Shown piece by piece: positions 1 to 64,000 of a stretch of DNA of 64,000 nucleotides. The first letter of the stretch is position 1. Every line of letters begins with the position of its first letter. A program made the position numbers and the translations under genes. This stretch comes from Streptomyces orinoci (GTDB lineage Bacteria > Actinomycetota > Actinomycetes > Streptomycetales > Streptomycetaceae), in assembly GCF_003121295.1 (NCBI RefSeq), contig NZ_PHNC01000006.1, positions 310,001-374,000 of the forward strand. Direction: 5' to 3'. The notes below the pieces were generated by a model. The model was not told the DNA's origin and made no database searches. It saw only the letters and a list, made by a program, of their open reading frames with translations.

Positions 1-200
1 TCCTCCCGGCGGTCCTGGCGCCCGGGATACTGCACGCATATCACGTCCGCGGTCGGCGCCAAGGTCTTGGACAGCGGGAAGAAGAAGCTCGCCGAGCCGC
101 CCGCGTGCGGCAGACAGACCAGGCGGACGGCGGCGTCCGGACGAGGGTGGAAGCGACGGATCCACAGTCCGTTGTCATTGCTGGTATCGGTCACGGTCAT
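1..200 (-). CDS. Type II thioesterase (N-terminal part, cut by window start)
   Basis: The first 66 residues of an alpha/beta-hydrolase-fold thioesterase are visible, starting with ATG at 200 and running off the window. The segments CLPHAGGSASFFFPL and VQYPGRQDRR are characteristic of stand-alone type II thioesterases, which hydrolyse wrongly loaded acyl groups from carrier proteins of polyketide synthases or non-ribosomal peptide synthetases. The catalytic Ser, Asp and His lie outside the window. It reads in the same direction as the cholesterol oxidase 98 bases upstream, so a modular biosynthetic cluster may continue to the left. Family call is firm; the pathway is inference. Confidence 0.85.
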   Translation of the reverse strand, partial: MTVTDTSNDNGLWIRRFHPRPDAAVRLVCLPHAGGSASFFFPLSKTLAPTADVICVQYPGRQDRRE

Positions 201-298
201 GTGCTGTCGTTCCTTCCGGGTGGGTCAACGCCTCGTAGCCTACGGCGAGACGGGCCGCGCCCTGCCCGGAATTCCCACGCCACCTGGTGCGCCGGGCC

Positions 299-1972
<1,674 letters not shown>

Positions 1973-1996
1973 TCATGGAAGCAGAAGGACCTTGAA

Positions 1997-2135
1997 TTGA
2001 CTTCCTCTCCCTCGTAAAAGAGAGGGATTCCTACGGCTCGCGCTGTAGGGTTTCCTGCTTCGTTGCCGAATGCCCGCCCGGAGTGTTCCGTTGGGGTCTT
2101 ACACCGGCTCCACAGGCCGTAACCGCCAGCCCGGC
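1997..2135 (-). ncRNA. Predicted omega/reRNA guide RNA of the TnpB element
   Basis: TnpB proteins use an RNA transcribed from the 3' end of their gene through the right end of the element; the guide is the flanking host sequence just outside. Here that RNA would cover the last ~100 bases of tnpB and the right-end hairpin (stem CCTCTC/GAGAGG, loop at about 2011-2020). At the present site the guide would be the minus-strand sequence beginning TTCAAGGTCCTTC just below 1997. The 5' boundary is a guess from family knowledge; the right-end structure is seen directly. Confidence 0.45.
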
Positions 2136-3224
2136 GGCCTTGAGATTGCGCGCGGCGTTCACGTCCCGGTCGTGGGTCGTGCCGCAGCTGTCGCAGGTCC
2201 AGGTACGGACATCAAGCGGCAGCTTCTCCGCGAGGGTGCCGCACACCGAGCACAGCCGGGAGGACGGCAGCCAGCGATCGACCGTGATCAACTCGCGACC
2301 GTACCAGCGGGCCTTGTACTCCAGCATGCTTCTGAACTCGGCCCAGGCGGCGTCGGATATGGCGCGGGCGAGTTTGCCGTTCTTCAGCATGTTGCCTACG
2401 GCCAGGTCCTCGATCACGATCGTTTGGTTCTCACGAACGAGCCGAGTGGTGACCTTGTGCAGGTAGTCGCGACGCCGGTCCCGGATACGGGCGTGGATGC
2501 GCGCCACCTTCCGCCGGGCCTTGGCCCGGTTGGCGCCCGCGCCCGGTGCTTTGCGCGACAGTTGCCGCTGGGCCCCGGCCAGCCGGGTCCGGTCGCGGCG
2601 CTCGTGCCGGGGATTGGCGATCTTCTCCCCGGTGCAGAGCGTGAGCAGATGCTCCAGCCCGGCATCCACCCCCACTACCGCACCGCTGGCAGGGAGGGGT
2701 TTGACGGTGGGGTCTTCGACCAGCAGGGAGACGAACCAGCGCCCGGCCGCATCCTGGCTGACGGTCACCGTGGACGGCCTCGCCCCCTGCGGCAGCGGCC
2801 GGGACCACACAACCGCCAGCGGCTCACGCATCTTCGCCAAAGTCAGCACCCCATCGCGGAACCTGAACGCCGAGCTAGTGTACTCGGCCGACTTCCGCGA
2901 GGACTTCTTCGACTTGAACCGCGGATAACCGGCCCGCTTGGCGAAGAAATTGGTGAACGCCGTCTGCAAATGGCGAAGACACTGCTGCAACGGCACACAC
3001 GACACCTCATTGAGGTAGGCCAGTTCGCCGGTCTTCTTCCACGCCGTCAGCATCGCCGACGTCGCACCGTAACCCACCCGCTCCCGGCGCTGCGCCCACG
3101 CCTCACTCCGGGCCGCCAGCGCCATGTTGTAGACCTTGCGCACACACCCGAACGTGCGCGACAGCTCCGCTGCCTGCACATCGGTCGGATAGAAGCGGTA
3201 CTTGAACGCCCGCCTCACACGCAT
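2031..3224 (-). CDS. tnpB: TnpB, RNA-guided RuvC nuclease of an IS200/IS605 element
   Basis: This 397-residue protein has the full TnpB layout: an N-terminal helix-turn-helix region (RAFKYRFYPTD), a central OrfB domain, a RuvC-like nuclease with Asp187 (VGVDAGLE), Glu272 (IVIEDLAV) and Asp354 (HDRDVNAARN), and a zinc finger with CxxC at 325-328 and 344-347 inserted before the last acidic residue. All catalytic residues are present, so an active nuclease guided by an element-encoded RNA is likely. The frame stays open upstream to 3455, but family members start at MRVRRAFKYRFYP, which fixes the start at 3224. It does not catalyse transposition itself; known TnpB proteins cut the vacated donor site and help keep the element. 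Confidence 0.93.
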   Translation of the reverse strand: MRVRRAFKYRFYPTDVQAAELSRTFGCVRKVYNMALAARSEAWAQRRERVGYGATSAMLTAWKKTGELAYLNEVSCVPLQQCLRHLQTAFTNFFAKRAGYPRFKSKKSSRKSAEYTSSAFRFRDGVLTLAKMREPLAVVWSRPLPQGARPSTVTVSQDAAGRWFVSLLVEDPTVKPLPASGAVVGVDAGLEHLLTLCTGEKIANPRHERRDRTRLAGAQRQLSRKAPGAGANRAKARRKVARIHARIRDRRRDYLHKVTTRLVRENQTIVIEDLAVGNMLKNGKLARAISDAAWAEFRSMLEYKARWYGRELITVDRWLPSSRLCSVCGTLAEKLPLDVRTWTCDSCGTTHDRDVNAARNLKAAGLAVTACGAGVRPQRNTPGGHSATKQETLQREP

Positions 3225-3344
3225 AGTCACAACTCGTATGCTACCAAGCCGACTTGTCTGGGTGTGAGGATTTTCGGGTGGTGGACGGCGAATCGCCCCA
3301 GAGGCGATTCCTCTCTCCCGGCCCTGCTCCGCAGGAGTCCGATT

Positions 3345-3381
3345 CCTCCCCGCCCTGTAAGGGCGAGGTCTCCTCCGGAGG
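3345..3381. repeat. Hairpin cluster resembling an IS200/IS605 right end
   Basis: Two stem-loops follow one another: CGCCCT-GTA-AGGGCG with flanking pyrimidine and purine runs (3345-3368), and the palindrome CCTCCGGAGG (3372-3381). Read on the minus strand, the first gives CCTCGCCCTTACAGGGCGGG then GAGGAATC, which resembles right-end hairpins of TnpB elements and the local right end at 1997-2030. It may be the left-end structure of this element or a remnant of an older insertion. Confidence 0.4.
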
Positions 3382-3429
3382 TTCCTGATGACGCCCAAGG
3401 GGGCGCCGGAAACGCACCTCGCGCACCCC

Positions 3430-4647
3430 TCAACGAATCTGCATCCCCGACACACTCCGCGCGATCACCAGCCGCTGAATCTCGCTGGTGCCCTCGAAGA
3501 TGGTGTAGATGGCCGCGTCCCGGTGCATCCGCTCCACCGGATATTCGCGGGTGTAACCGTTGCCGCCGAGGATCTGCATCGCCTGGGCGGTCACGGACTT
3601 GGCGGTTTCGCCCGCGAAGAGCTTGGACATCGAGCCCTCGGCGGCGGTGAACCGCTTGCCCGTGGTGGCCATCCAGGAGGCGCGCCAGACCAGCAGGCGG
3701 GCGGCGTCGATGCGGGTGCGCATATCGGCGAGCTGGAAGGCGATGCCCTGGTTGTCGATGATCGGGCGGCCGAACTGGACGCGGGTCCTGGCGTAGTCCA
3801 GGGCGACCTCATAGGCGGCGCGGGCGATGCCCACCGCCTGGGCGCCGACCGCCGGGCGGGAGGCCTCGAAGGTGGCCATGGCGGCGTTGCCGCCGCGGCC
3901 GCCGGTGCCCTCGCGGGCGCGGGCCAGCCGCTCGTCCAGCTTCTCCTTGCCGCCCAGCAGGCAGTGGCCGGGCACCCGTACGTCCTCGAGCACCACCTCG
4001 GCGGTGTGCGAGGCGCGGATCCCGTGCTTCTTGAACTTCTGGCCCTGGGACAGCCCGGGCGTGCCCGGCGGAATGATGAAGGAGGCGTGGCCCCGGGCGC
4101 CCAGGCCCGGTTCCACGACGGCCACCACCACATGGACATTGGCTATCCCGCCATTGGTGGCCCAGGTCTTGGTGCCATTGAGCACCCATTCGTCCTTGGC
4201 CTGGTCGTAGACGGCCCGGGTGCGCATCGCGGAGACATCGGATCCGGCGTCGGGTTCGGAGGAGCAGAAGGCGGCCACCTTCACCTCCCGGGCGTCGCCG
4301 TACATCTGCGGGATCCAGGTGCCGATCTGCTCGTCCGTACCGTTGGTGAGGACGCCCACCGCGGCCAGCCCGGTGCCCGCGATGGCCAGCCCCAGGCCGG
4401 CATCGCCCCAGAACAGCTCCTCCAGGGTCATCGGGATGCCCAGCCCGGTGGGGTCGAAGAACTGCTGGGCGTAGAAGTCCAGCGAATACAGGCCGATTTT
4501 GGCCGCCTCCTGGACCACCGGCCAGGGGAATTCCTCGCGTTCGTCCCATTCGGCGGCCGCGGGGCGCATGACATCGGCGGCGAAGCCATGGATCCAGTCC
4601 CGGACGGCCTTCTGGTCGTCGTTGAGATCCAGCGCGAACGGTGTCAT
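3430..4647 (-). CDS. Acyl-CoA dehydrogenase
   Basis: This 405-residue flavoprotein has the three acyl-CoA dehydrogenase domains: an N-terminal helical region, the middle beta domain (AAFCSSEPDAGSDVSAMRTRA and WVLNGTKTWATNG) and the C-terminal helical domain. It ends with the RMHRDAAIYTIFEGTSEIQ segment that carries the catalytic Glu in medium-chain-type enzymes. It should oxidise an acyl-CoA to the trans-2-enoyl-CoA using FAD and pass electrons to electron-transfer flavoprotein. Chain-length preference cannot be read from the sequence. It is divergent from a TetR regulator across about 145 bases containing a palindrome, which suggests fatty-acid-responsive repression. Confidence 0.95.
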   Translation of the reverse strand: MTPFALDLNDDQKAVRDWIHGFAADVMRPAAAEWDEREEFPWPVVQEAAKIGLYSLDFYAQQFFDPTGLGIPMTLEELFWGDAGLGLAIAGTGLAAVGVLTNGTDEQIGTWIPQMYGDAREVKVAAFCSSEPDAGSDVSAMRTRAVYDQAKDEWVLNGTKTWATNGGIANVHVVVAVVEPGLGARGHASFIIPPGTPGLSQGQKFKKHGIRASHTAEVVLEDVRVPGHCLLGGKEKLDERLARAREGTGGRGGNAAMATFEASRPAVGAQAVGIARAAYEVALDYARTRVQFGRPIIDNQGIAFQLADMRTRIDAARLLVWRASWMATTGKRFTAAEGSMSKLFAGETAKSVTAQAMQILGGNGYTREYPVERMHRDAAIYTIFEGTSEIQRLVIARSVSGMQIR

Positions 4648-4675
4648 CTGCCCCTCCCGGCCCCACTTACTTGCG

Positions 4676-4693
4676 GTAACATGAGTCTGTTAC
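4676..4693. promoter_or_regulatory. Inverted repeat between acyl-CoA dehydrogenase and tetR, likely operator
   Basis: GTAAC and GTTAC form an inverted repeat with an 8-base spacer in the short divergent promoter region. Position and symmetry fit binding of the adjacent TetR-family protein, which would control both genes. No experimental support is implied. Confidence 0.55.
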
Positions 4694-4792
4694 TCGTCAG
4701 TAGGGCATGTCAACTCCCCCAACCCGGTGGACTGCTGCCCGTCCGCCGGGTGTTACTTTGCGTTGGCGTCGAGCGAATGACATGGGGCGCGC

Positions 4793-5461
4793 ATGACAGG
4801 GGCGGGGAGGCACCAGATGGAGACCAGTCACCGGGAAGGCCAGCAGCGGGCGGCCGAACGGCGGCGCAGGGAACTGCTGGAGGCCGCGGACCGGGTGGTG
4901 CTCCGGGACGGGCCGGGCGCGTCGATGAACGCCATCGCCGCCGAGGCGGGCATCACCAAGCCCATTCTCTACCGGCACTTCGGCGACAAGGGCGGCCTCT
5001 ACCGGGCGCTGGCGGTGCGGCACACCGACGCCCTGCTGTCGGGCCTGCGGGCCGCGCTGGACGCACCGACCGGGCGGCGGGAGCGAGTTGAGAAGACGCT
5101 GGACACCTATCTGGCCGCCATCGAGGCGCGGCCCCAGGTGTACCGCTTCCTGATGCACCCCGCCGACGAGGGCCAGCCGGCCGAGCAGGGCTTCGATGTG
5201 GGCCGTCACTCCGCCCCGTTGCTGCGCAGGATGGGCGAGGAGCTGGCGGTGGTGATAGCCGAGCGGGTCGATCTGGGCCCGGACGGCGACGGACTGGCCC
5301 GCGCCTGGGGCCATGGCATCGTCGGCATGATGCATGCCGCGGGCGACTGGTGGCTGCGTGAACGCCCTTGCCCGCGCGGCCAGTTGGTCAGCCACCTGGC
5401 CGACCTGCTGTGGGGGCGGCTGGCCGCCTCGGGCGATCTGGCGGGCGGGCCGGGGTTCTAG
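4793..5461 (+). CDS. TetR-family transcriptional regulator
   Basis: The 222-residue protein has a TetR-type helix-turn-helix at about residues 25-70 (LEAADRVVLRDGPGASMNAIAAEAGI, ILYRHFGDKGGLYRAL) followed by a helical ligand-binding domain. It may start at ATG 4793 or at METSHREG (4817). Divergent placement from the acyl-CoA dehydrogenase and the palindrome between them suggest that it represses that gene and itself, with an acyl-CoA as the likely effector. The effector is inference. Confidence 0.9.
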   Translation: MTGAGRHQMETSHREGQQRAAERRRRELLEAADRVVLRDGPGASMNAIAAEAGITKPILYRHFGDKGGLYRALAVRHTDALLSGLRAALDAPTGRRERVEKTLDTYLAAIEARPQVYRFLMHPADEGQPAEQGFDVGRHSAPLLRRMGEELAVVIAERVDLGPDGDGLARAWGHGIVGMMHAAGDWWLRERPCPRGQLVSHLADLLWGRLAASGDLAGGPGF

Positions 5462-5536
5462 AACCGACGGCCGGCGGCACGCCTTCGGGGGCGTACCTCG
5501 CGTACGAACTTCAGGGCCGTACCTCGCGTATGTACC

Positions 5537-6091
5537 TCAGGACCGTACGGCGCCTCCGGCCCATGGCGCGCGCCGCGCCGCCCGCAGCGCCCGGCGCCGC
5601 CGCAAACCGGTCAACCGGTCGGTGAAGAGCCCGCCGTCCAGGTGGTCGCACTCATGCTGAAGGCAGCGCGCGAAAAACCCGGTGCCCTCGACCCGCACCG
5701 GGGTGCCGTCCATGGTGAAACCCTCCACCACGGCCTCGTCGAAGCGCTCGGTGCCCGCCTCGATTCCCGGCAGCGACAGACAGCCCTCCGGACCGCGCAC
5801 CCGGAGCCCGCCGGTGTGCACCAGGCGGGGATTGACCAGGTGTCCGAGGTGCCGGCGGTCCTCGTCGTCCGGGCAGTCGTAGACGAACACCCGCAAACCC
5901 ACTCCGATCTGATTGGCGGCGAGGCCCACCCCCCGGGCCGCGTACATGCTGGCGAACATCGACTCCACCAGTGCGGCCAGGTCGTCGTCGAAGGCGGTGA
6001 CCTCCGCACAGGGCGTGCCCAGCATGGAATCCCCGAGCAGCCGCACCGGCCGCACTGGTCCCAATCCGCCGGGAATCGAGCGTTTGCGCAT
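5537..6091 (-). CDS. def: Peptide deformylase
   Basis: This 184-residue enzyme removes the formyl group from N-formylmethionine of new proteins. The three deformylase motifs are intact: GVGLAANQIG (about 55-63), EGCLSLPG with metal-ligand Cys104, and QHECDHLDG with His146, catalytic Glu147 and His150. The frame is open far upstream, but conserved sequence begins at MRKRSIPGG, so I place the start at ATG 6091. Streptomyces usually carry several def paralogues, so this need not be the only one. It stands alone, divergent from murT. Confidence 0.93.
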   Translation of the reverse strand: MRKRSIPGGLGPVRPVRLLGDSMLGTPCAEVTAFDDDLAALVESMFASMYAARGVGLAANQIGVGLRVFVYDCPDDEDRRHLGHLVNPRLVHTGGLRVRGPEGCLSLPGIEAGTERFDEAVVEGFTMDGTPVRVEGTGFFARCLQHECDHLDGGLFTDRLTGLRRRRALRAARRAPWAGGAVRS

Positions 6092-6257
6092 ACGGGCAAC
6101 CCTACGTTCCCACGACGGCAGGTTCGGGCCCACGGCCGGAGCTAGATAGGCTGAGCCCCGACCGAAGCCTCCTGGCTGGCGATTCGGCGCGGAGGGGGGC
6201 GTTCCAGCGTACGGACCAGGACAGGCTCGGCGCCGGATGCAAGGAGGATCTAGGACG

Positions 6258-7496
6258 ATGGCAGGCAACACTGGGCCGCTGTCGCCGCGCGCCAAGCTGG
6301 CCGTGACGGCCGGCAAGGCAGCCGCGGCGGTCTCGCGGGCCGCGGGGCGCGGCAGCGGATCGGTGATCGGTGGCAAGGTCGCCCTCAAGCTCGACCCCGA
6401 TCTGCTGGCCCGGCTGGCGACCCACCTCGACGTGGTCCTGGTCTCGGCCACCAACGGCAAGACGACCACGACCCGGCTGATCGCCGAGGCGCTGCGCGCC
6501 AGCGGCCCGGTGGTGTCCAATGCACTGGGCGCGAACATGCCCGCGGGCATCACCTCCGCCCTGGCCGGCGGTTCGGACGCGCGCTATGGCGTGATCGAGG
6601 TGGACGAGAAGTACCTGGCCATGGTCGCCCGCGATGTATCGCCCAAGGCCATAGCGCTGCTCAACCTCTCCCGCGACCAGCTGGACCGGGCCGCGGAGAC
6701 CCGGATGCTGGCCGAGAAGTGGCGTGAGGGGCTTACCGGCACCAAGGCGGTGATCATCGCCAACGCCGACGACCCGCTGATCGTCTGGGCGGCCTCGTCC
6801 TGCTCCAATGTGGTGTGGGTGGCGGCCGGCCAGGAGTGGAAGGACGACGCCTGGTCCTGCCCCGCCTGTGGCGGTGTGATGCAGCGCCCGGGCGACGACT
6901 GGTTCTGTGGCGAGTGCGGTTTCCGCCGGCCCACCCCCAGCTGGGCGCTGTCCGGCGACTATGTGCTGGACCCGCATGGCTCGGCCTGGCCGATCCATCT
7001 GCAGCTGCCGGGCCGGGCCAATAAGGCCAACGCCACCACCTCGGCCGCGGTGGCCGCCACCTTCGGGGTGCCGCCGCAGGTGGCGCTGGAGCGGATGTAC
7101 CAGGTCCAGGCGGTCGCCGGCCGCTATGACGTGGTGAACTTCATGGGCCGCGAGCTGCGGCTGCTGCTGGCCAAGAACCCGGCCGGCTGGCTGGAGACCT
7201 TCTCGCTGATCGACGGCCCGCCCGCGCCGGTGCTGCTGTCGGTCAACGCCCGGGGCGCGGACGGCACCGACACCTCCTGGCTGTGGGACGTGGACTACCC
7301 GCGGCTGGCCGGGCACCCGATCTTCGTCATCGGTGACCGCAGGCTGGACCTGGCGGTCCGCCTGGAGGTGGCGGGCCTGGACTTCCGGGTCTGCGACACC
7401 GTGGACGAGGCCGTACAGGCCGCCCCGCCCGGGCGGATCGAGGTCATCGCCAACTACACCGCGTTCCAGGACCTCCGCCGCCGCGTCGGCAACTGA
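6258..7496 (+). CDS. murT: Lipid II isoglutaminyl synthase, MurT subunit
   Basis: This 412-residue Mur-ligase-like protein activates the alpha-carboxyl of D-Glu in lipid II so that its partner GatD can amidate it to D-isoglutamine. The P-loop SATNGKTTTTRLIAEAL is near residue 60, and a four-cysteine zinc ribbon (CPACGG ... CGECGF, about residues 200-223) is inserted in the central domain, as in characterised MurT. The C-terminal domain is the MurT-specific DUF1727 type. A strong AAGGAGG lies 10 bases before ATG 6258. gatD follows after 20 bases, so the pair is an operon. Confidence 0.95.
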   Translation: MAGNTGPLSPRAKLAVTAGKAAAAVSRAAGRGSGSVIGGKVALKLDPDLLARLATHLDVVLVSATNGKTTTTRLIAEALRASGPVVSNALGANMPAGITSALAGGSDARYGVIEVDEKYLAMVARDVSPKAIALLNLSRDQLDRAAETRMLAEKWREGLTGTKAVIIANADDPLIVWAASSCSNVVWVAAGQEWKDDAWSCPACGGVMQRPGDDWFCGECGFRRPTPSWALSGDYVLDPHGSAWPIHLQLPGRANKANATTSAAVAATFGVPPQVALERMYQVQAVAGRYDVVNFMGRELRLLLAKNPAGWLETFSLIDGPPAPVLLSVNARGADGTDTSWLWDVDYPRLAGHPIFVIGDRRLDLAVRLEVAGLDFRVCDTVDEAVQAAPPGRIEVIANYTAFQDLRRRVGN

Positions 7497-7516
7497 AGCT
7501 CAGGAGAATCACCAGC

Positions 7517-8245
7517 ATGAGCCAGAACAGTCTGCGTGTGGTGTGGGTCTACCCGGACCTGCTCAGCACCTATGGCGACCAGGGCAATGTCCTGGTCCTG
7601 GAGCGGCGGGCCCGCCAGCGCCGCCTGGACGTCCAGCGCCTGGACGTCCGCTCCGACCAGCAGATCCCCACCTCCGGGGACATCTATCTGATCGGCGGCG
7701 GCGAGGACCGTCCGCAGCGGCTGGCCGCCGAGCGGCTGCGCCGGGACGGCGGGCTGAACCGGGCGGTGGCCAATGGCGCCATCGTCTTCTCGGTCTGCGC
7801 CGGCTACCAGATCCTGGGCCATGAGTTCATCAATGACCTGGGCCAGCGCGAGCAGGGCCTGGGCCTGCTGGATGTGATCAGCACCCGGGGCGAGGGCGAG
7901 CGCTGCGTCGGCGATGTCCTGGGCGATATCGACCCCCAGCTGGGCCTGCCCCCGCTGACCGGCTTCGAGAACCACCAGGGCATCACCCACCTCGGTCCCA
8001 CCGCCCGTCCCTTCGCCCGGGTCCGCTACGGCAAGGGCAATGGCACCGGCGACGGCACCGAGGGCGCGTTCAACGACACGGTCTTCGGCACCTATATGCA
8101 CGGCCCGGTGATGGCGCGCAACCCGCACATCGCCGACCTGCTGCTGAAGCTGGCGCTGGACGTCAACGCCCTGCCGCCGGTGGACGACCGCTGGTACGAG
8201 GCGCTGCGCAATGAGCGGATCGCCGCCGCCACCCAGTCCGCCTGA
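7517..8245 (+). CDS. gatD: Lipid II isoglutaminyl synthase, GatD glutamine amidotransferase subunit
   Basis: The 242-residue protein is a CobB/CobQ-type class I glutaminase that delivers ammonia to MurT. The nucleophile Cys sits in FSVCAGYQILGHEF and the catalytic His in FGTYMHGPVMARNP. Length and order match MurT/GatD of Gram-positive bacteria, where the complex acts on the cytoplasmic side of the membrane. An AGGAG ribosome site precedes ATG 7517. A strong hairpin follows the gene. Confidence 0.95.
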   Translation: MSQNSLRVVWVYPDLLSTYGDQGNVLVLERRARQRRLDVQRLDVRSDQQIPTSGDIYLIGGGEDRPQRLAAERLRRDGGLNRAVANGAIVFSVCAGYQILGHEFINDLGQREQGLGLLDVISTRGEGERCVGDVLGDIDPQLGLPPLTGFENHQGITHLGPTARPFARVRYGKGNGTGDGTEGAFNDTVFGTYMHGPVMARNPHIADLLLKLALDVNALPPVDDRWYEALRNERIAAATQSA

Positions 8246-8260
8246 CGGACGCCCGGCTCC

Positions 8261-8291
8261 CCCGCCGCCCTGCCCTTAGTAGGGTGGCGGG
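8261..8291 (+). terminator. Hairpin terminator after murT-gatD
   Basis: CCCGCCGCCCT pairs with AGGGTGGCGGG across a 9-base loop, with one G-T pair. It lies 15 bases after the gatD stop. There is no T run, as is common in Streptomyces terminators. Confidence 0.65.
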
Positions 8292-8348
8292 GATCCGGCC
8301 GGACGACGGGGTCCGGTAGCAGGCCCTGTTGCGAAGGTTTTCCCTGTT

Positions 8349-9374
8349 ATGCGCATCGGTGTGCTCACCTCCGGCGGCGACTGCCCCGGGCTCAACGCCG
8401 TCATCCGTTCCGTTGTGCACCGCGCGGTCGTCGATCACGGCGATGAGGTCATCGGCTTCCACGACGGCTGGCGCGGTCTGCTGGAAGGCGACCACCGCCC
8501 GCTGGACCTGGAGGCGGTGGCCGGCATCCTGGCCACCGGTGGCACCATCCTGGGCTCCTCCCGGGTACGGCCCGAACAGCTGCGGGATGGCGTGGAGCGG
8601 GCCCGTTCCCATGTCGCCAAGCTGGGCCTGGACGCGGTGATCCCGATCGGCGGCGAGGGCACCCTCAAGGCCGCCCGGCTGCTGTCGGACGCCGGTCTGC
8701 CCATCGTGGGCGTGCCCAAGACCATCGACAACGACATAGCGTCCACCGATGTCACCTTTGGCTTCGACACCGCGGTGGGGGTGGCCACCGAGGCCCTGGA
8801 CCGGCTGAAGACCACCGCCGAGTCGCATCAGCGGGTGCTGATCGTGGAGGTGATGGGCCGGCACACCGGCTGGATCGCCCTGCACTCCGGGATGGCGGCC
8901 GGCGCCCACGCCATTGTGGTGCCCGAACGCCCCTTCTGCATCGATGAGTTGACCGCCGTGGTGGGCAAGCGCTTCGCCGCGGGCAAGCGGTTCGCCATCG
9001 TGGTGGCGGCCGAGGGCGCCAAGCCGCGTCCGGGCTCGATGGCCTTCGAGACCGGCGGCACCGATGTCTATGGGCATGAGCGCTTCGCCGGGATCGCCCG
9101 TCAGCTGGCCGTAGAGCTGGAGCGGCGGCTGGCGAAGGAGGCCCGCCCGGTGATCCTGGGCCATGTGCAGCGCGGCGGTACGCCCACCGCGTACGACAGG
9201 GTGCTGGCCACCCGCTTCGGCTGGCACGCGGTGGAGGCGGCGCACTCGGGCGCCTTTGGGATGATGACGGCGCTGCGCGGCACCCGGATCACCCTGGTGC
9301 CGCTGGCCGAGGCCGTGGAGCGGCTGAAGACGGTGCCGCATGAGCGCTATGACGAGGCCGGGTGCGTCCTGTGA
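8349..9374 (+). CDS. pfkA: 6-phosphofructokinase
   Basis: This 341-residue enzyme phosphorylates fructose 6-phosphate to the 1,6-bisphosphate in glycolysis. It begins with the nucleotide loop TSGGDCPGLNAVIR and contains IGGEGT, PKTIDNDI with the catalytic Asp, and MGRHTGWIA. In the family, Gly at the second position of the GG(D/E)G motif indicates ATP as donor, while Lys before TIDND is typical of pyrophosphate enzymes. The mixture seen here is usual for actinobacterial ATP-dependent enzymes, so ATP is the better guess. It stands alone between murT-gatD and the CtaG-like gene. Confidence 0.93.
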   Translation: MRIGVLTSGGDCPGLNAVIRSVVHRAVVDHGDEVIGFHDGWRGLLEGDHRPLDLEAVAGILATGGTILGSSRVRPEQLRDGVERARSHVAKLGLDAVIPIGGEGTLKAARLLSDAGLPIVGVPKTIDNDIASTDVTFGFDTAVGVATEALDRLKTTAESHQRVLIVEVMGRHTGWIALHSGMAAGAHAIVVPERPFCIDELTAVVGKRFAAGKRFAIVVAAEGAKPRPGSMAFETGGTDVYGHERFAGIARQLAVELERRLAKEARPVILGHVQRGGTPTAYDRVLATRFGWHAVEAAHSGAFGMMTALRGTRITLVPLAEAVERLKTVPHERYDEAGCVL

Positions 9375-9466
9375 CCGCTCGTTGATCAACGCCCCCGGCC
9401 GCGGCCCGGCCCAAGGGCGCCTCTACTCTGGTCCAGGCGGTATTGGTCCGAATTGGGAGAGAGTGG

Positions 9467-10420
9467 ATGGATCACAGCGGGCATCACGGCATGATGATGG
9501 ACATGCCGCCGTTCACGCTGGGACGGGGCCTGGAATTCAGCGGCGACCCGTTCTTCATGATCGGCTGCCTGCTGGGGCTGGCCCTGTACGGCTGGGCCGT
9601 GGTGCGGCTGTGGCGGCGCGGGGACAAGTGGCCCATCGGCCGGGTGGTGGCCTTCTTCCTGGGCGTGGCGACCATCTGGCTGGTGATGTGCACCAAGCTC
9701 AATGACTACGGCATGGTGATGTTTAGCGTCCATATGGTGCAGCACATGGTGATCAGCATGCTGTCGCCGATCCTGCTCCTGCTGGGCGCCCCGGTGACCC
9801 TGACGCTGCGTGCCCTGCCGGCCGCCGGCCGCGGCCGCACCGGCCCCCGTGAGCTGCTGGTGAAGCTGCTGCACAGCCGGTATATGCGCATCATCACGCA
9901 TCCGGCGTTCACCATCCCGCTGTTCATCGCCAGCCTCTACGGCCTCTACTTCACCCCGATCTTCGACTTCCTGATGGAGAGCCGGGCCGGGCATATCGCG
10001 ATGATGGTGCACTTCCTGGCGGTGGGCCTGGTCTTCTTCTGGCCCATCATGGGCGTGGACCCGGGCCCGCACCGCCCCGGCTATGTGATGCGGATGCTGG
10101 AGCTGTTCGCGGGGATGCCCTTCCATGCGTTCTTCGGCATCGCGCTGATGATGGCCACCGAGCCGATGATCGGCACCTACCGGCACCCCATGGCCTCGCT
10201 GGGCATAGACGCGCTGGACGACCAGAAGGCGGGCGGCGGCATCGCCTGGGCGTTCAGTGAGATCCCCTCGGTGCTGGTACTGCTGGCGCTGGTCTACCAG
10301 TGGTACCGCTCCGAACAGCGCCAGGCCAAGCGCTCCGACCGCGCCGAGGAGCGCAACGGTGACCAGGAGTTGGCGGCATACAACGCCTATCTGGCCTCAC
10401 TCCAGGCGCGCGGACGGTGA
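9467..10420 (+). CDS. CtaG-like cytochrome c oxidase assembly membrane protein
   Basis: The 317-residue protein has about seven predicted membrane helices (for example MIGCLLGLALYGWAV, VVAFFLGVATIWLV, MLSPILLLLGAPVTL and IPLFIASLYGLYF) and the conserved histidines HMVQHM and MMVHFLAVGLVFFWPI of the caa3-type CtaG family. These proteins are thought to help assemble the copper centre of cytochrome c oxidase. The His/Met-rich start (MDHSGHHGMMMDM) could bind copper. I chose ATG 9467, with GGGAGAGAG just before it, over an upstream in-frame GTG at 9443. The C-terminal tail is charged and cytoplasmic. Confidence 0.85.
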   Translation: MDHSGHHGMMMDMPPFTLGRGLEFSGDPFFMIGCLLGLALYGWAVVRLWRRGDKWPIGRVVAFFLGVATIWLVMCTKLNDYGMVMFSVHMVQHMVISMLSPILLLLGAPVTLTLRALPAAGRGRTGPRELLVKLLHSRYMRIITHPAFTIPLFIASLYGLYFTPIFDFLMESRAGHIAMMVHFLAVGLVFFWPIMGVDPGPHRPGYVMRMLELFAGMPFHAFFGIALMMATEPMIGTYRHPMASLGIDALDDQKAGGGIAWAFSEIPSVLVLLALVYQWYRSEQRQAKRSDRAEERNGDQELAAYNAYLASLQARGR

Positions 10421-10451
10421 CGCCGTTCGCCCCCTGAGCGCTATGGCGGGA

Positions 10452-10492
10452 CGGACCGCGGCCGGGAGACCATGTCTCCAGGCCGCGGTCCG
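10452..10492. terminator. Long perfect hairpin after the CtaG-like gene
   Basis: CGGACCGCGGCC and GGGCCGCGGTCC-type arms, together with inner arms GGAGAC/GTCTCC around CAT, make an 18-pair stem interrupted by one mismatch. It lies 32 bases after the CtaG-like stop and 29 bases before the start of the small membrane protein, so it may terminate the first gene or attenuate the second. Confidence 0.6.
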
Positions 10493-10520
10493 CGCATATG
10501 TTCCCCCCAGGAGGTGCTCG

Positions 10521-10685
10521 ATGCCCGGCTCGACAAAGGCGATGGCATGGCTGACGATCGGCGGTCTGCTGCTGGTGACCGCCTATACGGTCGCGATGGG
10601 CAGCAACGGCTGGCTCTGGTTCAGCTGGGTGGTGCTGATGCTGACGACCATAGGGGCGCTGGTGGCCCAGCGGCCCTCGGGGTGA
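10521..10685 (+). CDS. Small two-helix membrane protein of unknown function
   Basis: A 54-residue protein starts at ATG 10521 with AGGAGG 8 bases upstream. Two hydrophobic segments, MAWLTIGGLLLVTAYTVAM and LWFSWVVLMLTTIGALVA, suggest two membrane passes with a short tail. I do not recognise a domain. The ribosome site, the hydrophobic pattern and the conserved-looking placement after the oxidase assembly gene support it as real; a respiratory link is only a guess from location. Confidence 0.7.
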   Translation: MPGSTKAMAWLTIGGLLLVTAYTVAMGSNGWLWFSWVVLMLTTIGALVAQRPSG

Positions 10686-10688
10686 GCT

Positions 10689-10729
10689 GAGCGCTCCGCG
10701 CGGGGTGAGGTGCCGCTCCGCGCGGGGTG
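10689..10729 (+). repeat. Short direct repeat
   Basis: GCTCCGCGCGGGGTGA occurs twice, about 24 bases apart, between the converging small membrane protein and inhibitor genes. The function is unknown. Confidence 0.6.
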
Positions 10730-10782
10730 ACCGCCCGACGGGGCCCCGCCGCCGGGCACCCCTGGAAGTGCCTGGAAGTCTC

Positions 10783-11172
10783 CTAGAAGCGGAAGACCGT
10801 CCCGGTCGCCGCGTCCAGCAGGCAGGCGTTGGGATAGTCCTTGCGCCAGTGCACCACCATCCCCTGCCAGTCGCCGTCGGCGGTGGCGGTGACCGGGTCG
10901 TACTCCTTGGTGCACAGCTGCCGGTCGCCGGTCAGGGCGTCCAGCCGGCCATGCGCGGCGGACAGCCCGGCACAGGCTTCGGCGGCATGCGGGTGGTGGC
11001 TGCGGCCCGGGCTGGGGCACACCAGCCGGAGCCCGCGGATCCAGGTGTTCCCGGCGCCTGAGACGGTCAGGAAGAGACTGCCCCGCTCCTGTTCGGCGGC
11101 GGCCGAGGGCGGGGCCGGGGCGAGCAGGACGGTGGCGGCCGCCGCCGCGGCCACCGTGCAACGTACCGACAT
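10783..11172 (-). CDS. Secreted subtilisin-inhibitor-like (SSI family) protease inhibitor
   Basis: The 129-residue precursor has a signal peptide (VAAAAAATVLLAPAPPSAAA) and a mature domain of about 103 residues with four cysteines (52, 67, 87 and about 117) spaced as in Streptomyces subtilisin inhibitor. The reactive-site segment is CTKEYDPV: in SSI the equivalent is CPMVYDPV with Met at P1. Lys89 at P1 predicts inhibition of trypsin-like proteases. Such inhibitors control extracellular proteases during mycelial development. The start at ATG 11172 directly precedes the signal peptide. It converges with the small membrane protein. Confidence 0.9.
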   Translation of the reverse strand: MSVRCTVAAAAAATVLLAPAPPSAAAEQERGSLFLTVSGAGNTWIRGLRLVCPSPGRSHHPHAAEACAGLSAAHGRLDALTGDRQLCTKEYDPVTATADGDWQGMVVHWRKDYPNACLLDAATGTVFRF

Positions 11173-11359
11173 CTTCTGCCTCCTGTGTTCAATCGCGTCA
11201 GGGCACCGCGCTCCCCCTCCGCACGACAAGTCACCGCACCGGCCCATCGCCCGGGCGGCGCCCGGCGGCCACTCGAACGGCCCTGCTCACCGCCCGAAAA
11301 TCCGTGGCCGCCCAGGCCCCGGCCGTCCTAGGGTCGGTGCCCGTGACAAGGAACGACCG

Positions 11360-12181
11360 ATGAGCGCGCGCCTGCGCGGGATCGCCCAGCACACGGAACG
11401 GGCCGTGGCGGCCGGGCACTACACCGCCCCCGGCGGGCGGAGGGTGGAGATCGCGGAGGCCGTGGACCGCGCCAAGCGCGGCACGCGGTTGTACGGGCCC
11501 GCTCCCGTGCCCGTACCGCACCGGGCACCCGGCCCGGCGACCGTCTTCGAGGTGACCGGCGAGGGCAGCCTGGCGGCGGCCCGCCGGCTGTCCGCCGACG
11601 GCCCGGTGGCAGTGCTGGACTTCGCCTCCGCCCGCAACCCCGGCGGCGGCTACCTCAATGGCGCCCAGGCCCAGGAGGAGGCGCTGTGCCGGGGCTCGGC
11701 GCTGTACGCCTGTCTGCGCCGGGCCCCGGAGTTCTACGCCGCCCACCGGGCCGACCCCTCGCCCTTCTACAGCGACCGCGTCATCCACTGCCCCGAGGTC
11801 CCCGTCTTCCGCGACGACCACGGCGACCTGCTCGAACTCCCCTGCTCGGCGGGCTTCCTGGCCTGTGCCGCCCCCAACGCGGGCGTGATCGCCCAGCGCA
11901 CGCCGGAGTCGGCCGCCCGCGTCCCGGCCGCACTGACCGCTCGGGCGGAGCGCGTGCTGGAGGTTGCCGCGCTGCACGACTACCGCCAACTGGTGCTGGG
12001 CGCCTGGGGCTGCGGCGTCTTCCGCAATGACCCGGCCCAGGTGGCGGCCGCCTTCGCCCACCACCTCACCGGCTCCGGCCGCTTCACCAACCGTTTTGCC
12101 CGGGTCGTCTTCGCCATCCTGGACCGCCACCCCGGCTCCCCCGCCCGGACGGCCTTCAACTCGGCTTTCCCCGGCCGCTGA
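11360..12181 (+). CDS. Bacterial-type poly(ADP-ribose) glycohydrolase (TIGR02452/DUF2263)
   Basis: The 273-residue protein matches the microbial PARG family, which hydrolyses ribose-ribose bonds in poly(ADP-ribose) and is built on a macro-domain fold. The signature GGG-x(7)-QEE is complete (Gly95-97, Gln105, Glu106, Glu107), with Glu107 the expected catalytic residue, preceded by VLDFASARNPGGGY. The C-terminal LGAWGCGVFRNDP motif is also typical. The start at ATG 11360 fits the conserved N-terminus (MSARLRGIAQHTERAVAAG); the frame is open further upstream without similarity. An RNA-ligase-like gene follows after 56 bases and is probably co-transcribed. Confidence 0.92.
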   Translation: MSARLRGIAQHTERAVAAGHYTAPGGRRVEIAEAVDRAKRGTRLYGPAPVPVPHRAPGPATVFEVTGEGSLAAARRLSADGPVAVLDFASARNPGGGYLNGAQAQEEALCRGSALYACLRRAPEFYAAHRADPSPFYSDRVIHCPEVPVFRDDHGDLLELPCSAGFLACAAPNAGVIAQRTPESAARVPAALTARAERVLEVAALHDYRQLVLGAWGCGVFRNDPAQVAAAFAHHLTGSGRFTNRFARVVFAILDRHPGSPARTAFNSAFPGR

Positions 12182-12237
12182 TCGGCCCTCGCCCACTGGT
12201 CCTGCTGATCCTCACTGCCCCCAGGAGCCACCCGCCG

Positions 12238-12819
12238 ATGCGTAAGATCCCCACGCTCTTCCGCCGTGACCCCGACGACCGCCGCCAGGTCCTGCCCGAG
12301 GTGACTCCCGGCTGTGAGTGGGTGGTTGAGGGTGAGGGCACGGCCACCCGGAAGTACGACGGCACCTGCGTGCTGCTGGACGAGGCGGGGCTGTGGTGGG
12401 CGCGGCGTGAGGTGAAGCCCGGCAAGACCCCGCCGCCGGACTACCGGCCGGTGGAGACGGACGAGGTCACCGGCAAGACGGTCGGCTGGGAGCCCATCGC
12501 CCGTTCCTCCTTCGCCCGCTTTCACGCCGAAGCCCTTGCGCGGCACGGCGGTTCACCGGCACCCGGCAGCTATGAGCTGGTGGGCCCGAAGATCAACGGC
12601 AATCCCGAGCGGGCCGAGGGCCACCGCCTGATCGCCCATGCGACGGCCGAGGAGTACGCCCTGCCCGACCGCACCTTCGCCGCCATAAGGGACCGCGTCC
12701 GGGCGATGCATGCGCTGGACGGCTGCGAGGGCATCGTCTTCCACCACCCCGACGGCCGCATGGCCAAGATCAAGGCCCGGGACTTCCGCGCTCCTGACGA
12801 CAACTCCCCCGAGGATTAA
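12238..12819 (+). CDS. Minimal RNA-ligase-like nucleotidyltransferase (DUF5565 type)
   Basis: The 193-residue protein has the core motifs of covalent nucleotidyltransferases: motif I RKYDGTC with the presumed adenylated Lys, YELVGPKING (motif III region), EGIVFHHPDG (motif IV) and MAKIKARDF (motif V). It lacks the extra C-terminal domain of phage RNA ligases, so it is close to a bare catalytic core. Such enzymes seal nicked or broken RNA, or transfer AMP. The substrate cannot be deduced. Its partner gene upstream encodes a PARG, which suggests that the two act on ADP-ribose-modified or damaged nucleic acid. An AGGAG-like site precedes ATG 12238. Confidence 0.85.
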   Translation: MRKIPTLFRRDPDDRRQVLPEVTPGCEWVVEGEGTATRKYDGTCVLLDEAGLWWARREVKPGKTPPPDYRPVETDEVTGKTVGWEPIARSSFARFHAEALARHGGSPAPGSYELVGPKINGNPERAEGHRLIAHATAEEYALPDRTFAAIRDRVRAMHALDGCEGIVFHHPDGRMAKIKARDFRAPDDNSPED

Positions 12820-12993
12820 CGGCGTTGCGCCGCCCCCTCCATACCCACAAGGGGTCAGCGCCCAGCACGCCGTCGCCGGAGAGGATGAACATACAGCCAT
12901 CCATCCCAACAACGGTTTTTCATACGCAAGACTCTCTCTTGCCAGAGCTTTTGCCTGGCTCCCCCAATCCCCCCAATCACCATGGAGAGAGCA

Positions 12994-13227
12994 ATGAGCA
13001 TCCGCAACGCCACCGCAGTGACCGTGATGGCCGCCGCCGCCCTTGGCGCCGGAGCCGCCGCCGCCACCGCCGACCAGGCCCATGGCACCACCGAGAAGTC
13101 CCCGGGCGTCGCGGCCGGGAATGTGGTCCAGGTCGCGCCGCGCGTCTCCCCCAATGTCGGCGGCAATGTGATCTCGGTCGTCGGTATCGGCAACCTCTCG
13201 CACGGCAACACCCTGATCAACCAGTAA
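12994..13227 (+). CDS. Short chaplin without cysteines
   Basis: The 77-residue precursor has a signal peptide (about residues 1-27) and a mature part containing the chaplin pattern SPGVAAGNVVQV...NVGGNVISVVGIGNLSHGNTLINQ. Chaplins are secreted, amyloid-forming surfactants that coat aerial hyphae. The two cysteines found in most short chaplins are absent, as in ChpE. Start is ATG 12994, preceded by GGAGAG; an in-frame ATG at 12982 is less well placed. A hairpin follows the gene. Confidence 0.87.
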   Translation: MSIRNATAVTVMAAAALGAGAAAATADQAHGTTEKSPGVAAGNVVQVAPRVSPNVGGNVISVVGIGNLSHGNTLINQ

Positions 13228-13290
13228 CCGGCCCCGGTTCCAGCCGCCGAGGGCGCCGCGGGTGACGAATCGTCCCTGCGCGCAGGCCGT

Positions 13291-13320
13291 GTGCTCCCGG
13301 GCTCTCCCCACCCGGGGCAC
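13291..13320. terminator. Terminator hairpin between convergent genes
   Basis: GTGCTCCCGGG pairs with CCCGGGGCAC around a loop of about 9 bases, between the chaplin and the acetyltransferase, and could end transcription from both sides. Confidence 0.6.
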
Positions 13321-13334
13321 ACGGCTCCTCGCGC

Positions 13335-13886
13335 CTACTGCGGCAACTCCCTTACCACCCGGGCCGGATTGCCCACCGCCAGCACCCCGGCCGGCAGATC
13401 CCGGGTCACCACGGCACCGGCCCCCACCACCGTGTTCTCCCCGATGGTGACCCCAGGGCAGACGATCACCCCGCCCCCGAGCCAGACATTGTCCCCGACC
13501 ACCACCGGCTCCGCCCGCTCCCAACCGTCCCGGCGCCGCCCGGCGTCCAGGGCATGCGAGGGGGTCAGCAGCTGCACATGGGGGCCGATCTGCACATCGC
13601 GCCCGATGGTGATGGGCGCGGCATCCAGGAAGACACCCCCGAAGTTGACGAAGGTCCCGGCGCCGATGCTGATCCCAAACCCGTAATCACAGAAGAACGG
13701 CGCCCGGATCCGCACCCCTTCACCCACCGCCCCCAGCAACTCCTCCAATACCTGGCGTGGTTGACCGGCGCCGGGCGCGTTATAGGCGTCACAGAGCCGG
13801 ATCCGCCGCTGGGTGTCATCCCTGAGCTCGGGATCATCCGGCAGATACCAGTCACCGGCCAGCATGCGTTCCTTGTTCTCGCCCAT
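13335..13886 (-). CDS. Sugar O-acetyltransferase, left-handed beta-helix (Maa/LacA/NodL type)
   Basis: The 183-residue protein has an N-terminal Mac domain (KERMLAGDWYLPDDPEL) and a hexapeptide-repeat beta-helix with the catalytic His in LLTPSHALDA. The C-terminal end (GVTIGENTVVGAGAVVTRDLPAGVLAVGNPARVVR) is typical of maltose or galactoside acetyltransferases, which move acetyl from acetyl-CoA to a sugar hydroxyl. The start at ATG 13886 has GAGGAG just upstream. The exact sugar cannot be told. It stands alone. Confidence 0.9.
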   Translation of the reverse strand: MGENKERMLAGDWYLPDDPELRDDTQRRIRLCDAYNAPGAGQPRQVLEELLGAVGEGVRIRAPFFCDYGFGISIGAGTFVNFGGVFLDAAPITIGRDVQIGPHVQLLTPSHALDAGRRRDGWERAEPVVVGDNVWLGGGVIVCPGVTIGENTVVGAGAVVTRDLPAGVLAVGNPARVVRELPQ

Positions 13887-14093
13887 GCGGCTCTCCTCAG
13901 CGCGGCTTGGCCATAACGGGAATGGCCATTCAACACTCATCTCGCCTCGCGCCCTGGGCAGACACCATTCCGGCAGGCGACCCAGGCCGAACTGTCCCGG
14001 CTTGCGGCCGGCCGGCCCGGGTCCAGGCGGACGCGATCAGCGGGAAGGTGGACACCAACACATTCCCGCAGCAATCCCTGAGAAGGTAGCGAC

Positions 14094-14357
14094 ATGGAAC
14101 ACAGAGAAGAGGCCCACCTCGAATGGTGGGCCAACAGCACCACTTGTCTGGCGCGCATACCGGTCAAGGTCGCTGCAGCACCCGACGGCCACTGGGACGC
14201 CGCTGTCTCACCACCAATCGGCCCTGACCAATGCGAGCACCTACAACTGCTCCTCAACACCGATCCTTGTTTCACCCTCCGCACCGCTGACAACTCGGCC
14301 ACCATCGTCATGGCAGAGCACTCCGGCGACCTCAACCGCCTCCGGCTGAGCATCTGA
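14094..14357 (+). CDS. Small hypothetical protein
   Basis: An 87-residue acidic protein begins at ATG 14094 with GAGAAGG upstream. It has two tryptophans near the start (EWWANSTTCLARIPVKV) and no signal or membrane segment. I do not recognise a domain. The ribosome site, the coding-like composition and the lack of a better gene on either strand support it. It lies next to a decayed region and codon use is less GC-extreme than in its neighbours, so it may be accessory DNA. Confidence 0.6.
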   Translation: MEHREEAHLEWWANSTTCLARIPVKVAAAPDGHWDAAVSPPIGPDQCEHLQLLLNTDPCFTLRTADNSATIVMAEHSGDLNRLRLSI

Positions 14358-14540
14358 CGAACGGACCGGTCAGCTCCAACTGGTGGTCCCGTGGGTGCGC
14401 AGGAGTTCACGTCGCGCGGGCCGCCCACGTAACCGAAGCGCAACGCCCGCCTAGCGGCGGGATGGTGATCTCGCAGGTCGCTCGGCGGCCCCGCCCCTGG
14501 GCGAGGCCGGCCCGGAGATGGCACCCGCATGCCCGGCACC

Positions 14541-15070
14541 TCACGCTCCCAGCGAGTGATACGGCGAAACCAGGTCATACTCCGGTTCCACCGCCTCGTC
14601 GTACCCACCACCGCGCACCAGAACAAACTGGAACCCCGTGGGCACGGCCCGCCCGCATGGTGGCCTCGCACCACAGCGGCCACATACTCCCGCAGCACCC
14701 GGTAGACGGGCAGCTCCGTCACATCGGCCGACGTCGCCAGATGCGGGATCAGCTGATGGGCGAGGTCGAACAGCGCCTTGTCGCGGCGCCGTTCCGGGAA
14801 CCATACGGCCTGACGCCAGTCACGCTCACGGATGCGGTTGGTCTCCGCCCAGGCGGAACGCTCCCGGTCCGCGGTGAGCACCCGGTGCAGCAAGTGCACA
14901 TCGTGCCGGGCCGGTTCCGGGGCGAAGAACCGCCAGTCGGGTAGCAGGATGCCGAACGGGTCAAGTCTTCTCAGCCGGTCGAAGAGCCGGTTGGGGTGCT
15001 GGCTGAGCAGGGTGGCGCCCGGCCAGGCCTCCGCCACGGTGACCACGGCTGCCCCCGCCGTCCCGCCCAC
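14541..15070 (-). pseudogene. Frameshifted conserved hypothetical gene
   Basis: From GTG 15070 the reading frame gives a clear conserved protein (DPFGILLPDWRFFAPEPARHDVHLLHRVL, shown here in pieces, then ETNRIRERDWRQAVWFPERRRDKALFDL). Near 14645 the frame is lost, and the expected end (TGFQFVLVRGGGYDEAVEPE, then LVSPYHSLGA and stop) continues in another frame to 14541. A single-base loss in the C/G-rich stretch around 14640-14660 explains this. The function of the family is unknown to me. It directly follows another damaged gene, with the stop and start almost touching, so both were once an operon. Confidence 0.7.
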
Positions 15071-15074
15071 AAGG

Positions 15075-15500
15075 TCACAACGCCGGGGCGTCGCTGGCGA
15101 CCTCCGCCAGAAACTCCCTGATCAACCGGGCCAGCGCAGCCGCGTGGCGGCGATCGGTCAGCACTCCATGATGGTCCGCTCCCTCCATCAGACGCAGCTC
15201 GCCCAAGAGCGCCGCCGCGGCCAGTTCCCGGTACAGCTCGGCACAGACCGGACACTGCCGGGCGGTACGTCCCGCGGTGACCACCAGCGCCGGAACGGCA
15301 AGCTTTGGCCCCTCGCGCCCTCGAAGGCGCCGAACTCCCGCTCCACGGCCCGCCATTCCCACCGTACCGTGGCCCAGCTCCGGGCGTCGCGATAGTACGC
15401 GTCGGCGAACGGCCGTACGTCCACCGGCAGTTACAAAGGCCCGTAGCCTGCGGTCCGCCAGGCGGGCCAAGCGCCGGTCGGCGAACCGGTTTCGCCAGGT
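15075..15500 (-). pseudogene. Decayed alpha/beta-hydrolase, N-terminus missing and doubly frameshifted
   Basis: The C-terminal part reads as an alpha/beta hydrolase (LAVPALVVTAG ... LMEGADHHGVLTDRRHAAALARLIREFL), including the expected C-terminal His region. Upstream, the segment VDVRPFADAYYRDARSWATV is in a different frame (about 15310-15424) and RLARLADRRLRAFVTAG returns to the first frame. Two opposite single-base changes near 15310 and 15425 account for it. The nucleophile-elbow half of the protein is missing altogether. An open frame of 170 codons spans the region, but its middle part is out of register and probably not functional. Confidence 0.65.
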
Positions 15501-15602
15501 CCGGCACGGCAGTGTCGCTGTTCCTAGGGGGTTTGGCCGACCGCTCAGGGTCGCCGTCGGCCGGCCTTCTTCCGGGGCCGACGGCAACCGCGTTGACAGT
15601 TT

Positions 15603-16031
15603 TCAGGTTTCGAGACAGGCCAGGCGGCGCAGCAGGGACAGCGCGTCGTCTCGGGCCACCGGCTGGAAGAAGTGTGCGTCAACGCTCTCGACGGCGGCGA
15701 TCGCGCGTGGGGCCAGTTCGGCGCCGGCTTTGGTGGCACGCAGTCGTTTGGCGCGGGTGTCGTCGGGATCGACCTCACGCGTGATCAATCCCTTGGCTTC
15801 CAGGGCGCGCAGGACCTGCGAGGTCATCTTGACGTCGGTGCCGGCTTGGCGGGCCAGGGTCAGCTGGTTGGGCTGCTGGCCGTGAGTATTGAGCCACCAG
15901 GTGCAGGCGAGCAGGACGAACTGGACGTGGGTGAGGTCGAGGGGCCCCAGGGCTGCGGCGATGTCGCGCTGCCAGCGCAGCGTGGCATGCCAGAGGAGGA
16001 ATCCGGGGCTGTCACCGGGGCTGAGCGCCAT
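15603..16031 (-). CDS. MarR-family transcriptional regulator
   Basis: The 142-residue protein has the MarR winged helix (LTHVQFVLLACTWWL, QLTLARQAGTDVKMTSQVLRALEAKGLITREVDPDDTRAKRLRAT). MarR proteins repress nearby genes and release DNA on ligand binding. Its start overlaps the stop of the SRPBCC gene (TGATG), so the two are translationally coupled. An inverted repeat upstream of the operon at 16486-16504 may be its operator. Confidence 0.92.
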   Translation of the reverse strand: MALSPGDSPGFLLWHATLRWQRDIAAALGPLDLTHVQFVLLACTWWLNTHGQQPNQLTLARQAGTDVKMTSQVLRALEAKGLITREVDPDDTRAKRLRATKAGAELAPRAIAAVESVDAHFFQPVARDDALSLLRRLACLET

Positions 16032-16447
16032 CAGCCGTGCGCAAGCTTGACCAGGGCGGCCATGGTCTCGGGCCAGTCCGCGGTGACGGCTGGACCGATC
16101 TGCGGGCCGAGTTGGCCGGAGTCGGTGCCGGTGATCTCCATCCGGTACGTGACCCGCGTGCGGAGTCGCTCGCCCTGGTCGAGCCGGTGGATGGTACGCA
16201 GGACAAGTCCGTCGATCCGGGCCTCGTCCACAAACAGTTCGCCGACGGTGACCTCGGCGATGAGCAGGTGAACCGGGTCCTGCCCGGCCGGGGCCATCAC
16301 AATCTCAGTGCCTGCCGCGAACGGGCCGCTGATCTGGATGCTCGCAATATCGGCGTTCCAAGTCCCCCAGTTCTCAACGTCGGCCCACAGGCGCCAGATC
16401 GCCTCGGGTGCGGCGTCGGTCTCGATGCTGTGCTCGTACGTCCACAT
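16031..16447 (-). CDS. SRPBCC-superfamily (polyketide cyclase/START-like) protein
   Basis: The 138-residue protein has the SRPBCC beta-grip pattern, starting MWTYEHSIETDAAPEAIWRLWADVENWGTWN and ending with the long helix (TADWPETMAALVKLA). Members bind hydrophobic ligands; no catalytic residue can be named. It is first in a two-gene operon with marR. The ligand may also be the MarR effector, but that is inference. Confidence 0.85.
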   Translation of the reverse strand: MWTYEHSIETDAAPEAIWRLWADVENWGTWNADIASIQISGPFAAGTEIVMAPAGQDPVHLLIAEVTVGELFVDEARIDGLVLRTIHRLDQGERLRTRVTYRMEITGTDSGQLGPQIGPAVTADWPETMAALVKLAHG

Positions 16448-16485
16448 GGGGTGACCTCCCGTTGAGCAGTTACTGTGCCCAGAGA

Positions 16486-16504
16486 TTATCTACGCACAGA
16501 TCAA
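16486..16504. promoter_or_regulatory. Candidate MarR operator upstream of the SRPBCC-marR operon
   Basis: TTATCT and AGATCAA form a near-perfect inverted repeat around ACGCAC, about 40 bases upstream of the operon start, where an autoregulating MarR protein would be expected to bind. Confidence 0.4.
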
Positions 16505-16945
16505 ATGTCCAGGGGCGACCCTCCCTCGGTCCGCCCGGCCCATCCGGTCCTGCTGGTATGCCGCCCCGGTCAACCCCGGAAGGACTTCCGCAGCCGTGTC
16601 GCCCTTGGATCGCCCCCGGCTGGTATCCCAACCACCTGCGGTGGCGGGCCGATTGCCCGCCAACCGCGATCAGGCCTTTGCCGCCGGCCTGTCCTTCGTC
16701 ATCAAGGGGCTCGCGGCGTATGAGTCCCCGGGGCGGCCGGCTGATCGCCACCGCCGTGAGGCCCGGCGCGAGAAGCCATTTGTGCGGGGAAAACGCAACT
16801 TCGACAGGGCCCGCGGAAGCGGCTACCTTCACCTGGTCTTCGGCGATCGCCCACGGGCGCACGGGATTTCCTTCGGACTGAGCCACCCGCGATGGGACAA
16901 CGGGACGGCCGTCCACCCCAGGCACCCTCAACCAGGGAGAGTTGT
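16505..16945. other. Gene-poor gap of about 440 bases
   Basis: Open frames exist on both strands here, but none has a recognisable domain or a start with a convincing ribosome site. The stretch holds the upstream region of the DUF3291 gene, whose site AGGGAGA lies just before 16946. It may include remnants of lost genes. Confidence 0.5.
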
Positions 16946-17488
16946 ATGCAACTTGCGCTGTACACATTTGGTGTCCTGAAGTCGCCTCTTGCCGATCCCG
17001 CACCTCTCACCGAGGAGTTCTACGAGATTGGCGAGGCTGTCTACCGGACGTTCAGTCAGCACCCCGGATTCCTTGCGCACGCGGAAGCGGCGGACGGTGA
17101 GCGGGGCATGTTCTTCGGGGCGGACTGGGGTGCTTGGGGGGAGTTCGCCGTACCGGCCTGGTACGACAAGGGCCGTACGCGGGAAACCACGGCCCTGGCC
17201 ACGACCCTCTCGCTCTGGACCGGCCTGCGCCCCGCCTTCGACGCCGTCTACACCGGTCTGCACCGTACGGCGCTGAACAGGCGTTACGACTGGTTCGAGC
17301 GGACGGGGCACCCCAATTACGTGTTCTGGTGGGTCTCCGATGGCGTGATACCCACCTGGCGGGACGGGGTTTCCAGGCTGGAGCACCTCCGCGACCACGG
17401 CTCCACGCCGCACGCCTTCACTTTCCATGACTCCTTCGCCGAGGACGGAACTCCGACCGCCCCTAAGAGCAGGCCCGACCGGGCATAA
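16946..17488 (+). CDS. DUF3291-domain protein
   Basis: The 180-residue protein matches the DUF3291 pattern of monooxygenase-like alpha/beta-barrel proteins: an N-terminal strand (LALYTFGVLKSPL), a helix with a phenylalanine/histidine patch (VYRTFSQHPGFLAHAE) and the closing NYVFWWVSDGVIPTWRDGVSRLEHL. The reaction is unknown. AGGGAGA precedes ATG 16946. It stands alone in the accessory stretch. Confidence 0.75.
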   Translation: MQLALYTFGVLKSPLADPAPLTEEFYEIGEAVYRTFSQHPGFLAHAEAADGERGMFFGADWGAWGEFAVPAWYDKGRTRETTALATTLSLWTGLRPAFDAVYTGLHRTALNRRYDWFERTGHPNYVFWWVSDGVIPTWRDGVSRLEHLRDHGSTPHAFTFHDSFAEDGTPTAPKSRPDRA

Positions 17489-17633
17489 GCGGCGGATGCG
17501 AACAACTCGTCCAGCGATGGGGCCAGTTGAGACGATCTCTTAGCGCGATAACGAGGCAGCGCTACTCGATCGGGACACGGCCCTGTTTCACGGGCACTCA
17601 CCCCTGAAGCCCCGGTTAGTGACCGATGCCGGT

Positions 17634-18554
17634 TCACAGCGCGATCACGATTTTCCCGTGAACATGCCTCTCCGCCTGCCTCGTTACGGCTTCGCGAATC
17701 CGCTCGACCGGGAAGGTCGCCGCGATCGGCACCGTGATCTCGCCGGAATGGATCGCGCCGGCGATCCGTTCCAGGGCGCCCGGCCCCGCATCAAGGGCGC
17801 CCGCCTTGCGCACACCGGGCGGCGGGGCGGGGCCGTCGGCTACGACGGAGATCCGCTCGGGTGCCACGCCGAGCTTGAGCGCGGTCTCGGCCGCCTCCCT
17901 TCCGAAGAGATCGGTCGCGGCGGTGATCCCCTCCGGCGCCAGGGCCCGTACCCGGTCCGCAAGGCCAGGACCGTAGGCCACGGGTTCGGCGCCGAGCCCA
18001 CGCAGGAACCCGAATGTGCCCTCCGAGGCGGTGCCCAGCACCCGGGCACCCGCAAGCCTCGCCAACTGCACGGCGAAGATGCCCACGCCACCCGCCGCCC
18101 CACCGATCAGGACGGTGTCCCCGGCGCGGAGCCCTATCGCATCGAGCGCGGCGGAGGCCGTCAGACCGGACACCGGAAGGGTGGCCGCCACTTCGTCGCC
18201 GACACCTGCCGGGGTGGGCCAGAGCGTTGCCGCGGGCGTCTTGACCAGCACAAAATCGGCGACGGACCGGCCAATTGCGGCCCCGTACACCCGGTCGCCG
18301 GCCGCGAACCCCGTGGCGTCGGCTCCCACCTCGTCCACCACTCCGGCGAAGTCGCTGCCGAACCCGGCCGGCAAGGTGATGCCGAACCGCGCCGCCATGC
18401 CGGGCTGAGTGGTGATCTGCCAATCCATGGGATTCAGCCCGGCGGCCGTGACCCGGACGCGAACCTCGTCCGGCGCGGCATGCGGCTCGGGTATCTCCTG
18501 GAGTTCGAGTACTTCGGGACCACCGAACCGCTGATAACGGACAGCCTTACTCAT
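17634..18554 (-). CDS. NADP-dependent MDR-family oxidoreductase (quinone reductase-like)
   Basis: The 306-residue protein is a zinc-free medium-chain dehydrogenase/reductase. It has the GroES-like N-terminal domain (VRYQRFGGPEVLELQEIPEP, AAGLNPMDWQ, GSDFAGVVDEVG) and a Rossmann fold with VLIGGAAGGVGIFAVQLARLAGARVLGTAS. Zinc-binding cysteines are absent. It likely reduces quinones or enals with NADPH. The start at ATG 18554 fits the family. It is divergent from a TetR gene across two operator-like repeats, so it is probably induced by an electrophile. Confidence 0.92.
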   Translation of the reverse strand: MSKAVRYQRFGGPEVLELQEIPEPHAAPDEVRVRVTAAGLNPMDWQITTQPGMAARFGITLPAGFGSDFAGVVDEVGADATGFAAGDRVYGAAIGRSVADFVLVKTPAATLWPTPAGVGDEVAATLPVSGLTASAALDAIGLRAGDTVLIGGAAGGVGIFAVQLARLAGARVLGTASEGTFGFLRGLGAEPVAYGPGLADRVRALAPEGITAATDLFGREAAETALKLGVAPERISVVADGPAPPPGVRKAGALDAGPGALERIAGAIHSGEITVPIAATFPVERIREAVTRQAERHVHGKIVIAL

Positions 18555-18575
18555 CAATGACCTCTCCTGGACAGT

Positions 18576-18624
18576 GATGGGACTTGGTCTCATCGACCGT
18601 ACACCAGTGATGGGACGAAGTCCC
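18576..18624. promoter_or_regulatory. Two operator-like repeats between the MDR gene and tetR
   Basis: The 83-base divergent region has GATGGGACTTGGTCTCATC (18576-18594), a near palindrome, and GGGACGAAGTCCC (18612-18624), a perfect one. Both carry TGATGGGAC in front. Two sites in this position suggest that the TetR protein binds cooperatively and represses both genes. Confidence 0.6.
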
Positions 18625-18637
18625 GTAGTCTGTCCCC

Positions 18638-19207
18638 ATGGCTCGCTGGCAACCCGACGCACCAGGACGACTCGCCGCCGCCGCACTCGACCTCTTCGAG
18701 GAGCACGGCTACGAAAACACGACCGTGATCGAGATCGCGGAGCGTGCGGGGCTCACCAAGAGCACGTTCTTCCGGTACTTCCCGGACAAGCGCGAGGTGC
18801 TCTTCGGCGGGGGCACAATGAACGGTCTGCTCGCCGAAGGGATCGCCTCGGCACCACCGGCGGCCGGGCCGCTCGACGCGGTGGCGGACGCCCTCGATGC
18901 GCTCGGCCGGACGTTCTTCACCGCCGACCGCCGCGAGTTCAGCCGCCGGCGCCAGGCCGTGCTGAACGCCCACACGGAACTGCGGGAACGCGAAGCCCTG
19001 AAAAGGATCGGCCTCACCGCCTCGATGACCGAGGCCCTCGGCCGCCGCGGAGTCCCGGACCTGACGGCGCGCGTGGCCGCGCAACTGGGCATGCTGGCCT
19101 GGGAGTTCGCCTACGACCAGTGGATCGGCACCGGCAACAGCGAGGGCTTCGGCCCGCTGGCACGGCAAGCACTCGCCGAAGTACGCGCGGCCGGAGCCAT
19201 GCGCTGA
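18638..19207 (+). CDS. TetR-family transcriptional regulator
   Basis: The 189-residue protein has a TetR helix-turn-helix (LDLFEEHGYENTTVIEIAERAG, TFFRYFPDKREVLF) at residues 13-60 and a helical effector domain. It is divergent from the MDR oxidoreductase and is the probable ligand of the two repeats between them. Start ATG 18638 lies 14 bases after the second repeat, so binding there would block its own promoter or ribosome site. Confidence 0.92.
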   Translation: MARWQPDAPGRLAAAALDLFEEHGYENTTVIEIAERAGLTKSTFFRYFPDKREVLFGGGTMNGLLAEGIASAPPAAGPLDAVADALDALGRTFFTADRREFSRRRQAVLNAHTELREREALKRIGLTASMTEALGRRGVPDLTARVAAQLGMLAWEFAYDQWIGTGNSEGFGPLARQALAEVRAAGAMR

Positions 19208-19223
19208 GCAGACGTCCGGCGCG

Positions 19224-20009
19224 TCACAGAAGGCGCGCCAGGGCCGTCTCGGACGGGCTCCCGGCCGCCGCCTGATACACGATGATCATCTGTTGCCCGG
19301 CGCCGCCGACGGTGAGCGCCTGCCTGCGCAGGGCGAGGCCGCCGACGACCGGGTGCGTAAAGCGCTTGAGTTCGTCCCGGGCGGGCCGTGTCTCATGACG
19401 CATCCACAGACGACGGAACTCCTGGTCCGTCTCCAGCTCGGCGACCAGGCGGACGGTTCTGGGGTCGCGTGGGTCGGCTTCGGCGCGCAGGGCCGCCGTG
19501 GTCTGCGCTGCCACCTCCGCCCAGTCGGGGAAGAGCTGCCGGGACGCCGGGTCGAGGAACACCGCTCGGACCAGGTTGCTGCCGGGCTCGTACATCGGGG
19601 CGAGCGCGCGGGCCTGCTTGTTCGCCGCCAGCACATCGAAGTGCCGGTTGCGCACATACGCGGGGCGGTCCGTCCATGCGTCGAGCAGCCGGTGCACATC
19701 CGCGGAGACCTCGGTCCCTGACGGCGGCACGGGGGCGGGAGCGGCGAGGGCGTGCAGGTGGGCGGAGGCGTCGGCGTCCAGCTTCAGCGCCCGCGCGAGG
19801 GAGTGCAGTACCTGGGGCGAGGGATGCCGGTCAATGCCCTGTTCGAGCCGGACCAGGTAGGGCTCGCTGATTCCGGCGAGCCGGGCCAGTTCCTCCCTGC
19901 GCAGTCCCGCCACCCGGCGACGTCCGCCGGCGGGCACCGCCGCGTCCGCCGGAGCGACCCGTCCACGCCGGGCCTTGAGGAAGTCTCCCAGAAAGTTGTC
20001 GGCCGCCAT
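19224..20009 (-). CDS. XRE-family regulator with MmyB-like ligand-binding domain
   Basis: The 261-residue protein begins with an XRE helix-turn-helix (FLKARRGRV ... RVAGLRREELARLAGISEPYLVRLEQG) and continues with the MmyB-like domain (RLLDAWTDRPAYVRNRHFDVLAANKQARAL ... HPVVGGLALRRQALTV). Such regulators commonly control a neighbouring dehydrogenase. The divergent SDR gene, 64 bases away, is the likely target. The frame is open far upstream of 20009, but conserved sequence starts at MAADNFLGDFL. Confidence 0.92.
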   Translation of the reverse strand: MAADNFLGDFLKARRGRVAPADAAVPAGGRRRVAGLRREELARLAGISEPYLVRLEQGIDRHPSPQVLHSLARALKLDADASAHLHALAAPAPVPPSGTEVSADVHRLLDAWTDRPAYVRNRHFDVLAANKQARALAPMYEPGSNLVRAVFLDPASRQLFPDWAEVAAQTTAALRAEADPRDPRTVRLVAELETDQEFRRLWMRHETRPARDELKRFTHPVVGGLALRRQALTVGGAGQQMIIVYQAAAGSPSETALARLL

Positions 20010-20072
20010 GCCGCGAGGGTAACCCTGCGGGGGTGCTGGCTGCCGGGATGCGAACGGCGCAGGCTCGACGCC

Positions 20073-20879
20073 ATGAAGACCTGGTTCATCACCGGCGCGT
20101 CCCGCGGCCTCGGCCGTATCTGGGCCGAAGCCGCTCTCGGCCGCGGCGACCGCGTCGCCGCCACCGCACGTGACCCCAGGACGCTGCGGCCTCTCCTGGA
20201 CGCCCATGGGGACGATGTCCTCCCCTTGAGGCTCGACGTGACCGACCGCACCGCCGTCACCGCTGCTGTGCGGCGGGCCGCCGAGACCTTCGGCCGCCTG
20301 GACGTGGTCGTCAACAACGCGGGCTACGGCCTGTTCGGCATGGTCGAGGAAGCCACCGAGGAACAGGCTCGCGCCCAGCTCGACACCAACCTGTTCGGCC
20401 CCTTGTGGGTGACGCAGGCGGCCCTGCCGTATCTGCGGGCCCAGGGCAGCGGTCACCTCCTGCAGGTTTCCAGCCTCGGTGGCCTTGCCGCCTTCCCCAC
20501 GCTCGGGCTGTACAACGCCTCCAAGTGGGCCCTGGAGGGGATGAGCGAGGCCCTGGCCCAGGAGATCGCCCCCTTCGGGATCCATCTGACTCTGGTCGAA
20601 CCCGGCCCCTACGGCACCGACTGGTCCGGGGCCTCCGCGGTGCACACCGAGCCGCTCCCCGCCTACGAGCCCGTCCGCGCCGCACGCCGGGCCGGTGCCT
20701 CCGCCCGCACCCCACAGGACGCGCGAGGCACCGCCGCCGTTGTCCTCGAACTCGTGGACACCGACGCACCGCCCCTGCGGCTCTTCCTCGGCAGCTACCC
20801 CTATCCCATTGTCGAGGCGGCCTACCGGAAGCGGCTCGAGACATGGAACGACTGGCGGCACCTCGCGTCCCGTGCCTGA
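20073..20879 (+). CDS. SDR-family oxidoreductase
   Basis: The 268-residue classical short-chain dehydrogenase has the cofactor motif TGASRGLG near the N-terminus, NNAGYG, the Ser of the active site in VSSLGG and YNASK with catalytic Tyr and Lys. An Arg-containing loop (ATARDPRTL) favours NADP. The substrate is unknown. It is divergent from the MmyB-like regulator and ends at a strong hairpin. Confidence 0.93.
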   Translation: MKTWFITGASRGLGRIWAEAALGRGDRVAATARDPRTLRPLLDAHGDDVLPLRLDVTDRTAVTAAVRRAAETFGRLDVVVNNAGYGLFGMVEEATEEQARAQLDTNLFGPLWVTQAALPYLRAQGSGHLLQVSSLGGLAAFPTLGLYNASKWALEGMSEALAQEIAPFGIHLTLVEPGPYGTDWSGASAVHTEPLPAYEPVRAARRAGASARTPQDARGTAAVVLELVDTDAPPLRLFLGSYPYPIVEAAYRKRLETWNDWRHLASRA

Positions 20880-20893
20880 CCGTGAACACGCCG

Positions 20894-20921
20894 GTGCCCC
20901 GGAGCAGTTGCTCCGGGGCAC
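20894..20921. terminator. Perfect 12-bp hairpin terminator between convergent genes
   Basis: GTGCCCCGGAGC pairs fully with GCTCCGGGGCAC around a 4-base loop, between the SDR gene and the TAP-like hydrolase. Being symmetrical, it can end transcripts from both. Confidence 0.75.
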
Positions 20922-20951
20922 TGGCCTGCGTCAGATCTGGCTGACCAGGCG

Positions 20952-22535
20952 TCAGCCGGCAACCTTCGGCTCCGGCGTGGCGTGCGGCTTGCACACCACG
21001 TCCTTGGCATCGACCTTGCCGGTCAGCAGGTAGCTGTCCACACGGTCGTTGATGCAGGGGTTGACCAGGCCGGTGACGCCGTGCGAACCGGCGCCCTTCT
21101 CGGTGATCAGGCGGGAGCCCTGGAAGCGCTTGTGCAGCTCGACGGCGCCGGCGTACGGGGTGGCGGCGTCACGGGTGGACTGGATGATCAGGGTCTGCGG
21201 CAGGCCCTTGTAGGTCTTGACCTCAAGGGGGTTGTACTGCGGGCCCTTCCAGGTGGCGCAGGGCAGGTTCATCCAGGCGTTGGACCAGGTCATGAACGGG
21301 TACTGCTTGTTCAGCCGGGTGTTGTCCCGGTCCCACTTCTGCCAGCTGGTGGGCCACTTGGCGTCGGCGCACTCCACGGCGGTGTAGACCGCGTTGCTGT
21401 TCTCCGCCGTGGCGGCACCCGCCAGGTCCGGACCGGCGGCGTCCACCAGGGCCTTGGTGTCACCGGCGCGGAACTTCTGCCAGGTGGTGGCGACCGGGAT
21501 CCAGGAGGAGTCGTAATAGGCGGCGCTCTGGAAGAAGTTGATGAGCTCGGCCGGGCCGACCAGCCCGCCGATCGGCTTCTTCTTGGCGGCGGCCCGCAGC
21601 TTCAGCCACTCCTGGTGGACCTTGGGCTGGGTGTTGCCGATGTGGAAGAAGGAGTCGTGCTGGGCGACCCAGGTCTCCCAGTCCTTGAACCGGCCCTCGA
21701 AGGCGATGTCCTGCTCAAGGTTGGCCTGGTACCAGATGTTGCTCTGGGCCGGGTTGACCACGCTGTCCACGATCAGGCGGCGGACATGCGAGGGGAAGAG
21801 GGTGCCGTAGACCGCGCCCAGGTAGGTGCCGTAGGAGACGCCCAGATAGTTGAGCTTGTTCTCGCCGAGGGCGGCGCGCACCACGTCCACGTCACGCGCG
21901 GTGTTCATGGTGGTCATGTACGGCAGCATCTTGCCGCTGCGCTGGGCGCAGCCGTCCGCGTACTGCTTGGCCAGCTTGCGCTGGGCGAGCTTGTCGGCGT
22001 TGCTGCCGGGCACCGGGTCGAGAGTCTTGGTGGCGACGAACTCCTTGGGGTCCACGCAGGAGATCGGGGCGGACTTGCCCACACCGCGCGGGTCGAACCC
22101 GACGAAGTCATACGCCTTGGCGATCTTCGCGTAGATGGGGTTCTTGGTCGTGACCTTGCGCGGGAACCTCAGGCCGGAACCGCCGGGGCCGCCGGGGTTG
22201 TAGACCAGGGAGCCCTGGTGCTCATGGGCGGTGCCGGTGGCCCGCACCCGGTCCACGGCGATCTGGATGGAGGGGCCGTTGGGCTTGGCGTAGTTCAGCG
22301 GAACCGTGACATAGCCGCACTGGATGGGCTTCTCCAGCCCCCAAGCGGCCGGGCAGTCCTGCCACTTGATGCCCTTCTTGGCCGCCTTGGCGGCGGCGAC
22401 GGCCACACCCTTGGCCTCGGCGGCGCCACCCGGCACGCCACCGGCGGCCGAGGCCGCCGGAGCGGCCAGGAATCCGGCGACGAGTGCGCCGGTCATCACC
22501 GTGCCGGCCGCGCCGAATATCGCTTTTGGTCTCAC
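20952..22535 (-). CDS. Secreted tripeptidyl aminopeptidase-like alpha/beta hydrolase
   Basis: The 527-residue precursor has a signal peptide (TVMTGALVAGFLAAPAASAAG) and the S33-family layout of Streptomyces Tap/SlpD/SlpE: oxyanion region GSLVYNPGGPGGSG, DFVGFDPRGVGKS, nucleophile elbow LGVSYGTYLG, an Asp in STRDAATPY and the His in GAGSHGVTG. It would release N-terminal peptides outside the cell. Starting at GTG 22535 gives a normal signal peptide and has a GGGGG purine site; the frame is open to 22673 without similarity. It is lysine-rich for a GC-rich genome, consistent with high expression. Confidence 0.92.
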   Translation of the reverse strand: MRPKAIFGAAGTVMTGALVAGFLAAPAASAAGGVPGGAAEAKGVAVAAAKAAKKGIKWQDCPAAWGLEKPIQCGYVTVPLNYAKPNGPSIQIAVDRVRATGTAHEHQGSLVYNPGGPGGSGLRFPRKVTTKNPIYAKIAKAYDFVGFDPRGVGKSAPISCVDPKEFVATKTLDPVPGSNADKLAQRKLAKQYADGCAQRSGKMLPYMTTMNTARDVDVVRAALGENKLNYLGVSYGTYLGAVYGTLFPSHVRRLIVDSVVNPAQSNIWYQANLEQDIAFEGRFKDWETWVAQHDSFFHIGNTQPKVHQEWLKLRAAAKKKPIGGLVGPAELINFFQSAAYYDSSWIPVATTWQKFRAGDTKALVDAAGPDLAGAATAENSNAVYTAVECADAKWPTSWQKWDRDNTRLNKQYPFMTWSNAWMNLPCATWKGPQYNPLEVKTYKGLPQTLIIQSTRDAATPYAGAVELHKRFQGSRLITEKGAGSHGVTGLVNPCINDRVDSYLLTGKVDAKDVVCKPHATPEPKVAG

Positions 22536-22715
22536 TTGGGAATCCCCCTGCTGGGTACGCCGCACCCGGGCGGCGATGATCACAGAGCTGCTGAGGAGGA
22601 TCCTTCCGTCCTGGCTGCCATAAAGGACAGGCCGTGCGGGGGTTTCTTTACCAATCCGTAAGAATGGCGGCACTTGGGAGAGGGCAAGGGGGCTATGCCC
22701 GGCTCGGGTGCTCTT

Positions 22716-23564
22716 TTACGCCCCTAACGCCCCATCTCTCACATATCGTTCCGGGTTCAGCAGCCCGCGCAGGCTCAGCGCGTCCCCGGCCACCGCGCTG
22801 ACCACCCCGGCCGGACCGGCCAGCGGGATGACGGCGGCGGTCGGGCCGGGCGCCTCGGCAGGGAGGGGGCGTTCGGCGAATTCCGGGTCCACCAGGAGGA
22901 GTTGCCCCACCGCCCGGTGTCCGCCGAGCACCGCGCCGCCGTCCCAGCCAAGCGCGCCGGGGCCGTAGCGGAGTTCCTGGTCGTACAGCGGCCGTCCGGC
23001 GCGGTGGACGGTCAGCCGGGTGGTGAGCCGTCCCGGGGGTTCGCCGGACCGGCCCAGGACCTGTTCCTCGCGCAGTACCAGCCGGGCGGTGGGGGCCAGT
23101 TCGATCCGGGTGGTCATCCGCAGATCGCTGCCCTTGGCGGAGATCAGCGGTTCCGGGAGCCAGTGCAGGACGGCACCCTCGCCGACCCTGATCCGGGTGT
23201 CATAGGCGGCGGGTTCGCCGGTGCGGCCGGGCAGGGCGAGGGTGGCGGCCGTGGTGGTGAGGCGCAGTCCGGCGCCGTCCCGCAGGTCCGCGGTCAGCCC
23301 CAGCAGGTCGCCGCCCAGGGGCGCGGTCATGGCGCCGACCAGGCAGACCCGCGCCTGGCGGCCGTATGGGCGCAGCCGGCGCAGGGCGAAGGGGCCGGCG
23401 CTGTCCAGTACGGGCAGCGCGGTGCCGCCCCGGCCGTCGGGTTCGGCGACGATCCGGGCCTCGGCTCGCAGGGCGGTGGCGGCCATGGGACGGGGGGCGG
23501 GGATGGTCAGGGGACCGGCGGCGGTCATGCGGCCGGTGGCCGTCAGGGGATCCGTAACGCTCAT
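22716..23564 (-). CDS. ureD: Urease accessory protein UreD
   Basis: The 282-residue protein is the UreD/UreH scaffold that, with UreF and UreG, loads nickel into apo-urease. Conserved segments include LRRLRPYG...VCLVGAMTAPLGGDLLGLTADL and HWLPEPLISAKGSDLRM. Its ATG overlaps the ureG stop (TGATG), so translation is coupled. It is the last gene of the ure operon. Confidence 0.93.
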   Translation of the reverse strand: MSVTDPLTATGRMTAAGPLTIPAPRPMAATALRAEARIVAEPDGRGGTALPVLDSAGPFALRRLRPYGRQARVCLVGAMTAPLGGDLLGLTADLRDGAGLRLTTTAATLALPGRTGEPAAYDTRIRVGEGAVLHWLPEPLISAKGSDLRMTTRIELAPTARLVLREEQVLGRSGEPPGRLTTRLTVHRAGRPLYDQELRYGPGALGWDGGAVLGGHRAVGQLLLVDPEFAERPLPAEAPGPTAAVIPLAGPAGVVSAVAGDALSLRGLLNPERYVRDGALGA

Positions 23565-24244
23565 CACGCGGCCGCGCGCCAGCCGGCCAGCCGTTCGCGG
23601 ACCCAGGCGCGTACCGGGGCGACGCCATCGGGAGCGGTCAGCGAGGTGAACGCGACCGGCAGCTCGCCGCGTTGGGCCTTGGCGTCCCGGGCCATCCCGG
23701 CCAGGTCCGCCCCCACATGGGGGGCCAGATCGGTCTTGTTGACCACCAGCAGGTCGGCGGTGGTGATGCCGGGGCCGCCCTTGCGCGGGATGTCATCGCC
23801 GCCGGCCACATCGATGACGAAGATCTGGGCGTCCACCAGGCCCCGGGAGAAGGTGGCGGTGAGGTTGTCGCCGCCGGACTCCACCAGCACCAGGTCCAGC
23901 GGGCCGACGGTCTCCTCCAGCTCCTCCACGGCTTCCAGGTTGGCGGAGATGTCGTCGCGGATGGCGGTGTGCGGGCAGGCGCCGGTCTCCACGGCGGTGA
24001 TCCGCTCGGCGGGCAACACCGCGTTGCGCAGCAGGAATTCGGCGTCCTCGCGGGTGTAGATGTCATTGGTGACCACCGCGATGGACAGTTCCTCGCGCAG
24101 CGAGCGGCACAGGGCGGCGACGGTGGCGGTCTTGCCGGAGCCCACCGGGCCGCCGAGTCCGATGCGCAGGGCGCGGTCGCGCCGCCCGGGCGCGCCATAG
24201 GTGTGCCGCTGGGGGAAGGTGTGGTGGTCGTGGTCCAGATGCAT
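23564..24244 (-). CDS. ureG: Urease accessory GTPase UreG
   Basis: The 226-residue SIMIBI GTPase has the P-loop [16 protein letters not shown], the metal-binding CPH motif ([13 protein letters not shown]), [11 protein letters not shown] and the base-recognition NKTD. It delivers Ni2+ to urease on GTP hydrolysis. The His-rich start ([16 protein letters not shown]) may hold nickel, which could matter since no ureE is present. It lies 39 bases after ureF. Confidence 0.95.
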
Positions 24245-24283
24245 GGGCCCCTCCTGGGTGTTCGGGCGGTGGATGGCCGGCGG

Positions 24284-24964
24284 TCAGGACGCGAACAGCC
24301 GTACCGGCCAGGCGGCATGCTGTTCCGCGGTGATGTCCAGCAGTGGTCCGGCGGCCGCGGGCAGCGCGTCCGTCCCTTCGGTGCGGGCCCGCCGGGCGGC
24401 CCGGGCCGCGTGCTCGGCGATGTCGTCCAACTCCGGTGCCAGCCGGGCGAGTACGGCGGTGGCGGCCAGCGGGTCCAGGCCGAGCAGCCGTACGGCCGCG
24501 GTGGCGGGGCCGCTCACCGCCTCGTAGCCGGCCGCGTAGGCCGCCTCGGCGGGCCCCAGCCCGGCGGCCCGGGCGGCCATCCCCAGGACCACCGGCTGGT
24601 GTACGCCGCGCGGCCGGGCGGTGGCGAGCGCGTCCAGTTCGGGCGAGGGCCAGGCGGTCCGGGCGGCGCGCAGCAGTTGACGGCCCAGCCGCCGGGCGGT
24701 GGTGCGCAGGGCCGGTGCGGGGGTGCGGGCGTCGGCGGCGGTGTCGAGTTCCAGCGGGTCGAGGCCGTCGGCGGCGGCCGCGGCCAGCCCGGCGGCAGTC
24801 AGTCCGGCGGTGTGCAGCCGGCCCTGGCAGAAGGTGCCCAGGGTGGCGGCGTCCTGGACGCGTCCGGCGCGGACGGCCGCCTCCACTCCGCCGGAGTGGG
24901 CGTGGCCCCCGGCCGGGAAGCGTCCGTCGGCCAGCACCAGCAGGGCGGCCAGCTGTCCGGCCAT
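24284..24964 (-). CDS. ureF: Urease accessory protein UreF
   Basis: The 226-residue helical protein contains the UreF features LLVLADGRFPAGGHAHSGGVEAAV and the helical region with HQPVVLGMAARAAGLGPAEAA. UreF activates UreG within the nickel-loading complex. Its ATG (24964) overlaps the ureC stop as TGATG. The frame is open upstream inside ureC, but without similarity. Confidence 0.92.
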   Translation of the reverse strand: MAGQLAALLVLADGRFPAGGHAHSGGVEAAVRAGRVQDAATLGTFCQGRLHTAGLTAAGLAAAAADGLDPLELDTAADARTPAPALRTTARRLGRQLLRAARTAWPSPELDALATARPRGVHQPVVLGMAARAAGLGPAEAAYAAGYEAVSGPATAAVRLLGLDPLAATAVLARLAPELDDIAEHAARAARRARTEGTDALPAAAGPLLDITAEQHAAWPVRLFAS

Positions 24965-26685
24965 CAGAAGAGGAAGTAGCGCTGGGTCATGGGCAGTTCG
25001 GTGGCGGGGGCCGGTTCGACCGGGTCGCCGTCGATGGTCACGGTGAAGGTGTCCGGATCGACCTCCACCCGGGGCCGGGCGTCGTTGTTGCGCATATCCG
25101 CCTTGCCCACGCCCCGGGTGTCGCGGATGGGTACGAACCGCTTGTCCAGGCCCAGCCGTTCGGGCAGTCCGTCGTCCAGTGCCCACTGGGTGGTGAAATT
25201 GAGGGAGTTGGCGGCGGGGGCCCGTCCCACCGCGCCGAACATCGGGCGGGGCAGCACCGGTTGGGGGGTGGGGATGGAGGCGTTGGCGTCGCCCATCTGG
25301 GCATAGGCGATCTGGCCACCCTTGATCACCAGCAGGGGTTTGACGCCGAAGAAGGCCGGTTCCCAGAGCACCAGATCGGCCAGTTTGCCCTCGGCCACCG
25401 AGCCGATCTCTCCGTCCAGCCCTTGGGCCACCGCCGGGTTGATGGTGTATTTGGCGATATAGCGGCGGGCCCGGAGGTTGTCGGCGGCCCCGTCGCCCGG
25501 CAGTGCCCCGCGCCGCCGTTTCATCACATGGGCGGTCTGCCAGGTGCGCAGCACGCTCTCCCCGATGCGGCCCATGGCCTGGGAGTCGGAGGAGATGATG
25601 GAGATGGCGCCCAGGTCGTGCAGGACGTCCTCGGCGGCGATGGTGCCGGGCCTGATCCTGGACTCGGCGAAGGCGAGGTCCTCGGGGACGGTGGGGTTGA
25701 GGTGGTGGCAGACCATCAGCATGTCGAGGTGTTCCTCGACGGTGTTGACGGTGTGCGGCCGGGTCGGATTGGTGGAGCTGGGCAGCACATTGGGCTCGCT
25801 GACCACGGTGATGATGTCGGGTGCGTGGCCGCCTCCGGCGCCCTCGGTGTGGTACGCGTGGATGGAGCGCCCGGCGATGGCGGCCAGGGTGTCGCCCACG
25901 AAACCGGCCTCGTTGAGGGTGTCGGTGTGGATGGCGAGCTGGGCGCCGCTCTCCTCGCAGACCGCCAGACAGGCGTCGATCACGGCCGGGGTGGCGCCCC
26001 AGTCCTCATGGATCTTGAATCCCACGGCGCCGCCGCGCAGTTGGGCGCGCATGGCGTCATGCGAGACGGTGTTGCCCTTGCCCAGCAGCCCGATATTGAC
26101 CGGGTATGCCTCCAGGGCCTCGAGCATCCGGGCAAGGTGCCAGGAGCCGGGGGTGATGGTGGTGGCCTTGCTGCCCTCGGCCGGCCCGGTGCCGCCGCCG
26201 ACCAGGGTGGTGACGCCGGAGGCGAGGGCGGTCTCGGCGGCCTGGGGGCAGATGAAGTGGACATGGGCGTCGATGGCCCCGGCGGTGAGGATCCGGCCGT
26301 TGCCGGAGATGACCTCGGTCTCCGGGCCGATCACCAGGTCGGGGTGCACCCCGTCCATGGTGTCCGGGTTGCCGGCCTTGCCGATGCCGGTGATCCGGCC
26401 GTCCCGGATGCCGAGGTCGGCCTTGACGATTCCCCAGTGGTCCAGCACCACCGCGCCGGTGATCACGGTGTCCGGCGCACCGGCGGCGCGGGTGACCCGG
26501 GACTGGCCCATGGACTCGCGGATGACCTTGCCGCCGCCGAAGACCGCCTCGTCCCCGGCGTGGCCGGGGCCGCCGCAGCGGTCCTCCTCGATCTCGATCA
26601 GCAGATCGGTGTCGGCCAGCCGGATCCGGTCGCCGGCGGTGGGGCCGTAGAGGTCGGCGTACGCGGCCCGGTCCAGCTCAGACAT
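24964..26685 (-). CDS. ureC: Urease alpha subunit
   Basis: This 573-residue catalytic subunit hydrolyses urea to ammonia and carbamate at a dinickel site. All ligands are visible: DAHVHF, the carbamylated Lys in [32 protein letters not shown], the mobile-flap [13 protein letters not shown] with catalytic Cys and His, and [10 protein letters not shown] with the Asp ligand. Length matches the family. The start [15 protein letters not shown] at 26685 overlaps ureB by 8 bases. Confidence 0.97.
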
Positions 26686-26989
26686 CGAGCGGGCCCCCGC
26701 ACTCCCCGCGCAGTCCCGCCACGATGCGTTTGCCGCCGATGGGCACCAGGTCCACTTCGGCCGGGATGCCCGGCTCGAAGCGCACCGCGGTGCCCGCCGG
26801 GATGTCCAGGCGCTTGCCATGGGCGGCCGAACGGTCGAAGTCCAGGCCGGGGTTGGCCTCGGCGAAGTGGTAGTGCGAGCCCACCTGTACCGGACGGTCG
26901 GCGGTGTTGAGGACGGTCAGCCGGGTGCGGTGCAGGCCCTCGTTGAGCCGTACCGGCCCCCGGGCGCAGAGGATCTCTCCGGGTATCAC
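26678..26989 (-). CDS. ureB: Urease beta subunit
   Basis: The 103-residue protein has the UreB hallmarks [32 protein letters not shown], the [26 protein letters not shown] core and a short C-terminus. It forms the trimer of heterotrimers with UreA and UreC. Spacing to ureA is 10 bases and it overlaps ureC. Confidence 0.96.
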
Positions 26990-26999
26990 CGCGGCCCCC

Positions 27000-27302
27000 T
27001 CAGGCGATGGGCTGGTGGACGGTGACCAGCTTGGTGCCGTCCGGGAAGGTGGCCTCCACCTGGACGTCGCTGATCATTTCCGGAATGCCGGACATCACCT
27101 GGTCGCGGGTGAGCACTTGGCGCCCGGAGGACATCAACTCGGCGACGCTGCGGCCGTCCCGGGCGCCTTCCAGGATGTGCGCGGTGATCAGGGCCACCGC
27201 CTCGGGGTGGTTGAGCAGCAGCCCCCGGCTGCGGCGCTTCTCGGCGACATCCGCAGCCACATGGATAAGCAGGCGTTCCTGCTCATGCGGGGTCAGTTGC
27301 AC
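27000..27302 (-). CDS. ureA: Urease gamma subunit
   Basis: The 100-residue protein ([67 protein letters not shown]) is the complete gamma subunit. GTG 27302 with GAGGTGGGA upstream gives the normal length; an ATG 42 bases upstream would add an unconserved arginine-rich tail. It is the first gene of ureABCFGD. Confidence 0.95.
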
Positions 27303-27413
27303 GCGTCCCACCTCACCTGTCGTCCGAGCACGGCGGCGGTTCACCCGGGTCCACCAGGATGTTGACCTTGGTTCCCGCCGCCGGGAAGAGGTGATTGCAC
27401 GTTAGTGCGGAAG

Positions 27414-27431
27414 CTTTTCCAACGCGTTAAC
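27414..27431 (-). promoter_or_regulatory. Candidate GlnR box upstream of ureA
   Basis: On the minus strand GTTAAC-gcgttg-GAAAA fits the actinobacterial GlnR pattern gTnAc-n6-GaAAc. It lies about 110 bases upstream of the ureA start. GlnR control of ure genes by nitrogen supply is known in Streptomyces coelicolor. The match is partial (the last base of the second half-site is G). Confidence 0.45.
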
Positions 27432-27475
27432 TGACGCTTTGCCGGGCCATGGCCGGGCCCGGCCGCCCGTCTTGC

Positions 27476-27763
27476 TCAGTGCCCGGCGGGGTTTCCGGGG
27501 TCGCGGTGCTCGGCGGCGATCCCGAACCGGCGGCGCTCACCGGGAGCGGAGGACAGGGACCGTACCGTGGAGACCGTACTGATCACCTGCTCCTCGGCGC
27601 TCTCCCGGCTCTCCTCCAGCCGTTGCAGGTCGGCGGCGGACACCAGGGCGACCAGCGGCTTGCCATGGCGGGTGACGACCACCCGCTCACCGCCGTACAC
27701 CACGCGGTTGATCAGCTCCGCCAGCTCGGCTCGGGCTTGCGTCACCGGAATCTCATAGGCCAT
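27476..27763 (-). CDS. Phd/YefM-family antitoxin, apparently orphan
   Basis: The 95-residue protein has the Phd/YefM DNA-binding fold (EIPVTQARAELAELINRVVYGGERVVVTRHGKPLVALVSAADLQRLEE) and a variable C-terminal tail. Such antitoxins repress their operon and neutralise a RelE- or Doc-like toxin. No toxin gene lies next to it: downstream is the ure promoter and upstream is the lectin gene's end. It may be a solitary regulator or a remnant. The C-terminal tail is unusually long and arginine/glycine-rich. Confidence 0.85.
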   Translation of the reverse strand: MAYEIPVTQARAELAELINRVVYGGERVVVTRHGKPLVALVSAADLQRLEESRESAEEQVISTVSTVRSLSSAPGERRRFGIAAEHRDPGNPAGH

Positions 27764-27825
27764 GCTCCCAGCTTAGATGGCGCCCCCTCCGCACCACCCT
27801 GGCCGGGAGCGATGACCGGGCGGCC

Positions 27826-28536
27826 TCAGGGAGTCAGCACCCACTTCTGGTTGGGCAGGCCATTGCAGTCCCAGATGCCCAGCTGAGTGTCGTTGTCGGT
27901 GCTGAAGCCGAGATCGTCCAGGCACTTGCCGGTCAGTACGTTCTTCAGCGAACCGTCGTCCTGGGGAATCCACTGCTCGCCCGGGGACCCCACGCAGTCG
28001 TAGATCTCCACCTTGGTGCCGTTCTCACTGCGGCCCCAGACCACATTGAGACACATGCCCAGGGCGCGCACCGAGTGGTCCACGCCCAGCGTCCACCACT
28101 GGGCGGCGGTGCCATTGCAGTCGTGGATCTGGACGGCGTTGGCGAGCTTGGCCCGTCCATGGCGCACATCCACGCACTTGTCGCCATAGCCGACCAGCCG
28201 GCCCTGCCGGCCGGCCACCCCCACCACCACCGGGCGGATGGTCTTGGTGGCCCAGGAGTGCGGATAGCCGCAGAGGGCGGATGAAGTGCCGTTGCCGGTG
28301 ACCACATTGCCGGTGGCCCAGTAGGTGACCGGCTGGTCGCCGATGAGGTAGAAGCAGGCCACCTGGGCCTGCCACATGGTGCCTTCGGGCACCTCGGTAC
28401 AACTGGCGAAGGCGGCCGGGCCCTCATGGTGGGTGGTGCAGTTGCCGGGTGCGTCGGCCCGGGCGGTGGCGGGCAGGGCGATCGCCCCCAGGACCGCCAG
28501 CAGTGCCGTCAGTAACGCGGCGGCGGTACGTCTCAC
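27826..28536 (-). CDS. Secreted protein with ricin-type beta-trefoil lectin domain
   Basis: The 236-residue precursor has a signal peptide (RRTAAALLTALLAVLGAIALPATARA) and a C-terminal ricin-type trefoil from about residue 105, with the three Q-x-W type motifs AQWW, GEQW and NQKW and paired cysteines (CVDVRHG, CLNVVWG, CLDDLGF). The N-terminal ~80 residues (CTTHHEGPAAFASCTEVPEGTMWQAQ) have four cysteines and no domain I recognise. It should bind a sugar polymer outside the cell; no catalytic module is seen. Confidence 0.88.
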   Translation of the reverse strand: MRRTAAALLTALLAVLGAIALPATARADAPGNCTTHHEGPAAFASCTEVPEGTMWQAQVACFYLIGDQPVTYWATGNVVTGNGTSSALCGYPHSWATKTIRPVVVGVAGRQGRLVGYGDKCVDVRHGRAKLANAVQIHDCNGTAAQWWTLGVDHSVRALGMCLNVVWGRSENGTKVEIYDCVGSPGEQWIPQDDGSLKNVLTGKCLDDLGFSTDNDTQLGIWDCNGLPNQKWVLTP

Positions 28537-28705
28537 GGTGGTGCTCCTTCCGTTCGGGGATTGACGGTCGGGCTCTCAAACCGACTGGCAGCCTGCTGGA
28601 CCCGCCGCCCCCTGTCAACTGCCGTGAAGAAATTATCCTGTTCATTCATTTCAGCTGAGATCATCGGGCGTCGGATACCATGCCGGTACGAACGGAGGTG
28701 GGGCC

Positions 28706-29134
28706 GTGTCGGAGGCCGGGACCCAGTCACTGGCGGAGCGGATAGAGACTCTCTTCCGGACGGTCCGCCGCCCGGACCGTTCCGCGTACAGCAACGAGGA
28801 AGTGGCCAGGGCCTGCCGCGAGTCCAGCGGCGAGACCTTCTCCGCCACCTACCTGTGGCAGCTGCGCACCGGCCGCCGGGACAACCCCACCAAACGCCAT
28901 CTGGAAGCGCTGGCCGCCTTCTTCCAGGTGCCGGTGGCCTACTTCTTCGACGACGCGGAGAGCGGCCGCATCGCCGAGGAGATCGCCCTGCTCTCGGCGA
29001 TGCGCGATGCGGGGGTACGCGATGTCGCCCTGCGCGCGGTCAGCCTCTCCCCCGACGGCCTGGGCACGGTACGCGACCTGATCGACTCCATCGCCCGCCG
29101 CGAGGCCGAGCGGCGCGGCTCAACCCGCCGATGA
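28706..29134 (+). CDS. XRE-family DNA-binding regulator
   Basis: The 142-residue protein starts at GTG 28706 with GGAGG upstream. It has an N-terminal helix-turn-helix of XRE type (YSNEEVARACRESSGETFSATYLWQLRTGRRDNPTKRHLEALAAFFQVPVAYFF, quoted as the region 28-80) and a helical C-terminal half. Its stop overlaps the start of the ImmA-like gene (ATGA). Together with the next two genes it forms a translationally coupled operon, in which the peptidase may cleave this or another regulator. Confidence 0.85.
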   Translation: MSEAGTQSLAERIETLFRTVRRPDRSAYSNEEVARACRESSGETFSATYLWQLRTGRRDNPTKRHLEALAAFFQVPVAYFFDDAESGRIAEEIALLSAMRDAGVRDVALRAVSLSPDGLGTVRDLIDSIARREAERRGSTRR

Positions 29135-29613
29135 CCCATGGCCCCTGGGCCCGGTGGCGGCTGCTGCGCCGCTGCCGGGCCCGCGCCGCCTCGCTGGAGC
29201 TTCCGGTGCCCTTCGACGCGGCCGGACTGGCCACTCTGGTCGCCGAACGCCGCGGCCGGCCGGTGGAGTTGATGCCCATCGACTGGCAACCCGGCCTGCC
29301 CTGCGGTCTGCTGGTGAGCGCCGGACAGGCCGACTACATCGTCTACGCGGCCGACACCCCGCCGCTGCACCGGCAGCACATCCTGGTCCACGAACTGGCC
29401 CATCTGCTGTGCGAACACCACGGCGCCCCCTCCGCCGGGCTGCTGCCCCATCTCTCGCCGGACCTGGTGGGCCGGGTCCTGGGACGGACCGTCTACAGCG
29501 AACCCCAGGAGCAGGAGGCCGAGTTGCTCGCCTCACTGATCCTCCAGCGCGCGGTGTGGTCCGGGCCGGTACCGCCCGCGGACCCCTTCCTCGGCCCGGC
29601 GGCCCATGACTGA
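29131..29613 (+). CDS. ImmA/IrrE-family metallopeptidase-like protein
   Basis: The 160-residue protein has the zinc-peptidase motif HELAH at residues 87-91 (HILVHELAHLLCEHH) preceded by a beta-rich domain (DYIVYAADTPPLHRQ). ImmA/IrrE proteins cleave XRE-type repressors. ATG 29131 overlaps the stop of the XRE gene by 4 bases and the gene end overlaps the next start by 8 bases, so all three are made together. Its probable substrate is the XRE partner, but this is inference. Confidence 0.85.
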   Translation: MTHGPWARWRLLRRCRARAASLELPVPFDAAGLATLVAERRGRPVELMPIDWQPGLPCGLLVSAGQADYIVYAADTPPLHRQHILVHELAHLLCEHHGAPSAGLLPHLSPDLVGRVLGRTVYSEPQEQEAELLASLILQRAVWSGPVPPADPFLGPAAHD

Positions 29614-30664
29614 AACCCTCCCCTACCTCGGCGGGCTCGCCCTGCTGGCCCTCGGCGCCCACCGCTGGGCCGCGCTGCGCGGCGGACGCCCCGAGCCCGC
29701 CCTGCGCCAGGCCCACCGCTTCGCCTTCTGTCTGGGCGCCGCCCTGCTGGTACTGGCTCCGGCCACCGCCCGGGCGATCGAGCACACAGTGGCCCTGCCC
29801 GGCCTGCCCATGCTGCTCGGTGACCTGCTGCGCACCCTGGCGGCCGGCTGCCTGGGCCTGCTGGCCGGCCGCTCGGTGAAGCGGTCGGCGCCGGCGACCG
29901 GACTGACCCTGCTGGCCCTGACCACCCTCTTCGCGGCCACCCCCCTGCACCACGCCACCGGCGAACTCTCGGTGGACACCCGCCACCGTCCCCTGCTGGC
30001 CTGCTATGACCTGCTGCTGATCCTCTATCCGGCCGGGCAGCTGACGGCCCTGCGCCGGACGCTCCGCGACCGCACCCGGCGGGCCCGGCCCGGCGTCCAC
30101 CGCCTGGGCCTTCGCCTGCTGGGCGCGGCCACGGTGGCCGGACTGGTCTGGACGGCCTGGGGCGTTGACGATGTCCGCCTCGCCCTGACCACCGGCCGGC
30201 AGAGCGACGGCGATGACGCCCTCTCCACGGCCCTGGGCCTGCTCTGCGCGGCCCTGGCCGTGGCCGGCGGCAGCGCGGCGGTATGGCCACGGCTGCGCCG
30301 GTGGTGCTGGTCCTGCCGCACCTACCGGGCACTGACCCCGCTGTGGTCCGCCCTGCACCAGGCTTTCCCGCAGATCGCCCTGCCGCAACTCCACCCGCGC
30401 GGCGTCCACTTCGCCCTCTACCGGCGGGTGATCGAGATCCACGACGGCCTGCTGCTCCTCCGCCCTCGCCTGGCCGCCTGCGACCGGTCCGGCCCGGACA
30501 CCGCGGCCGCCACCGCCGCGCGGATCGCCGCCGCCCTGTCGGCACCGCCCGCCACGGCCGGGTCCCCGCCCGGCCGGGTCGCCCTGGCGGCCACCATGGG
30601 AACCGCCGCGGCCGCTTCCCAACTGGAGGAAATCTCCCGGGCGTTCGCCCGCCTGCACCACTGA
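29606..30664 (+). CDS. Seven-TM MAB_1171c-family protein with C-terminal DUF6545-like domain
   Basis: The 352-residue protein has about seven hydrophobic helices in its first 235 residues (for example LGGLALLALGAHRWAAL, AFCLGAALLVLAPA, LLACYDLLLILYPAGQL and ALGLLCAALAVAGGSAAVW). A cytoplasmic C-terminal domain follows (PLWSALHQAFPQIALP, HFALYRRVIEIHDGLLLLRPRL). Databases call the family a putative transporter, but no transport motif is evident and a seven-helix receptor-like layout is equally possible. It is third in the XRE-ImmA operon, a gene order seen repeatedly in actinobacteria. The function is unknown. Confidence 0.8.
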   Translation: MTETLPYLGGLALLALGAHRWAALRGGRPEPALRQAHRFAFCLGAALLVLAPATARAIEHTVALPGLPMLLGDLLRTLAAGCLGLLAGRSVKRSAPATGLTLLALTTLFAATPLHHATGELSVDTRHRPLLACYDLLLILYPAGQLTALRRTLRDRTRRARPGVHRLGLRLLGAATVAGLVWTAWGVDDVRLALTTGRQSDGDDALSTALGLLCAALAVAGGSAAVWPRLRRWCWSCRTYRALTPLWSALHQAFPQIALPQLHPRGVHFALYRRVIEIHDGLLLLRPRLAACDRSGPDTAAATAARIAAALSAPPATAGSPPGRVALAATMGTAAAASQLEEISRAFARLHH

Positions 30665-30732
30665 CCGCGTGATCCCTCCGGGGAACCGGCACCCCCGTTG
30701 ACTTCCGGCCGGCCATGCATCATGATCACCGA

Positions 30733-30749
30733 ATGTACATCCTGTACAT
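30733..30749. promoter_or_regulatory. Perfect palindrome before clpP, likely operator
   Basis: ATGTACATCCTGTACAT is a 7-base perfect inverted repeat with a 3-base spacer, 35 bases before the clpP start. It is AT-rich against the surroundings, so it stands out as a binding site. The regulator is not encoded next to it. Confidence 0.6.
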
Positions 30750-30783
30750 TTTTCATAGATGACTCGCCCCGAGTGAGGTGCCC

Positions 30784-31404
30784 ATGAACCGTCTCACCGC
30801 CCGTCATGTCCTCCCCGAGTTCACCGAGCGCACCAGTTCCGGAGTGCGCACCCTGGACCCCTACGCCAAGCTGCTCGCCGAGCGGATCGTGATGCTGGGC
30901 ACGCCCATTGACGACATCGCGGCCAACGATGTGATGGCGCAGCTGATTCATCTGGAGCACGCCGCGCCGGAGCGGGACATCTCGCTCTACATCAACTCCC
31001 CCGGCGGCTCCTTCTCCGCCATGTGCGCCGTCTACGACACCATGCGCTTCATCGGCTGTGAGATCGAGACGGTCTGCCTGGGGCAGGCCGCCTCCGCCGC
31101 GGCGGTGCTGCTGGCGGCGGGGACGCCGGGGAAGCGGGCGGTGCTGCCGCACGCCCGGGTGCTGATCCACCAGCCATTCCTGGCCGAGCCGGTGCAGGGG
31201 CAGCCGTCCGATCTCGCCCTGCACGCGGAGGAGTTGCTGCGCACCCGGGACGGCCAGAACGAGATGCTGGCCCGGCACACCGGGCAGGACCGGGCGCGGA
31301 TCGAGGCGGACACCGAGCGGGACACCGTGTTCGACGCGGCCGCGGCGGTGGCCTATGGGCTGGCGGACCGGGTGGTGGAGAGCCGCAAGTGGGGTGCCAG
31401 GTGA
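30784..31404 (+). CDS. clpP: ATP-dependent Clp protease proteolytic subunit (accessory paralogue)
   Basis: The 206-residue protein has the ClpP fold with an intact catalytic triad: Ser104 ([11 protein letters not shown]), His129 (ARVLIHQP) and Asp180 (DTERDTVF), plus NSPGG. ClpP subunits form barrels that degrade proteins fed by Clp ATPases. The gene is not next to a second clpP, clpX or popR, so it is not the usual clpP1P2 or clpP3P4 operon; it resembles the extra single clpP of Streptomyces. Its stop overlaps the next start (GTGA). Confidence 0.93.
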
Positions 31405-31715
31405 GCGGGTTGCTGCCGGAGCTGCCACCGCTGCCGGGGCTGACGCGGGCGGAGGGGGAGCTGGTGGACCGCTATCTGGAGGTACTGGATCTGCTGGGCC
31501 GGATCAATCCGGCCCGCGGGCGGGACACGTACCAGGGGCTACGAGCGGCGCAGGCGCTGGTGGTCGCGGCCAAAGGGCTGTGCGGGGCGCTGACGCTGAT
31601 GTACGAACGAGGTGAACGGAAGGTGTACGCGGGCACCTTGGCGCGGGCGATGCGCGTCCTGGACGGTGAGCGCCGGGCGGGCCGGGTGATGTTGCCGCCG
31701 CCATCGGCGAGTTGA
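31401..31715 (+). CDS. Unknown protein co-transcribed with clpP
   Basis: A 104-residue protein starts at GTG 31401, overlapping the clpP stop. It is mostly helical ([55 protein letters not shown], described here as residues 17-75). It has no signal or membrane segment and no domain I recognise. Tight coupling suggests that it works with the ClpP, perhaps as an adaptor or substrate, but that is inference. Confidence 0.75.
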
Positions 31716-31949
31716 GAAGCGAAACCCTTTTCAGGAAGTCTCCTCCAGACGCCGGAGGCGGCCGTAGACGCCACGCGGTGATCACTCTGGGCGCGACGCG
31801 CACTCGGCGCTTGAGCGGTCCGCCCGCCCCGCAGGTCGCGGGCTCAGCACGCTCTTCCGATGACCCCCAAATGCCCTCGCGTCCACCTGAATTGCCCACA
31901 GGTGACGAGGCTCACATACCGCCGGTTCCGCTCGGAATCGGCGCCGCTA

Positions 31950-32140
31950 CTGGGTCAAGATCCTTGGGACGACAAGACCCCGCCACACGGCGGGGCGGTC
32001 CGGGCGGAACGCCGAACCCTGCCGCCGCCCAGGACGACGGGTCGAAGGGAGTGCACCGGCAGGGGTGGAGGACCCGAGCACGGCGGGACGGCCACGGTCG
32101 CGATTCGGCCGTCCCTTGGGGTGAAGCCGCCGACAGCGGC
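31950..32140 (+). promoter_or_regulatory. c-di-AMP (ydaO-yuaA) riboswitch
   Basis: The leader contains conserved pieces of this riboswitch class in order: GGTCAAGATCCTTGGGACGA at the start, the hairpin CCCCGCCacacGGCGGGG, GGAACGCCGAACCCTGCCG, then GGTGGAGGACCCGAG and TTGGGGTGAAGCCG. It ends about 70 bases before the NlpC/P60 start. In Streptomyces this class is known upstream of cell-wall hydrolase genes such as rpfA, where high c-di-AMP turns expression off. Boundaries are approximate. Confidence 0.8.
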
Positions 32141-32207
32141 CGGGCATTCTTCGCCTGCCCGAACCCGACAGGTCACCCTTCACAGGCGACTGACGAAGGG
32201 TTTGCGC

Positions 32208-32681
32208 ATGGGCAAGCACAAACGTCCAGCACGGCTGTCCAAGGCCAAGGCCGCCTCGGCCCTGACCCTCGCCGCCGTCGGCGCCTCGGTGCTGGCACCG
32301 GGCGGCACGTCCAAGGCAGAAGCCTCTTCCATCCCCGCCAGGGCACTGCAGATCGCGGCCTCCAAGATGGGCGCTCCCTATCAGTGGGGAGCCACCGGTC
32401 CCTACCGCTTCGACTGCTCGGGGCTGACCCTCTACTCCTTCAAACGGGCCGGCAAACAACTGCCGCGCACCGCACAGGCCCAGTACAACCGCACCCGCCA
32501 TATCCCGCGCTCCGCGCGCCAGGTGGGCGACCTGGTGTTCTTCCATTCCGGGCGGGGGGTGTACCACGTGGGGATATACGCCGGGAACGGCAAGATCCTG
32601 CATGCGCCCAAGACCGGCTCGGTGGTGCGCTTCGAGCGGATCTGGACCAATAGCGTCTGGTACGGCCGGGTCACCGACTGA
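32208..32681 (+). CDS. Secreted NlpC/P60 peptidoglycan hydrolase
   Basis: The 157-residue precursor has a signal peptide (ASALTLAAVGASVLAPGGTSKAEA) and a single NlpC/P60 domain with Cys70 (FDCSGL), His120 (GVYHVGIY) and His132 (ILHAPK) as the triad. It should cut D-Glu-meso-diaminopimelate type bonds in wall peptides. It has no SH3 or LysM anchor. The c-di-AMP riboswitch in its long leader ties it to turgor and wall control. GAAGG precedes ATG 32208. Confidence 0.93.
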   Translation: MGKHKRPARLSKAKAASALTLAAVGASVLAPGGTSKAEASSIPARALQIAASKMGAPYQWGATGPYRFDCSGLTLYSFKRAGKQLPRTAQAQYNRTRHIPRSARQVGDLVFFHSGRGVYHVGIYAGNGKILHAPKTGSVVRFERIWTNSVWYGRVTD

Positions 32682-32841
32682 CACCGGCGTATCTCCCGTA
32701 ACCGCGGGGCCCGGCCGGCACCACCGGCCCGCCCGCAAGCGCGCCACAAGCGCCTGACGCCGGGGGGCGGGGCATGGCCGGGACCAGGCCGCCGACCGCC
32801 GCCCGGCCCGCGCCGGCGTGACGGGTCACGCGGGGGGCGGG

Positions 32842-33270
32842 TCAGCGGACGGCGACCTTCCAGGGGAGGCAGATCCAGACGGTCTTGCCGCCCTCGGCGG
32901 TCGGGGTGATGAAGAACCTGCCCCCGCGCTCGGCGGCCAGACAGCGCACAATGACCAGGCCCCGTCCGTTGTCCTGCTGGACCGCGGCCGGCAGCCGCCG
33001 GGGATAGCGGGCATGGTCGTCGGTGACGCCGATGCGCAGCTGTTCCTCGCGTTCCAGCCGCAGGTCCACGGTGAAGGTGGGCGACTGTCCCCGGGTGTGC
33101 AGCACGGCATTGGTGGCCAGTTCGGACACGATCAGCCCGACCGTGTAGGCGGTGTCGGTGCCGTCCGGCAGGCCCCAGCCCGCCAGCACCTTGGCGACAT
33201 AGCGCCGGGCCGTGGCGACCGAGGCGGGGGCACTCGGCAGAGTGACGGAGGCTTCCTGATGATCTGCCAC
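32842..33270 (-). CDS. RsbW-like ATP-binding protein (HATPase, anti-sigma type)
   Basis: The 142-residue protein is a single HATPase_c domain with N-box VSELATNAVLHTRG, the G1-like DDHARYP and G2-like NGRGLVIVRCLA segments. Such stand-alone domains are very numerous in Streptomyces and often act as anti-sigma-factor kinases, but many have no known partner. GTG 33270 has AAAGGGACA upstream. No sigma or anti-anti-sigma gene is adjacent. Confidence 0.85.
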   Translation of the reverse strand: MADHQEASVTLPSAPASVATARRYVAKVLAGWGLPDGTDTAYTVGLIVSELATNAVLHTRGQSPTFTVDLRLEREEQLRIGVTDDHARYPRRLPAAVQQDNGRGLVIVRCLAAERGGRFFITPTAEGGKTVWICLPWKVAVR

Positions 33271-33533
33271 GGCACTGTCCCTTTCCCACCGGCCCTGGGG
33301 CGGCTCTTCGCGACAGAGTGCCATCGCTGATGACCATGTTGGGAGCGATCCACCGAGATATGCAGATACCTGTCGCTCGATGCAGTGAACTCTGCGAGGA
33401 ACGACCGGATTTGACGGCCGGGCTGGTCTATCGACTCTGTTTTGTGGGTTTGCCACCGGGTGGACGCAGTAGCGCCGTTGCGGACTCCGTACCCTGCCCG
33501 CACTCGGTGATCCGGTGAGCGGAGGCGCCGTTG
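33271..33533. other. Intergenic region, no gene seen
   Basis: This stretch holds the upstream region of the ATP-binding gene. The plus strand has no frame with a credible ribosome site or recognisable domain, and the sequence is less GC-rich than its surroundings. Confidence 0.5.
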
Positions 33534-33560
33534 GTGCGCGGCTCCGCGGCAGAGCCGCAC
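33534..33560. terminator. Hairpin after bioF
   Basis: GTGCGCGGCTC and GAGCCGCAC arms with inner GCGG/C pairing form a stem 13 bases past the bioF stop on its downstream side. There is no T run. Confidence 0.4.
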
Positions 33561-33572
33561 AAGGGCCGATGG

Positions 33573-34724
33573 TCAAGCTCCCGCGGTGCGCAGGATGGTC
33601 GCCACGGCCGAGTCCACCTGCGCGTCGGTGAGATCGGCGCGGGCGGTCAGCCGCAGCCGGGAGATCCCGTCGGGCACCGAGGGGGGCCGGAAGCAGCCCA
33701 CCGCCAGGCCCGCCGCCCGGCAGTCCGCCGCCCAGCGCACCGCCGCCTCGGGCGAGGGGGCCCGCACCGAGACCACCGCGGCGTCGGGACGGGCGGCGGT
33801 CAGTCCGGCCGCGGTCAGCCGCCGGTGCAGTTCCCTGGCCACCTCGCGGGCCCGCTCGGCCCGCCAGGGCTGGGCGCGCAGCAGGCCCAGGGCGGCCAGC
33901 GCGGCACCGGCCGCCGCCGGGGCCAGCCCGGTGTCGAAGATGAACGTCCGGGCGTTGCTGACCAGATGACGGATCACCCGGGCCGGGCCGAGCACCGCAC
34001 CGCCCTGGCTGCCCAGCGACTTGGACAAGGTGACCGTGGCCACCACATCCCCGGCTCCGGCCAGCCCGGCCGCGTGGGGCGCGCCCCGGCCGCCCTCGCC
34101 CAGCAGGCCCAGGCCATGGGCGTCGTCCACCAGCAGGGCCGCGCCCTCGGCCCGGCAGACCTCGGCGAGCCGGGGCAGCGGGGCGGCGTCACCGTCCACC
34201 GAGAACACCGAGTCGGTGATCACCAGGGCATGGCCGGAGTGCCCGGCCAGTTCCTTGCGGACCGCCTCCGGGTCGGCGTGCGGCACCACGGCCCGGGCCG
34301 CCCGGGACAGCCGGCAGCCGTCGATCAGCGAGGCATGGTTGCCCTCGTCCGAGACCAGCAGGGTCTCGCCGTCCGGGGCCGCCGAGAGCGCGGTCACCGC
34401 CGCCAGATTGGCGGTGTAGCCGGAGGAGAAGACCAGGGCCGCCTCGAAGCCGCAGAATTCGGCGAGTTCGCGCTCCAGCCGGGCGTGCAGCTCGGTGCTG
34501 CCGGTCACCAGCCGGGAGCCGGTGGACCCGGCGCCCCAGCGCCGGGCCGCCTCGGCGGCGGCCGCGGTGACCTCGGGATGCCGGGCCAGGCCCAGGTAGT
34601 CATTGCCCGCCAGATCGGTCGGCGCGCCCTCGGCCCGGCGCGGCCGCAGGGTGCGCACCAGCCCGGCCGCCAGCCGGCGCTCATACTGCTCGTCCAGCCA
34701 GTCGAACACAGCGGCCTCGGCCAT
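33573..34724 (-). CDS. bioF: 8-amino-7-oxononanoate synthase
   Basis: The 383-residue PLP enzyme condenses pimeloyl thioester with alanine, the first ring-forming step of biotin synthesis. Recognisable segments are LAGNDYLGLARHP, GAGSTGSRLVTGSTELHARLE, DEGNHASLIDG, ITDSVFSVDGD, DDAHGLGLLG and the cofactor Lys in TLSKSLGSQGG. It is divergent from bioBAD across 180 bases, so the set is a complete late biotin pathway. Confidence 0.95.
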   Translation of the reverse strand: MAEAAVFDWLDEQYERRLAAGLVRTLRPRRAEGAPTDLAGNDYLGLARHPEVTAAAAEAARRWGAGSTGSRLVTGSTELHARLERELAEFCGFEAALVFSSGYTANLAAVTALSAAPDGETLLVSDEGNHASLIDGCRLSRAARAVVPHADPEAVRKELAGHSGHALVITDSVFSVDGDAAPLPRLAEVCRAEGAALLVDDAHGLGLLGEGGRGAPHAAGLAGAGDVVATVTLSKSLGSQGGAVLGPARVIRHLVSNARTFIFDTGLAPAAAGAALAALGLLRAQPWRAERAREVARELHRRLTAAGLTAARPDAAVVSVRAPSPEAAVRWAADCRAAGLAVGCFRPPSVPDGISRLRLTARADLTDAQVDSAVATILRTAGA

Positions 34725-34904
34725 GGGGCGCCCTCGGAATCTGTGGGGTTCATATAAATCCCCCGGCCAGGACGGGGGAAGGGACTTCCCAACTTAGCCG
34801 TCATCACGGCTGGTCACGGTGTGGCGATCCACACACCTGAAACACCCCCTGTTGTGCGATCCCTACCTTGGCCCAGGGGTGTGCGGTAAGCGAGGATCAC
34901 CGCC

Positions 34905-36080
34905 ATGGACCTGCTCAACACGCTCGTGGACAAGGGGTTGCGGCGCGAGTCGCCGACCCGTGAAGAGGCGCTCGCGGTGCTGGCGACCTCCGACGACGAA
35001 CTGCTCGATGTGGTGGCCGCGGCGGGCAAGGTGCGCCGCAAGTGGTTCGGGCGGCGGGTGAAGCTCAACTACCTGGTCAATCTGAAGTCCGGGCTCTGCC
35101 CCGAGGACTGTTCCTACTGCTCCCAGCGGCTCGGTTCGGAGACCGGGATCCTCAAGTACACCTGGCTGAAGCCGGAGGACGCCTCCAGGGCGGCGGCCGC
35201 CGGAGTGGCCGGCGGCGCCAAGCGGGTGTGCCTGGTGGCCAGCGGCCGGGGCCCCACGGACCGGGACATCGACCGGGTCTCGAAAACCATTGAGGCGATC
35301 AAGGAGCAGAACCAGGAGGTCGAGGTGTGCGCCTGCCTCGGCCTGCTCTCCGAGGGCCAGGCGGAGCGGCTGCGCGAGGCGGGCGTCTACGCCTACAGCA
35401 ACAACCTCAACACCTCCGAGGCCACCTACGGCGACATCACCACCACCCACACCTATGCGGACCGGGTGGACACGGTGCGCAAGACCCAGGCCGCCGGAAT
35501 GTCCGCCTGCTCGGGCCTGATCGCCGGCATGGGCGAGAGCGACGAGGACCTGGTGGATGTGGTCCTGGCGCTGCGCGAGCTCGATGTGGACTCGGTGCCG
35601 GTCAACTTCCTCATCCCGGTGGAGGGCACCCCGCTGGCCGGTGAGTGGAACCTCACCCCGCAGCGCGCCCTGCGCATCCTGGCCATGGTGCGCTTTGTCC
35701 ATCCGGATGCCGAGGTGCGGCTGGCGGGCGGCCGGGAGATCCATCTGCGCGCCCTCCAGCCGCTGGCGCTGCACCTGGCCAACTCCATCTTCCTGGGCGA
35801 CTACCTCACCACCGAGGGCCAGGAGGGCAGGAAGGACCTGGAGATGATCGCCGACGCGGGCTTCGAGGTGGAGGGCGCGGACACCCAGACCCTGCCGGAG
35901 CACCGGCGGGAGCGGGCGGGCTGCGGCGGTGGCGGCTGCGCGCCCTGCGACGGCCCGCAGGAGGCGGCGTCCGGTCCTCAGGAGGCAATGTCCGTGCCGG
36001 GCAAGCCCGTTGAGGCCCGTACCGATCTGGTCGCGGTGCGCCTGCGCGGCGCGGGGACGGACCTGCCGCCCAATGCCTGA
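34905..36080 (+). CDS. bioB: Biotin synthase
   Basis: The 391-residue radical-SAM enzyme inserts sulfur into dethiobiotin. It has the iron-sulfur motif CPEDCSYC ([12 protein letters not shown]), the NLNTSE and GLIAGMGES segments, and the second-cluster residues in the barrel. The C-terminal tail of about 45 residues is extra, with a Cys-rich patch CGGGGCAPC that is common in actinobacterial BioB. bioA overlaps its end by 8 bases. Confidence 0.95.
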
Positions 36081-37377
36081 ACCGCTCACCCCCGCCGAAC
36101 TGCTGGCGCTGGACCGTCGGCATGTCTGGCACCCCTACGGTCCGATGCCCGGCAGACAGCGGCCGCTGCTGGTGGAGTCCGCCTCCGGGGTCCGGCTGCG
36201 GCTGGCCGAAGAGGCGTACGGCCACCGGGAGTTGGTGGACGGGATGGCGTCCTGGTGGTCGGCCCTGCACGGCTACAACCACCCGGTACTCAATGAGGCC
36301 GCCCGCGAGCAGCTGGGGCGGATGAGCCATGTGATGTTCGGCGGGCTCACCCATGAGCCCGCCGTCCGGCTGGCCGCCCGGCTGGTGGAGATCACCCCCG
36401 AGGGCCTGGAACATGTCTTCCTCGCCGACTCCGGCTCGGTGTCGGTCGAGGTGGCCGTCAAGATGTGCCTGCAGTACTGGCTTTCGGCCGGACGCCCGGC
36501 CAAGCACCGGCTGATGACCTGGCGCGGCGGCTACCACGGTGACACCTGGCAGCCGATGTCGGTCTGCGACCCGGACGGCGGGATGCACTCGCTGTGGTCC
36601 GGCGCGCTGCCCCGGCAGGTGTTCGCGGACGCCCCGCCGGCCGGGTACGACGCCGGGGTGGACCCGGCCTATGAGGCGCATCTGGCCGGGCTGTTCGAGC
36701 GCCATGCCCATGAGGTGGCCGCGATGATCGTGGAGCCGGTGGTGCAGAACGCGGGCGGGATGCGCTTCCACTCCCCCGGGTATCTGCGGGTCCTGCGCCG
36801 GCTCTGTGACGAACACCAGGTGCTGCTGGTCTTCGACGAGATCGCCACCGGATTCGGCCGCACCGGCACGCTGTTCGCCTGTGAGCAGGCCGGGGTGACG
36901 CCCGATGTGCTGTGTGTGGGCAAGGCGCTGACCGGCGGCTATCTCACCATGGCGGCCGCGCTGTGCACCTCCCGGGTGGCGGAGGGCATCTCCCGCGGCG
37001 AGGTGCCGGTGCTCGCCCATGGCCCGACCTTTATGGGCAATCCGCTGGCCGCGGCGGTGGCCGGTGCCTCGGTGGACCTGCTGCTGGGCCAGGACTGGCA
37101 GTCGGAGGTCAAACGGATCGAGTCCGGCCTGCGGGAGGGGCTGGCCCCGGCGGCCGGGCTGCCCGGGGTCCGCGAGGTACGCACGCTGGGCGCCATCGGC
37201 GTGGTCCAGCTGGACCACGAGGTGGACACGGTGGCGGCGAGCGAGGCCGCGGTGCGGGCGGGGGTGTGGCTGCGGCCGTTCCGCGATCTCGTCTACACCA
37301 TGCCGCCCTATGTGACCAATGACGCCGATCTGGCGCGCATCTGCGGCGCGGTGTGCGCCGCGGCGGCCGCCGGCTGA
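36073..37377 (+). CDS. bioA: Adenosylmethionine-8-amino-7-oxononanoate aminotransferase
   Basis: The 434-residue class III aminotransferase uses SAM as amino donor to make 7,8-diaminopelargonate. It begins with [13 protein letters not shown], has [44 protein letters not shown] and the PLP Lys in [17 protein letters not shown] 36073 lies inside the end of bioB, so translation is coupled. Confidence 0.95.
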
Positions 37378-37387
37378 CGGAGGAACG

Positions 37388-38107
37388 ATGTCGGTACTGA
37401 TGATCTCCGGGACCAATACGGAGATCGGCAAGACGGTGACCACCGCCGCCGTCGCCGCGGTGGCGCTGGCCGCCGGACGCTCGGTGGCGGTGCTCAAGCC
37501 CGCCCAGACGGGCGTGGCGCCCGGCGAGCCGGGCGATGTGGCCGAGGTGGCCCGGCTGGCAGGCCCGGTGACGGGCGCCGAACTCGCCCGTTTCCCCGAG
37601 CCCTTGGCCCCGGCCACCGCGGCCCGGCGGGCCGGGATGGCGCCGGTACGGCCCAAGGAGGTCGCGGCCGCCGCCGAAGAGCTGGCGCAACAGCACGACT
37701 TGGTGCTGGTGGAGGGCGCGGGCGGGCTGCTGGTCCGTCTCGATGACGAGGGCGGCACCCTGGCCGACGCTGCCGCCCTGCTGGACGCCCCCGTCCTGGT
37801 GGTGGCCCAGCCCGGACTGGGCACCCTCAACGTCACCCAGCTGACGGCCGAGGCACTGGCCGCCCGCGGGGTGCGCTGTGCGGGCGTGGTCATCGGCAGC
37901 TGGCCCACCGAGCCGGATCTGGCGATGCGCTGCAATGTCGCCGAGTTCCCGGAGATGGCCGGCGCACCCCTGCTGGGCGCGGTACCGCAGGGCGCGTCCG
38001 CCCTGCCTCCTGCCGACTTCCGGTCCACCGCCCCGAGTTGGCTGGCCCCGGAGCTGGGCGGTACATGGAACGCGGCCGAGTTCGGCGCGAGGGTGAGTGC
38101 CGGGTAG
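37388..38107 (+). CDS. bioD: Dethiobiotin synthetase
   Basis: The 239-residue P-loop enzyme closes the ureido ring with CO2 and ATP. It has the modified P-loop ISGTNTEIGKTVTT, LKPAQTG and VEGAGGLLVRL. A GGAGG-like site spans the 10-base gap after bioA. It ends the bioBAD operon and is followed by a hairpin. Confidence 0.95.
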   Translation: MSVLMISGTNTEIGKTVTTAAVAAVALAAGRSVAVLKPAQTGVAPGEPGDVAEVARLAGPVTGAELARFPEPLAPATAARRAGMAPVRPKEVAAAAEELAQQHDLVLVEGAGGLLVRLDDEGGTLADAAALLDAPVLVVAQPGLGTLNVTQLTAEALAARGVRCAGVVIGSWPTEPDLAMRCNVAEFPEMAGAPLLGAVPQGASALPPADFRSTAPSWLAPELGGTWNAAEFGARVSAG

Positions 38108-38167
38108 GGGGCGGGGGGCAGCTGCGTCATGCGCTCCCTAAGGGGCGGAGGGCAGCTGCCTCACGGG

Positions 38168-38190
38168 GGCCGCGCCCCGCGGGCGCGGCC
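38168..38190. terminator. Hairpin after bioBAD
   Basis: GGCCGCGCCC pairs perfectly with GGGCGCGGCC around CGC, 60 bases after the bioD stop and before the methyltransferase promoter. Confidence 0.6.
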
Positions 38191-38289
38191 AGGCAACCCC
38201 AACCCCTGCCCCCGGCAAGCCCGCACGGTGCGCCCTGCCCCGCCCGGGGAAGAATCGCGGTAGCCGTTCTCCCCGGAAAGGGGTGCGCC

Positions 38290-38973
38290 ATGCCACCGCG
38301 CAGCATCAGAGCACCACACCACGCCGTCCACCATCCCCTCTTCGCCCGGTTCTACGCCGCCGTGAGCCCCGCCCTCGACCAGCGGGCCGGACTGGCCGCG
38401 CACCGGCGGGAGTTGGTGGCCGGGCTCTCCGGGCGGGTGATCGAGATCGGTGCCGGGAACGGGCTGAACTTCGCCCACTACCCGGACACCGTTTCCGAGG
38501 TGGTGGCCATTGAGCCGGAGCCCCGGCTGCGCCGGCTCGCCCGGGAGGCGGCGGTACGGGCGGGGGTGCCCGTGGACGTGGTGCCCGGGGTCGCGGAGGC
38601 GCTGCCGGTCAAGAGCGAGGCCTTCGACGGCGCGGTGCTGTCGCTGGTGCTGTGCTCGGTACGGGACCAGCGGCGGGCCCTCGCGGAGTTGCGCCGGGTG
38701 CTGCGCCCGGGCGGCGAACTCCGTTTCCTGGAGCATGTGAGGGCTTCCGGCCGTACCCCGGCGACCGTACAGCGGGCCCTGGACCGCTCCGTATGGCCAC
38801 TGGTCTTCGGCGGCTGTCACACCGCCCGGGACACGGTGGCGGCCATCGGCGCGGCCGGGTTCGAGCTGGGCGAGTGGCGCCGGCTGCGCATCCCGGAGCG
38901 CGGGCTGCCGATGCCGACCTCACCCCATGTACTGGGCGCCGCCACCAGGCCGTTGGAGACGGACGGACGGTGA
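38290..38973 (+). CDS. Class I SAM-dependent methyltransferase
   Basis: The 227-residue protein has the Rossmann motifs of a class I methyltransferase: VIEIGAGNGLNFAHYP (motif I), VVAIEPEPRLRRLA (acidic loop), FDGAVLSLVLCSV and LRRVLRPGGELRFLEHV. It resembles UbiE/phospholipid-type methyltransferases. The substrate is unknown. Start at ATG 38290 fits the conserved N-terminus (HHPLFARFYAAVSP). The F420-type oxidoreductase follows after 27 bases. Confidence 0.88.
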   Translation: MPPRSIRAPHHAVHHPLFARFYAAVSPALDQRAGLAAHRRELVAGLSGRVIEIGAGNGLNFAHYPDTVSEVVAIEPEPRLRRLAREAAVRAGVPVDVVPGVAEALPVKSEAFDGAVLSLVLCSVRDQRRALAELRRVLRPGGELRFLEHVRASGRTPATVQRALDRSVWPLVFGGCHTARDTVAAIGAAGFELGEWRRLRIPERGLPMPTSPHVLGAATRPLETDGR

Positions 38974-39000
38974 CCCGAACGCACATCGAGGAGACCGCCG

Positions 39001-39849
39001 ATGACACCCCCGTTCCGCTTCGGCGTGAACTTTATGACCCCCGGGACCGCCGCCGAGTGGCGGCAGAAGTGCCGCCGGGCCGAGGCCCAGGGCTATGACG
39101 TCCTGCTGGTCGCCGACCATCTGGGCATGCCGGCCCCGTTCCCCTCCGTGGTGGCCGCCGCCGAGGCGACCCAGCGGCCCAAGGTGGGCACTTTCGTGCT
39201 CAACACCGGGTTCTGGAATCCCGCTCTGCTGGCCCGCGAGGTGGACACCACCCGGCAACTCACCGGGGACCGGCTGGAATTGGGGCTGGGCACCGGCTAT
39301 GTGAAGGCGGAACACGACAGCGCCGGGCTGCCCTTCGGCTCGCCCCGCGAGCGGGTGGACCATCTGGAACACACCGTGCTGGAGCTGCGGCGGCTGCTGC
39401 CCGAGCTCCCGCCCCTGCTGCTGGGCGGCAATGGCGACCGGGTGCTGCGGCTGGCCGCGCGCCATGCCGATATCGCCGCGTTCACCGGCGCGGTCACCGA
39501 CGCGGAGGGCAAGCTCAGCCTGATCACCCCCTCCGCGCTCGATGAACGCCTGGCGCGTTACCGGCAGTTCGCGGCCGGGCGGCCGGCTGCGGCGGAGCTC
39601 AACTACCTGATACAGGGGGTCCTGCCCACCACCGACCGGCGCGCCACGGCCCGGGAACTGGCCGGACGCTCCCCCGGCCTGACCGAGGACGACATCCTGG
39701 CGCATCCGGCCGTGCTGACCGGCTCGGTCAAGGAGATGGCCGAGCAGGTCCGGGCGCACCGGGAGCGCTATGGCTTCGGCTACTTCACCGTGCTGGAGTC
39801 CTCCGCGGACGCCTTTGCGCCCGTGCTCCAGGAGCTGCGGGAAGGCTGA
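39001..39849 (+). CDS. LLM-class F420-dependent oxidoreductase (TIGR03621-like)
   Basis: The 282-residue luciferase-like barrel protein has the family start FRFGVNFMTP and the segments GYDVLLVADHLG, GTFVLNTGFWNPALLAREVDTT and LELGLGTGYVKAE. The TIGR03621-type subgroup is predicted to use cofactor F420. The reaction is unknown. AGGAG precedes ATG 39001 and it is probably co-transcribed with the methyltransferase. Confidence 0.88.
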   Translation: MTPPFRFGVNFMTPGTAAEWRQKCRRAEAQGYDVLLVADHLGMPAPFPSVVAAAEATQRPKVGTFVLNTGFWNPALLAREVDTTRQLTGDRLELGLGTGYVKAEHDSAGLPFGSPRERVDHLEHTVLELRRLLPELPPLLLGGNGDRVLRLAARHADIAAFTGAVTDAEGKLSLITPSALDERLARYRQFAAGRPAAAELNYLIQGVLPTTDRRATARELAGRSPGLTEDDILAHPAVLTGSVKEMAEQVRAHRERYGFGYFTVLESSADAFAPVLQELREG

Positions 39850-40008
39850 GCCCTACCGCTCGCTTTGCCAATCCTTTACCATAGGGGGGCGAAGTCCGGC
39901 CCGCGAAGACACGAAGATCAGCGAAGGTGTGTGAACCGCCCGTCATGGGAGAGCCCCCCGGTAGCCCCCGGCACAGCCTCTGTCCGATCATGGGACGGAG
40001 GTGAACCC

Positions 40009-41346
40009 ATGACCGCAGTGCTCCTGATGGCACTGGCCCTGCTGCTGACCGTCGCCTGTGCCGTCTTCGTCGCGGCCGAGTTCTCGCTCACCACCGTCGA
40101 GCGCGGTGAACTGGAGCGGGCCGCCGAGGCCGGTGACCGGCGTGCGCTCAGCGCGCTGAAGGCCGTACGGAGCCTGACCTTCCAGCTCTCCGGCGCCCAG
40201 CTGGGCATCACCGTCAGCGGGCTGGTCATCGGTATGGTCTCCAAGCCCTCCATTGCCGCCCTGCTCACCGGCCCGGTCAGGGCGCTGGGCCTGCCCCCCT
40301 CGCTGGCCAACTCCCTGGCCCTGGCCCTGGCCACGGTGGTCTCCACCGTGATGCTGATGGTCATCGGCGAGCTGGTGCCCAAGAACTGGGCGATCTCCCG
40401 CCCGCTGGCGGTGGCCCGTACCGTGGCCGGCCCGCAGCGGGCCTTCACCGCGGTCTTCCGCCCGCTGATCCGGCATCTGGACAGCACCGCCAACCGCACC
40501 CTGCGCCGGATCGGGGTGGAGCCCGCCGAGGAGCTGGCCACCGCCCGCGGCCCGCATGAGCTGATGGCGCTGGCCCGCCACTCCGCCCGGGCGGGCGTGC
40601 TGGAGAAGGACACCGCAGAGCTGTTCGTCCGCACCCTGAACCTGGCCGATCTGACGGCGGAGAATGTGATGACCCCCCGGGTGCAGGTCACCGCCCTGGA
40701 CGCCCGGACCAACGCCGAGGACGTGGCCAACGCCACCCGCGCCACCGGGCTGTCCCGCTTCCCCGTCTACCAGGGCAGCCTGGACACCGTGGTGGGCATC
40801 GCCCATATCAAGGACGTGCTGGCGATACCCGCCGACCAGCGGCCCCAGCGCCCGGTCACCGGTTTTCTGCGCGAGCCGCTGCTGGTGCCCGCCTCGCTGA
40901 CCGTGGACCGGCTGCTGGACCGGCTCTCCGCCAAGCGCAGCATGGCGGTGGTGATCGACGAATACGGCGGCACCGCCGGAGTGGTCACCTTCGAGGACAT
41001 CGTGGAGGAAGTGGTCGGCGAGGTCCGCGACGAGCACGATCCGGAGGCACTGCCCGGTCTGGTCCCGGCCGGCCCGGACGCCGAGGGCCGCCCGGTCTAC
41101 GACGCGGACGGCGCGGCCCGTACCGACGACGAGCTGGAGGCCATTGGGCTGCGGGTGCCCGAGGGCCCGTACGAGACCCTGGCCGGCCTGGTCGCCACCG
41201 AGCTGGGCCGCATCCCGGCGGCCGGGGACACCCTCCAGGTGGCGGGCTGGCACCTGGAGGTCACCGACGCCTCCGGGCGGCGCGCCGCCCGGGTCCGGCT
41301 GACCGGCCCGGCGCCCAGGGGCCGGAGCGGGGAGGAGGGCCGGTGA
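40009..41346 (+). CDS. CNNM/CorB-like membrane protein with CBS pair (hemolysin C family)
   Basis: The 445-residue protein has the CNNM transmembrane domain (LMALALLLTVACAVFVAAEFSL, GAQLGITVSGLVIGMV, VIGELVPKNWAISRP), two CBS domains (ENVMTPRVQVTALD ... GIAHIKDVL and MAVVIDEYGGTAGVVTFEDIVEEVVGE) and a C-terminal CorC/HlyC domain. CNNM proteins are Mg2+ transport or efflux related. ATG 40009 has GGAGGTGAA upstream. The next gene starts inside its stop (GTGA). Confidence 0.93.
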   Translation: MTAVLLMALALLLTVACAVFVAAEFSLTTVERGELERAAEAGDRRALSALKAVRSLTFQLSGAQLGITVSGLVIGMVSKPSIAALLTGPVRALGLPPSLANSLALALATVVSTVMLMVIGELVPKNWAISRPLAVARTVAGPQRAFTAVFRPLIRHLDSTANRTLRRIGVEPAEELATARGPHELMALARHSARAGVLEKDTAELFVRTLNLADLTAENVMTPRVQVTALDARTNAEDVANATRATGLSRFPVYQGSLDTVVGIAHIKDVLAIPADQRPQRPVTGFLREPLLVPASLTVDRLLDRLSAKRSMAVVIDEYGGTAGVVTFEDIVEEVVGEVRDEHDPEALPGLVPAGPDAEGRPVYDADGAARTDDELEAIGLRVPEGPYETLAGLVATELGRIPAAGDTLQVAGWHLEVTDASGRRAARVRLTGPAPRGRSGEEGR

Positions 41347-42356
41347 CCGCGGTCCAGCTGCTGATCGGGCTGGCGACGGTGGTCGTCAACGCCTTCTTCG
41401 TGGGCGCCGAGTTCGCCCTGGTGTCGGTGCGGCGCGGCCAGATCGAGCCGGCCGCCGAGCAGGGCGACCGGCGGGCCCGCAGTGTGCTGTGGGGTCTGCG
41501 GCATGTCTCGGCGCTGATGGCGGCGGCCCAGCTGGGCATCACCCTGTGCACCCTGGTGCTGGGTGTGGTCGCCGAGCCGGCCATCGCCGATCTGCTGCAC
41601 CCGGTGTTCCAGGCGGTGGGGATGCCCTCCGGGCTGGTTCATGTGGTGTCCTTCGCCCTGGCACTGGCGGCGGCCACCTATCTGCACATGCTCTTCGGCG
41701 AGATGGTGCCCAAGAACATCGCACTGGCCGAGCCGGTGCGCACCGCGCTGCTGCTGGGGCCGCCGCTGGTGGCCCTGGCCCGGGCCCTGCGCCCGGTGGT
41801 CTTCGCCATCAACCAGCTGGCCAACGCCCTGCTGAAGCTGTTGCGGGTGGAGCCCAAGAGCGAGGTGACGGCCGTCTTCTCGGACGACCAGCTGGCCCGG
41901 ATGGTCGCCGACTCCAGCCAGGCCGGGCTGCTGGACGCCCGCGCCTCGGAGCGGCTGCATGACGCCCTGGAGCTGGGCAAGCGCCCGGTGGCGGATGTGG
42001 TGATGTCCCTGGAGAAGGTGGTCACCGCCCGGCTGGGGGTGACCCCGGAGGACCTGGAGCGGCTGGCCGCCGAGTCCGGCTTCTCCCGTTTCCCGGTGGT
42101 TGACTCGGCCGACCGCATCCTGGGCTATCTGCATGTCAAGGACGCCCTGGACGCCAGTCCGCGCGATCGGCCCTTCCCCCGGGAGAGCATGCGCCCCATC
42201 GCCCGGGTGCGGGCCGAGACCCCGCTGGACGATGTGATCACCGCCATGAGCCGCACCGGCGCCCATCTGGCGGCGGTGACGGCGGGCGGCGAACGGCTGG
42301 CGGGGCTGGTGACCCTGGAGGACGTCCTGCGCGAGCTGGTGCGCCGGCGCCCATGA
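41343..42356 (+). CDS. Second CNNM/CBS membrane protein
   Basis: The 337-residue paralogue has the same CNNM domain (LATVVVNAFFVGAEFALVSVRRG, MLFGEMVPKNIALAEP) and two CBS domains (VADVVMSLEKVVTARLG ... GYLHVKDALD, AVTAGGERLAGLVTLEDVLRELV) but lacks the CorC C-terminal domain. It starts at GTG 41343 over the previous stop. Adjacent coupled pairs of this type are common in actinobacteria and may form heterodimers. Confidence 0.92.
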   Translation: MTAVQLLIGLATVVVNAFFVGAEFALVSVRRGQIEPAAEQGDRRARSVLWGLRHVSALMAAAQLGITLCTLVLGVVAEPAIADLLHPVFQAVGMPSGLVHVVSFALALAAATYLHMLFGEMVPKNIALAEPVRTALLLGPPLVALARALRPVVFAINQLANALLKLLRVEPKSEVTAVFSDDQLARMVADSSQAGLLDARASERLHDALELGKRPVADVVMSLEKVVTARLGVTPEDLERLAAESGFSRFPVVDSADRILGYLHVKDALDASPRDRPFPRESMRPIARVRAETPLDDVITAMSRTGAHLAAVTAGGERLAGLVTLEDVLRELVRRRP

Positions 42357-42419
42357 GCAGTCCCTGAGCAGTCTCTGAGCAGTCCCTGAGCGGTCCCTGA
42401 GCGGTCTCTGAGCGGGACC
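42354..42419 (+). repeat. 11-bp tandem repeat, about six units
   Basis: TGAGCRGTCYC is repeated five times, then a partial sixth, starting at the stop codon of the second CNNM gene. Units differ only at two positions. It fills the gap before the SGNH hydrolase promoter. Confidence 0.85.
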
Positions 42420-42448
42420 GCGGCCGACGGGCGTAGGATCCCCGCGTC

Positions 42449-43282
42449 ATGGGGATCAATGCTACGTACACCAGTTTTGTCGCGGTCGGGGACTCCTTCA
42501 CCGAGGGGATGTCTGACGAGCTGCCGGACGGCTCCTACCGGGGCTGGGCGGATCTGCTGGCCATGCGGCTGGCGGCCCGCCAGCCCGGCTTCCGGTACGC
42601 CAATCTTGCGGTGCGCGGCAAGCTGATCGGCCAGATCGTCGAGGAGCAGACCCCGGCCGCCGCCGCGCTGGGCGCCGATGTGGTGACCCTGGTGGGCGGG
42701 CTCAATGACATACTGCGGCCCAAGTGCGATGTGGACCTGGTGTGCGCCCGGCTGGAACAGGCCGTCACCCTGCTGGCACCCAGCTGCCGCCGGCTGGTGC
42801 TGATGCGCAGCCCGGGCCGGCGCGGTCCGGTGCTGGAGCGCTTCCGGCCCCGGATGGAGCACCTGTTCGGCTTTATCGACGAGCTGGCCGACCGCCATGA
42901 CGCGCTGGTGGTGGACCTGTTCGCGTCCGAGGCACTGGGCGACCCCCGGCTGTGGGCCGAGGACCGGCTGCACCTCAACGCGGAGGGGCACCGGCGGGTG
43001 GCGGAGGCGGTCTGGCAGGCGCTGGGGCACCAGGCGGAGTCGGACTGGCAGGTTCCGCTGCCGCCGTCGGTCCCGGCCGGCTGGGCCCGGCGGCGCGCCG
43101 CCGACCTGCGGTTCGCCCGTGAGCATCTGGTGCCCTGGATCGGTCGCCGGCTGACCGGCCGCTCCTCCGGGGACGGACGCTCCGGGGCGCACTTCGACGC
43201 CGGGCTGGGGTCGGCGTTCTGGGTCTCCCCCGCCCCGGGCCCGGGGATCGGGCCGGTCGCCACCTGGCAGCGGGCGGCATAG
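42449..43282 (+). CDS. SGNH/GDSL-type hydrolase
   Basis: The 277-residue intracellular protein has SGNH block I (FVAVGDSFTEGMSDE), the Gly in NLAVRGKLIG, block III LVGGLNDIL and block V WAEDRLHLNAEGHRRVAEAV with Asp and His. It should hydrolyse an ester; the substrate is unknown. No signal peptide is present. ATG 42449 follows the tandem repeat. Confidence 0.9.
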   Translation: MGINATYTSFVAVGDSFTEGMSDELPDGSYRGWADLLAMRLAARQPGFRYANLAVRGKLIGQIVEEQTPAAAALGADVVTLVGGLNDILRPKCDVDLVCARLEQAVTLLAPSCRRLVLMRSPGRRGPVLERFRPRMEHLFGFIDELADRHDALVVDLFASEALGDPRLWAEDRLHLNAEGHRRVAEAVWQALGHQAESDWQVPLPPSVPAGWARRRAADLRFAREHLVPWIGRRLTGRSSGDGRSGAHFDAGLGSAFWVSPAPGPGIGPVATWQRAA

Positions 43283-43407
43283 GCCGGGTGCCGGAGTCCG
43301 GCGCCTGCCCGCTCCCCGGCGGCCCGTTCTCCGTGGAGCGCCTCGTAGCAACCCACAAACCGGGGCGGGGAGCCGGGCCGCAGAATCCGCCAGTAGACTT
43401 TCGCCAC

Positions 43408-44841
43408 GTGACTGCAAAGCCCCGCATCCCCAACGTCCTGGCCGGCCGCTACGCCTCCCCCGAGCTCGCCGTCCTGTGGTCCCCCGAGTACAAGGTGACG
43501 CTGGAGCGGCGGCTGTGGCTCGCCGTGCTGCGCGCCCAGAAGGATCTGGGGATCGAGGTGCCCGAGGCGGCGCTCGCCGACTACGAGCGGGTGCTGGACC
43601 AGGTGGACCTGGCCTCCATCGCCGAGCGCGAGAAGGTCACCCGGCACGATGTGAAGGCGCGCATCGAGGAGTTCAACGCGCTTGCCGGGCATGAGCAGGT
43701 GCACAAGGGGATGACCTCCCGGGACCTGACCGAGAATGTGGAGCAGCTGCAGATCCGGCTCTCCCTGGAGCTGGTGCGCGATCGTACGGTGGCGGTGCTG
43801 GCCCGGCTGGCCCGGCTGGCCGCCGACCATGGCGAGCTGGTCATGGCGGGCCGCTCGCACAATGTGGCCGCCCAGGCCACCACGCTGGGCAAGCGCTTTG
43901 CCACCGCCGCCGATGAACTCCTGGTCGCCTTCGGGCGGTTGGAGGAGCTGATCGCCCGATACCCGCTGCGCGGCATCAAGGGCCCGGTGGGCACCGCCCA
44001 GGACATGCTGGACCTGCTGGGCGGCGACGCGGAGAAGCTGGCGGAGCTGGAGCAGCGCATCGCCCAGCACCTGGGCTTCGGCCGGGCCTTCACCTCGGTG
44101 GGCCAGGTCTACCCGCGTTCGCTGGACTACGAGGTGGTCACCGCACTGGTGCAGCTGGCCGCCGCGCCGTCCTCGCTGGCCAAGACCATCCGGCTGATGG
44201 CCGGGCACGAGCTGGTGACCGAGGGCTTCAAGCCCGGCCAGGTCGGCTCCTCGGCCATGCCGCACAAGATGAACACCCGCTCCTGCGAGCGCGTCAACGG
44301 CCTGATGGTGATCCTGCGCGGCTATGCCTCGATGACCGGCGAGCTGGCCGGTGACCAGTGGAACGAGGGGGATGTCTCCTGCTCGGTGGTGCGCCGGGTG
44401 GCACTGCCGGACGCGTTCTTCGCGCTGGACGGCCTGCTGGAGACCTTCCTGACGGTGCTCGACGAGTTCGGTGCCTTCCCGGCCGTGGTCACCCGTGAAC
44501 TGGACCGCTATCTGCCCTTCCTGGCCACCACCAAGGTGCTGATGGGCGCGGTACGGGCCGGGGTGGGCCGCGAGGTCGCCCACGAGGTCATCAAGGAGCA
44601 CGCGGTGGCCGCCGCGCTGGCCATGCGCGAACAGGGCGCGGAGCGCAATGAGTTGCTGGAGAAGCTGGCCGCGGACGAGCGTATTCCGCTGGACCGGGCG
44701 GCGCTGGACGCGCTGATGGCCGACAAGCTCTCCTTCACCGGCGCCGCCGCCGGCCAGGTGGCCTCGGTGGTGGCCCGGATCGAGGAGATCGCCAAGCGCC
44801 ACCCGGAGGCGGCCGGTTACACCCCGGGGGCGATCCTCTGA
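43408..44841 (+). CDS. purB: Adenylosuccinate lyase
   Basis: The 477-residue enzyme releases fumarate in two steps of purine synthesis. It contains TSRDLTENVEQLQIR, GRSHNVAAQATTLGKRF with the general acid His, and the fumarase/lyase signature GSSAMPHKMN. GTG 43408 gives the conserved start TAKPRIPNVLAGRYAS. A Mug-type glycosylase follows directly and is probably translated from an overlapping codon. Confidence 0.96.
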   Translation: MTAKPRIPNVLAGRYASPELAVLWSPEYKVTLERRLWLAVLRAQKDLGIEVPEAALADYERVLDQVDLASIAEREKVTRHDVKARIEEFNALAGHEQVHKGMTSRDLTENVEQLQIRLSLELVRDRTVAVLARLARLAADHGELVMAGRSHNVAAQATTLGKRFATAADELLVAFGRLEELIARYPLRGIKGPVGTAQDMLDLLGGDAEKLAELEQRIAQHLGFGRAFTSVGQVYPRSLDYEVVTALVQLAAAPSSLAKTIRLMAGHELVTEGFKPGQVGSSAMPHKMNTRSCERVNGLMVILRGYASMTGELAGDQWNEGDVSCSVVRRVALPDAFFALDGLLETFLTVLDEFGAFPAVVTRELDRYLPFLATTKVLMGAVRAGVGREVAHEVIKEHAVAAALAMREQGAERNELLEKLAADERIPLDRAALDALMADKLSFTGAAAGQVASVVARIEEIAKRHPEAAGYTPGAIL

Positions 44842-45383
44842 CCCCGGAGGAACTCGAGGCCGCCCGCGACCGGTTGGTTCCGGATGTGGTCGCGGACGGC
44901 CTCCGGGTGCTCTTCTGCGGCATCAACCCGGGGCTGATGTCCGCCGCCACCGGCCACCACTTCGCCCGGCCGGGCAACCGCTTCTGGCCCGTACTGCACG
45001 CTTCCGGTTTCACTCCCCGGCGGCTACTGCCGTCCGAGGAACGGGAGTTGCTCGACCACGGCCTGGGCATCACCAATGTGGTCGCCCGGGCCTCGGCGCG
45101 CGCCGACGAGCTGAGCGAGGTGGAGTTCCGCGAGGGCGGGCGCATCCTCACCGAGAAAGTGCGGCTGCTGCGCCCGCGCTGGCTGGCGGTGGTGGGGATC
45201 ACCGCGTACCGGGTCGCCTTCGAGGACCGCAAGGCCAGAATCGGCCCCCAGCAGCGGACGATCGGCGATACCCGGATATGGGTACTCCCCAATCCCTCGG
45301 GTCTGAACGCCCATTGGACCCTGGAGACCATGGCGGAGGAGTTCGCCCGGCTCCGCGAGGCCGCGGACCGGAGCGGCGAGTAG
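44838..45383 (+). CDS. mug: Mismatch-specific uracil-DNA glycosylase (Mug/TDG family)
   Basis: The protein has the Mug/TDG motif GINPG (LRVLFCGINPGLMSA) and the C-terminal NPSGLNAHW, so it should remove uracil or other bases from G:U/G:T mismatches. The family N-terminus (TPEELEAARDRLVPDVVADG) continues in frame up to 44838, where only CTG is available, overlapping the purB stop as CTGA; this would give 181 residues. The first conventional alternative is TTG 44874 (169 residues), which cuts off conserved sequence. Confidence 0.85.
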   Translation: MTPEELEAARDRLVPDVVADGLRVLFCGINPGLMSAATGHHFARPGNRFWPVLHASGFTPRRLLPSEERELLDHGLGITNVVARASARADELSEVEFREGGRILTEKVRLLRPRWLAVVGITAYRVAFEDRKARIGPQQRTIGDTRIWVLPNPSGLNAHWTLETMAEEFARLREAADRSGE

Positions 45384-45390
45384 GCCGTGC

Positions 45391-45410
45391 GGCTCCACCG
45401 CGCGGGAGCC
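45391..45410 (+). terminator. Hairpin after mug
   Basis: GGCTCC pairs with GGAGCC around an 8-base loop, 8 bases after the mug stop. Confidence 0.45.
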
Positions 45411-45610
45411 TGACCTTTGCGCTTGCCCTGGCCGCGAAGACCGCGAGCAGCGGACGGCCCGGCCCGCTGGGTCGTACATCCCGGCTCGCGGTGGCGCTCG
45501 CGCTCACGCCGGCCCACCAGCTCAAGGCCCACGCTCCACGCTGCCTGGGCAAGGGCGGCACTCGTTCACCCCCTTCGACAAAGCCACCCAACCTTAACGA
45601 GTACAGCGTT

Positions 45611-45629
45611 TGCCTATAGGTTGTAGGCA
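45611..45629. promoter_or_regulatory. Operator-like inverted repeat before tetR-GDSL operon
   Basis: TGCCTATAGGTTGTAGGCA holds the arms TGCCTA/TAGGCA with a 7-base spacer, 37 bases upstream of the tetR start. A second CATAGGCA half-site follows at about 45642. This fits autorepression by the TetR protein. Confidence 0.6.
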
Positions 45630-45665
45630 GACCCATACTGACCATAGGCACACTGAAGGTAGGTG

Positions 45666-46283
45666 ATGGCTGTGGTTCGGGCAGGACTGAGCCCTGAGCG
45701 CCTGACGCTCGCCGGCGCGGAACTCGCCGATGAGGCCGGTTTCGACCAGGTGACTCTCTCCGCGCTCGCCCGGCGTTTCGGCGTGAAGCCGGCGAGCCTG
45801 TACGCGCATGTGAAGAACTCCCACGAGCTCAAGACCCGGATCGCGCTGTTCGCACTGGAGGAACTCGCCGACCGGGTCGCCGACGCCGTGGCCGGGCGCG
45901 CGGGCAAGGACGCCCTGACGGCCTTCGCCAACGCCTACCGGGACTACGCCCGGGCGTACCCCGGCCGGTACGAGGCAGCGCGGTACCGGCTCGACCCGCA
46001 GACCGCCGCGGCCAGTGCCGGAGTCCGGCATGCACAGATGACACGGGCGATCCTGCGCGGCTACGACCTGGCCGAGCCGGACCAGACGCACGCGGTCCGC
46101 ATGCTGGGCAGCGTCTTCCACGGCTATGCCGCCCTGGAGGCGGCCGGCGCTTTCGACCACACGGACGTCGCCGCTCAGCAGTCCTGGGCCTGGACCCTGG
46201 ACTGCCTCGACACCGCCTTGCGGTGCCGGTCCACGCCCCTGACCGGCAGCCCCACCCCAGGATCAAAAGGCCACAGGCAATGA
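45666..46283 (+). CDS. TetR-family regulator with WHG-type domain
   Basis: The 205-residue protein has a TetR helix-turn-helix (LAGAELADEAGFDQVTLSALARRFGVKPASLYAHVKNSHEL) and a WHG-like C-terminal domain (YRDYARAYPGRYEAARY ... RMLGSVFHGYAALEAAGAF). The next gene starts within its stop (ATGA), so the hydrolase is the likely target. AGGTAGGTG precedes ATG 45666. Confidence 0.92.
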   Translation: MAVVRAGLSPERLTLAGAELADEAGFDQVTLSALARRFGVKPASLYAHVKNSHELKTRIALFALEELADRVADAVAGRAGKDALTAFANAYRDYARAYPGRYEAARYRLDPQTAAASAGVRHAQMTRAILRGYDLAEPDQTHAVRMLGSVFHGYAALEAAGAFDHTDVAAQQSWAWTLDCLDTALRCRSTPLTGSPTPGSKGHRQ

Positions 46284-47458
46284 GCACCGAACAGAACCTG
46301 ATCACCACCCCCCTCACCGCCGGCTTCCTGCGCGGGCACCTCGACGTGGAAGAGACGGCCCATGGCCTGCTGCCGCACCGGCTGCCTGCCCGGGCGCGCC
46401 GCCAGATCCCCGACGACCTGCTGGCCGTGGCCGAGGCCCAGCCCTCCGGGGTCCGGCTGGCCTTCCGTACCAGCGCCACCACCATCCGCCTGGACACCCT
46501 GCCCACCAAGCGCGCCTACCGGGGCTTCCCGCCCCCGCCGGACGGCATCTACGACCTCCTGGTCGATGGCCGCCTCACCGCCCAGGCCACCGTGGACGGC
46601 GGGAATCTGCGCACCATCACCGATATGCGGACCCAGACTGCGGAATTCACCCCGGGCCCCGCCGGCACCGCCCACTTCACCGACCTCCCCGCCGGGGAGA
46701 AGGACATCGAGATCTGGCTCCCGCACACGGAGATCACCGAGGTCATCGCCCTGCGCACCGATGCCCCCGTCGAGCCCGCCCCGGACCGAGGGCGCCGGGT
46801 GTGGCTGCACCATGGCAGCTCCATCAGCCATGGCTCCAACGCCGTCTTCCCCAGCGCCATCTGGCCCGCGCTGGCCGCCTCCGCAGGCGATGTGGAGCTG
46901 ATCAATCTCGGATTCGGCGGCAGCGCACTGGTGGACCCGTTCACCGCCCGCGCGATGCGCGACACCCCCGCGGATCTGATCAGCCTCAAGCTCGGCATCA
47001 ACGTCGTCAACAGCGACGCCATGCGCCTGCGCGCCTTCGTCCCCGCCATCCACGGCTTCCTCGACACCATCCGCGAGGGCCACCCCACAACCCCCTTGCT
47101 CCTGATCTCCCCCCTCCTGTGTCCGACCCATGAGAACACCCCCGGACCTCTTATGCCGGACCTGTCCAGTGGAACCCTGAAGTTCAGGGCCACCGGTGAT
47201 CCGGCCGAGACCGCCGCCGGGCGGCTGACGCTCACGATCGTCCGTGAGGTCCTGGCCGACATCGTCAAGCAGCGGTCCGTCGAAGATCACAACCTCCACT
47301 ACCTCGACGGACTCGACCTCTACGGCGAGAGCGACCACGACGAGTTCCCGCTGCCGGACGCGGTCCACCCCAGCCCCGAAGGACACCGCCGCATCGGCGA
47401 GAACTTCGCCAGGCTGGTCTTCGCGGACCATGGGCCCTTCGCCATCACGACCGGCTGA
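46280..47458 (+). CDS. SGNH/GDSL hydrolase with N-terminal carbohydrate-esterase-like domain
   Basis: The 392-residue protein has a beta-rich N-terminal region (VRLAFRTSATTIRLDTLPTKRAYRG) and a C-terminal SGNH hydrolase with the nucleophile in LHHGSSISHGSN, the Gly/Asn in NLGFGGSALVDP and LKLGINVVN, and DAVHPSPEGH. The layout is that of two-domain carbohydrate esterases. No signal peptide is seen. It is translationally coupled to the TetR gene. Confidence 0.85.
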   Translation: MSTEQNLITTPLTAGFLRGHLDVEETAHGLLPHRLPARARRQIPDDLLAVAEAQPSGVRLAFRTSATTIRLDTLPTKRAYRGFPPPPDGIYDLLVDGRLTAQATVDGGNLRTITDMRTQTAEFTPGPAGTAHFTDLPAGEKDIEIWLPHTEITEVIALRTDAPVEPAPDRGRRVWLHHGSSISHGSNAVFPSAIWPALAASAGDVELINLGFGGSALVDPFTARAMRDTPADLISLKLGINVVNSDAMRLRAFVPAIHGFLDTIREGHPTTPLLLISPLLCPTHENTPGPLMPDLSSGTLKFRATGDPAETAAGRLTLTIVREVLADIVKQRSVEDHNLHYLDGLDLYGESDHDEFPLPDAVHPSPEGHRRIGENFARLVFADHGPFAITTG

Positions 47459-47668
47459 CCCGGATCACCCCGCGCCCGGCGGGGAGAGCGGCTTTTCCAG
47501 TTCCGAGACGTGCGCAGCACGGGCCACCGGCTCATACGAAGCGGACCGCAGCCGGCGCCGACAGCCGCCCGGCAGGCGAGCAACCGCAGGTACCCCCCTC
47601 CCCACCTTCATCCCCACCCACTACCATCCGGTAGGCAAAGCAGGCGCAAAGCGGAGGAGGCGGCGATC

Positions 47669-48826
47669 TTGGGGCGGCTCACCGGCGGGGACCCGTCCCT
47701 GCTGCGGCGAATAAATTCGGCCGTGGTGCTGCACGCACTGCGGGCCGCGGCATCGCCCACGCTCAGCGAGCTGGTCAAGGCGACCGGCCTGTCCCGTCCC
47801 ACGGTCGAGGGCGTGGTGGAGGGCCTGATCGCCACCGGTCTGGTGACCGAGGCCTCCGCCGACGAGGGCGCCGCCCGGCGCCAGGGCCGCCCCGCGCGGA
47901 GGTTCCGCTTCCGGGTGGAGGCCGGCCATCTGCTGGGCATCGAGATCGGCCCGCACCGTGTGGCGGTGCTGCTGGCCGACCTCAGCGGCCGGATTCTGGG
48001 CGCCGAGTCGGCCGAGGTCTCCGAGTCCGCCCCCGCCGAGCAGCGGCTGGCGCGGGTGGACGGGGCCGTCACCGCCCTGCTGGAGCGGACCGGGGTGGCG
48101 TGCGGTTCGCTGCGCGCGGTGGGCGTGGCCACCCCTGGCATCGTGGAGGCGGACGGGACCGTACGGCTGGGCACCGCGCTGCCGGGCTGGACCGGACTGC
48201 CGCTGGGTGAGCGGCTGCGCTCGGCCTTCCACTGCCCGGTGCTGGTGGAGAACGACGCCAACGCGGCCGCGGTGGCCGAGCATTGGAAGGGCGCGGCCAC
48301 CGGCTCGGACGATGTGGTGTTTGTGCTGGCCGGACTGAGCCCGGGGGCCGGTTCCCTGATCGGCGGCCGGCTGCACCGCGGCTTCGGGGGCGCGGCGGGC
48401 GAGATCGGCGCCCTGCATCTGCTGGGCCGGGAGGCCACCCCGGAAGAGGTGCTGTCCACCACCGGCGAACCGCTGCACCCCCTGGACGAGGCCCAGGTGG
48501 CCCGGGTGTTCACCCGGGCCGGAGCGGGCGACGAGCAGGCGGAGGCCGCGGTCCGGCGCTATCTGCGGCGGCTGGTGCACGATGTGGCGGCCCTGGTGCT
48601 GGCGCTGGACCCGGAACTTGTGGTGGTCGGCGGCTGGGCGGCCGGCCTGCGGGGACTGCTGGATCCCCTGCGCACCGAGCTGGCCCGTTACTGCCTGCGG
48701 CCACCGCGGGTGGTGCAGTCGCTCCTGGGCGACTCGGCGGTGGCCACCGGCGCTCTGCGGCTGGCCCTGGACCACCTGGAAGAGGAACTGTTCGCCGTGG
48801 AGAGCACCCCGACCGCCCGCCGGTAG
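47669..48826 (+). CDS. ROK-family transcriptional regulator
   Basis: The 385-residue protein has a winged helix (SAVVLHALRAAASPTLSELVKATGLSRPTVEGVVEGLIATGLV) and a ROK sugar-kinase-like domain (GIEIGPHRVAVLLADLSG, VENDANAAAVAEHW, GFGGAAGEIGALHL). The zinc-binding CxCGxxGC segment is missing, as in many ROK repressors without kinase activity. TTG 47669 with GGAGGAGG upstream is the best start, since conservation begins there. Its sugar ligand and target are unknown. Confidence 0.85.
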   Translation: MGRLTGGDPSLLRRINSAVVLHALRAAASPTLSELVKATGLSRPTVEGVVEGLIATGLVTEASADEGAARRQGRPARRFRFRVEAGHLLGIEIGPHRVAVLLADLSGRILGAESAEVSESAPAEQRLARVDGAVTALLERTGVACGSLRAVGVATPGIVEADGTVRLGTALPGWTGLPLGERLRSAFHCPVLVENDANAAAVAEHWKGAATGSDDVVFVLAGLSPGAGSLIGGRLHRGFGGAAGEIGALHLLGREATPEEVLSTTGEPLHPLDEAQVARVFTRAGAGDEQAEAAVRRYLRRLVHDVAALVLALDPELVVVGGWAAGLRGLLDPLRTELARYCLRPPRVVQSLLGDSAVATGALRLALDHLEEELFAVESTPTARR

Positions 48827-48884
48827 GCGCTGCCCGGCAGCGAGCGGCCCAGCACTCCGGTCGCAAGTCGCGTGCGGACCATGG

Positions 48885-48928
48885 GTGGTTGCTCGCGCAG
48901 TTCCCCGCGCCCCTTACGGGGCGCTCCG
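48885..48928. repeat. Dispersed Streptomyces intergenic repeat with hairpin
   Basis: The sequence TTGCTCGCGCAGTTCCCCGC followed by GCGCCCC-TTAC-GGGGCGC (48907-48924) is of a type that recurs in Streptomyces intergenic regions. Here it lies between the convergent ROK and GntR genes and could act as a terminator for both. Confidence 0.65.
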
Positions 48929-48930
48929 AC

Positions 48931-49686
48931 TCAGCCCGCCAGCACCGCCGGCACCGCCTCCGCCGCCCCGTTGTCACCGAAGGTCAGCCGGCAGGTATCG
49001 GCCCGGTAGGTGGCCACCGCCACCGCGGCGGTGCGCCCACCCGCGAAGTACCGCGTGGTGACCACCAGCACCGGCGCCCCCGGAAGCCGGTCCAGCTGCT
49101 TGGCGTCGTCCGCCCGGGCCGACCCCAGTTCCACCGCCTGGTCCTGGCCGTCCGGCCGGAGGTCCTCCAGCTCCCGCAGCACCAGCCGGGCCCGGGCCGC
49201 GCCCGGCAGCCCCTCCGGCACGCTGAGCCCGGGCACGCTCTCCACCGGGACATAGAGCAACTCGGCGGCCACCGGCTGCCCATGAGTCTTGCGGATGCGC
49301 CGCACCACCTGCACGGTCTCCCCCGCGGCAGTGCCCAGCAGCCGGGCCACGGCCGTCGGCGGAACCGCCTCGTCCGCATCCACCGGCTGCCAGCCATCGG
49401 CCGCCGTACCGGGCCGTCCATGCGCGGAATCGCCGACGGCCACCCCCATCCGGGGCGGCGCCACGGTGGTGCCGACGCCACGCCGCCGCTGGAGGCGGCC
49501 CTCCAGCTCCAGTTGCTCCAGGGCCTGACGGAGGGTGGCCCGGGCCACGCCGAAACGGGCCGCCAGCTCACGCTCGTTGGGCAGGATCTCACCGACCGCG
49601 AACTCGGAGTCGAGCGCGTCACTGAGCACGGTCTTCAGGTGCCAGTACTTCGGTTCCGGCGCCGTTTCCAGCTGCGTGGTCCCCAC
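48931..49686 (-). CDS. GntR/HutC-family transcriptional regulator
   Basis: The 251-residue protein has an N-terminal GntR winged helix (HLKTVLSDALDSEFAVGEILPNERELAARFGVARATLRQALEQLELEGRLQRRRGVGTTV) and a UTRA-type effector domain ending in FGDNGAAE. The UTRA domain usually binds amino sugars or sugar phosphates. GTG 49686 has GGAGGGTGAGG upstream. It converges with the ROK gene; the target is unknown. Confidence 0.9.
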   Translation of the reverse strand: MGTTQLETAPEPKYWHLKTVLSDALDSEFAVGEILPNERELAARFGVARATLRQALEQLELEGRLQRRRGVGTTVAPPRMGVAVGDSAHGRPGTAADGWQPVDADEAVPPTAVARLLGTAAGETVQVVRRIRKTHGQPVAAELLYVPVESVPGLSVPEGLPGAARARLVLRELEDLRPDGQDQAVELGSARADDAKQLDRLPGAPVLVVTTRYFAGGRTAAVAVATYRADTCRLTFGDNGAAEAVPAVLAG

Positions 49687-49857
49687 CCTCACCCTCCGCA
49701 AAGGCTTTTCGCGTGCTTCTTTATTAAAGGTTGTTGCAGTATGCCTGTGACCATAGGACGGTGTGCCCACTTGGTCAAGACCAATGCGGGCACCCAGCAG
49801 TGGTGTTGTGAGAACGGGACCGGCACACCGGCCCAAAACCAGGAGATTTTCATCCAG

Positions 49858-50739
49858 TTACGGCAGCACATTGCCCAACTTGTCCGGATTGCGCACCACA
49901 TAGATTTCGGCCACCCGGCCCTCGCGGATCTCCAGGCTGACCACCGAGTCCACCCGCCCGTCCATCAGCACCAGCAGCGCGGGCCCCGCGTTGGCCTCGA
50001 TCAGACGGACCTCGGCCCCCGTCACACCCCCGGCGACCCCCAGCACAAAGCGGGCCACCTTGTCCGCGCTCTCCACCGGCCGCAGCGCCGCCCTGATCCT
50101 GCCGCCGCCGTCGCTGGTCAACCGCACATCCGGAGCCAGCAGTTCCAGCATTTCCGCCAGGCTGCCGCCGGTGGCCGCGGCCAGAAACCGCTCGGTGAGG
50201 GCGCGGCGTTGCGCCGGGTCCACGTCGAACCGCCTTCTGCGCTCCTCCACATGACGCCGGGCCCGCCCGGCGAGCTGCCGTACGGCCGCCTCCGAGCGGC
50301 CCAGGGTGACGGCGATCTCCTGGTAGGGAAAGCCGAATGCCTCCCGGAGCACAAACACCGCGCGCTCCAGCGGGGAGAGCGACTCCAGGACCACCAGCAC
50401 CGCCACCGAGACCGTGTCGGCCAGCACGGCCCGCTGCTCGCTGTCGGGCGCCTCCGGCCCGAAGCCGGTGAGCACCGGTTCCGGCAGCCAGGGCCCGACA
50501 TAGGACTCCCGCCGCGCCTGCGACTGGCGCAGCCGGTCGATGGCCAGGCGGGTGGTGATACGCACCAGATAGCCGCGGGCGTCGCGGACCTCCGCCCGGT
50601 CGGCGCCGGACCAGCGCAGCCACGCCTCCTGGACCACGTCCTCCGCGTCGGCGGCCCGGCCCAGCATCCGGTAGGCCACCCCGGTCAGGGTGGAGCGCTG
50701 TTCCTCGAAGGCGTCCAGAAGGTCGTTTCCGCTCGTCAC
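49858..50739 (-). CDS. ECF41-type sigma factor (SigJ-like) with SnoaL-like C-terminal domain
   Basis: The 293-residue protein has sigma region 2 (YRMLGRAADAEDVVQEAWLRW) and region 4 (LSPLERAVFVLREAFGFPYQEIAVTLGRSEAAVRQLAGRAR). A SnoaL-like extension follows with the ECF41 marks DGGGR and NPDKL. In this class the C-terminal extension regulates the sigma factor instead of a membrane anti-sigma. The usual COE-family partner gene is not adjacent. GTG 50739 gives the normal N-terminus. Confidence 0.93.
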   Translation of the reverse strand: MTSGNDLLDAFEEQRSTLTGVAYRMLGRAADAEDVVQEAWLRWSGADRAEVRDARGYLVRITTRLAIDRLRQSQARRESYVGPWLPEPVLTGFGPEAPDSEQRAVLADTVSVAVLVVLESLSPLERAVFVLREAFGFPYQEIAVTLGRSEAAVRQLAGRARRHVEERRRRFDVDPAQRRALTERFLAAATGGSLAEMLELLAPDVRLTSDGGGRIRAALRPVESADKVARFVLGVAGGVTGAEVRLIEANAGPALLVLMDGRVDSVVSLEIREGRVAEIYVVRNPDKLGNVLP

Positions 50740-50955
50740 CGGTCCATCCCAGCCGACCGGCGGACCGTTTGTCCAGGTGAGCCGGGGAGCGGTGGGCCGG
50801 CTCCGCCGGGCGGCCGGCGGTCCGGGCGAACCGCCGCCGGTCCAGGTGAACCGGTGACCGGGGAGCGTCCGCAAATCGGTCTACCCAGCGGTAACCGTTG
50901 CTGACATCCTGGCTGGAAACCCGCACCAACCGTACGCGGACGACCGGGAGTTCCC

Positions 50956-51792
50956 ATGGCCCAGGCGCAGAATGTTTCCTTCCCCATCGACACCCGCTTC
51001 GGGCCGCGCACCGCCGAGGTGTACTGCCAGCGGCGGGGCTCCGGCGAGCCCTTGGTGCTGCTGCACGGCATAGGCCACCACCTCCATGCCTGGGACCCGG
51101 TGGTGGACATCCTGGCCGCCGAACGCGAGGTGATCGCCATTGATCTGCCCGGTTTCGGCCGCTCCCCCGCCCTGCCCGAGGGCTCGCCCTACGACCTGCC
51201 GGGCACCGCCACGGTGCTGTGTTCCCTGTTCGATGCCCTGGGACTGGACCGTCCGCATGTGGTGGGCAATTCCCTCGGCGGGCTGCTGGCCCTGCAGTTG
51301 GGGCACGAGAAGCTGGTGCGGTCGGTCACCGCGCTGTCCCCCGCCGGGTTCTGGACCGAGGCCGAACGCCGTTATGCCTTTACGGTGCTGCGGGGCCTGC
51401 GGGTGGGCGCCCTTACCCTGCCGCCCCGGGCCGTGGACCGGATCGCCCGCTCCTCCGCGGGCCGGGCGGCGCTCTCCGGCGCCATCTACGCCCGGCCCGG
51501 GCGCCGTTCATCCGAGGCGGTGATCGCCGAGACCCGGGCGATGCGGGAGGCCACCGGCTTCGAGTCGGTACTGGGCGCCGGCCGGTCGGTGCTCTTTATG
51601 CATGACGTCAGCGAGGTGCCGGTGACCATCGCCTGGGGCAGCAGAGACCGGGTGCTGCTGCGCCGCCAGGGAGTCCGCGCCAAACGCGTGATCCCGGGCG
51701 CCCGGCTGGTCCGGCTGCCCGGCTGCGGGCATGTCCCGATGAACGACGATCCGGCGCTGGTGGCCCGGGTCATCCTGGATACCTCCCGCTGA
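50956..51792 (+). CDS. Alpha/beta-fold hydrolase
   Basis: The 278-residue protein has the oxyanion motif VLLHGIGHHLHAW, nucleophile elbow VGNSLGGLLAL, an Asp in AWGSRDRVLL and a His in GCGHVPMND. No signal peptide is seen. The substrate is unknown. It is divergent from the sigma factor, which may or may not control it. Confidence 0.9.
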   Translation: MAQAQNVSFPIDTRFGPRTAEVYCQRRGSGEPLVLLHGIGHHLHAWDPVVDILAAEREVIAIDLPGFGRSPALPEGSPYDLPGTATVLCSLFDALGLDRPHVVGNSLGGLLALQLGHEKLVRSVTALSPAGFWTEAERRYAFTVLRGLRVGALTLPPRAVDRIARSSAGRAALSGAIYARPGRRSSEAVIAETRAMREATGFESVLGAGRSVLFMHDVSEVPVTIAWGSRDRVLLRRQGVRAKRVIPGARLVRLPGCGHVPMNDDPALVARVILDTSR

Positions 51793-51974
51793 CCGGCCGC
51801 CACCCCCGCACCTCGCACTGAGGCGCCGGAGCCGCCGGCCGGGCCCCACGCCGTCACCGCGGTCGCGCGTCCTGCCGTCGGCACCCGGCCCGTCCTGGCA
51901 GGGTGGTGGCTTCCGGACGTCCTCAAAAGATGCGGCCCCGACGGACGGGGCCCTCGAAGGAGGAGGTTCTCCCC

Positions 51975-52006
51975 AGACGAAGTCCTCGAAAGACGAAGTC
52001 CTCGAA
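51975..52006 (+). repeat. Two copies of a 16-bp direct repeat
   Basis: AGACGAAGTCCTCGAA occurs twice head to tail just before the flavoprotein gene's ribosome site (GGAGG), with a partial copy at about 51953. It could be a leader element or slippage product. Confidence 0.6.
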
Positions 52007-52024
52007 AGTCGGAGGTGCGCTGTC

Positions 52025-53383
52025 ATGACCGAGCAGGTGGATGTCGTCGTCATCGGTATGGGCCCCGGCGGTGAGCAGGTGGCGGGCCGGCTGGCCGAGG
52101 CCGGGCTCAATGTGGTCGGTGTGGAGGCCGAACTGGTCGGCGGCGAGTGCCCGTACTGGGCCTGTGTGCCCACCAAGATGATGATCCGGGCCGGGAACCT
52201 GCTGGCCGAGGCCCGGCGGGTGCCCGGCATGGCGGGCACCGCCGAGGTCCGCGCCGACTGGTCGCCGGTGGCCGCCCGGATCCGGGACGAGGCCACCGAC
52301 GACTGGAACGACCGGGTCGCCGCGGACCGGTTCACCGACAAGGGCGGCCGGCTGGTACGCGGCCGGGGCCGGCTGGACGGGCCGGGCCGGGTGACCGTCG
52401 GCGAGCAGAGCTTCGAGGCCCGGCACGGGGTGGTGATCGCCACCGGCAGCCGTCCGCAGATCCCTCCGGTGCCGGGCCTGGCCGAGGTCCCTTACTGGAC
52501 CAACCGGGACGCCATCGCCGCCAAGGAGCCGCCGCGCTCCCTGCTGGTGCTCGGCGGCGGCGCGGTCGGGCTGGAACTCGCCCAGCTCTACGCCCGGTTC
52601 GGCACCGCGGTCACCGTGGTGGAGGCGATGGACGGACTGCTTCCGGCCGATGAGCCGGAGGCCGGCGCCCTGCTGGCCGAGGTGCTGGAGGGCGAGGGAA
52701 TCACCCTGCGTACCGGCGCCAGGGCAGTCCAGGCCCGGCACGACGGCGAGGAGTTCGGCCTGGCGCTGGAGAGCGGCGAGGAGCTGACCGCCCAGCAGCT
52801 GCTGGTGGCCACCGGACGCCGCGCCGACCTGGCCGAACTCGGCCTGGAGACGGTGGGGTTGGACCCGGGCGCGCACACCCTGTCCACCGATGGCCATCTG
52901 CTGGCCGCCCCGGGGCTGTGGGCGGTGGGTGATGTGACCGGGCACGGGGCGTTCACCCATGTCGCCATGTACGAGGCGGAGATCGTCTGCCGGGCGGTGC
53001 TGGGCGAGCCGGGCCCGCCCGCCGACTACCGGGCGCTGCCCCGGGTGACCTTCACCGACCCGGAGGTGGGCGCGGTGGGCCTGACCGAACGGCAGGCCCG
53101 GGACAAGGGTCTGCGGGTACGTACCGGCATGTCCCGGCTGCCCTCCTCGGCACGCGGCTGGATCCACAAGACCGGCAACGAGGGCCTGTACAAGCTGGTG
53201 GCGGACGAGGACCGGGGAGTGCTGCTGGGGGCGACCGCCATGGGCCCGGCGGGCGGTGAGGTGCTCTACGGACTGGCGGTGGCGGTCCAGGCGGAGGTAC
53301 CGGTGGAAACCCTGCGCCATATGATCTTCGCCTATCCCACCTTCCACCGGGGCGTGGAGGACGCCCTGCGCGACCTGGGGTGA
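52025..53383 (+). CDS. Pyridine nucleotide-disulfide oxidoreductase (class I flavoprotein)
   Basis: The 452-residue protein has the FAD motif VVIGMGPGGEQVAG, the redox Cys pair in GGECPYWACVPTK, the NAD(P) motif LVLGGGAVGLELAQLYARFG and the C-terminal YPTFHRGVED with catalytic His and Glu. It is related to dihydrolipoamide dehydrogenase and mercuric reductase, but the CPYWAC disulfide differs from the usual CLNVGC. The substrate is not known. It may instead act on a low-molecular-weight thiol or quinone. Confidence 0.9.
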   Translation: MTEQVDVVVIGMGPGGEQVAGRLAEAGLNVVGVEAELVGGECPYWACVPTKMMIRAGNLLAEARRVPGMAGTAEVRADWSPVAARIRDEATDDWNDRVAADRFTDKGGRLVRGRGRLDGPGRVTVGEQSFEARHGVVIATGSRPQIPPVPGLAEVPYWTNRDAIAAKEPPRSLLVLGGGAVGLELAQLYARFGTAVTVVEAMDGLLPADEPEAGALLAEVLEGEGITLRTGARAVQARHDGEEFGLALESGEELTAQQLLVATGRRADLAELGLETVGLDPGAHTLSTDGHLLAAPGLWAVGDVTGHGAFTHVAMYEAEIVCRAVLGEPGPPADYRALPRVTFTDPEVGAVGLTERQARDKGLRVRTGMSRLPSSARGWIHKTGNEGLYKLVADEDRGVLLGATAMGPAGGEVLYGLAVAVQAEVPVETLRHMIFAYPTFHRGVEDALRDLG

Positions 53384-53483
53384 GCCGGGCCGGTCCGGTG
53401 ATGGGAAGCGGGCAAAAGCGGCCTTTACCCATCGGACACAGAACGTTCGTGATCACGCAACACCGCTTGGTCAGGGTGGACCC

Positions 53484-54836
53484 ATGACCGACGAGACGGA
53501 CCGGACCCCGGCGAAGAGCTCCCGGCGCCCGCACCACTGGCGCCGCGACCTGACCGAACTGGCTGCCCTGTTCACCGCCGTGGCCACCGCCGACTCCGTG
53601 GCCAACGCGGTGGGCCACGGTCCCGACGGCCCGCTGCTGCTGACCGGTTCGGCGGCGGCCCTGCTGGCCACCACCGCCTTCCACATCTGGTGGGCCCGGC
53701 GCCACCGCCCCGGGCCCGCCGCCCCGCCCCGGCCGCCGGCCGCCGGGGACACCGGCCCGGCCGCCACCGCGCTGTGGCGGATGCGCACCACGGTGCGGGA
53801 CGAACCGGGCAGCCTGGCCGCGCTCTGCCTGGCGCTGGCCGGCCGGCATGTGGACATCCTCGCCCTGCAGACCCATCCGCTCGCCGAGGGCACCGTGGAC
53901 GAACTGCTGCTGCGCGCCCCGGCCGGGCTGGGCCCCGCCGAACTGACCCGGGCCGCCGCCGAGGGCGGCGGCAGCGAGACCTGGCTGGAGCGGGCCGACG
54001 CCCATGACCTGGTGGACGCTCCCACCCGCGCCCTGTCCCTGGCCACCCGGGCCGCCCTGGACGCCGCCGAACTCCCGCTGGCACTCCGGCAGTTGCTGGG
54101 CCGCTGCACCATCCGCTCGGTGCCCGGCCCGCGACCGGAGGTACCGGCCGAGGGTCTGTGGGAGGACACCGTACTGCGGCTGCGCGACTCCTCCGGCGGC
54201 TCCATCACCATTGAGCGGCCCCATCTGCCCTTCACCCCGGCCGAGTTCGCCCGGGCCCGGGCGCTGGTGGAGCTGGACGCCCGGCTGGGGCCCCGGATGC
54301 CCAGGCGCAGCGATGTGCTCACTCTGCCGGAGGGCAACGAGATCACCGTCCGGCGCGCGGACACCGGTGATCTGGAGGCGGCGCTCCGGATGCACCAGCG
54401 CTGCTCCCGGGCCACCCTGGCGCTGCGCTATCACGGTCCGGTCCGGGACGCCGGGGCCGCCGACCGCTATCTGCGGCATCTGCTCAGCCCGCGCTTCGGC
54501 CGCACACTGGCCGCCTATACGGCCTCCGGGCGGCTGGTGGGGCTGGGCCATCTGCTGTGGGACGGCGAGGAGACCGAGGTGGCCCTGCTGGTGGAGGACG
54601 CCTGGCAGCGGCGCGGGGTGGGCGGCGAGTTGCTGGCCCGGCTGGTGGGCATGGCCCGGGAGGCGGGCTGTGAGAGCGTCTACGCGGTCACCCAGGCCTC
54701 CAACACCGGCATGGTGGCGGCCATGCGGGCGCTGGGGCTGCCGCTGGACTACCAGGTGGAGGAGGGCACCCTGGTGGTCACCGCCCGGCTCACCGCTTCC
54801 CGGCTCACCTCGGGGGCGCACGCCCGGGAGATCTAG
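53484..54836 (+). CDS. Membrane-anchored ACT-like/GNAT acetyltransferase fusion
   Basis: The 450-residue protein has one hydrophobic segment (LLLTGSAAALLATTAFHIWW, about 53-72), an ACT-like region (LWRMRTTVRDEPGSLAALCLALAGRHVDILALQTH, about 95-150), a linker, and a C-terminal GNAT domain from about 290 (EITVRRADTGDLEAALRMHQRCS ... VEDAWQRRGVGGELLARLV with the acetyl-CoA loop RRGVGG). An ACT-type amino-acid sensor joined to an acetyltransferase suggests allosteric control. The acceptor is unknown. Confidence 0.8.
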   Translation: MTDETDRTPAKSSRRPHHWRRDLTELAALFTAVATADSVANAVGHGPDGPLLLTGSAAALLATTAFHIWWARRHRPGPAAPPRPPAAGDTGPAATALWRMRTTVRDEPGSLAALCLALAGRHVDILALQTHPLAEGTVDELLLRAPAGLGPAELTRAAAEGGGSETWLERADAHDLVDAPTRALSLATRAALDAAELPLALRQLLGRCTIRSVPGPRPEVPAEGLWEDTVLRLRDSSGGSITIERPHLPFTPAEFARARALVELDARLGPRMPRRSDVLTLPEGNEITVRRADTGDLEAALRMHQRCSRATLALRYHGPVRDAGAADRYLRHLLSPRFGRTLAAYTASGRLVGLGHLLWDGEETEVALLVEDAWQRRGVGGELLARLVGMAREAGCESVYAVTQASNTGMVAAMRALGLPLDYQVEEGTLVVTARLTASRLTSGAHAREI

Positions 54837-54885
54837 GGGCCGGACCCCGATGACGGAAGGGCCTTCGGCATAGAAGGATGAGCGC

Positions 54886-56574
54886 ATGCCGAACACCAAC
54901 AGCGCACCACTGCCCCGCCAGGTCGCCGACGCCTATGTCGATGCGCTCATCGAACTCGACCCCATCACCGGCACCTATCTGGGTGTGGCGGCCAGTTCGC
55001 CGCATCTGCCGGACTTCTCCCCCGAGGGCTCGGCGGCGCTGGCCGAGCTGGCCCGCGACACACTGCGGAAGCTGGCCGAAGCCGAGGGCAGAGCGGGCGC
55101 GGACAGCGGCATCGAGCGGCGCTGCGCCCGGCTGCTGCGCGAGCGGCTGACCGCGGAGCTGGCGGTGTACGAGGCGGGTGAGCCGCTGAGGGCGATCAGC
55201 AATATGCATTCGCCGCTGCACGCGGTGCGTGAGGTCTTCACCATCACCCCCACCGCCACCGCCGAGGACTGGTCGGCGGTCGCCGCCCGGCTGCGGGCGG
55301 TGCCGGCCGCCCTGGCGGGCTGGCGGTCCTCGCTGGCCCTGGGCCTGGAGCGCGGCCTGCCCGGCGGGCCCCGCCAGGTGGCCACGGTCCTTGAGCAGTT
55401 GGCGGAGTGGATCGGCACCGATGGCGGCTGGTTCGCCGAGTTCACCGCCGAGGGCCCCCAGGAGCTCCGCACCGAGCTGGACCAGGCCGCGGCCGCCGCC
55501 ACCGGTGCGCTGGCCGAGCTGCGCGACTGGCTGGCGGAGGTCTACGCCCCGGCGGTGGCCGGCGCCCCGGAGACCGTGGGCCGGGAGCGGTACGCCCGCT
55601 GGTCCCGCTACTGGAATGGCACCGACCTGGATCTGGAAGAGGCCTATGCCTATGGCTGGGCGGAGTTCCACCGCATCCTGGGCGAGATGCGCAAGGAGGC
55701 GGAGCGGGTCCTGCCGGGGGCCGCCACACCCTGGGAGGCGCTGGCCCATCTCGATGCCCATGGCCGGCATATCGAGGGCGTCGAGGAGGTACGGGCCTGG
55801 CTGCAGGCGCTGATGGACGAGGCCATCGAGGCCCTGGACGGCACCCACTTCGATCTGGCCGAGCGGCTCAAGCGGGTGGAGTCGCGGATCGCCCCGCCCG
55901 GCAGCGCCGCCGCCCCCTACTACACCGCGCCCTCCGAGGACTTCTCCCGGCCCGGCCGCACCTGGCTGCCCATCGTGGGCGGGCAGACCCGCTTCCCCGT
56001 GTACGACCTGGTGTCCACCTGGTATCACGAGGGGGTGCCCGGCCACCATCTCCAGCTGGCCCAGTGGACCCATGTCGCCGACCGGCTCTCCCGCTACCAG
56101 GCCACGGTGGGCATGGTCAGCGCCAACGCCGAGGGCTGGGCGCTGTATGCGGAACGGCTGATGGACGAACTGGGCTTCCTCTCCGACCCGGAGCGGCGGC
56201 TGGGATATCTGGACGCCCAGATGATGCGTTCGGTGCGGGTGATCGTCGATATCGGTATGCACCTGGAGCTGGAGATCCCCAAGGACTCGCCCTTCCACCC
56301 CGGCGAGCGCTGGACCCCCGAGCTGGCCCAGGAGTTCTTCGGACAACACAGCAGCCGTCAGCCCGACTTCGTGGAGAGCGAGCTGGTCCGCTATCTGGGC
56401 ATGCCCGGCCAGGCGATCGGCTACAAGCTGGGCGAACGCGCCTGGCTGACCGGCCGCGAGGCAGCCCGCAAGGCCCATGGCGACGCCTTTGACCTCAAGG
56501 CCTGGCATATGGCTGCGCTGTCCCAGGGTTCGCTGGGCCTGGACGACCTGGTGGAGGAGCTCTCGGCGCTCTGA
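54886..56574 (+). CDS. DUF885-domain protein (putative metal-dependent hydrolase)
   Basis: The 562-residue protein has the DUF885 hallmark with the metal-binding-like YHEGVPGHHLQ (about residues 378-388) and NAEGWALYAERLMDELGFL. The family resembles M-type zinc peptidases and is often predicted to be a carboxypeptidase-like enzyme. No signal peptide is visible, so it is probably cytoplasmic. GAAGGATG precedes ATG 54886. Confidence 0.88.
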   Translation: MPNTNSAPLPRQVADAYVDALIELDPITGTYLGVAASSPHLPDFSPEGSAALAELARDTLRKLAEAEGRAGADSGIERRCARLLRERLTAELAVYEAGEPLRAISNMHSPLHAVREVFTITPTATAEDWSAVAARLRAVPAALAGWRSSLALGLERGLPGGPRQVATVLEQLAEWIGTDGGWFAEFTAEGPQELRTELDQAAAAATGALAELRDWLAEVYAPAVAGAPETVGRERYARWSRYWNGTDLDLEEAYAYGWAEFHRILGEMRKEAERVLPGAATPWEALAHLDAHGRHIEGVEEVRAWLQALMDEAIEALDGTHFDLAERLKRVESRIAPPGSAAAPYYTAPSEDFSRPGRTWLPIVGGQTRFPVYDLVSTWYHEGVPGHHLQLAQWTHVADRLSRYQATVGMVSANAEGWALYAERLMDELGFLSDPERRLGYLDAQMMRSVRVIVDIGMHLELEIPKDSPFHPGERWTPELAQEFFGQHSSRQPDFVESELVRYLGMPGQAIGYKLGERAWLTGREAARKAHGDAFDLKAWHMAALSQGSLGLDDLVEELSAL

Positions 56575-56688
56575 GAGTGTCCGGGTTGGGGTCGGTTGAC
56601 CCGGGCAGGTCCGGGGGCGCAGGCCCCCGGGGCTCTCCCCGCCAGGACGGCGACCGGCCGCGCCCCTGGGCCGCATAGGGTCATCCGC

Positions 56689-57562
56689 ATGGACACTCCC
56701 TTGGTCATCTTCTGCCGCGATCCGCTCAACCCCCGCCGTACCGACGGGCACTTCGGCGAGGAGGCGCGGGCCGCGCGTGCGGCGGGGCTGCGGGTGGCCC
56801 TGCTGGACCATGACACGCTGCTCGGCGGCCGGGCGGCAGAGGCGGTCTCGGCGGTGCCGCCGGACGCGGGTGCGGCGTGGTACCGGGGCTGGATGATCCC
56901 GGCCGAGCGCTATGCCCAACTGGCCGGGGCGCTGGCAGCACGCGGAGTGTCCCTGCTGACCTCACCGGAGTCATACCGCCGGGCCCATGAACTGCCCGGC
57001 TGGTACGGCACCTTCGCCTCCCTCACTCCGCGCAGCGTCTGGCTGCCAGCCGAGCCGGGCGCGGCACCGGCCGCCGGGCCGCTGGCCGCTGCGGCGGCCT
57101 CACTGGGCGATGGGCCGGGAATCGTCAAGGACTTTGTGAAGTCCCGAAAAAGCGACTGGGATACGGCCTGTTATGTCCCCTCGCTGTCCGATACGGCCCG
57201 GCTGTCGGCGGTGGTGGGCAGATTTGTGGAGTTGCAGGAGGAGTTCCTGGCGGGTGGGGTGGTGCTCCGCGCCTTTGAGCGCTTCCGGCCCTGTGGGGAG
57301 GCCCGGGTGTGGTGGGTGGACGGTGTGCCCGCCCTCACCACCGCACACCCCGATTCCCCCGGACTGCTGCCGCCGCAGCCGTCCTTGGCCGCGGTGCGCA
57401 CTGCCGTGGCCGCCCTGGGGTGCCGTTTTGTGACCACGGATCTGGCGCTGCGGGAGGATGGCGCCTGGCGGGTGGTGGAGGTCGGCGACGGGCAGGTCAG
57501 CGATCTGCCACGGGGGGGCGGACCCGGGGGTGCTGCTGGGGGCGCTGGCCGGGGCCGGGTGA
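56689..57562 (+). CDS. ATP-grasp domain protein, frame shifted near its end
   Basis: The protein starts at ATG 56689 (MDTPLVIFCRDPLN) and reads as an ATP-grasp type enzyme: IVKDFVKSRKSDWDTA, LQEEFLAGGVVLRAFE, FVTTDLALREDGAWRVVEVGDGQVSDLP. Right after this the frame passes a run of seven G (about 57513-57519). Removing one G restores a normal ending (PRGADPGVLLGALAGAG and stop at 57562). As given, the frame runs on to 57693 and overlaps the rhodanese gene. The acceptor of the ligase-like reaction is unknown. Confidence 0.75.
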
Positions 57563-57610
57563 AGCCCGTAACGGCCTGCCGACCTGGGGAGTTGGCCCCG
57601 GCCCGGCTCG

Positions 57611-58090
57611 TCAGCAGCCGCAGGCGTCGGCTGCCGGGGCCGTCAGGGTGTCCGGTGGCAGGCGGCGCTCGCCCTCCCGGGTGTCAACGGTGAAGCCCTC
57701 GCGGATCCAGTATTCGATGCCGCCCAGCATTTCCTTGACCCGGTAGCCCAGCCGGGCCAGGGCCAGGGCCGCTCTGGTCGCCCCGTCGCAGCCGGGGCCC
57801 CAGCAGTGGACGACCACCGGCACCGCCGGATCCAGCAACTCCCGGGCGCGGTCGGGGATCAGGGCGGTGGGCAGGTGTACCGCGCCCGGCACATGGCCCT
57901 GGTCCCAGCCCTGGGTGGAGCGCGAGTCGAGCAGTGTGAAGCCCGGCCGGCCGGTGGCCAGCGCGGCGTGCACATCGGAGACATCGGTGTGGAAGGCCAG
58001 CCGGGCGGCGAAGTAGGCGGCCGCTTCGGCGGGTTCGGCGGGGGCCACGGCGAGGACGCCGGAGGGCACGGTGCGGGTGGTGGTGTTCAT
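57611..58090 (-). CDS. Rhodanese-domain sulfurtransferase
   Basis: The 159-residue single-domain rhodanese has the CH2A-like region FTLLDSRSTQGWDQGHVPGAVHLP and the active-site loop VVHCWGPGCDGATRAA with Cys as persulfide carrier. It ends in a Cys-containing tail (ADACGC). It is divergent from an Lrp/AsnC gene, which may regulate it. ATG 58090 is the conserved start. Confidence 0.9.
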   Translation of the reverse strand: MNTTTRTVPSGVLAVAPAEPAEAAAYFAARLAFHTDVSDVHAALATGRPGFTLLDSRSTQGWDQGHVPGAVHLPTALIPDRARELLDPAVPVVVHCWGPGCDGATRAALALARLGYRVKEMLGGIEYWIREGFTVDTREGERRLPPDTLTAPAADACGC

Positions 58091-58184
58091 GGCTGAAAAC
58101 CTATGGGCCATGCGGCCACCGAGGAATGCGGAATCCCCGGTAAATGCCTTGTGGGGCCGGGGAATCCCCTGCTAGACATCGTTC

Positions 58185-58676
58185 ATGACCGCTCATTCCC
58201 CTGACGCCACCGACTGGCGCATACTCGATGCCCTGCAGAGCAATGGCCGTGCGGGCTATGCCGAGTTGGCCCGGCTGGTGAACATGTCCGCGAGTGCGGT
58301 GACCGAGCGGGTCCGCAGGCTGGAGGAGGCAGGGGTCATCAGCGGATACTCCGCGGTGGTCGATCCGGAGAAGCTGGGCATGCCGGTGCTGGCCTTTGTC
58401 CGGCTGCGCTACCCCCATGGCCACTACAAGCCCTTCCATGACCTGCTGGCACAGACGCCGGAGGCGCTGGAGGCGCACCATGTGACCGGCGACGACTGTT
58501 TTGTCATCAAGGTCGCCGCCCATTCGATGCGTCATCTGGAGGAGGTGGCCGGCCGGTTCGGGGCGCTGGGCTCGGTCACCACCAGTGTGGTGTACTCCTC
58601 GCCGCTGCCCCGCCGACCGCTCAGCCGTCCGTGCCCGCCATCCGCTGCCGCACGGCCGAGCCCGAGCGGTCCTTGA
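58185..58676 (+). CDS. Lrp/AsnC-family transcriptional regulator
   Basis: The 163-residue protein has the Lrp helix-turn-helix (DWRILDALQSNGRAGYAELARLVNMSASAVTERVRRLEEAGVISGYSAVVD) and a RAM ligand domain (FVRLRYPHGHYKPFHDLL, DDCFVIKVAAHSMRHLEEV). The last ~15 residues run into the end of sbcC on the opposite strand. The divergent rhodanese is a likely target. Confidence 0.92.
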   Translation: MTAHSPDATDWRILDALQSNGRAGYAELARLVNMSASAVTERVRRLEEAGVISGYSAVVDPEKLGMPVLAFVRLRYPHGHYKPFHDLLAQTPEALEAHHVTGDDCFVIKVAAHSMRHLEEVAGRFGALGSVTTSVVYSSPLPRRPLSRPCPPSAAARPSPSGP

Positions 58677-61662
58677 CCACCTGGAGCCGGGCCGGGATAC
58701 GGCGGCGCAGATCGGCCACATGGCTGACGATACCCACCGCCCGGTCCCGTTCCCGCAGCGAGTCCAGCACGTCCAGCACCTCGTCCAGGGTCTCCTCGTC
58801 CAGGCTGCCGAAGCCCTCGTCGATGAAGAGGGTGTCCAGCCGCATGCCGCCCGCCTCGTCGGTGACCACATCGGCCAGACCCAGGGCCAGGGCGAGCGAG
58901 GCGAAGAAGGTCTCGCCGCCGGAGAGGGTGGCGGTGTCCCGCTCCCGGCCGGTCCAGGCGTCGATCACATGCAGGCCCAGTCCGGAACGGCCGCGCCCGC
59001 CGCTGCGGGCGTCGGAGTGCACCAGGGTGTAACGGCCGGAGGACATCCGCTGCAGCCGGGCCCCGGCCGCGGCGGCCACCTGCTCCAGCCGGGCGGCCAG
59101 CACATAGGACTCCAGCCGCATCTTCCGCTCGTTCTGCGCCGAGGTCCCGGCGGCCAGCGCGGCCAGCGCGGCCACCCGGTGGTGTTCCTCGCGCAGCGGG
59201 GCCAGCCGGCGGGCGTCGGCGAGGGCCTCGGCGGAGAGCCGGTCCAGTTCGGCGCAGCGGTTGACGGCCTCGGCCTCCCGGGCGGCGGCCGCCCGCAGGG
59301 CGCGGTCCGCCGCGTCCGCCGCCCGGCGGGCGGCTTCCGGCTCGGCGGCGGGGAGCTCGGCCGCCCCGGCCACCGCGGGATCCGCCAACTCGGCGGCGAC
59401 CGCGGCCTCTTCACCGCTCCACGCGTCCAGCCGCTGCCGCAGCAGGCGCTGCCGTTCATCGCCCAGCAGCGCCCCGGCGGCCTGCTCCGGGGTGTCGAAG
59501 CCGGCCCGGTAGGCCGCCTCGGCGAGCCTGGCGTCGGCGGTCTTCAGCCGGTCGGCCGCGGCCTGTGCGGTGCGTACCGCCTCCGCTGCCCGGCCCAGCA
59601 GTTCCGCCTGCCGCTCCAGCAGCCGGGCGCGGTCCGCCACCGAGGCGGCTCCACCGCGCGCCCGGGCCACCTCGGACTCCAGGGCGGAGCGTTCGCCCTC
59701 CAGGTTCTCCCGCCGTGAGGTGCGGGCGGCAATGCGCAGCCGGGCCGCCTGCTCGGCCTGGCGCCTGCGCTCGTACTCCCGCTCGGCGGCGTCCAGTGCC
59801 TCGCGGGCCGGGTGCAGTCCGGCGGCGGCCTGCCGGGCCCCTTCCAGCGACTGCTCCAACTCGGCCGCCAGTGCGGTGAGTTCGGCCACCGGGGCGGTGC
59901 CCGCACCGGCGGTGGCGGCGGCCAGTTCCTCACGGACCGGGGTCAGCCGTGCCTCGGCCGCCGCGCGGAGCTCCTCGGCCCGTTCATAGGCGGCCAGCGC
60001 GGCTTCCTCGGCCGCCCGGTCCGCCCGGCCGTCGTGGGGGCGGGCCGGGTCGGGGTGTTCGGTGCCGCCGCACACCGCGCAGGGCTCGCCCGGCCGCAGC
60101 CCGGCGGCCAGTTCGGCGGCGATATCGCGCAGCCGGCGGTCCTTGAGGTCCAGCCAGTGCTCACGGGCGGCCGCGGCGTCCTCCCGGGCCCGTAGCGCCT
60201 GGGCCGCGGCCGCGTCGGCGCGGGCGGTGAGGGTGTCGCGCCGCCGGGCGGCGGACAGCTGGGCAGCGGCCGTCCCGGCCTGGGCGGCCAGCCGCTCGGC
60301 CAGCGTGGCGGCCTCCTGCGCCCGCTCCACCCGGCGCCGGAGGGTGCGGCGTTCCTCCTCCCAGCCGCGCAGCCACTCGGTGTGCTCGGTGAGGGCGTCC
60401 TCGTCGGCCTCCGCCTCGCGGTCCAGTGCGGCGAGTTCGGCGGTGAGCGTCCGCACCCGCTCCTCGGCCCGGCGGGCCGCCGAGAGCGAGCCCAGCTCCT
60501 CGCGCAACGCCCGTTCCAGGGAGTCCAGTTGGCCGTCCCCGGCCTCCCGGTGCTCCGCGGGCAGCGCCGCGCGCAGCCGCTGCTCCGCCTCGGCCGCCGC
60601 GCGCTGTGCCCGGTCGGCCTCCCGGTGCAGTTCCAGTGCCGGGGCCACCGAGCCGGCGGCCCGGGCCCGCTCCAGCAGCCGGGCCGTTTCTTCCCGTTCC
60701 CCGCGCTGTTCGCGCAGCGCCTGGGCCCGGCGACGGGCCGCCTGGTGCCGGTGTTGCAGCCGGGCCAGTTCCCCGGCCTCCTCGGCGAGCCGCCGGGCGG
60801 CCGCGCAGCGTTGCTCGGCGGCCCGGACCGCGCCGCCGGCGATGTCCCGGCGTTCCCGGGCGCCGCTGCGGGCCAGGGCCGCCCACTCCAGCACGGCCTC
60901 GGCCAGCCCGGGGTCACCGGGGGCGAGTGGCTGCCGCTCCTCGTCGGCGGTGGCGGGGTCCGGCACCCCGGTCTCGGGCAGCGCCGGGTCGGCGGCGGCC
61001 TGCCGCATCCGGTGGCCCAGCGCCAGCAGCCGCTCGTCGCCGGTGCGCACCCGGGCCTCGCCGGTGCGGCGCAGCTCGGCCAGCCGGGCCTCCACCGCGG
61101 CGAACCGGCCGGTGCCGAAGAGCTTGCCCAGCAGTTCGCCGCGCACGGTGTCGGCGGCCCTGAGGAAGCGGGCGAAGTCGCCCTGGGGCAGCAGCACCAC
61201 CTGGCAGAACTGCTCCCGGCTCATGCCCAGCAGCTGCCGGATCTCCTCGCCGATCTCCTGGTGGGAGCGGCTGAGTCCGCGCCACTCGCCGTCGGCGGCG
61301 CGCTCGCGCAGCTCGCTGTGGGCCCGGTCCCTGGTGAATCCGCCGCCGCGCCGCTTGGGCCGCAGCTGCTCGGGATACCGGGTGATCTCCAACCGCCGCC
61401 CGGCCAGGGTGAGTTCCAGGACGATCCGGGTGCGGGTGTCCGGGGCGGCGTGGTCGCTGCGCAGGGCCAGGCCGCTGCCCTGGCGGGCACCGGGCACGTC
61501 GCCGTAGAGGGCGTAGCAGACGGCGTCCAGCACCGAGGTCTTGCCCGCGCCGGTGGGCCCGTGCAGCAGGAACAGGCCGGCGGCGGAGAGCTGGTCGAAG
61601 TCGATGCGCTGGGTGCCGCCGAAGGGGCCGAAGGCGGTGATCTCCAGGCGGTGCAGCCTCAC
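58621..61662 (-). CDS. sbcC: Exonuclease subunit SbcC (Rad50-like ATPase)
   Basis: The 1013-residue SMC-like protein has Walker A LLHGPTGAGKTSVLDAVCY near its start, long coiled coils with the zinc hook CAVCG (EPCAVCGGTEHPDP, about residue 535), and the C-terminal signature TLSGGETFFASLALALGLADV and Walker B DTLFIDEGFGSLDEETL. With SbcD it opens hairpins and processes DNA ends. It overlaps sbcD by 4 bases and lies downstream of it. Confidence 0.95.
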   Translation of the reverse strand: MRLHRLEITAFGPFGGTQRIDFDQLSAAGLFLLHGPTGAGKTSVLDAVCYALYGDVPGARQGSGLALRSDHAAPDTRTRIVLELTLAGRRLEITRYPEQLRPKRRGGGFTRDRAHSELRERAADGEWRGLSRSHQEIGEEIRQLLGMSREQFCQVVLLPQGDFARFLRAADTVRGELLGKLFGTGRFAAVEARLAELRRTGEARVRTGDERLLALGHRMRQAAADPALPETGVPDPATADEERQPLAPGDPGLAEAVLEWAALARSGARERRDIAGGAVRAAEQRCAAARRLAEEAGELARLQHRHQAARRRAQALREQRGEREETARLLERARAAGSVAPALELHREADRAQRAAAEAEQRLRAALPAEHREAGDGQLDSLERALREELGSLSAARRAEERVRTLTAELAALDREAEADEDALTEHTEWLRGWEEERRTLRRRVERAQEAATLAERLAAQAGTAAAQLSAARRRDTLTARADAAAAQALRAREDAAAAREHWLDLKDRRLRDIAAELAAGLRPGEPCAVCGGTEHPDPARPHDGRADRAAEEAALAAYERAEELRAAAEARLTPVREELAAATAGAGTAPVAELTALAAELEQSLEGARQAAAGLHPAREALDAAEREYERRRQAEQAARLRIAARTSRRENLEGERSALESEVARARGGAASVADRARLLERQAELLGRAAEAVRTAQAAADRLKTADARLAEAAYRAGFDTPEQAAGALLGDERQRLLRQRLDAWSGEEAAVAAELADPAVAGAAELPAAEPEAARRAADAADRALRAAAAREAEAVNRCAELDRLSAEALADARRLAPLREEHHRVAALAALAAGTSAQNERKMRLESYVLAARLEQVAAAAGARLQRMSSGRYTLVHSDARSGGRGRSGLGLHVIDAWTGRERDTATLSGGETFFASLALALGLADVVTDEAGGMRLDTLFIDEGFGSLDEETLDEVLDVLDSLRERDRAVGIVSHVADLRRRIPARLQVVKDRSGSAVRQRMAGTDG

Positions 61663-62816
61663 CGGTCCGCCTCCTCGCCGAGCCGGACCTGGTCCAGGGC
61701 GGCGGCCAGCACGGCCCGTTCCTCCTGGTCCGGGCCCCGGCCCGCGCGCACATGGGCCACAAAGTCCTCGGTGATCTGCTGGTCGGTACGGCCGCGCAGC
61801 CGTCCGGCGTAGGAGTCGCGGGGGTCCTCGGGGGCCCGCTCAGGCTCGAAGACCAGGCTCAGTACATGCGGAAAGCGGCGCAGCAGCCGGGCCATGGGTT
61901 CCTGGGGGCGGACCGGGTCGGTGAGGGTGGCCTCGATCCAGGAGCCGGTGTGCCGGTCGAGGTCCGGGTCGGCCAGCAGGTCCGCCAGGCGGCCGCGCAG
62001 CCGGGCGAGCGGGCGGGGCACCGGGCAGTCGATCCGTTCGGCATCGACCGAGCCGTCGGCGGCCAGATCGACCAGCCACATGGTCTTGCGGTGCCCGGCC
62101 TCGGAGAAGGAGTAGGCGAGCGGCGAACCGGAGTAGCGCACCCGCTCGTTGACCGTCTGGCAGCCGTGCAGATGCCCCAGCGCGGTGTAGTGCACGCCCT
62201 CGAAAGTCTCCGGGGGTACGGAGGCCACGCCGCCGACCGTGATGTCGCGTTCGCTGTCGCTGGGGGTGCCGCCGGTGACAAAGGCATGGGCCAGGACCAC
62301 CGCCCGGGTGCCGGGGGGCCGTTGGGCCAGGTCGGCCCGTACCCGGTCCATGGCGGCGGCCAGCACCGCGGCATGGCCGGTGCCCTCGGCGCCCAACTGG
62401 TCCTTCACCAGGGCGGGTTCGAGGTAGGGAAGGCCATAGCAGGCCACCTCGCCATGGGCGTCGGAGAGCAGCACCGGCACCGCGCAGCCGGCGGGGTCGG
62501 TGCGCAGATGTATCCCGGCCCGGTCGATCAGGCCCGCACCCACACCCATCCGGCGGGCGGAGTCATGGTTGCCGGAGATCATCACGGTGGGGACGCCGAG
62601 CCCGGCCAGCCGGTGCAGGGTCTGGTCGAAGAGCTCCACGGCGGACAGCGGGGGTACGGCGCGGTCGTAGATGTCCCCGGCGACCAGCACGGCATCGACG
62701 CGCTGCTCGCGCACGGTGCGCACCAGGTGGTCGAGGAAGGCGCGCTGGGCCTGAAGCAGGCTGACCCGGTGGAAGGACCGGCCCAGATGCCAGTCGGAGG
62801 TGTGCAGCAGTCTCAC
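61659..62816 (-). CDS. sbcD: Exonuclease subunit SbcD (Mre11-like nuclease)
   Basis: The 385-residue phosphoesterase has the metal motifs LLHTSDWHLGR, AGDIYDRAVP, ISGNHDSARR, VLAHAFVTGG and YTALGHLHGCQ. It is the nuclease of the SbcCD complex. Conservation starts at VRLLHTSDWHLG, so GTG 62816 is the start; the frame is open to 62879. Confidence 0.95.
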   Translation of the reverse strand: MRLLHTSDWHLGRSFHRVSLLQAQRAFLDHLVRTVREQRVDAVLVAGDIYDRAVPPLSAVELFDQTLHRLAGLGVPTVMISGNHDSARRMGVGAGLIDRAGIHLRTDPAGCAVPVLLSDAHGEVACYGLPYLEPALVKDQLGAEGTGHAAVLAAAMDRVRADLAQRPPGTRAVVLAHAFVTGGTPSDSERDITVGGVASVPPETFEGVHYTALGHLHGCQTVNERVRYSGSPLAYSFSEAGHRKTMWLVDLAADGSVDAERIDCPVPRPLARLRGRLADLLADPDLDRHTGSWIEATLTDPVRPQEPMARLLRRFPHVLSLVFEPERAPEDPRDSYAGRLRGRTDQQITEDFVAHVRAGRGPDQEERAVLAAALDQVRLGEEADR

Positions 62817-63033
62817 CGGAGGGCACCGTCCCGCATGTTCTCCGCCTCTCGCCGCTCGATATGCACGCCCATTGCGCACAGCACGCTATCCATCACGGGC
62901 AACGGCCGTCACACCGGCTCCTGATGAGGTGATGCGCGTCACATCTGCTGGGAGTCCCGGCTGTCCGGTCGGTATGCGGCTCCACCGCACCGGCCGGGGA
63001 CGGCCCGGAGCCTGACGCGCGAGAGCCGCCGCG

Positions 63034-63660
63034 CTAGACCTCCCCGTATGCCTCCCCGCCCCGCTCGAACTCCGCGGTCCCGGCGGTGACATCGGCCAGC
63101 CATGCCCGGAAGGCGTCAACCTCCGCATCGGGCAGCCCGATCTCCATGCGCACCCGGTCCCCATAGGTGACCTCGCGCACCGTGCGGCCGGCCGCCCGCA
63201 GTTCGTTCTCCAGCTTTCCGGCCCGCTGGTGGTCGATGACGACCGTGCCCAGCCGGTAGCGGCGGCGGGTCACCGTGCCCAGCGCGTCCAGCGCCTCGCC
63301 GACCGCCCCGCCATAGGCGCGGATCAGCCCGCCCGCGCCGAGTTTGATCCCGCCGAAGTAGCGGGTGACCACGGCGACCACATAGCGCATCTCCCGGCGC
63401 AACAGCATCTGCAGCATGGGCACCCCAGCGGTGCCGCCCGGCTCACCGTCGTCACTGGCCTTCTGTACGGAGCCGTCGGCGCCCAGGACATAGGCGAAGC
63501 AGTGGTGCCGGGCGGTGGGGTGTTCTTTGCGGACGCGGGCGATGAAGGACTGGGCCTCCTCCTCGGTCGCGGCGGGCGCCAGCGCGCAGATGAAGCGCGA
63601 CTTGTTGATCTCGATCTCATGCACGCCCTGGCGCGCGACCGTGCGGTATTCGTCCTGCAT
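63034..63660 (-). CDS. YigZ/IMPACT-family protein (UPF0029)
   Basis: The 208-residue protein has the IMPACT N-terminal domain (YRTVARQGVHEIEINKSRFICALAP, HPTARHHCFAYVLG, SDDGEPGGTAGVPMLQML) and the second DUF1949 domain (GTVVIDHQRAGKLENELR). Homologues bind nucleic acid and their role in bacteria is not settled. It stands alone, divergent from the CoA-binding gene. Confidence 0.93.
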   Translation of the reverse strand: MQDEYRTVARQGVHEIEINKSRFICALAPAATEEEAQSFIARVRKEHPTARHHCFAYVLGADGSVQKASDDGEPGGTAGVPMLQMLLRREMRYVVAVVTRYFGGIKLGAGGLIRAYGGAVGEALDALGTVTRRRYRLGTVVIDHQRAGKLENELRAAGRTVREVTYGDRVRMEIGLPDAEVDAFRAWLADVTAGTAEFERGGEAYGEV

Positions 63661-63748
63661 TCCGCAAGCCTAATTGCTCGGCGCCAGCCCTTTGAGTGAG
63701 TAGGGGCGGGCTGGGGAATGGTCCGGCGGGCGCGGCCGTTGAGCGGGC

Positions 63749-64000
63749 ATGTACGCGGAACCGGGGATCATCCGGAAGATCATCGAGGAGGCCGGGGACA
63801 CCTGGGCGGTGGTGGGCCTGTCGGCCAATGAGCGCCGCCCCGCCTTCGGAGTCGCCCGCACCCTCCAGCGGTACGGCAAGCGGATCGTGCCGGTCCACCC
63901 CAGGGCGGAGACGGTGCATGGCGAGCGGGGTTATGCCTCACTGGCCGAGGTGCCCTTCCCCGTCGATGTGGTGGACGTCTTTGTCCGCTCGGAGCTGGCG
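63749..64000 (+). CDS. CoA-binding domain protein (N-terminal part, cut by window end)
   Basis: The 84 visible residues give a CoA-binding Rossmann domain of YccU type: TWAVVGLSANERRPAFGVARTLQRYGKRIVPVHPRAE ... FPVDVVDVFVRSELA. It probably needs only about 50 more residues to be complete. ATG 63749 is the first plausible start; the ribosome site is weak (GAGCGGG). Confidence 0.85.
   Translation, partial: MYAEPGIIRKIIEEAGDTWAVVGLSANERRPAFGVARTLQRYGKRIVPVHPRAETVHGERGYASLAEVPFPVDVVDVFVRSELA

What the first reader, a model, noticed from the sequence alone, without database searches (positions are those of the whole stretch)
28706..30664. Coupled XRE - ImmA/IrrE - seven-TM MAB_1171c operon as a candidate membrane-to-DNA signalling system
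Three genes overlap by 4 and 8 bases, so their products are made in fixed proportion. A DNA-binding XRE protein, a zinc peptidase of the class that cleaves XRE repressors (HELAH, residues 87-91) and a seven-helix membrane protein with a cytoplasmic domain make a logical chain: the membrane protein senses something, the peptidase is switched on, the repressor is cut. It resembles the ICEBs1 ImmR/ImmA switch but with its own receptor and no sign of a conjugative element nearby. No function is known for the MAB_1171c family; the transporter label rests on its helices alone.
Basis: partly seen in the sequence, partly recalled or inferred. Interest (0 to 1): 0.78.

Follow-up and report, generated by a model that had tools for sequence, protein, structure and literature searches.

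The report
EspR-type regulator, protease and membrane receptor
Three overlapping bacterial genes encode a DNA-binding protein of the EspR family, a zinc protease and a seven-helix membrane protein; the same set recurs across actinobacteria, including beside the espR gene of many mycobacteria, and looks like an unstudied way of passing a signal from the membrane to genes.

Summary
In detail: XRE 28706-29134, ImmA-like peptidase 29131-29613 (HELAH 87-91), 7TM/DUF6545 protein 29606-30664, overlapping by 4 and 8 bases. The module is widespread: of 134 7TM genes in 122 loci, 112 have the peptidase immediately upstream; HExxH is kept in 121 of 123 peptidases. The XRE matches the mycobacterial regulator EspR over its full length (2.7e-21 alone; profile 3.6e-40). 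In 118 genomes of one genus (inferred: mycobacteria), peptidase and 7TM occur in exactly the same 62 genomes, and in 60 of these the 7TM gene lies beside the espR orthologue on the opposite strand. Contact, cleavage and ligand are untested; both AlphaFold models were unusable. Against: 29 loci lack a local EspR-type XRE, and some XRE-peptidase pairs lack the 7TM. Best reading: a membrane receptor gating an ImmA-like protease that controls an EspR-type regulator (0.55). New variant of a known kind; it offers a candidate controller for EspR.

The parts
28706..29134 (+). EspR-family XRE regulator, 142 aa: HTH plus C-terminal region aligned to nearly the whole of EspR
   Evidence: phmmer to PDB 3r1f 2.7e-21, residues 5-133 to 4-131; profile of 46 relatives 3.6e-40; PADLOC capH 1.7e-5
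29131..29613 (+). ImmA/IrrE-like zinc peptidase, 160 aa; HELAH at 29389-29403; likely third ligand E127 or E131 (inferred)
   Evidence: ATGA overlap with the XRE gene; HExxH in 121 of 123; E127 invariant and E131 at least 90% in 49 relatives; Pfam M78 0.0025, below cut-off
29606..30664 (+). MAB_1171c-family seven-helix membrane protein, 352 aa, predicted N-out/C-in
   Evidence: NF042915 173.7 bits; seven hydropathy peaks over the family alignment
30299..30649 (+). cytoplasmic C-terminal DUF6545 domain of the 7TM protein (residues 232-348)
   Evidence: PF20182 3.3e-24; besides M1, six of the seven columns conserved at 90% or more (L243, P245, L246, I278, D280, A304) lie here, the other is G221
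28648..28661 (.). candidate operator, near-perfect palindrome ATTTCAGCTGAGAT, 44 bp before the XRE start, in the gap shared with the divergent lectin gene
   Evidence: perfect 14-bp version in L003, 8-bp core in L137; with a pattern taken from this site, one match in 64 kb, 0.10 expected
27826..28536 (-). ricin-B-type lectin, 236 aa, probably secreted (my reading of its N-terminus, no signal-peptide test), divergent from the operon; candidate regulated gene
   Evidence: PF00652 6.3e-23; same divergent neighbour in relatives L003 and L137

Best explanation
A transmembrane signalling module that works by regulated proteolysis. The seven-helix protein senses a ligand or state at the membrane; its cytoplasmic DUF6545 domain holds or activates the ImmA-like peptidase; the active peptidase cuts or otherwise removes the EspR-type regulator, changing expression of the operon itself and of a neighbouring output gene (a fourth enzyme gene in many relatives, the divergent lectin gene here). 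Shown: gene order, overlaps, catalytic residues, EspR homology, co-occurrence, co-divergence, and membrane topology by hydropathy. Inferred: that the peptidase acts on the EspR-type protein, that the membrane protein controls the peptidase, what is sensed, and which genes respond.
For: Peptidase immediately upstream of the 7TM gene in 112 of 134 modules, overlapping it in 77. Peptidase and 7TM distances co-vary, Mantel r 0.85 over 112 pairs against at most 0.07 in 500 permutations, and 0.60 when close relatives (distance up to 0.5) are left out. In 118 genomes of the genus of G063, peptidase and 7TM are in the same 62 genomes, and in 60 of the 62 the 7TM gene is beside the espR orthologue on the opposite strand, 59 of them strictly tail to tail; 12 of 12 fetched loci have HExxH, and 8 of 8 fetched espR loci without the 7TM have no peptidase beside espR. 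In 61 genomes of the window's genus, 78 of 107 EspR-type XREs lie within 4 kb of a listed 7TM gene (0.45 expected by random placement), with both in 46 genomes, XRE alone 2, 7TM alone 2, neither 11. Class-wide: both in 35 of 197, XRE alone 6, 7TM alone 2, Fisher 3.5e-30, relatedness ignored. The record deposited as mycobacteriophage Adler carries EspR-like XRE, peptidase, 7TM and P450 in a row.
Against: 29 of 122 loci have no EspR-type XRE by the seed HMM (two of them, L004 and L135, are cut by an insertion or a contig end); at a loose threshold three of the 29 show one (L127, L159, L184). 8 of 14 fetched distant XREs have a peptidase but no intact 7TM beside it, so the parts can occur apart. 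No fusion of any two of the proteins was found. The peptidase is below Pfam's M78 cut-off in the window, and only 21 of 49 relatives reach E 0.01; its profile found no solved IrrE/ImmA structure. No structure-based contact could be obtained. Co-divergence is also what plain co-inheritance gives.
Confidence: 0.55

Rival explanations
1. The peptidase and the 7TM protein are the working unit, and the EspR-type XRE only regulates transcription of the operon. The peptidase cuts the 7TM protein, the fourth enzyme or something else.
For: The peptidase-7TM pair is tighter than the XRE link: 112 of 134 contiguous against 66 of 134 for all three genes; 29 of 122 loci lack a local EspR-type XRE; the XRE may be convergent or downstream.
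Against: EspR-type XREs and the 7TM co-occur by genome and by position far above chance, and XRE-peptidase pairs without an intact 7TM exist, which ties the peptidase to the XRE as well.
Confidence: 0.22
2. A detoxification or resistance module: the 7TM protein binds or moves a small hydrophobic compound, the fourth enzyme modifies it, and the XRE-peptidase pair switches the operon on.
For: Fourth genes are mostly enzymes acting on small molecules: FAD oxidoreductase 21, P450 13, PAP2-like 11, amidohydrolase 7, amidase 6, of 134 modules. The M. abscessus MAB_1171c mutant had about half the biofilm and lower clarithromycin and cefoxitin MICs than the parent (passages of PMC8707978).
Against: Nine of the 12 mutants in that MIC group had the same clarithromycin value, so the effect is not specific. 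The window and the four mycobacterial espR loci whose neighbours were called (L069, L078, L084, L188) have no such enzyme directly downstream. No transporter domain passed Pfam's cut-off (a Cyt_bd_oxida_II match at E 0.042 is below it); NCBI's label 'putative transporter' was the only hint.
Confidence: 0.13
3. A toxin-antitoxin-like or mobile defence module kept by addiction or phage exclusion.
For: Up to 11 copies per genome; peptidase relatives on 145 of 72,556 plasmid records, 7TM relatives on 26; presence in the Adler record; XRE-COG2856 pairs were once predicted as toxin-antitoxin systems (passages of PMC2701414).
Against: Fixed position beside espR in 60 of 62 genomes looks like vertical inheritance; PADLOC found only weak capH/capP resemblance and no other defence gene among five proteins.
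Confidence: 0.07

Closest known systems
EspR of Mycobacterium (PDB 3r1f, 3qf3, 4ndw)
   Same: Nearly full-length similarity of the XRE protein; in 60 of 62 genomes that carry this 7TM, espR itself sits beside the peptidase-7TM pair
   Different: The paper seen treats EspR as a nucleoid-associated regulator without such partners (passages of PMC3315491); no paper in the held library contains both words EspR and ImmA
ImmR/ImmA switch of ICEBs1
   Same: XRE protein next to an HExxH peptidase of the ImmA type
   Different: Adds a membrane protein; XRE is EspR-like; no conjugative element seen among the families listed; cleavage not shown
CapH/CapP regulator pair of CBASS
   Same: Weak PADLOC matches of XRE (1.7e-5) and peptidase (0.0032)
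   Different: No CBASS gene among the five proteins scanned; membrane partner instead
MAB_1171c family (NF042915, DUF6545)
   Same: The 7TM protein is a member above the curated cut-off
   Different: The family is annotated as putative transporter; its usual partners (ImmA-like peptidase, EspR-type XRE) point to signalling

Membership tests
EspR family | similarity over both the HTH and the C-terminal dimerisation region | tested here: met
   residues 5-133 align to 4-131 of 3r1f, 2.7e-21
EspR family | dimer that binds many chromosomal sites | not testable with these tools
   needs biochemistry or ChIP/DAP-seq
ImmA/IrrE (M78) peptidases | HExxH and a downstream acidic zinc ligand | tested here: met
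   HELAH 87-91, E127, E131; HExxH in 121 of 123
ImmA/IrrE (M78) peptidases | Pfam M78 score over the curated cut-off | tested here: not met
   18.1 bits against 22; 21 of 49 relatives reach E 0.01. It is therefore called ImmA-like here
ICEBs1-type ImmR/ImmA system | peptidase cleaves the adjacent repressor | not testable with these tools
   no biochemistry
ICEBs1-type ImmR/ImmA system | carried on an integrative conjugative element | tested here: inconclusive
   no tRNA in the window; of the families listed, only an IS605 OrfB in Pfam and transposases in PHROGs are mobile, but only 25 of 66 Pfam families were shown
MAB_1171c family NF042915 | score over the curated cut-off | tested here: met
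   173.7 bits against 100
MAB_1171c family NF042915 | transporter activity | not testable with these tools
   no transporter domain over Pfam's cut-off
CBASS CapH/CapP | adjacent CBASS genes | tested here: not met
   PADLOC on the three proteins and the next two: capH and capP themselves, HTH_VI 0.051 and PDC-M09B 0.05, nothing else
Toxin-antitoxin system | one gene toxic without the other | not testable with these tools
   needs expression tests

The most novel reading that the evidence does not exclude
EspR-type regulators are the DNA-binding output of an actinobacterial class of receptor-protease-regulator systems: a seven-helix receptor gates an ImmA-like protease that controls the regulator, often with an exchangeable enzyme that makes or destroys the signal. 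In mycobacteria the receptor and protease sit beside espR in about half of the genomes sampled and are missing together in the rest, so EspR in the latter would be an orphan output of a lost signalling pathway.
Probability: 0.4. Interest if true: 0.87.

Novelty: new variant of a known kind. Interest (0 to 1): 0.73.

Why it matters
ImmA-type proteases are known mainly as DNA-damage or mobile-element switches (recalled; in part in the passages of PMC2701414). A version wired to a seven-helix membrane protein would be a new route by which bacteria turn an outside signal into gene expression. The link to EspR gives a well-known mycobacterial regulator, whose upstream control has been disputed (secretion proposed, then not found; passages of PMC3315491), a concrete candidate controller that can be tested in harmless relatives. 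The module also suggests a function for the little-studied MAB_1171c/DUF6545 family and flags many P450 and FAD enzymes as possible signal-handling enzymes.

Tried and rejected
Structure: AlphaFold on the 7TM protein (rows window, L003, L004) and on the peptidase (window, L003) gave mean pLDDT 40.1 and 42.1; no fold search was run on such models. The peptidase profile against the PDB found only weak M48 peptidases; the 7TM profile nothing credible. Comparing the peptidase profile with an M78 hit of the same genome was useless, because those hits have lost HExxH.

Fusions: none among XRE, peptidase and 7TM in the reading frames of the 122 loci.

ClpP (30784-31404), the next gene downstream, was rejected as a fourth gene: 119 bp away with its own promoter-like site, and not next to the module in L003, L004 or L137.

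Operator: CAGCTG-centred palindromes turned up upstream of the XRE in three groups (window/L003/L137; seven similar loci L129, L130, L134, L140, L142, L143, L154; L079), but most of the 93 upstream regions show none. A weak hint only.

Fourth gene on the tree: labels are clustered (36 changes against 87 shuffled), so most fourth genes follow a 7TM lineage; P450 and PAP2-like each need four changes and FAD ten. The tree is a quick one with long branches and no bootstrap.

A search of viral contigs with the 7TM alignment could not start.

Literature: DUF6545 no paper; MAB_1171c one; EspR with ImmA none; ImmA with metalloprotease, transmembrane, XRE and actinobacteria none. The library lacks most subscription journals and preprints. 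Passages were seen of three papers (PMC8707978, PMC3315491, PMC2701414); all other papers only as listings. The EspR/IrrE word-start search listed only unrelated papers (8 of 4,119 shown).

Mended on re-reading: '60 tail to tail' is now '60 on the opposite strand, 59 strictly tail to tail'; '12 singletons' is now 10 singletons and 2 further peptidase genes; 'ten neighbours' is now seven.

Full report
What is there. The peptidase carries HELAH at residues 87-91. The membrane protein belongs to NCBI's MAB_1171c family (173.7 bits, cut-off 100) with a C-terminal DUF6545 domain. Hydropathy averaged over the family shows seven helices (the window protein alone 3 to 6, by threshold), and the charges of the loops put the N-terminus outside and the DUF6545 domain inside. 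The window lies in a 7.5-Mb genome, G000; the two named relatives found are Streptomyces.

It is a conserved module. G000 has a second copy with the same order, followed by a cytochrome P450. The 7TM family is found in 48 of 61 genomes of the window's genus, in 37 of 197 of its class at E 0.001 and 26 of 197 over the cut-off, and in 9 of 100 of its phylum, only 2 over the cut-off and both from the window's genus. I fetched 120 regions and analysed 122 loci (the window, L003, L004 and the fetched ones except L169, which lies inside L083). They hold 134 7TM genes. An ImmA-like gene lies within 600 bp upstream in 115 and immediately upstream on the same strand in 112, overlapping the 7TM gene in 77. 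All three genes are contiguous in 66 of 134, including 14 of the 22 loci fetched from outside the window's genus. HExxH is kept in 121 of 123 peptidases; E127 and E131 are also conserved. Peptidase and 7TM sequences diverge together (Mantel r 0.85, 112 pairs, at most 0.07 in 500 permutations; 0.60 without close relatives), as expected of co-inherited partners.

The XRE is EspR-like. The profile of 46 relatives matches solved EspR structures at 3.6e-40, and the window protein alone at 2.7e-21, over nearly the full length. In the genus of G063, whose EspR matches PDB 3r1f at 2e-67 and which I infer to be Mycobacterium in the wide sense (names are withheld), EspR is found in 117 of 118 genomes, the 7TM in 62 and the peptidase in 62, the last two being the same 62 genomes. 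In 60 of the 62 the 7TM gene lies on the opposite strand next to espR, 0-133 bp away in all but one (392 bp); 59 are strictly tail to tail by the match coordinates. Of the two exceptions, G579 has espR and 7TM on different contigs and G535 has espR homology split in two pieces. Twelve fetched loci with the 7TM all have an HExxH peptidase; eight fetched espR loci without it have no peptidase beside espR. That M. tuberculosis belongs to the second group is my recollection, not tested. In the window's genus, 78 of 107 EspR-type XREs lie within 4 kb of a listed 7TM gene (0.45 expected by random placement), with both in 46 genomes, XRE alone in 2, 7TM alone in 2 and neither in 11 of 61 (the 7TM list was cut at 150 rows). 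Across the class both occur in 35 of 197, XRE alone in 6, 7TM alone in 2 (both weak, E 2.4e-4 and 4.0e-4) and neither in 154 (Fisher 3.5e-30, ignoring relatedness). Of the six XRE-only genomes, G124 and G140 belong to the G063 genus and lack the 7TM there too, while G207 does carry the 7TM, which the family model missed.

A fourth, variable gene. Of the 134 modules, the next same-strand gene within 260 bp is an FAD oxidoreductase in 21, a P450 in 13, a PAP2-like membrane protein in 11, an amidohydrolase in 7, an amidase in 6, a TPR-like protein in 3, and aldo-keto reductase, SDR and thiamine-binding proteins in 2 each; 10 are unrelated singletons (one is the window's clpP), 8 are a second 7TM gene, 7 an XRE, 2 a further peptidase gene, and 40 have none. 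The names rest on BLAST clusters plus a Pfam scan of 74 of the 77 non-module genes (the window's clpP and two short proteins were left out): P450 13, amidohydrolase 7 and amidase 6 match their families at 1e-5, FAD_binding_3 only 13 of the 21. The PAP2-like label is weak (one member at 1e-5; two scanned singly score 9.9e-5 and 8.8e-4, below Pfam's cut-off), and so is TPR-like (0.022 at best in the one scanned). Amidases overlap the 7TM gene in 6 of 6 and PAP2-like genes in 9 of 11. The record deposited as mycobacteriophage Adler (KC960489, flagged UNVERIFIED_ORG) carries EspR-like XRE, peptidase, 7TM (110.2 bits) and P450 (5.9e-74) in a row, overlapping by 1, 4 and 8 bases. The window has no such gene: clpP follows at 119 bp with its own promoter-like site. 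Instead a ricin-B lectin gene is divergent, also in L003 and L137, and the shared gap holds a palindrome, perfect over 14 bp in L003.

How it most likely works. A receptor (7TM), a protease held or switched by it (ImmA-like) and a DNA-binding output (EspR-type). Shown: anatomy, conservation and linkage. Inferred: contact, direction of control, cleavage, ligand. The output may be activation or repression, since EspR is described as both (passages of PMC3315491).

What speaks against it. 29 of 122 loci show no EspR-type XRE by the seed HMM; 16 of them belong to the 7TM lineage with FAD enzymes, two are cut (L004 by an insertion, L135 by a contig end), and three (L127, L159, L184) show an XRE at a looser threshold. 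14 of the 29 XREs found far from a listed 7TM gene were fetched; 8 have a peptidase directly beside them, in 7 of these without any 7TM match and in one (L220) with only a short 7TM-like remnant. So the parts are separable, and cross-talk between loci of one genome is possible. The peptidase is a divergent M78 at best. AlphaFold failed.

Known context. XRE-COG2856 pairs were listed by Makarova and colleagues as predicted toxin-antitoxin systems, and three conserved pairs of an XRE repressor with a membrane protein were set aside (passages of PMC2701414). The only paper in the library that names MAB_1171c reports a mutant with about half the biofilm and lower clarithromycin and cefoxitin MICs and calls it a transporter (passages of PMC8707978); nine of the 12 mutants in that group share its clarithromycin value. 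I found no paper in the held library on the three-part module; the library lacks most subscription journals.

Verdict. Observation confirmed; interpretation partly supported and sharpened: an EspR-ImmA-7TM module, a new variant of XRE/ImmA control with a membrane partner, and a candidate missing controller for EspR.

Noticed in passing
window 30698-31715: clpP-like gene (PF00574 5.1e-66) with a promoter-like site at 30698-30726 and an inverted repeat ATGTACA-TCC-TGTACAT at 30733-30749, followed by a 104-aa orphan gene overlapping by 4 bases.
   Followed up: partly
L204: In genome G535 the espR homology is split in two pieces about 1.5 kb apart while the neighbouring peptidase and 7TM genes are intact.
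   Followed up: partly
L004 4400-6100: Streptomyces morookaense: a transposase-like gene (IS605 TnpB type by my reading, not scanned) stands where XRE and peptidase should be, and the 7TM gene lacks its 5' end.
   Followed up: partly
L235 3471-7084: The record Mycobacterium phage Adler (KC960489, flagged UNVERIFIED_ORG, 95.7 kb circular, from M. abscessus) holds XRE-peptidase-7TM-P450; only the XRE bears a functional name there.
   Followed up: yes
L213-L217, L225, L226: Stand-alone EspR-type XRE-peptidase pairs without a 7TM match, at what looks like the same locus that in other species (L155, L163, L178) carries the 7TM gene.
   Followed up: partly
L228, L229, L230: The three proteins of G000 that pass Pfam's M78 cut-off have lost the HExxH motif.
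   Followed up: no
L129, L130, L134, L140, L142, L143, L154: A perfect palindrome GCCACAGCTGTGGC about 95 bp before the XRE gene, with the same CAGCTG centre as the window palindrome.
   Followed up: partly
window 27476-27763: A Phd/YefM-type antitoxin gene (PF02604 1.4e-14) between urease-like reading frames and the lectin gene; no partner toxin was looked for.
   Followed up: no
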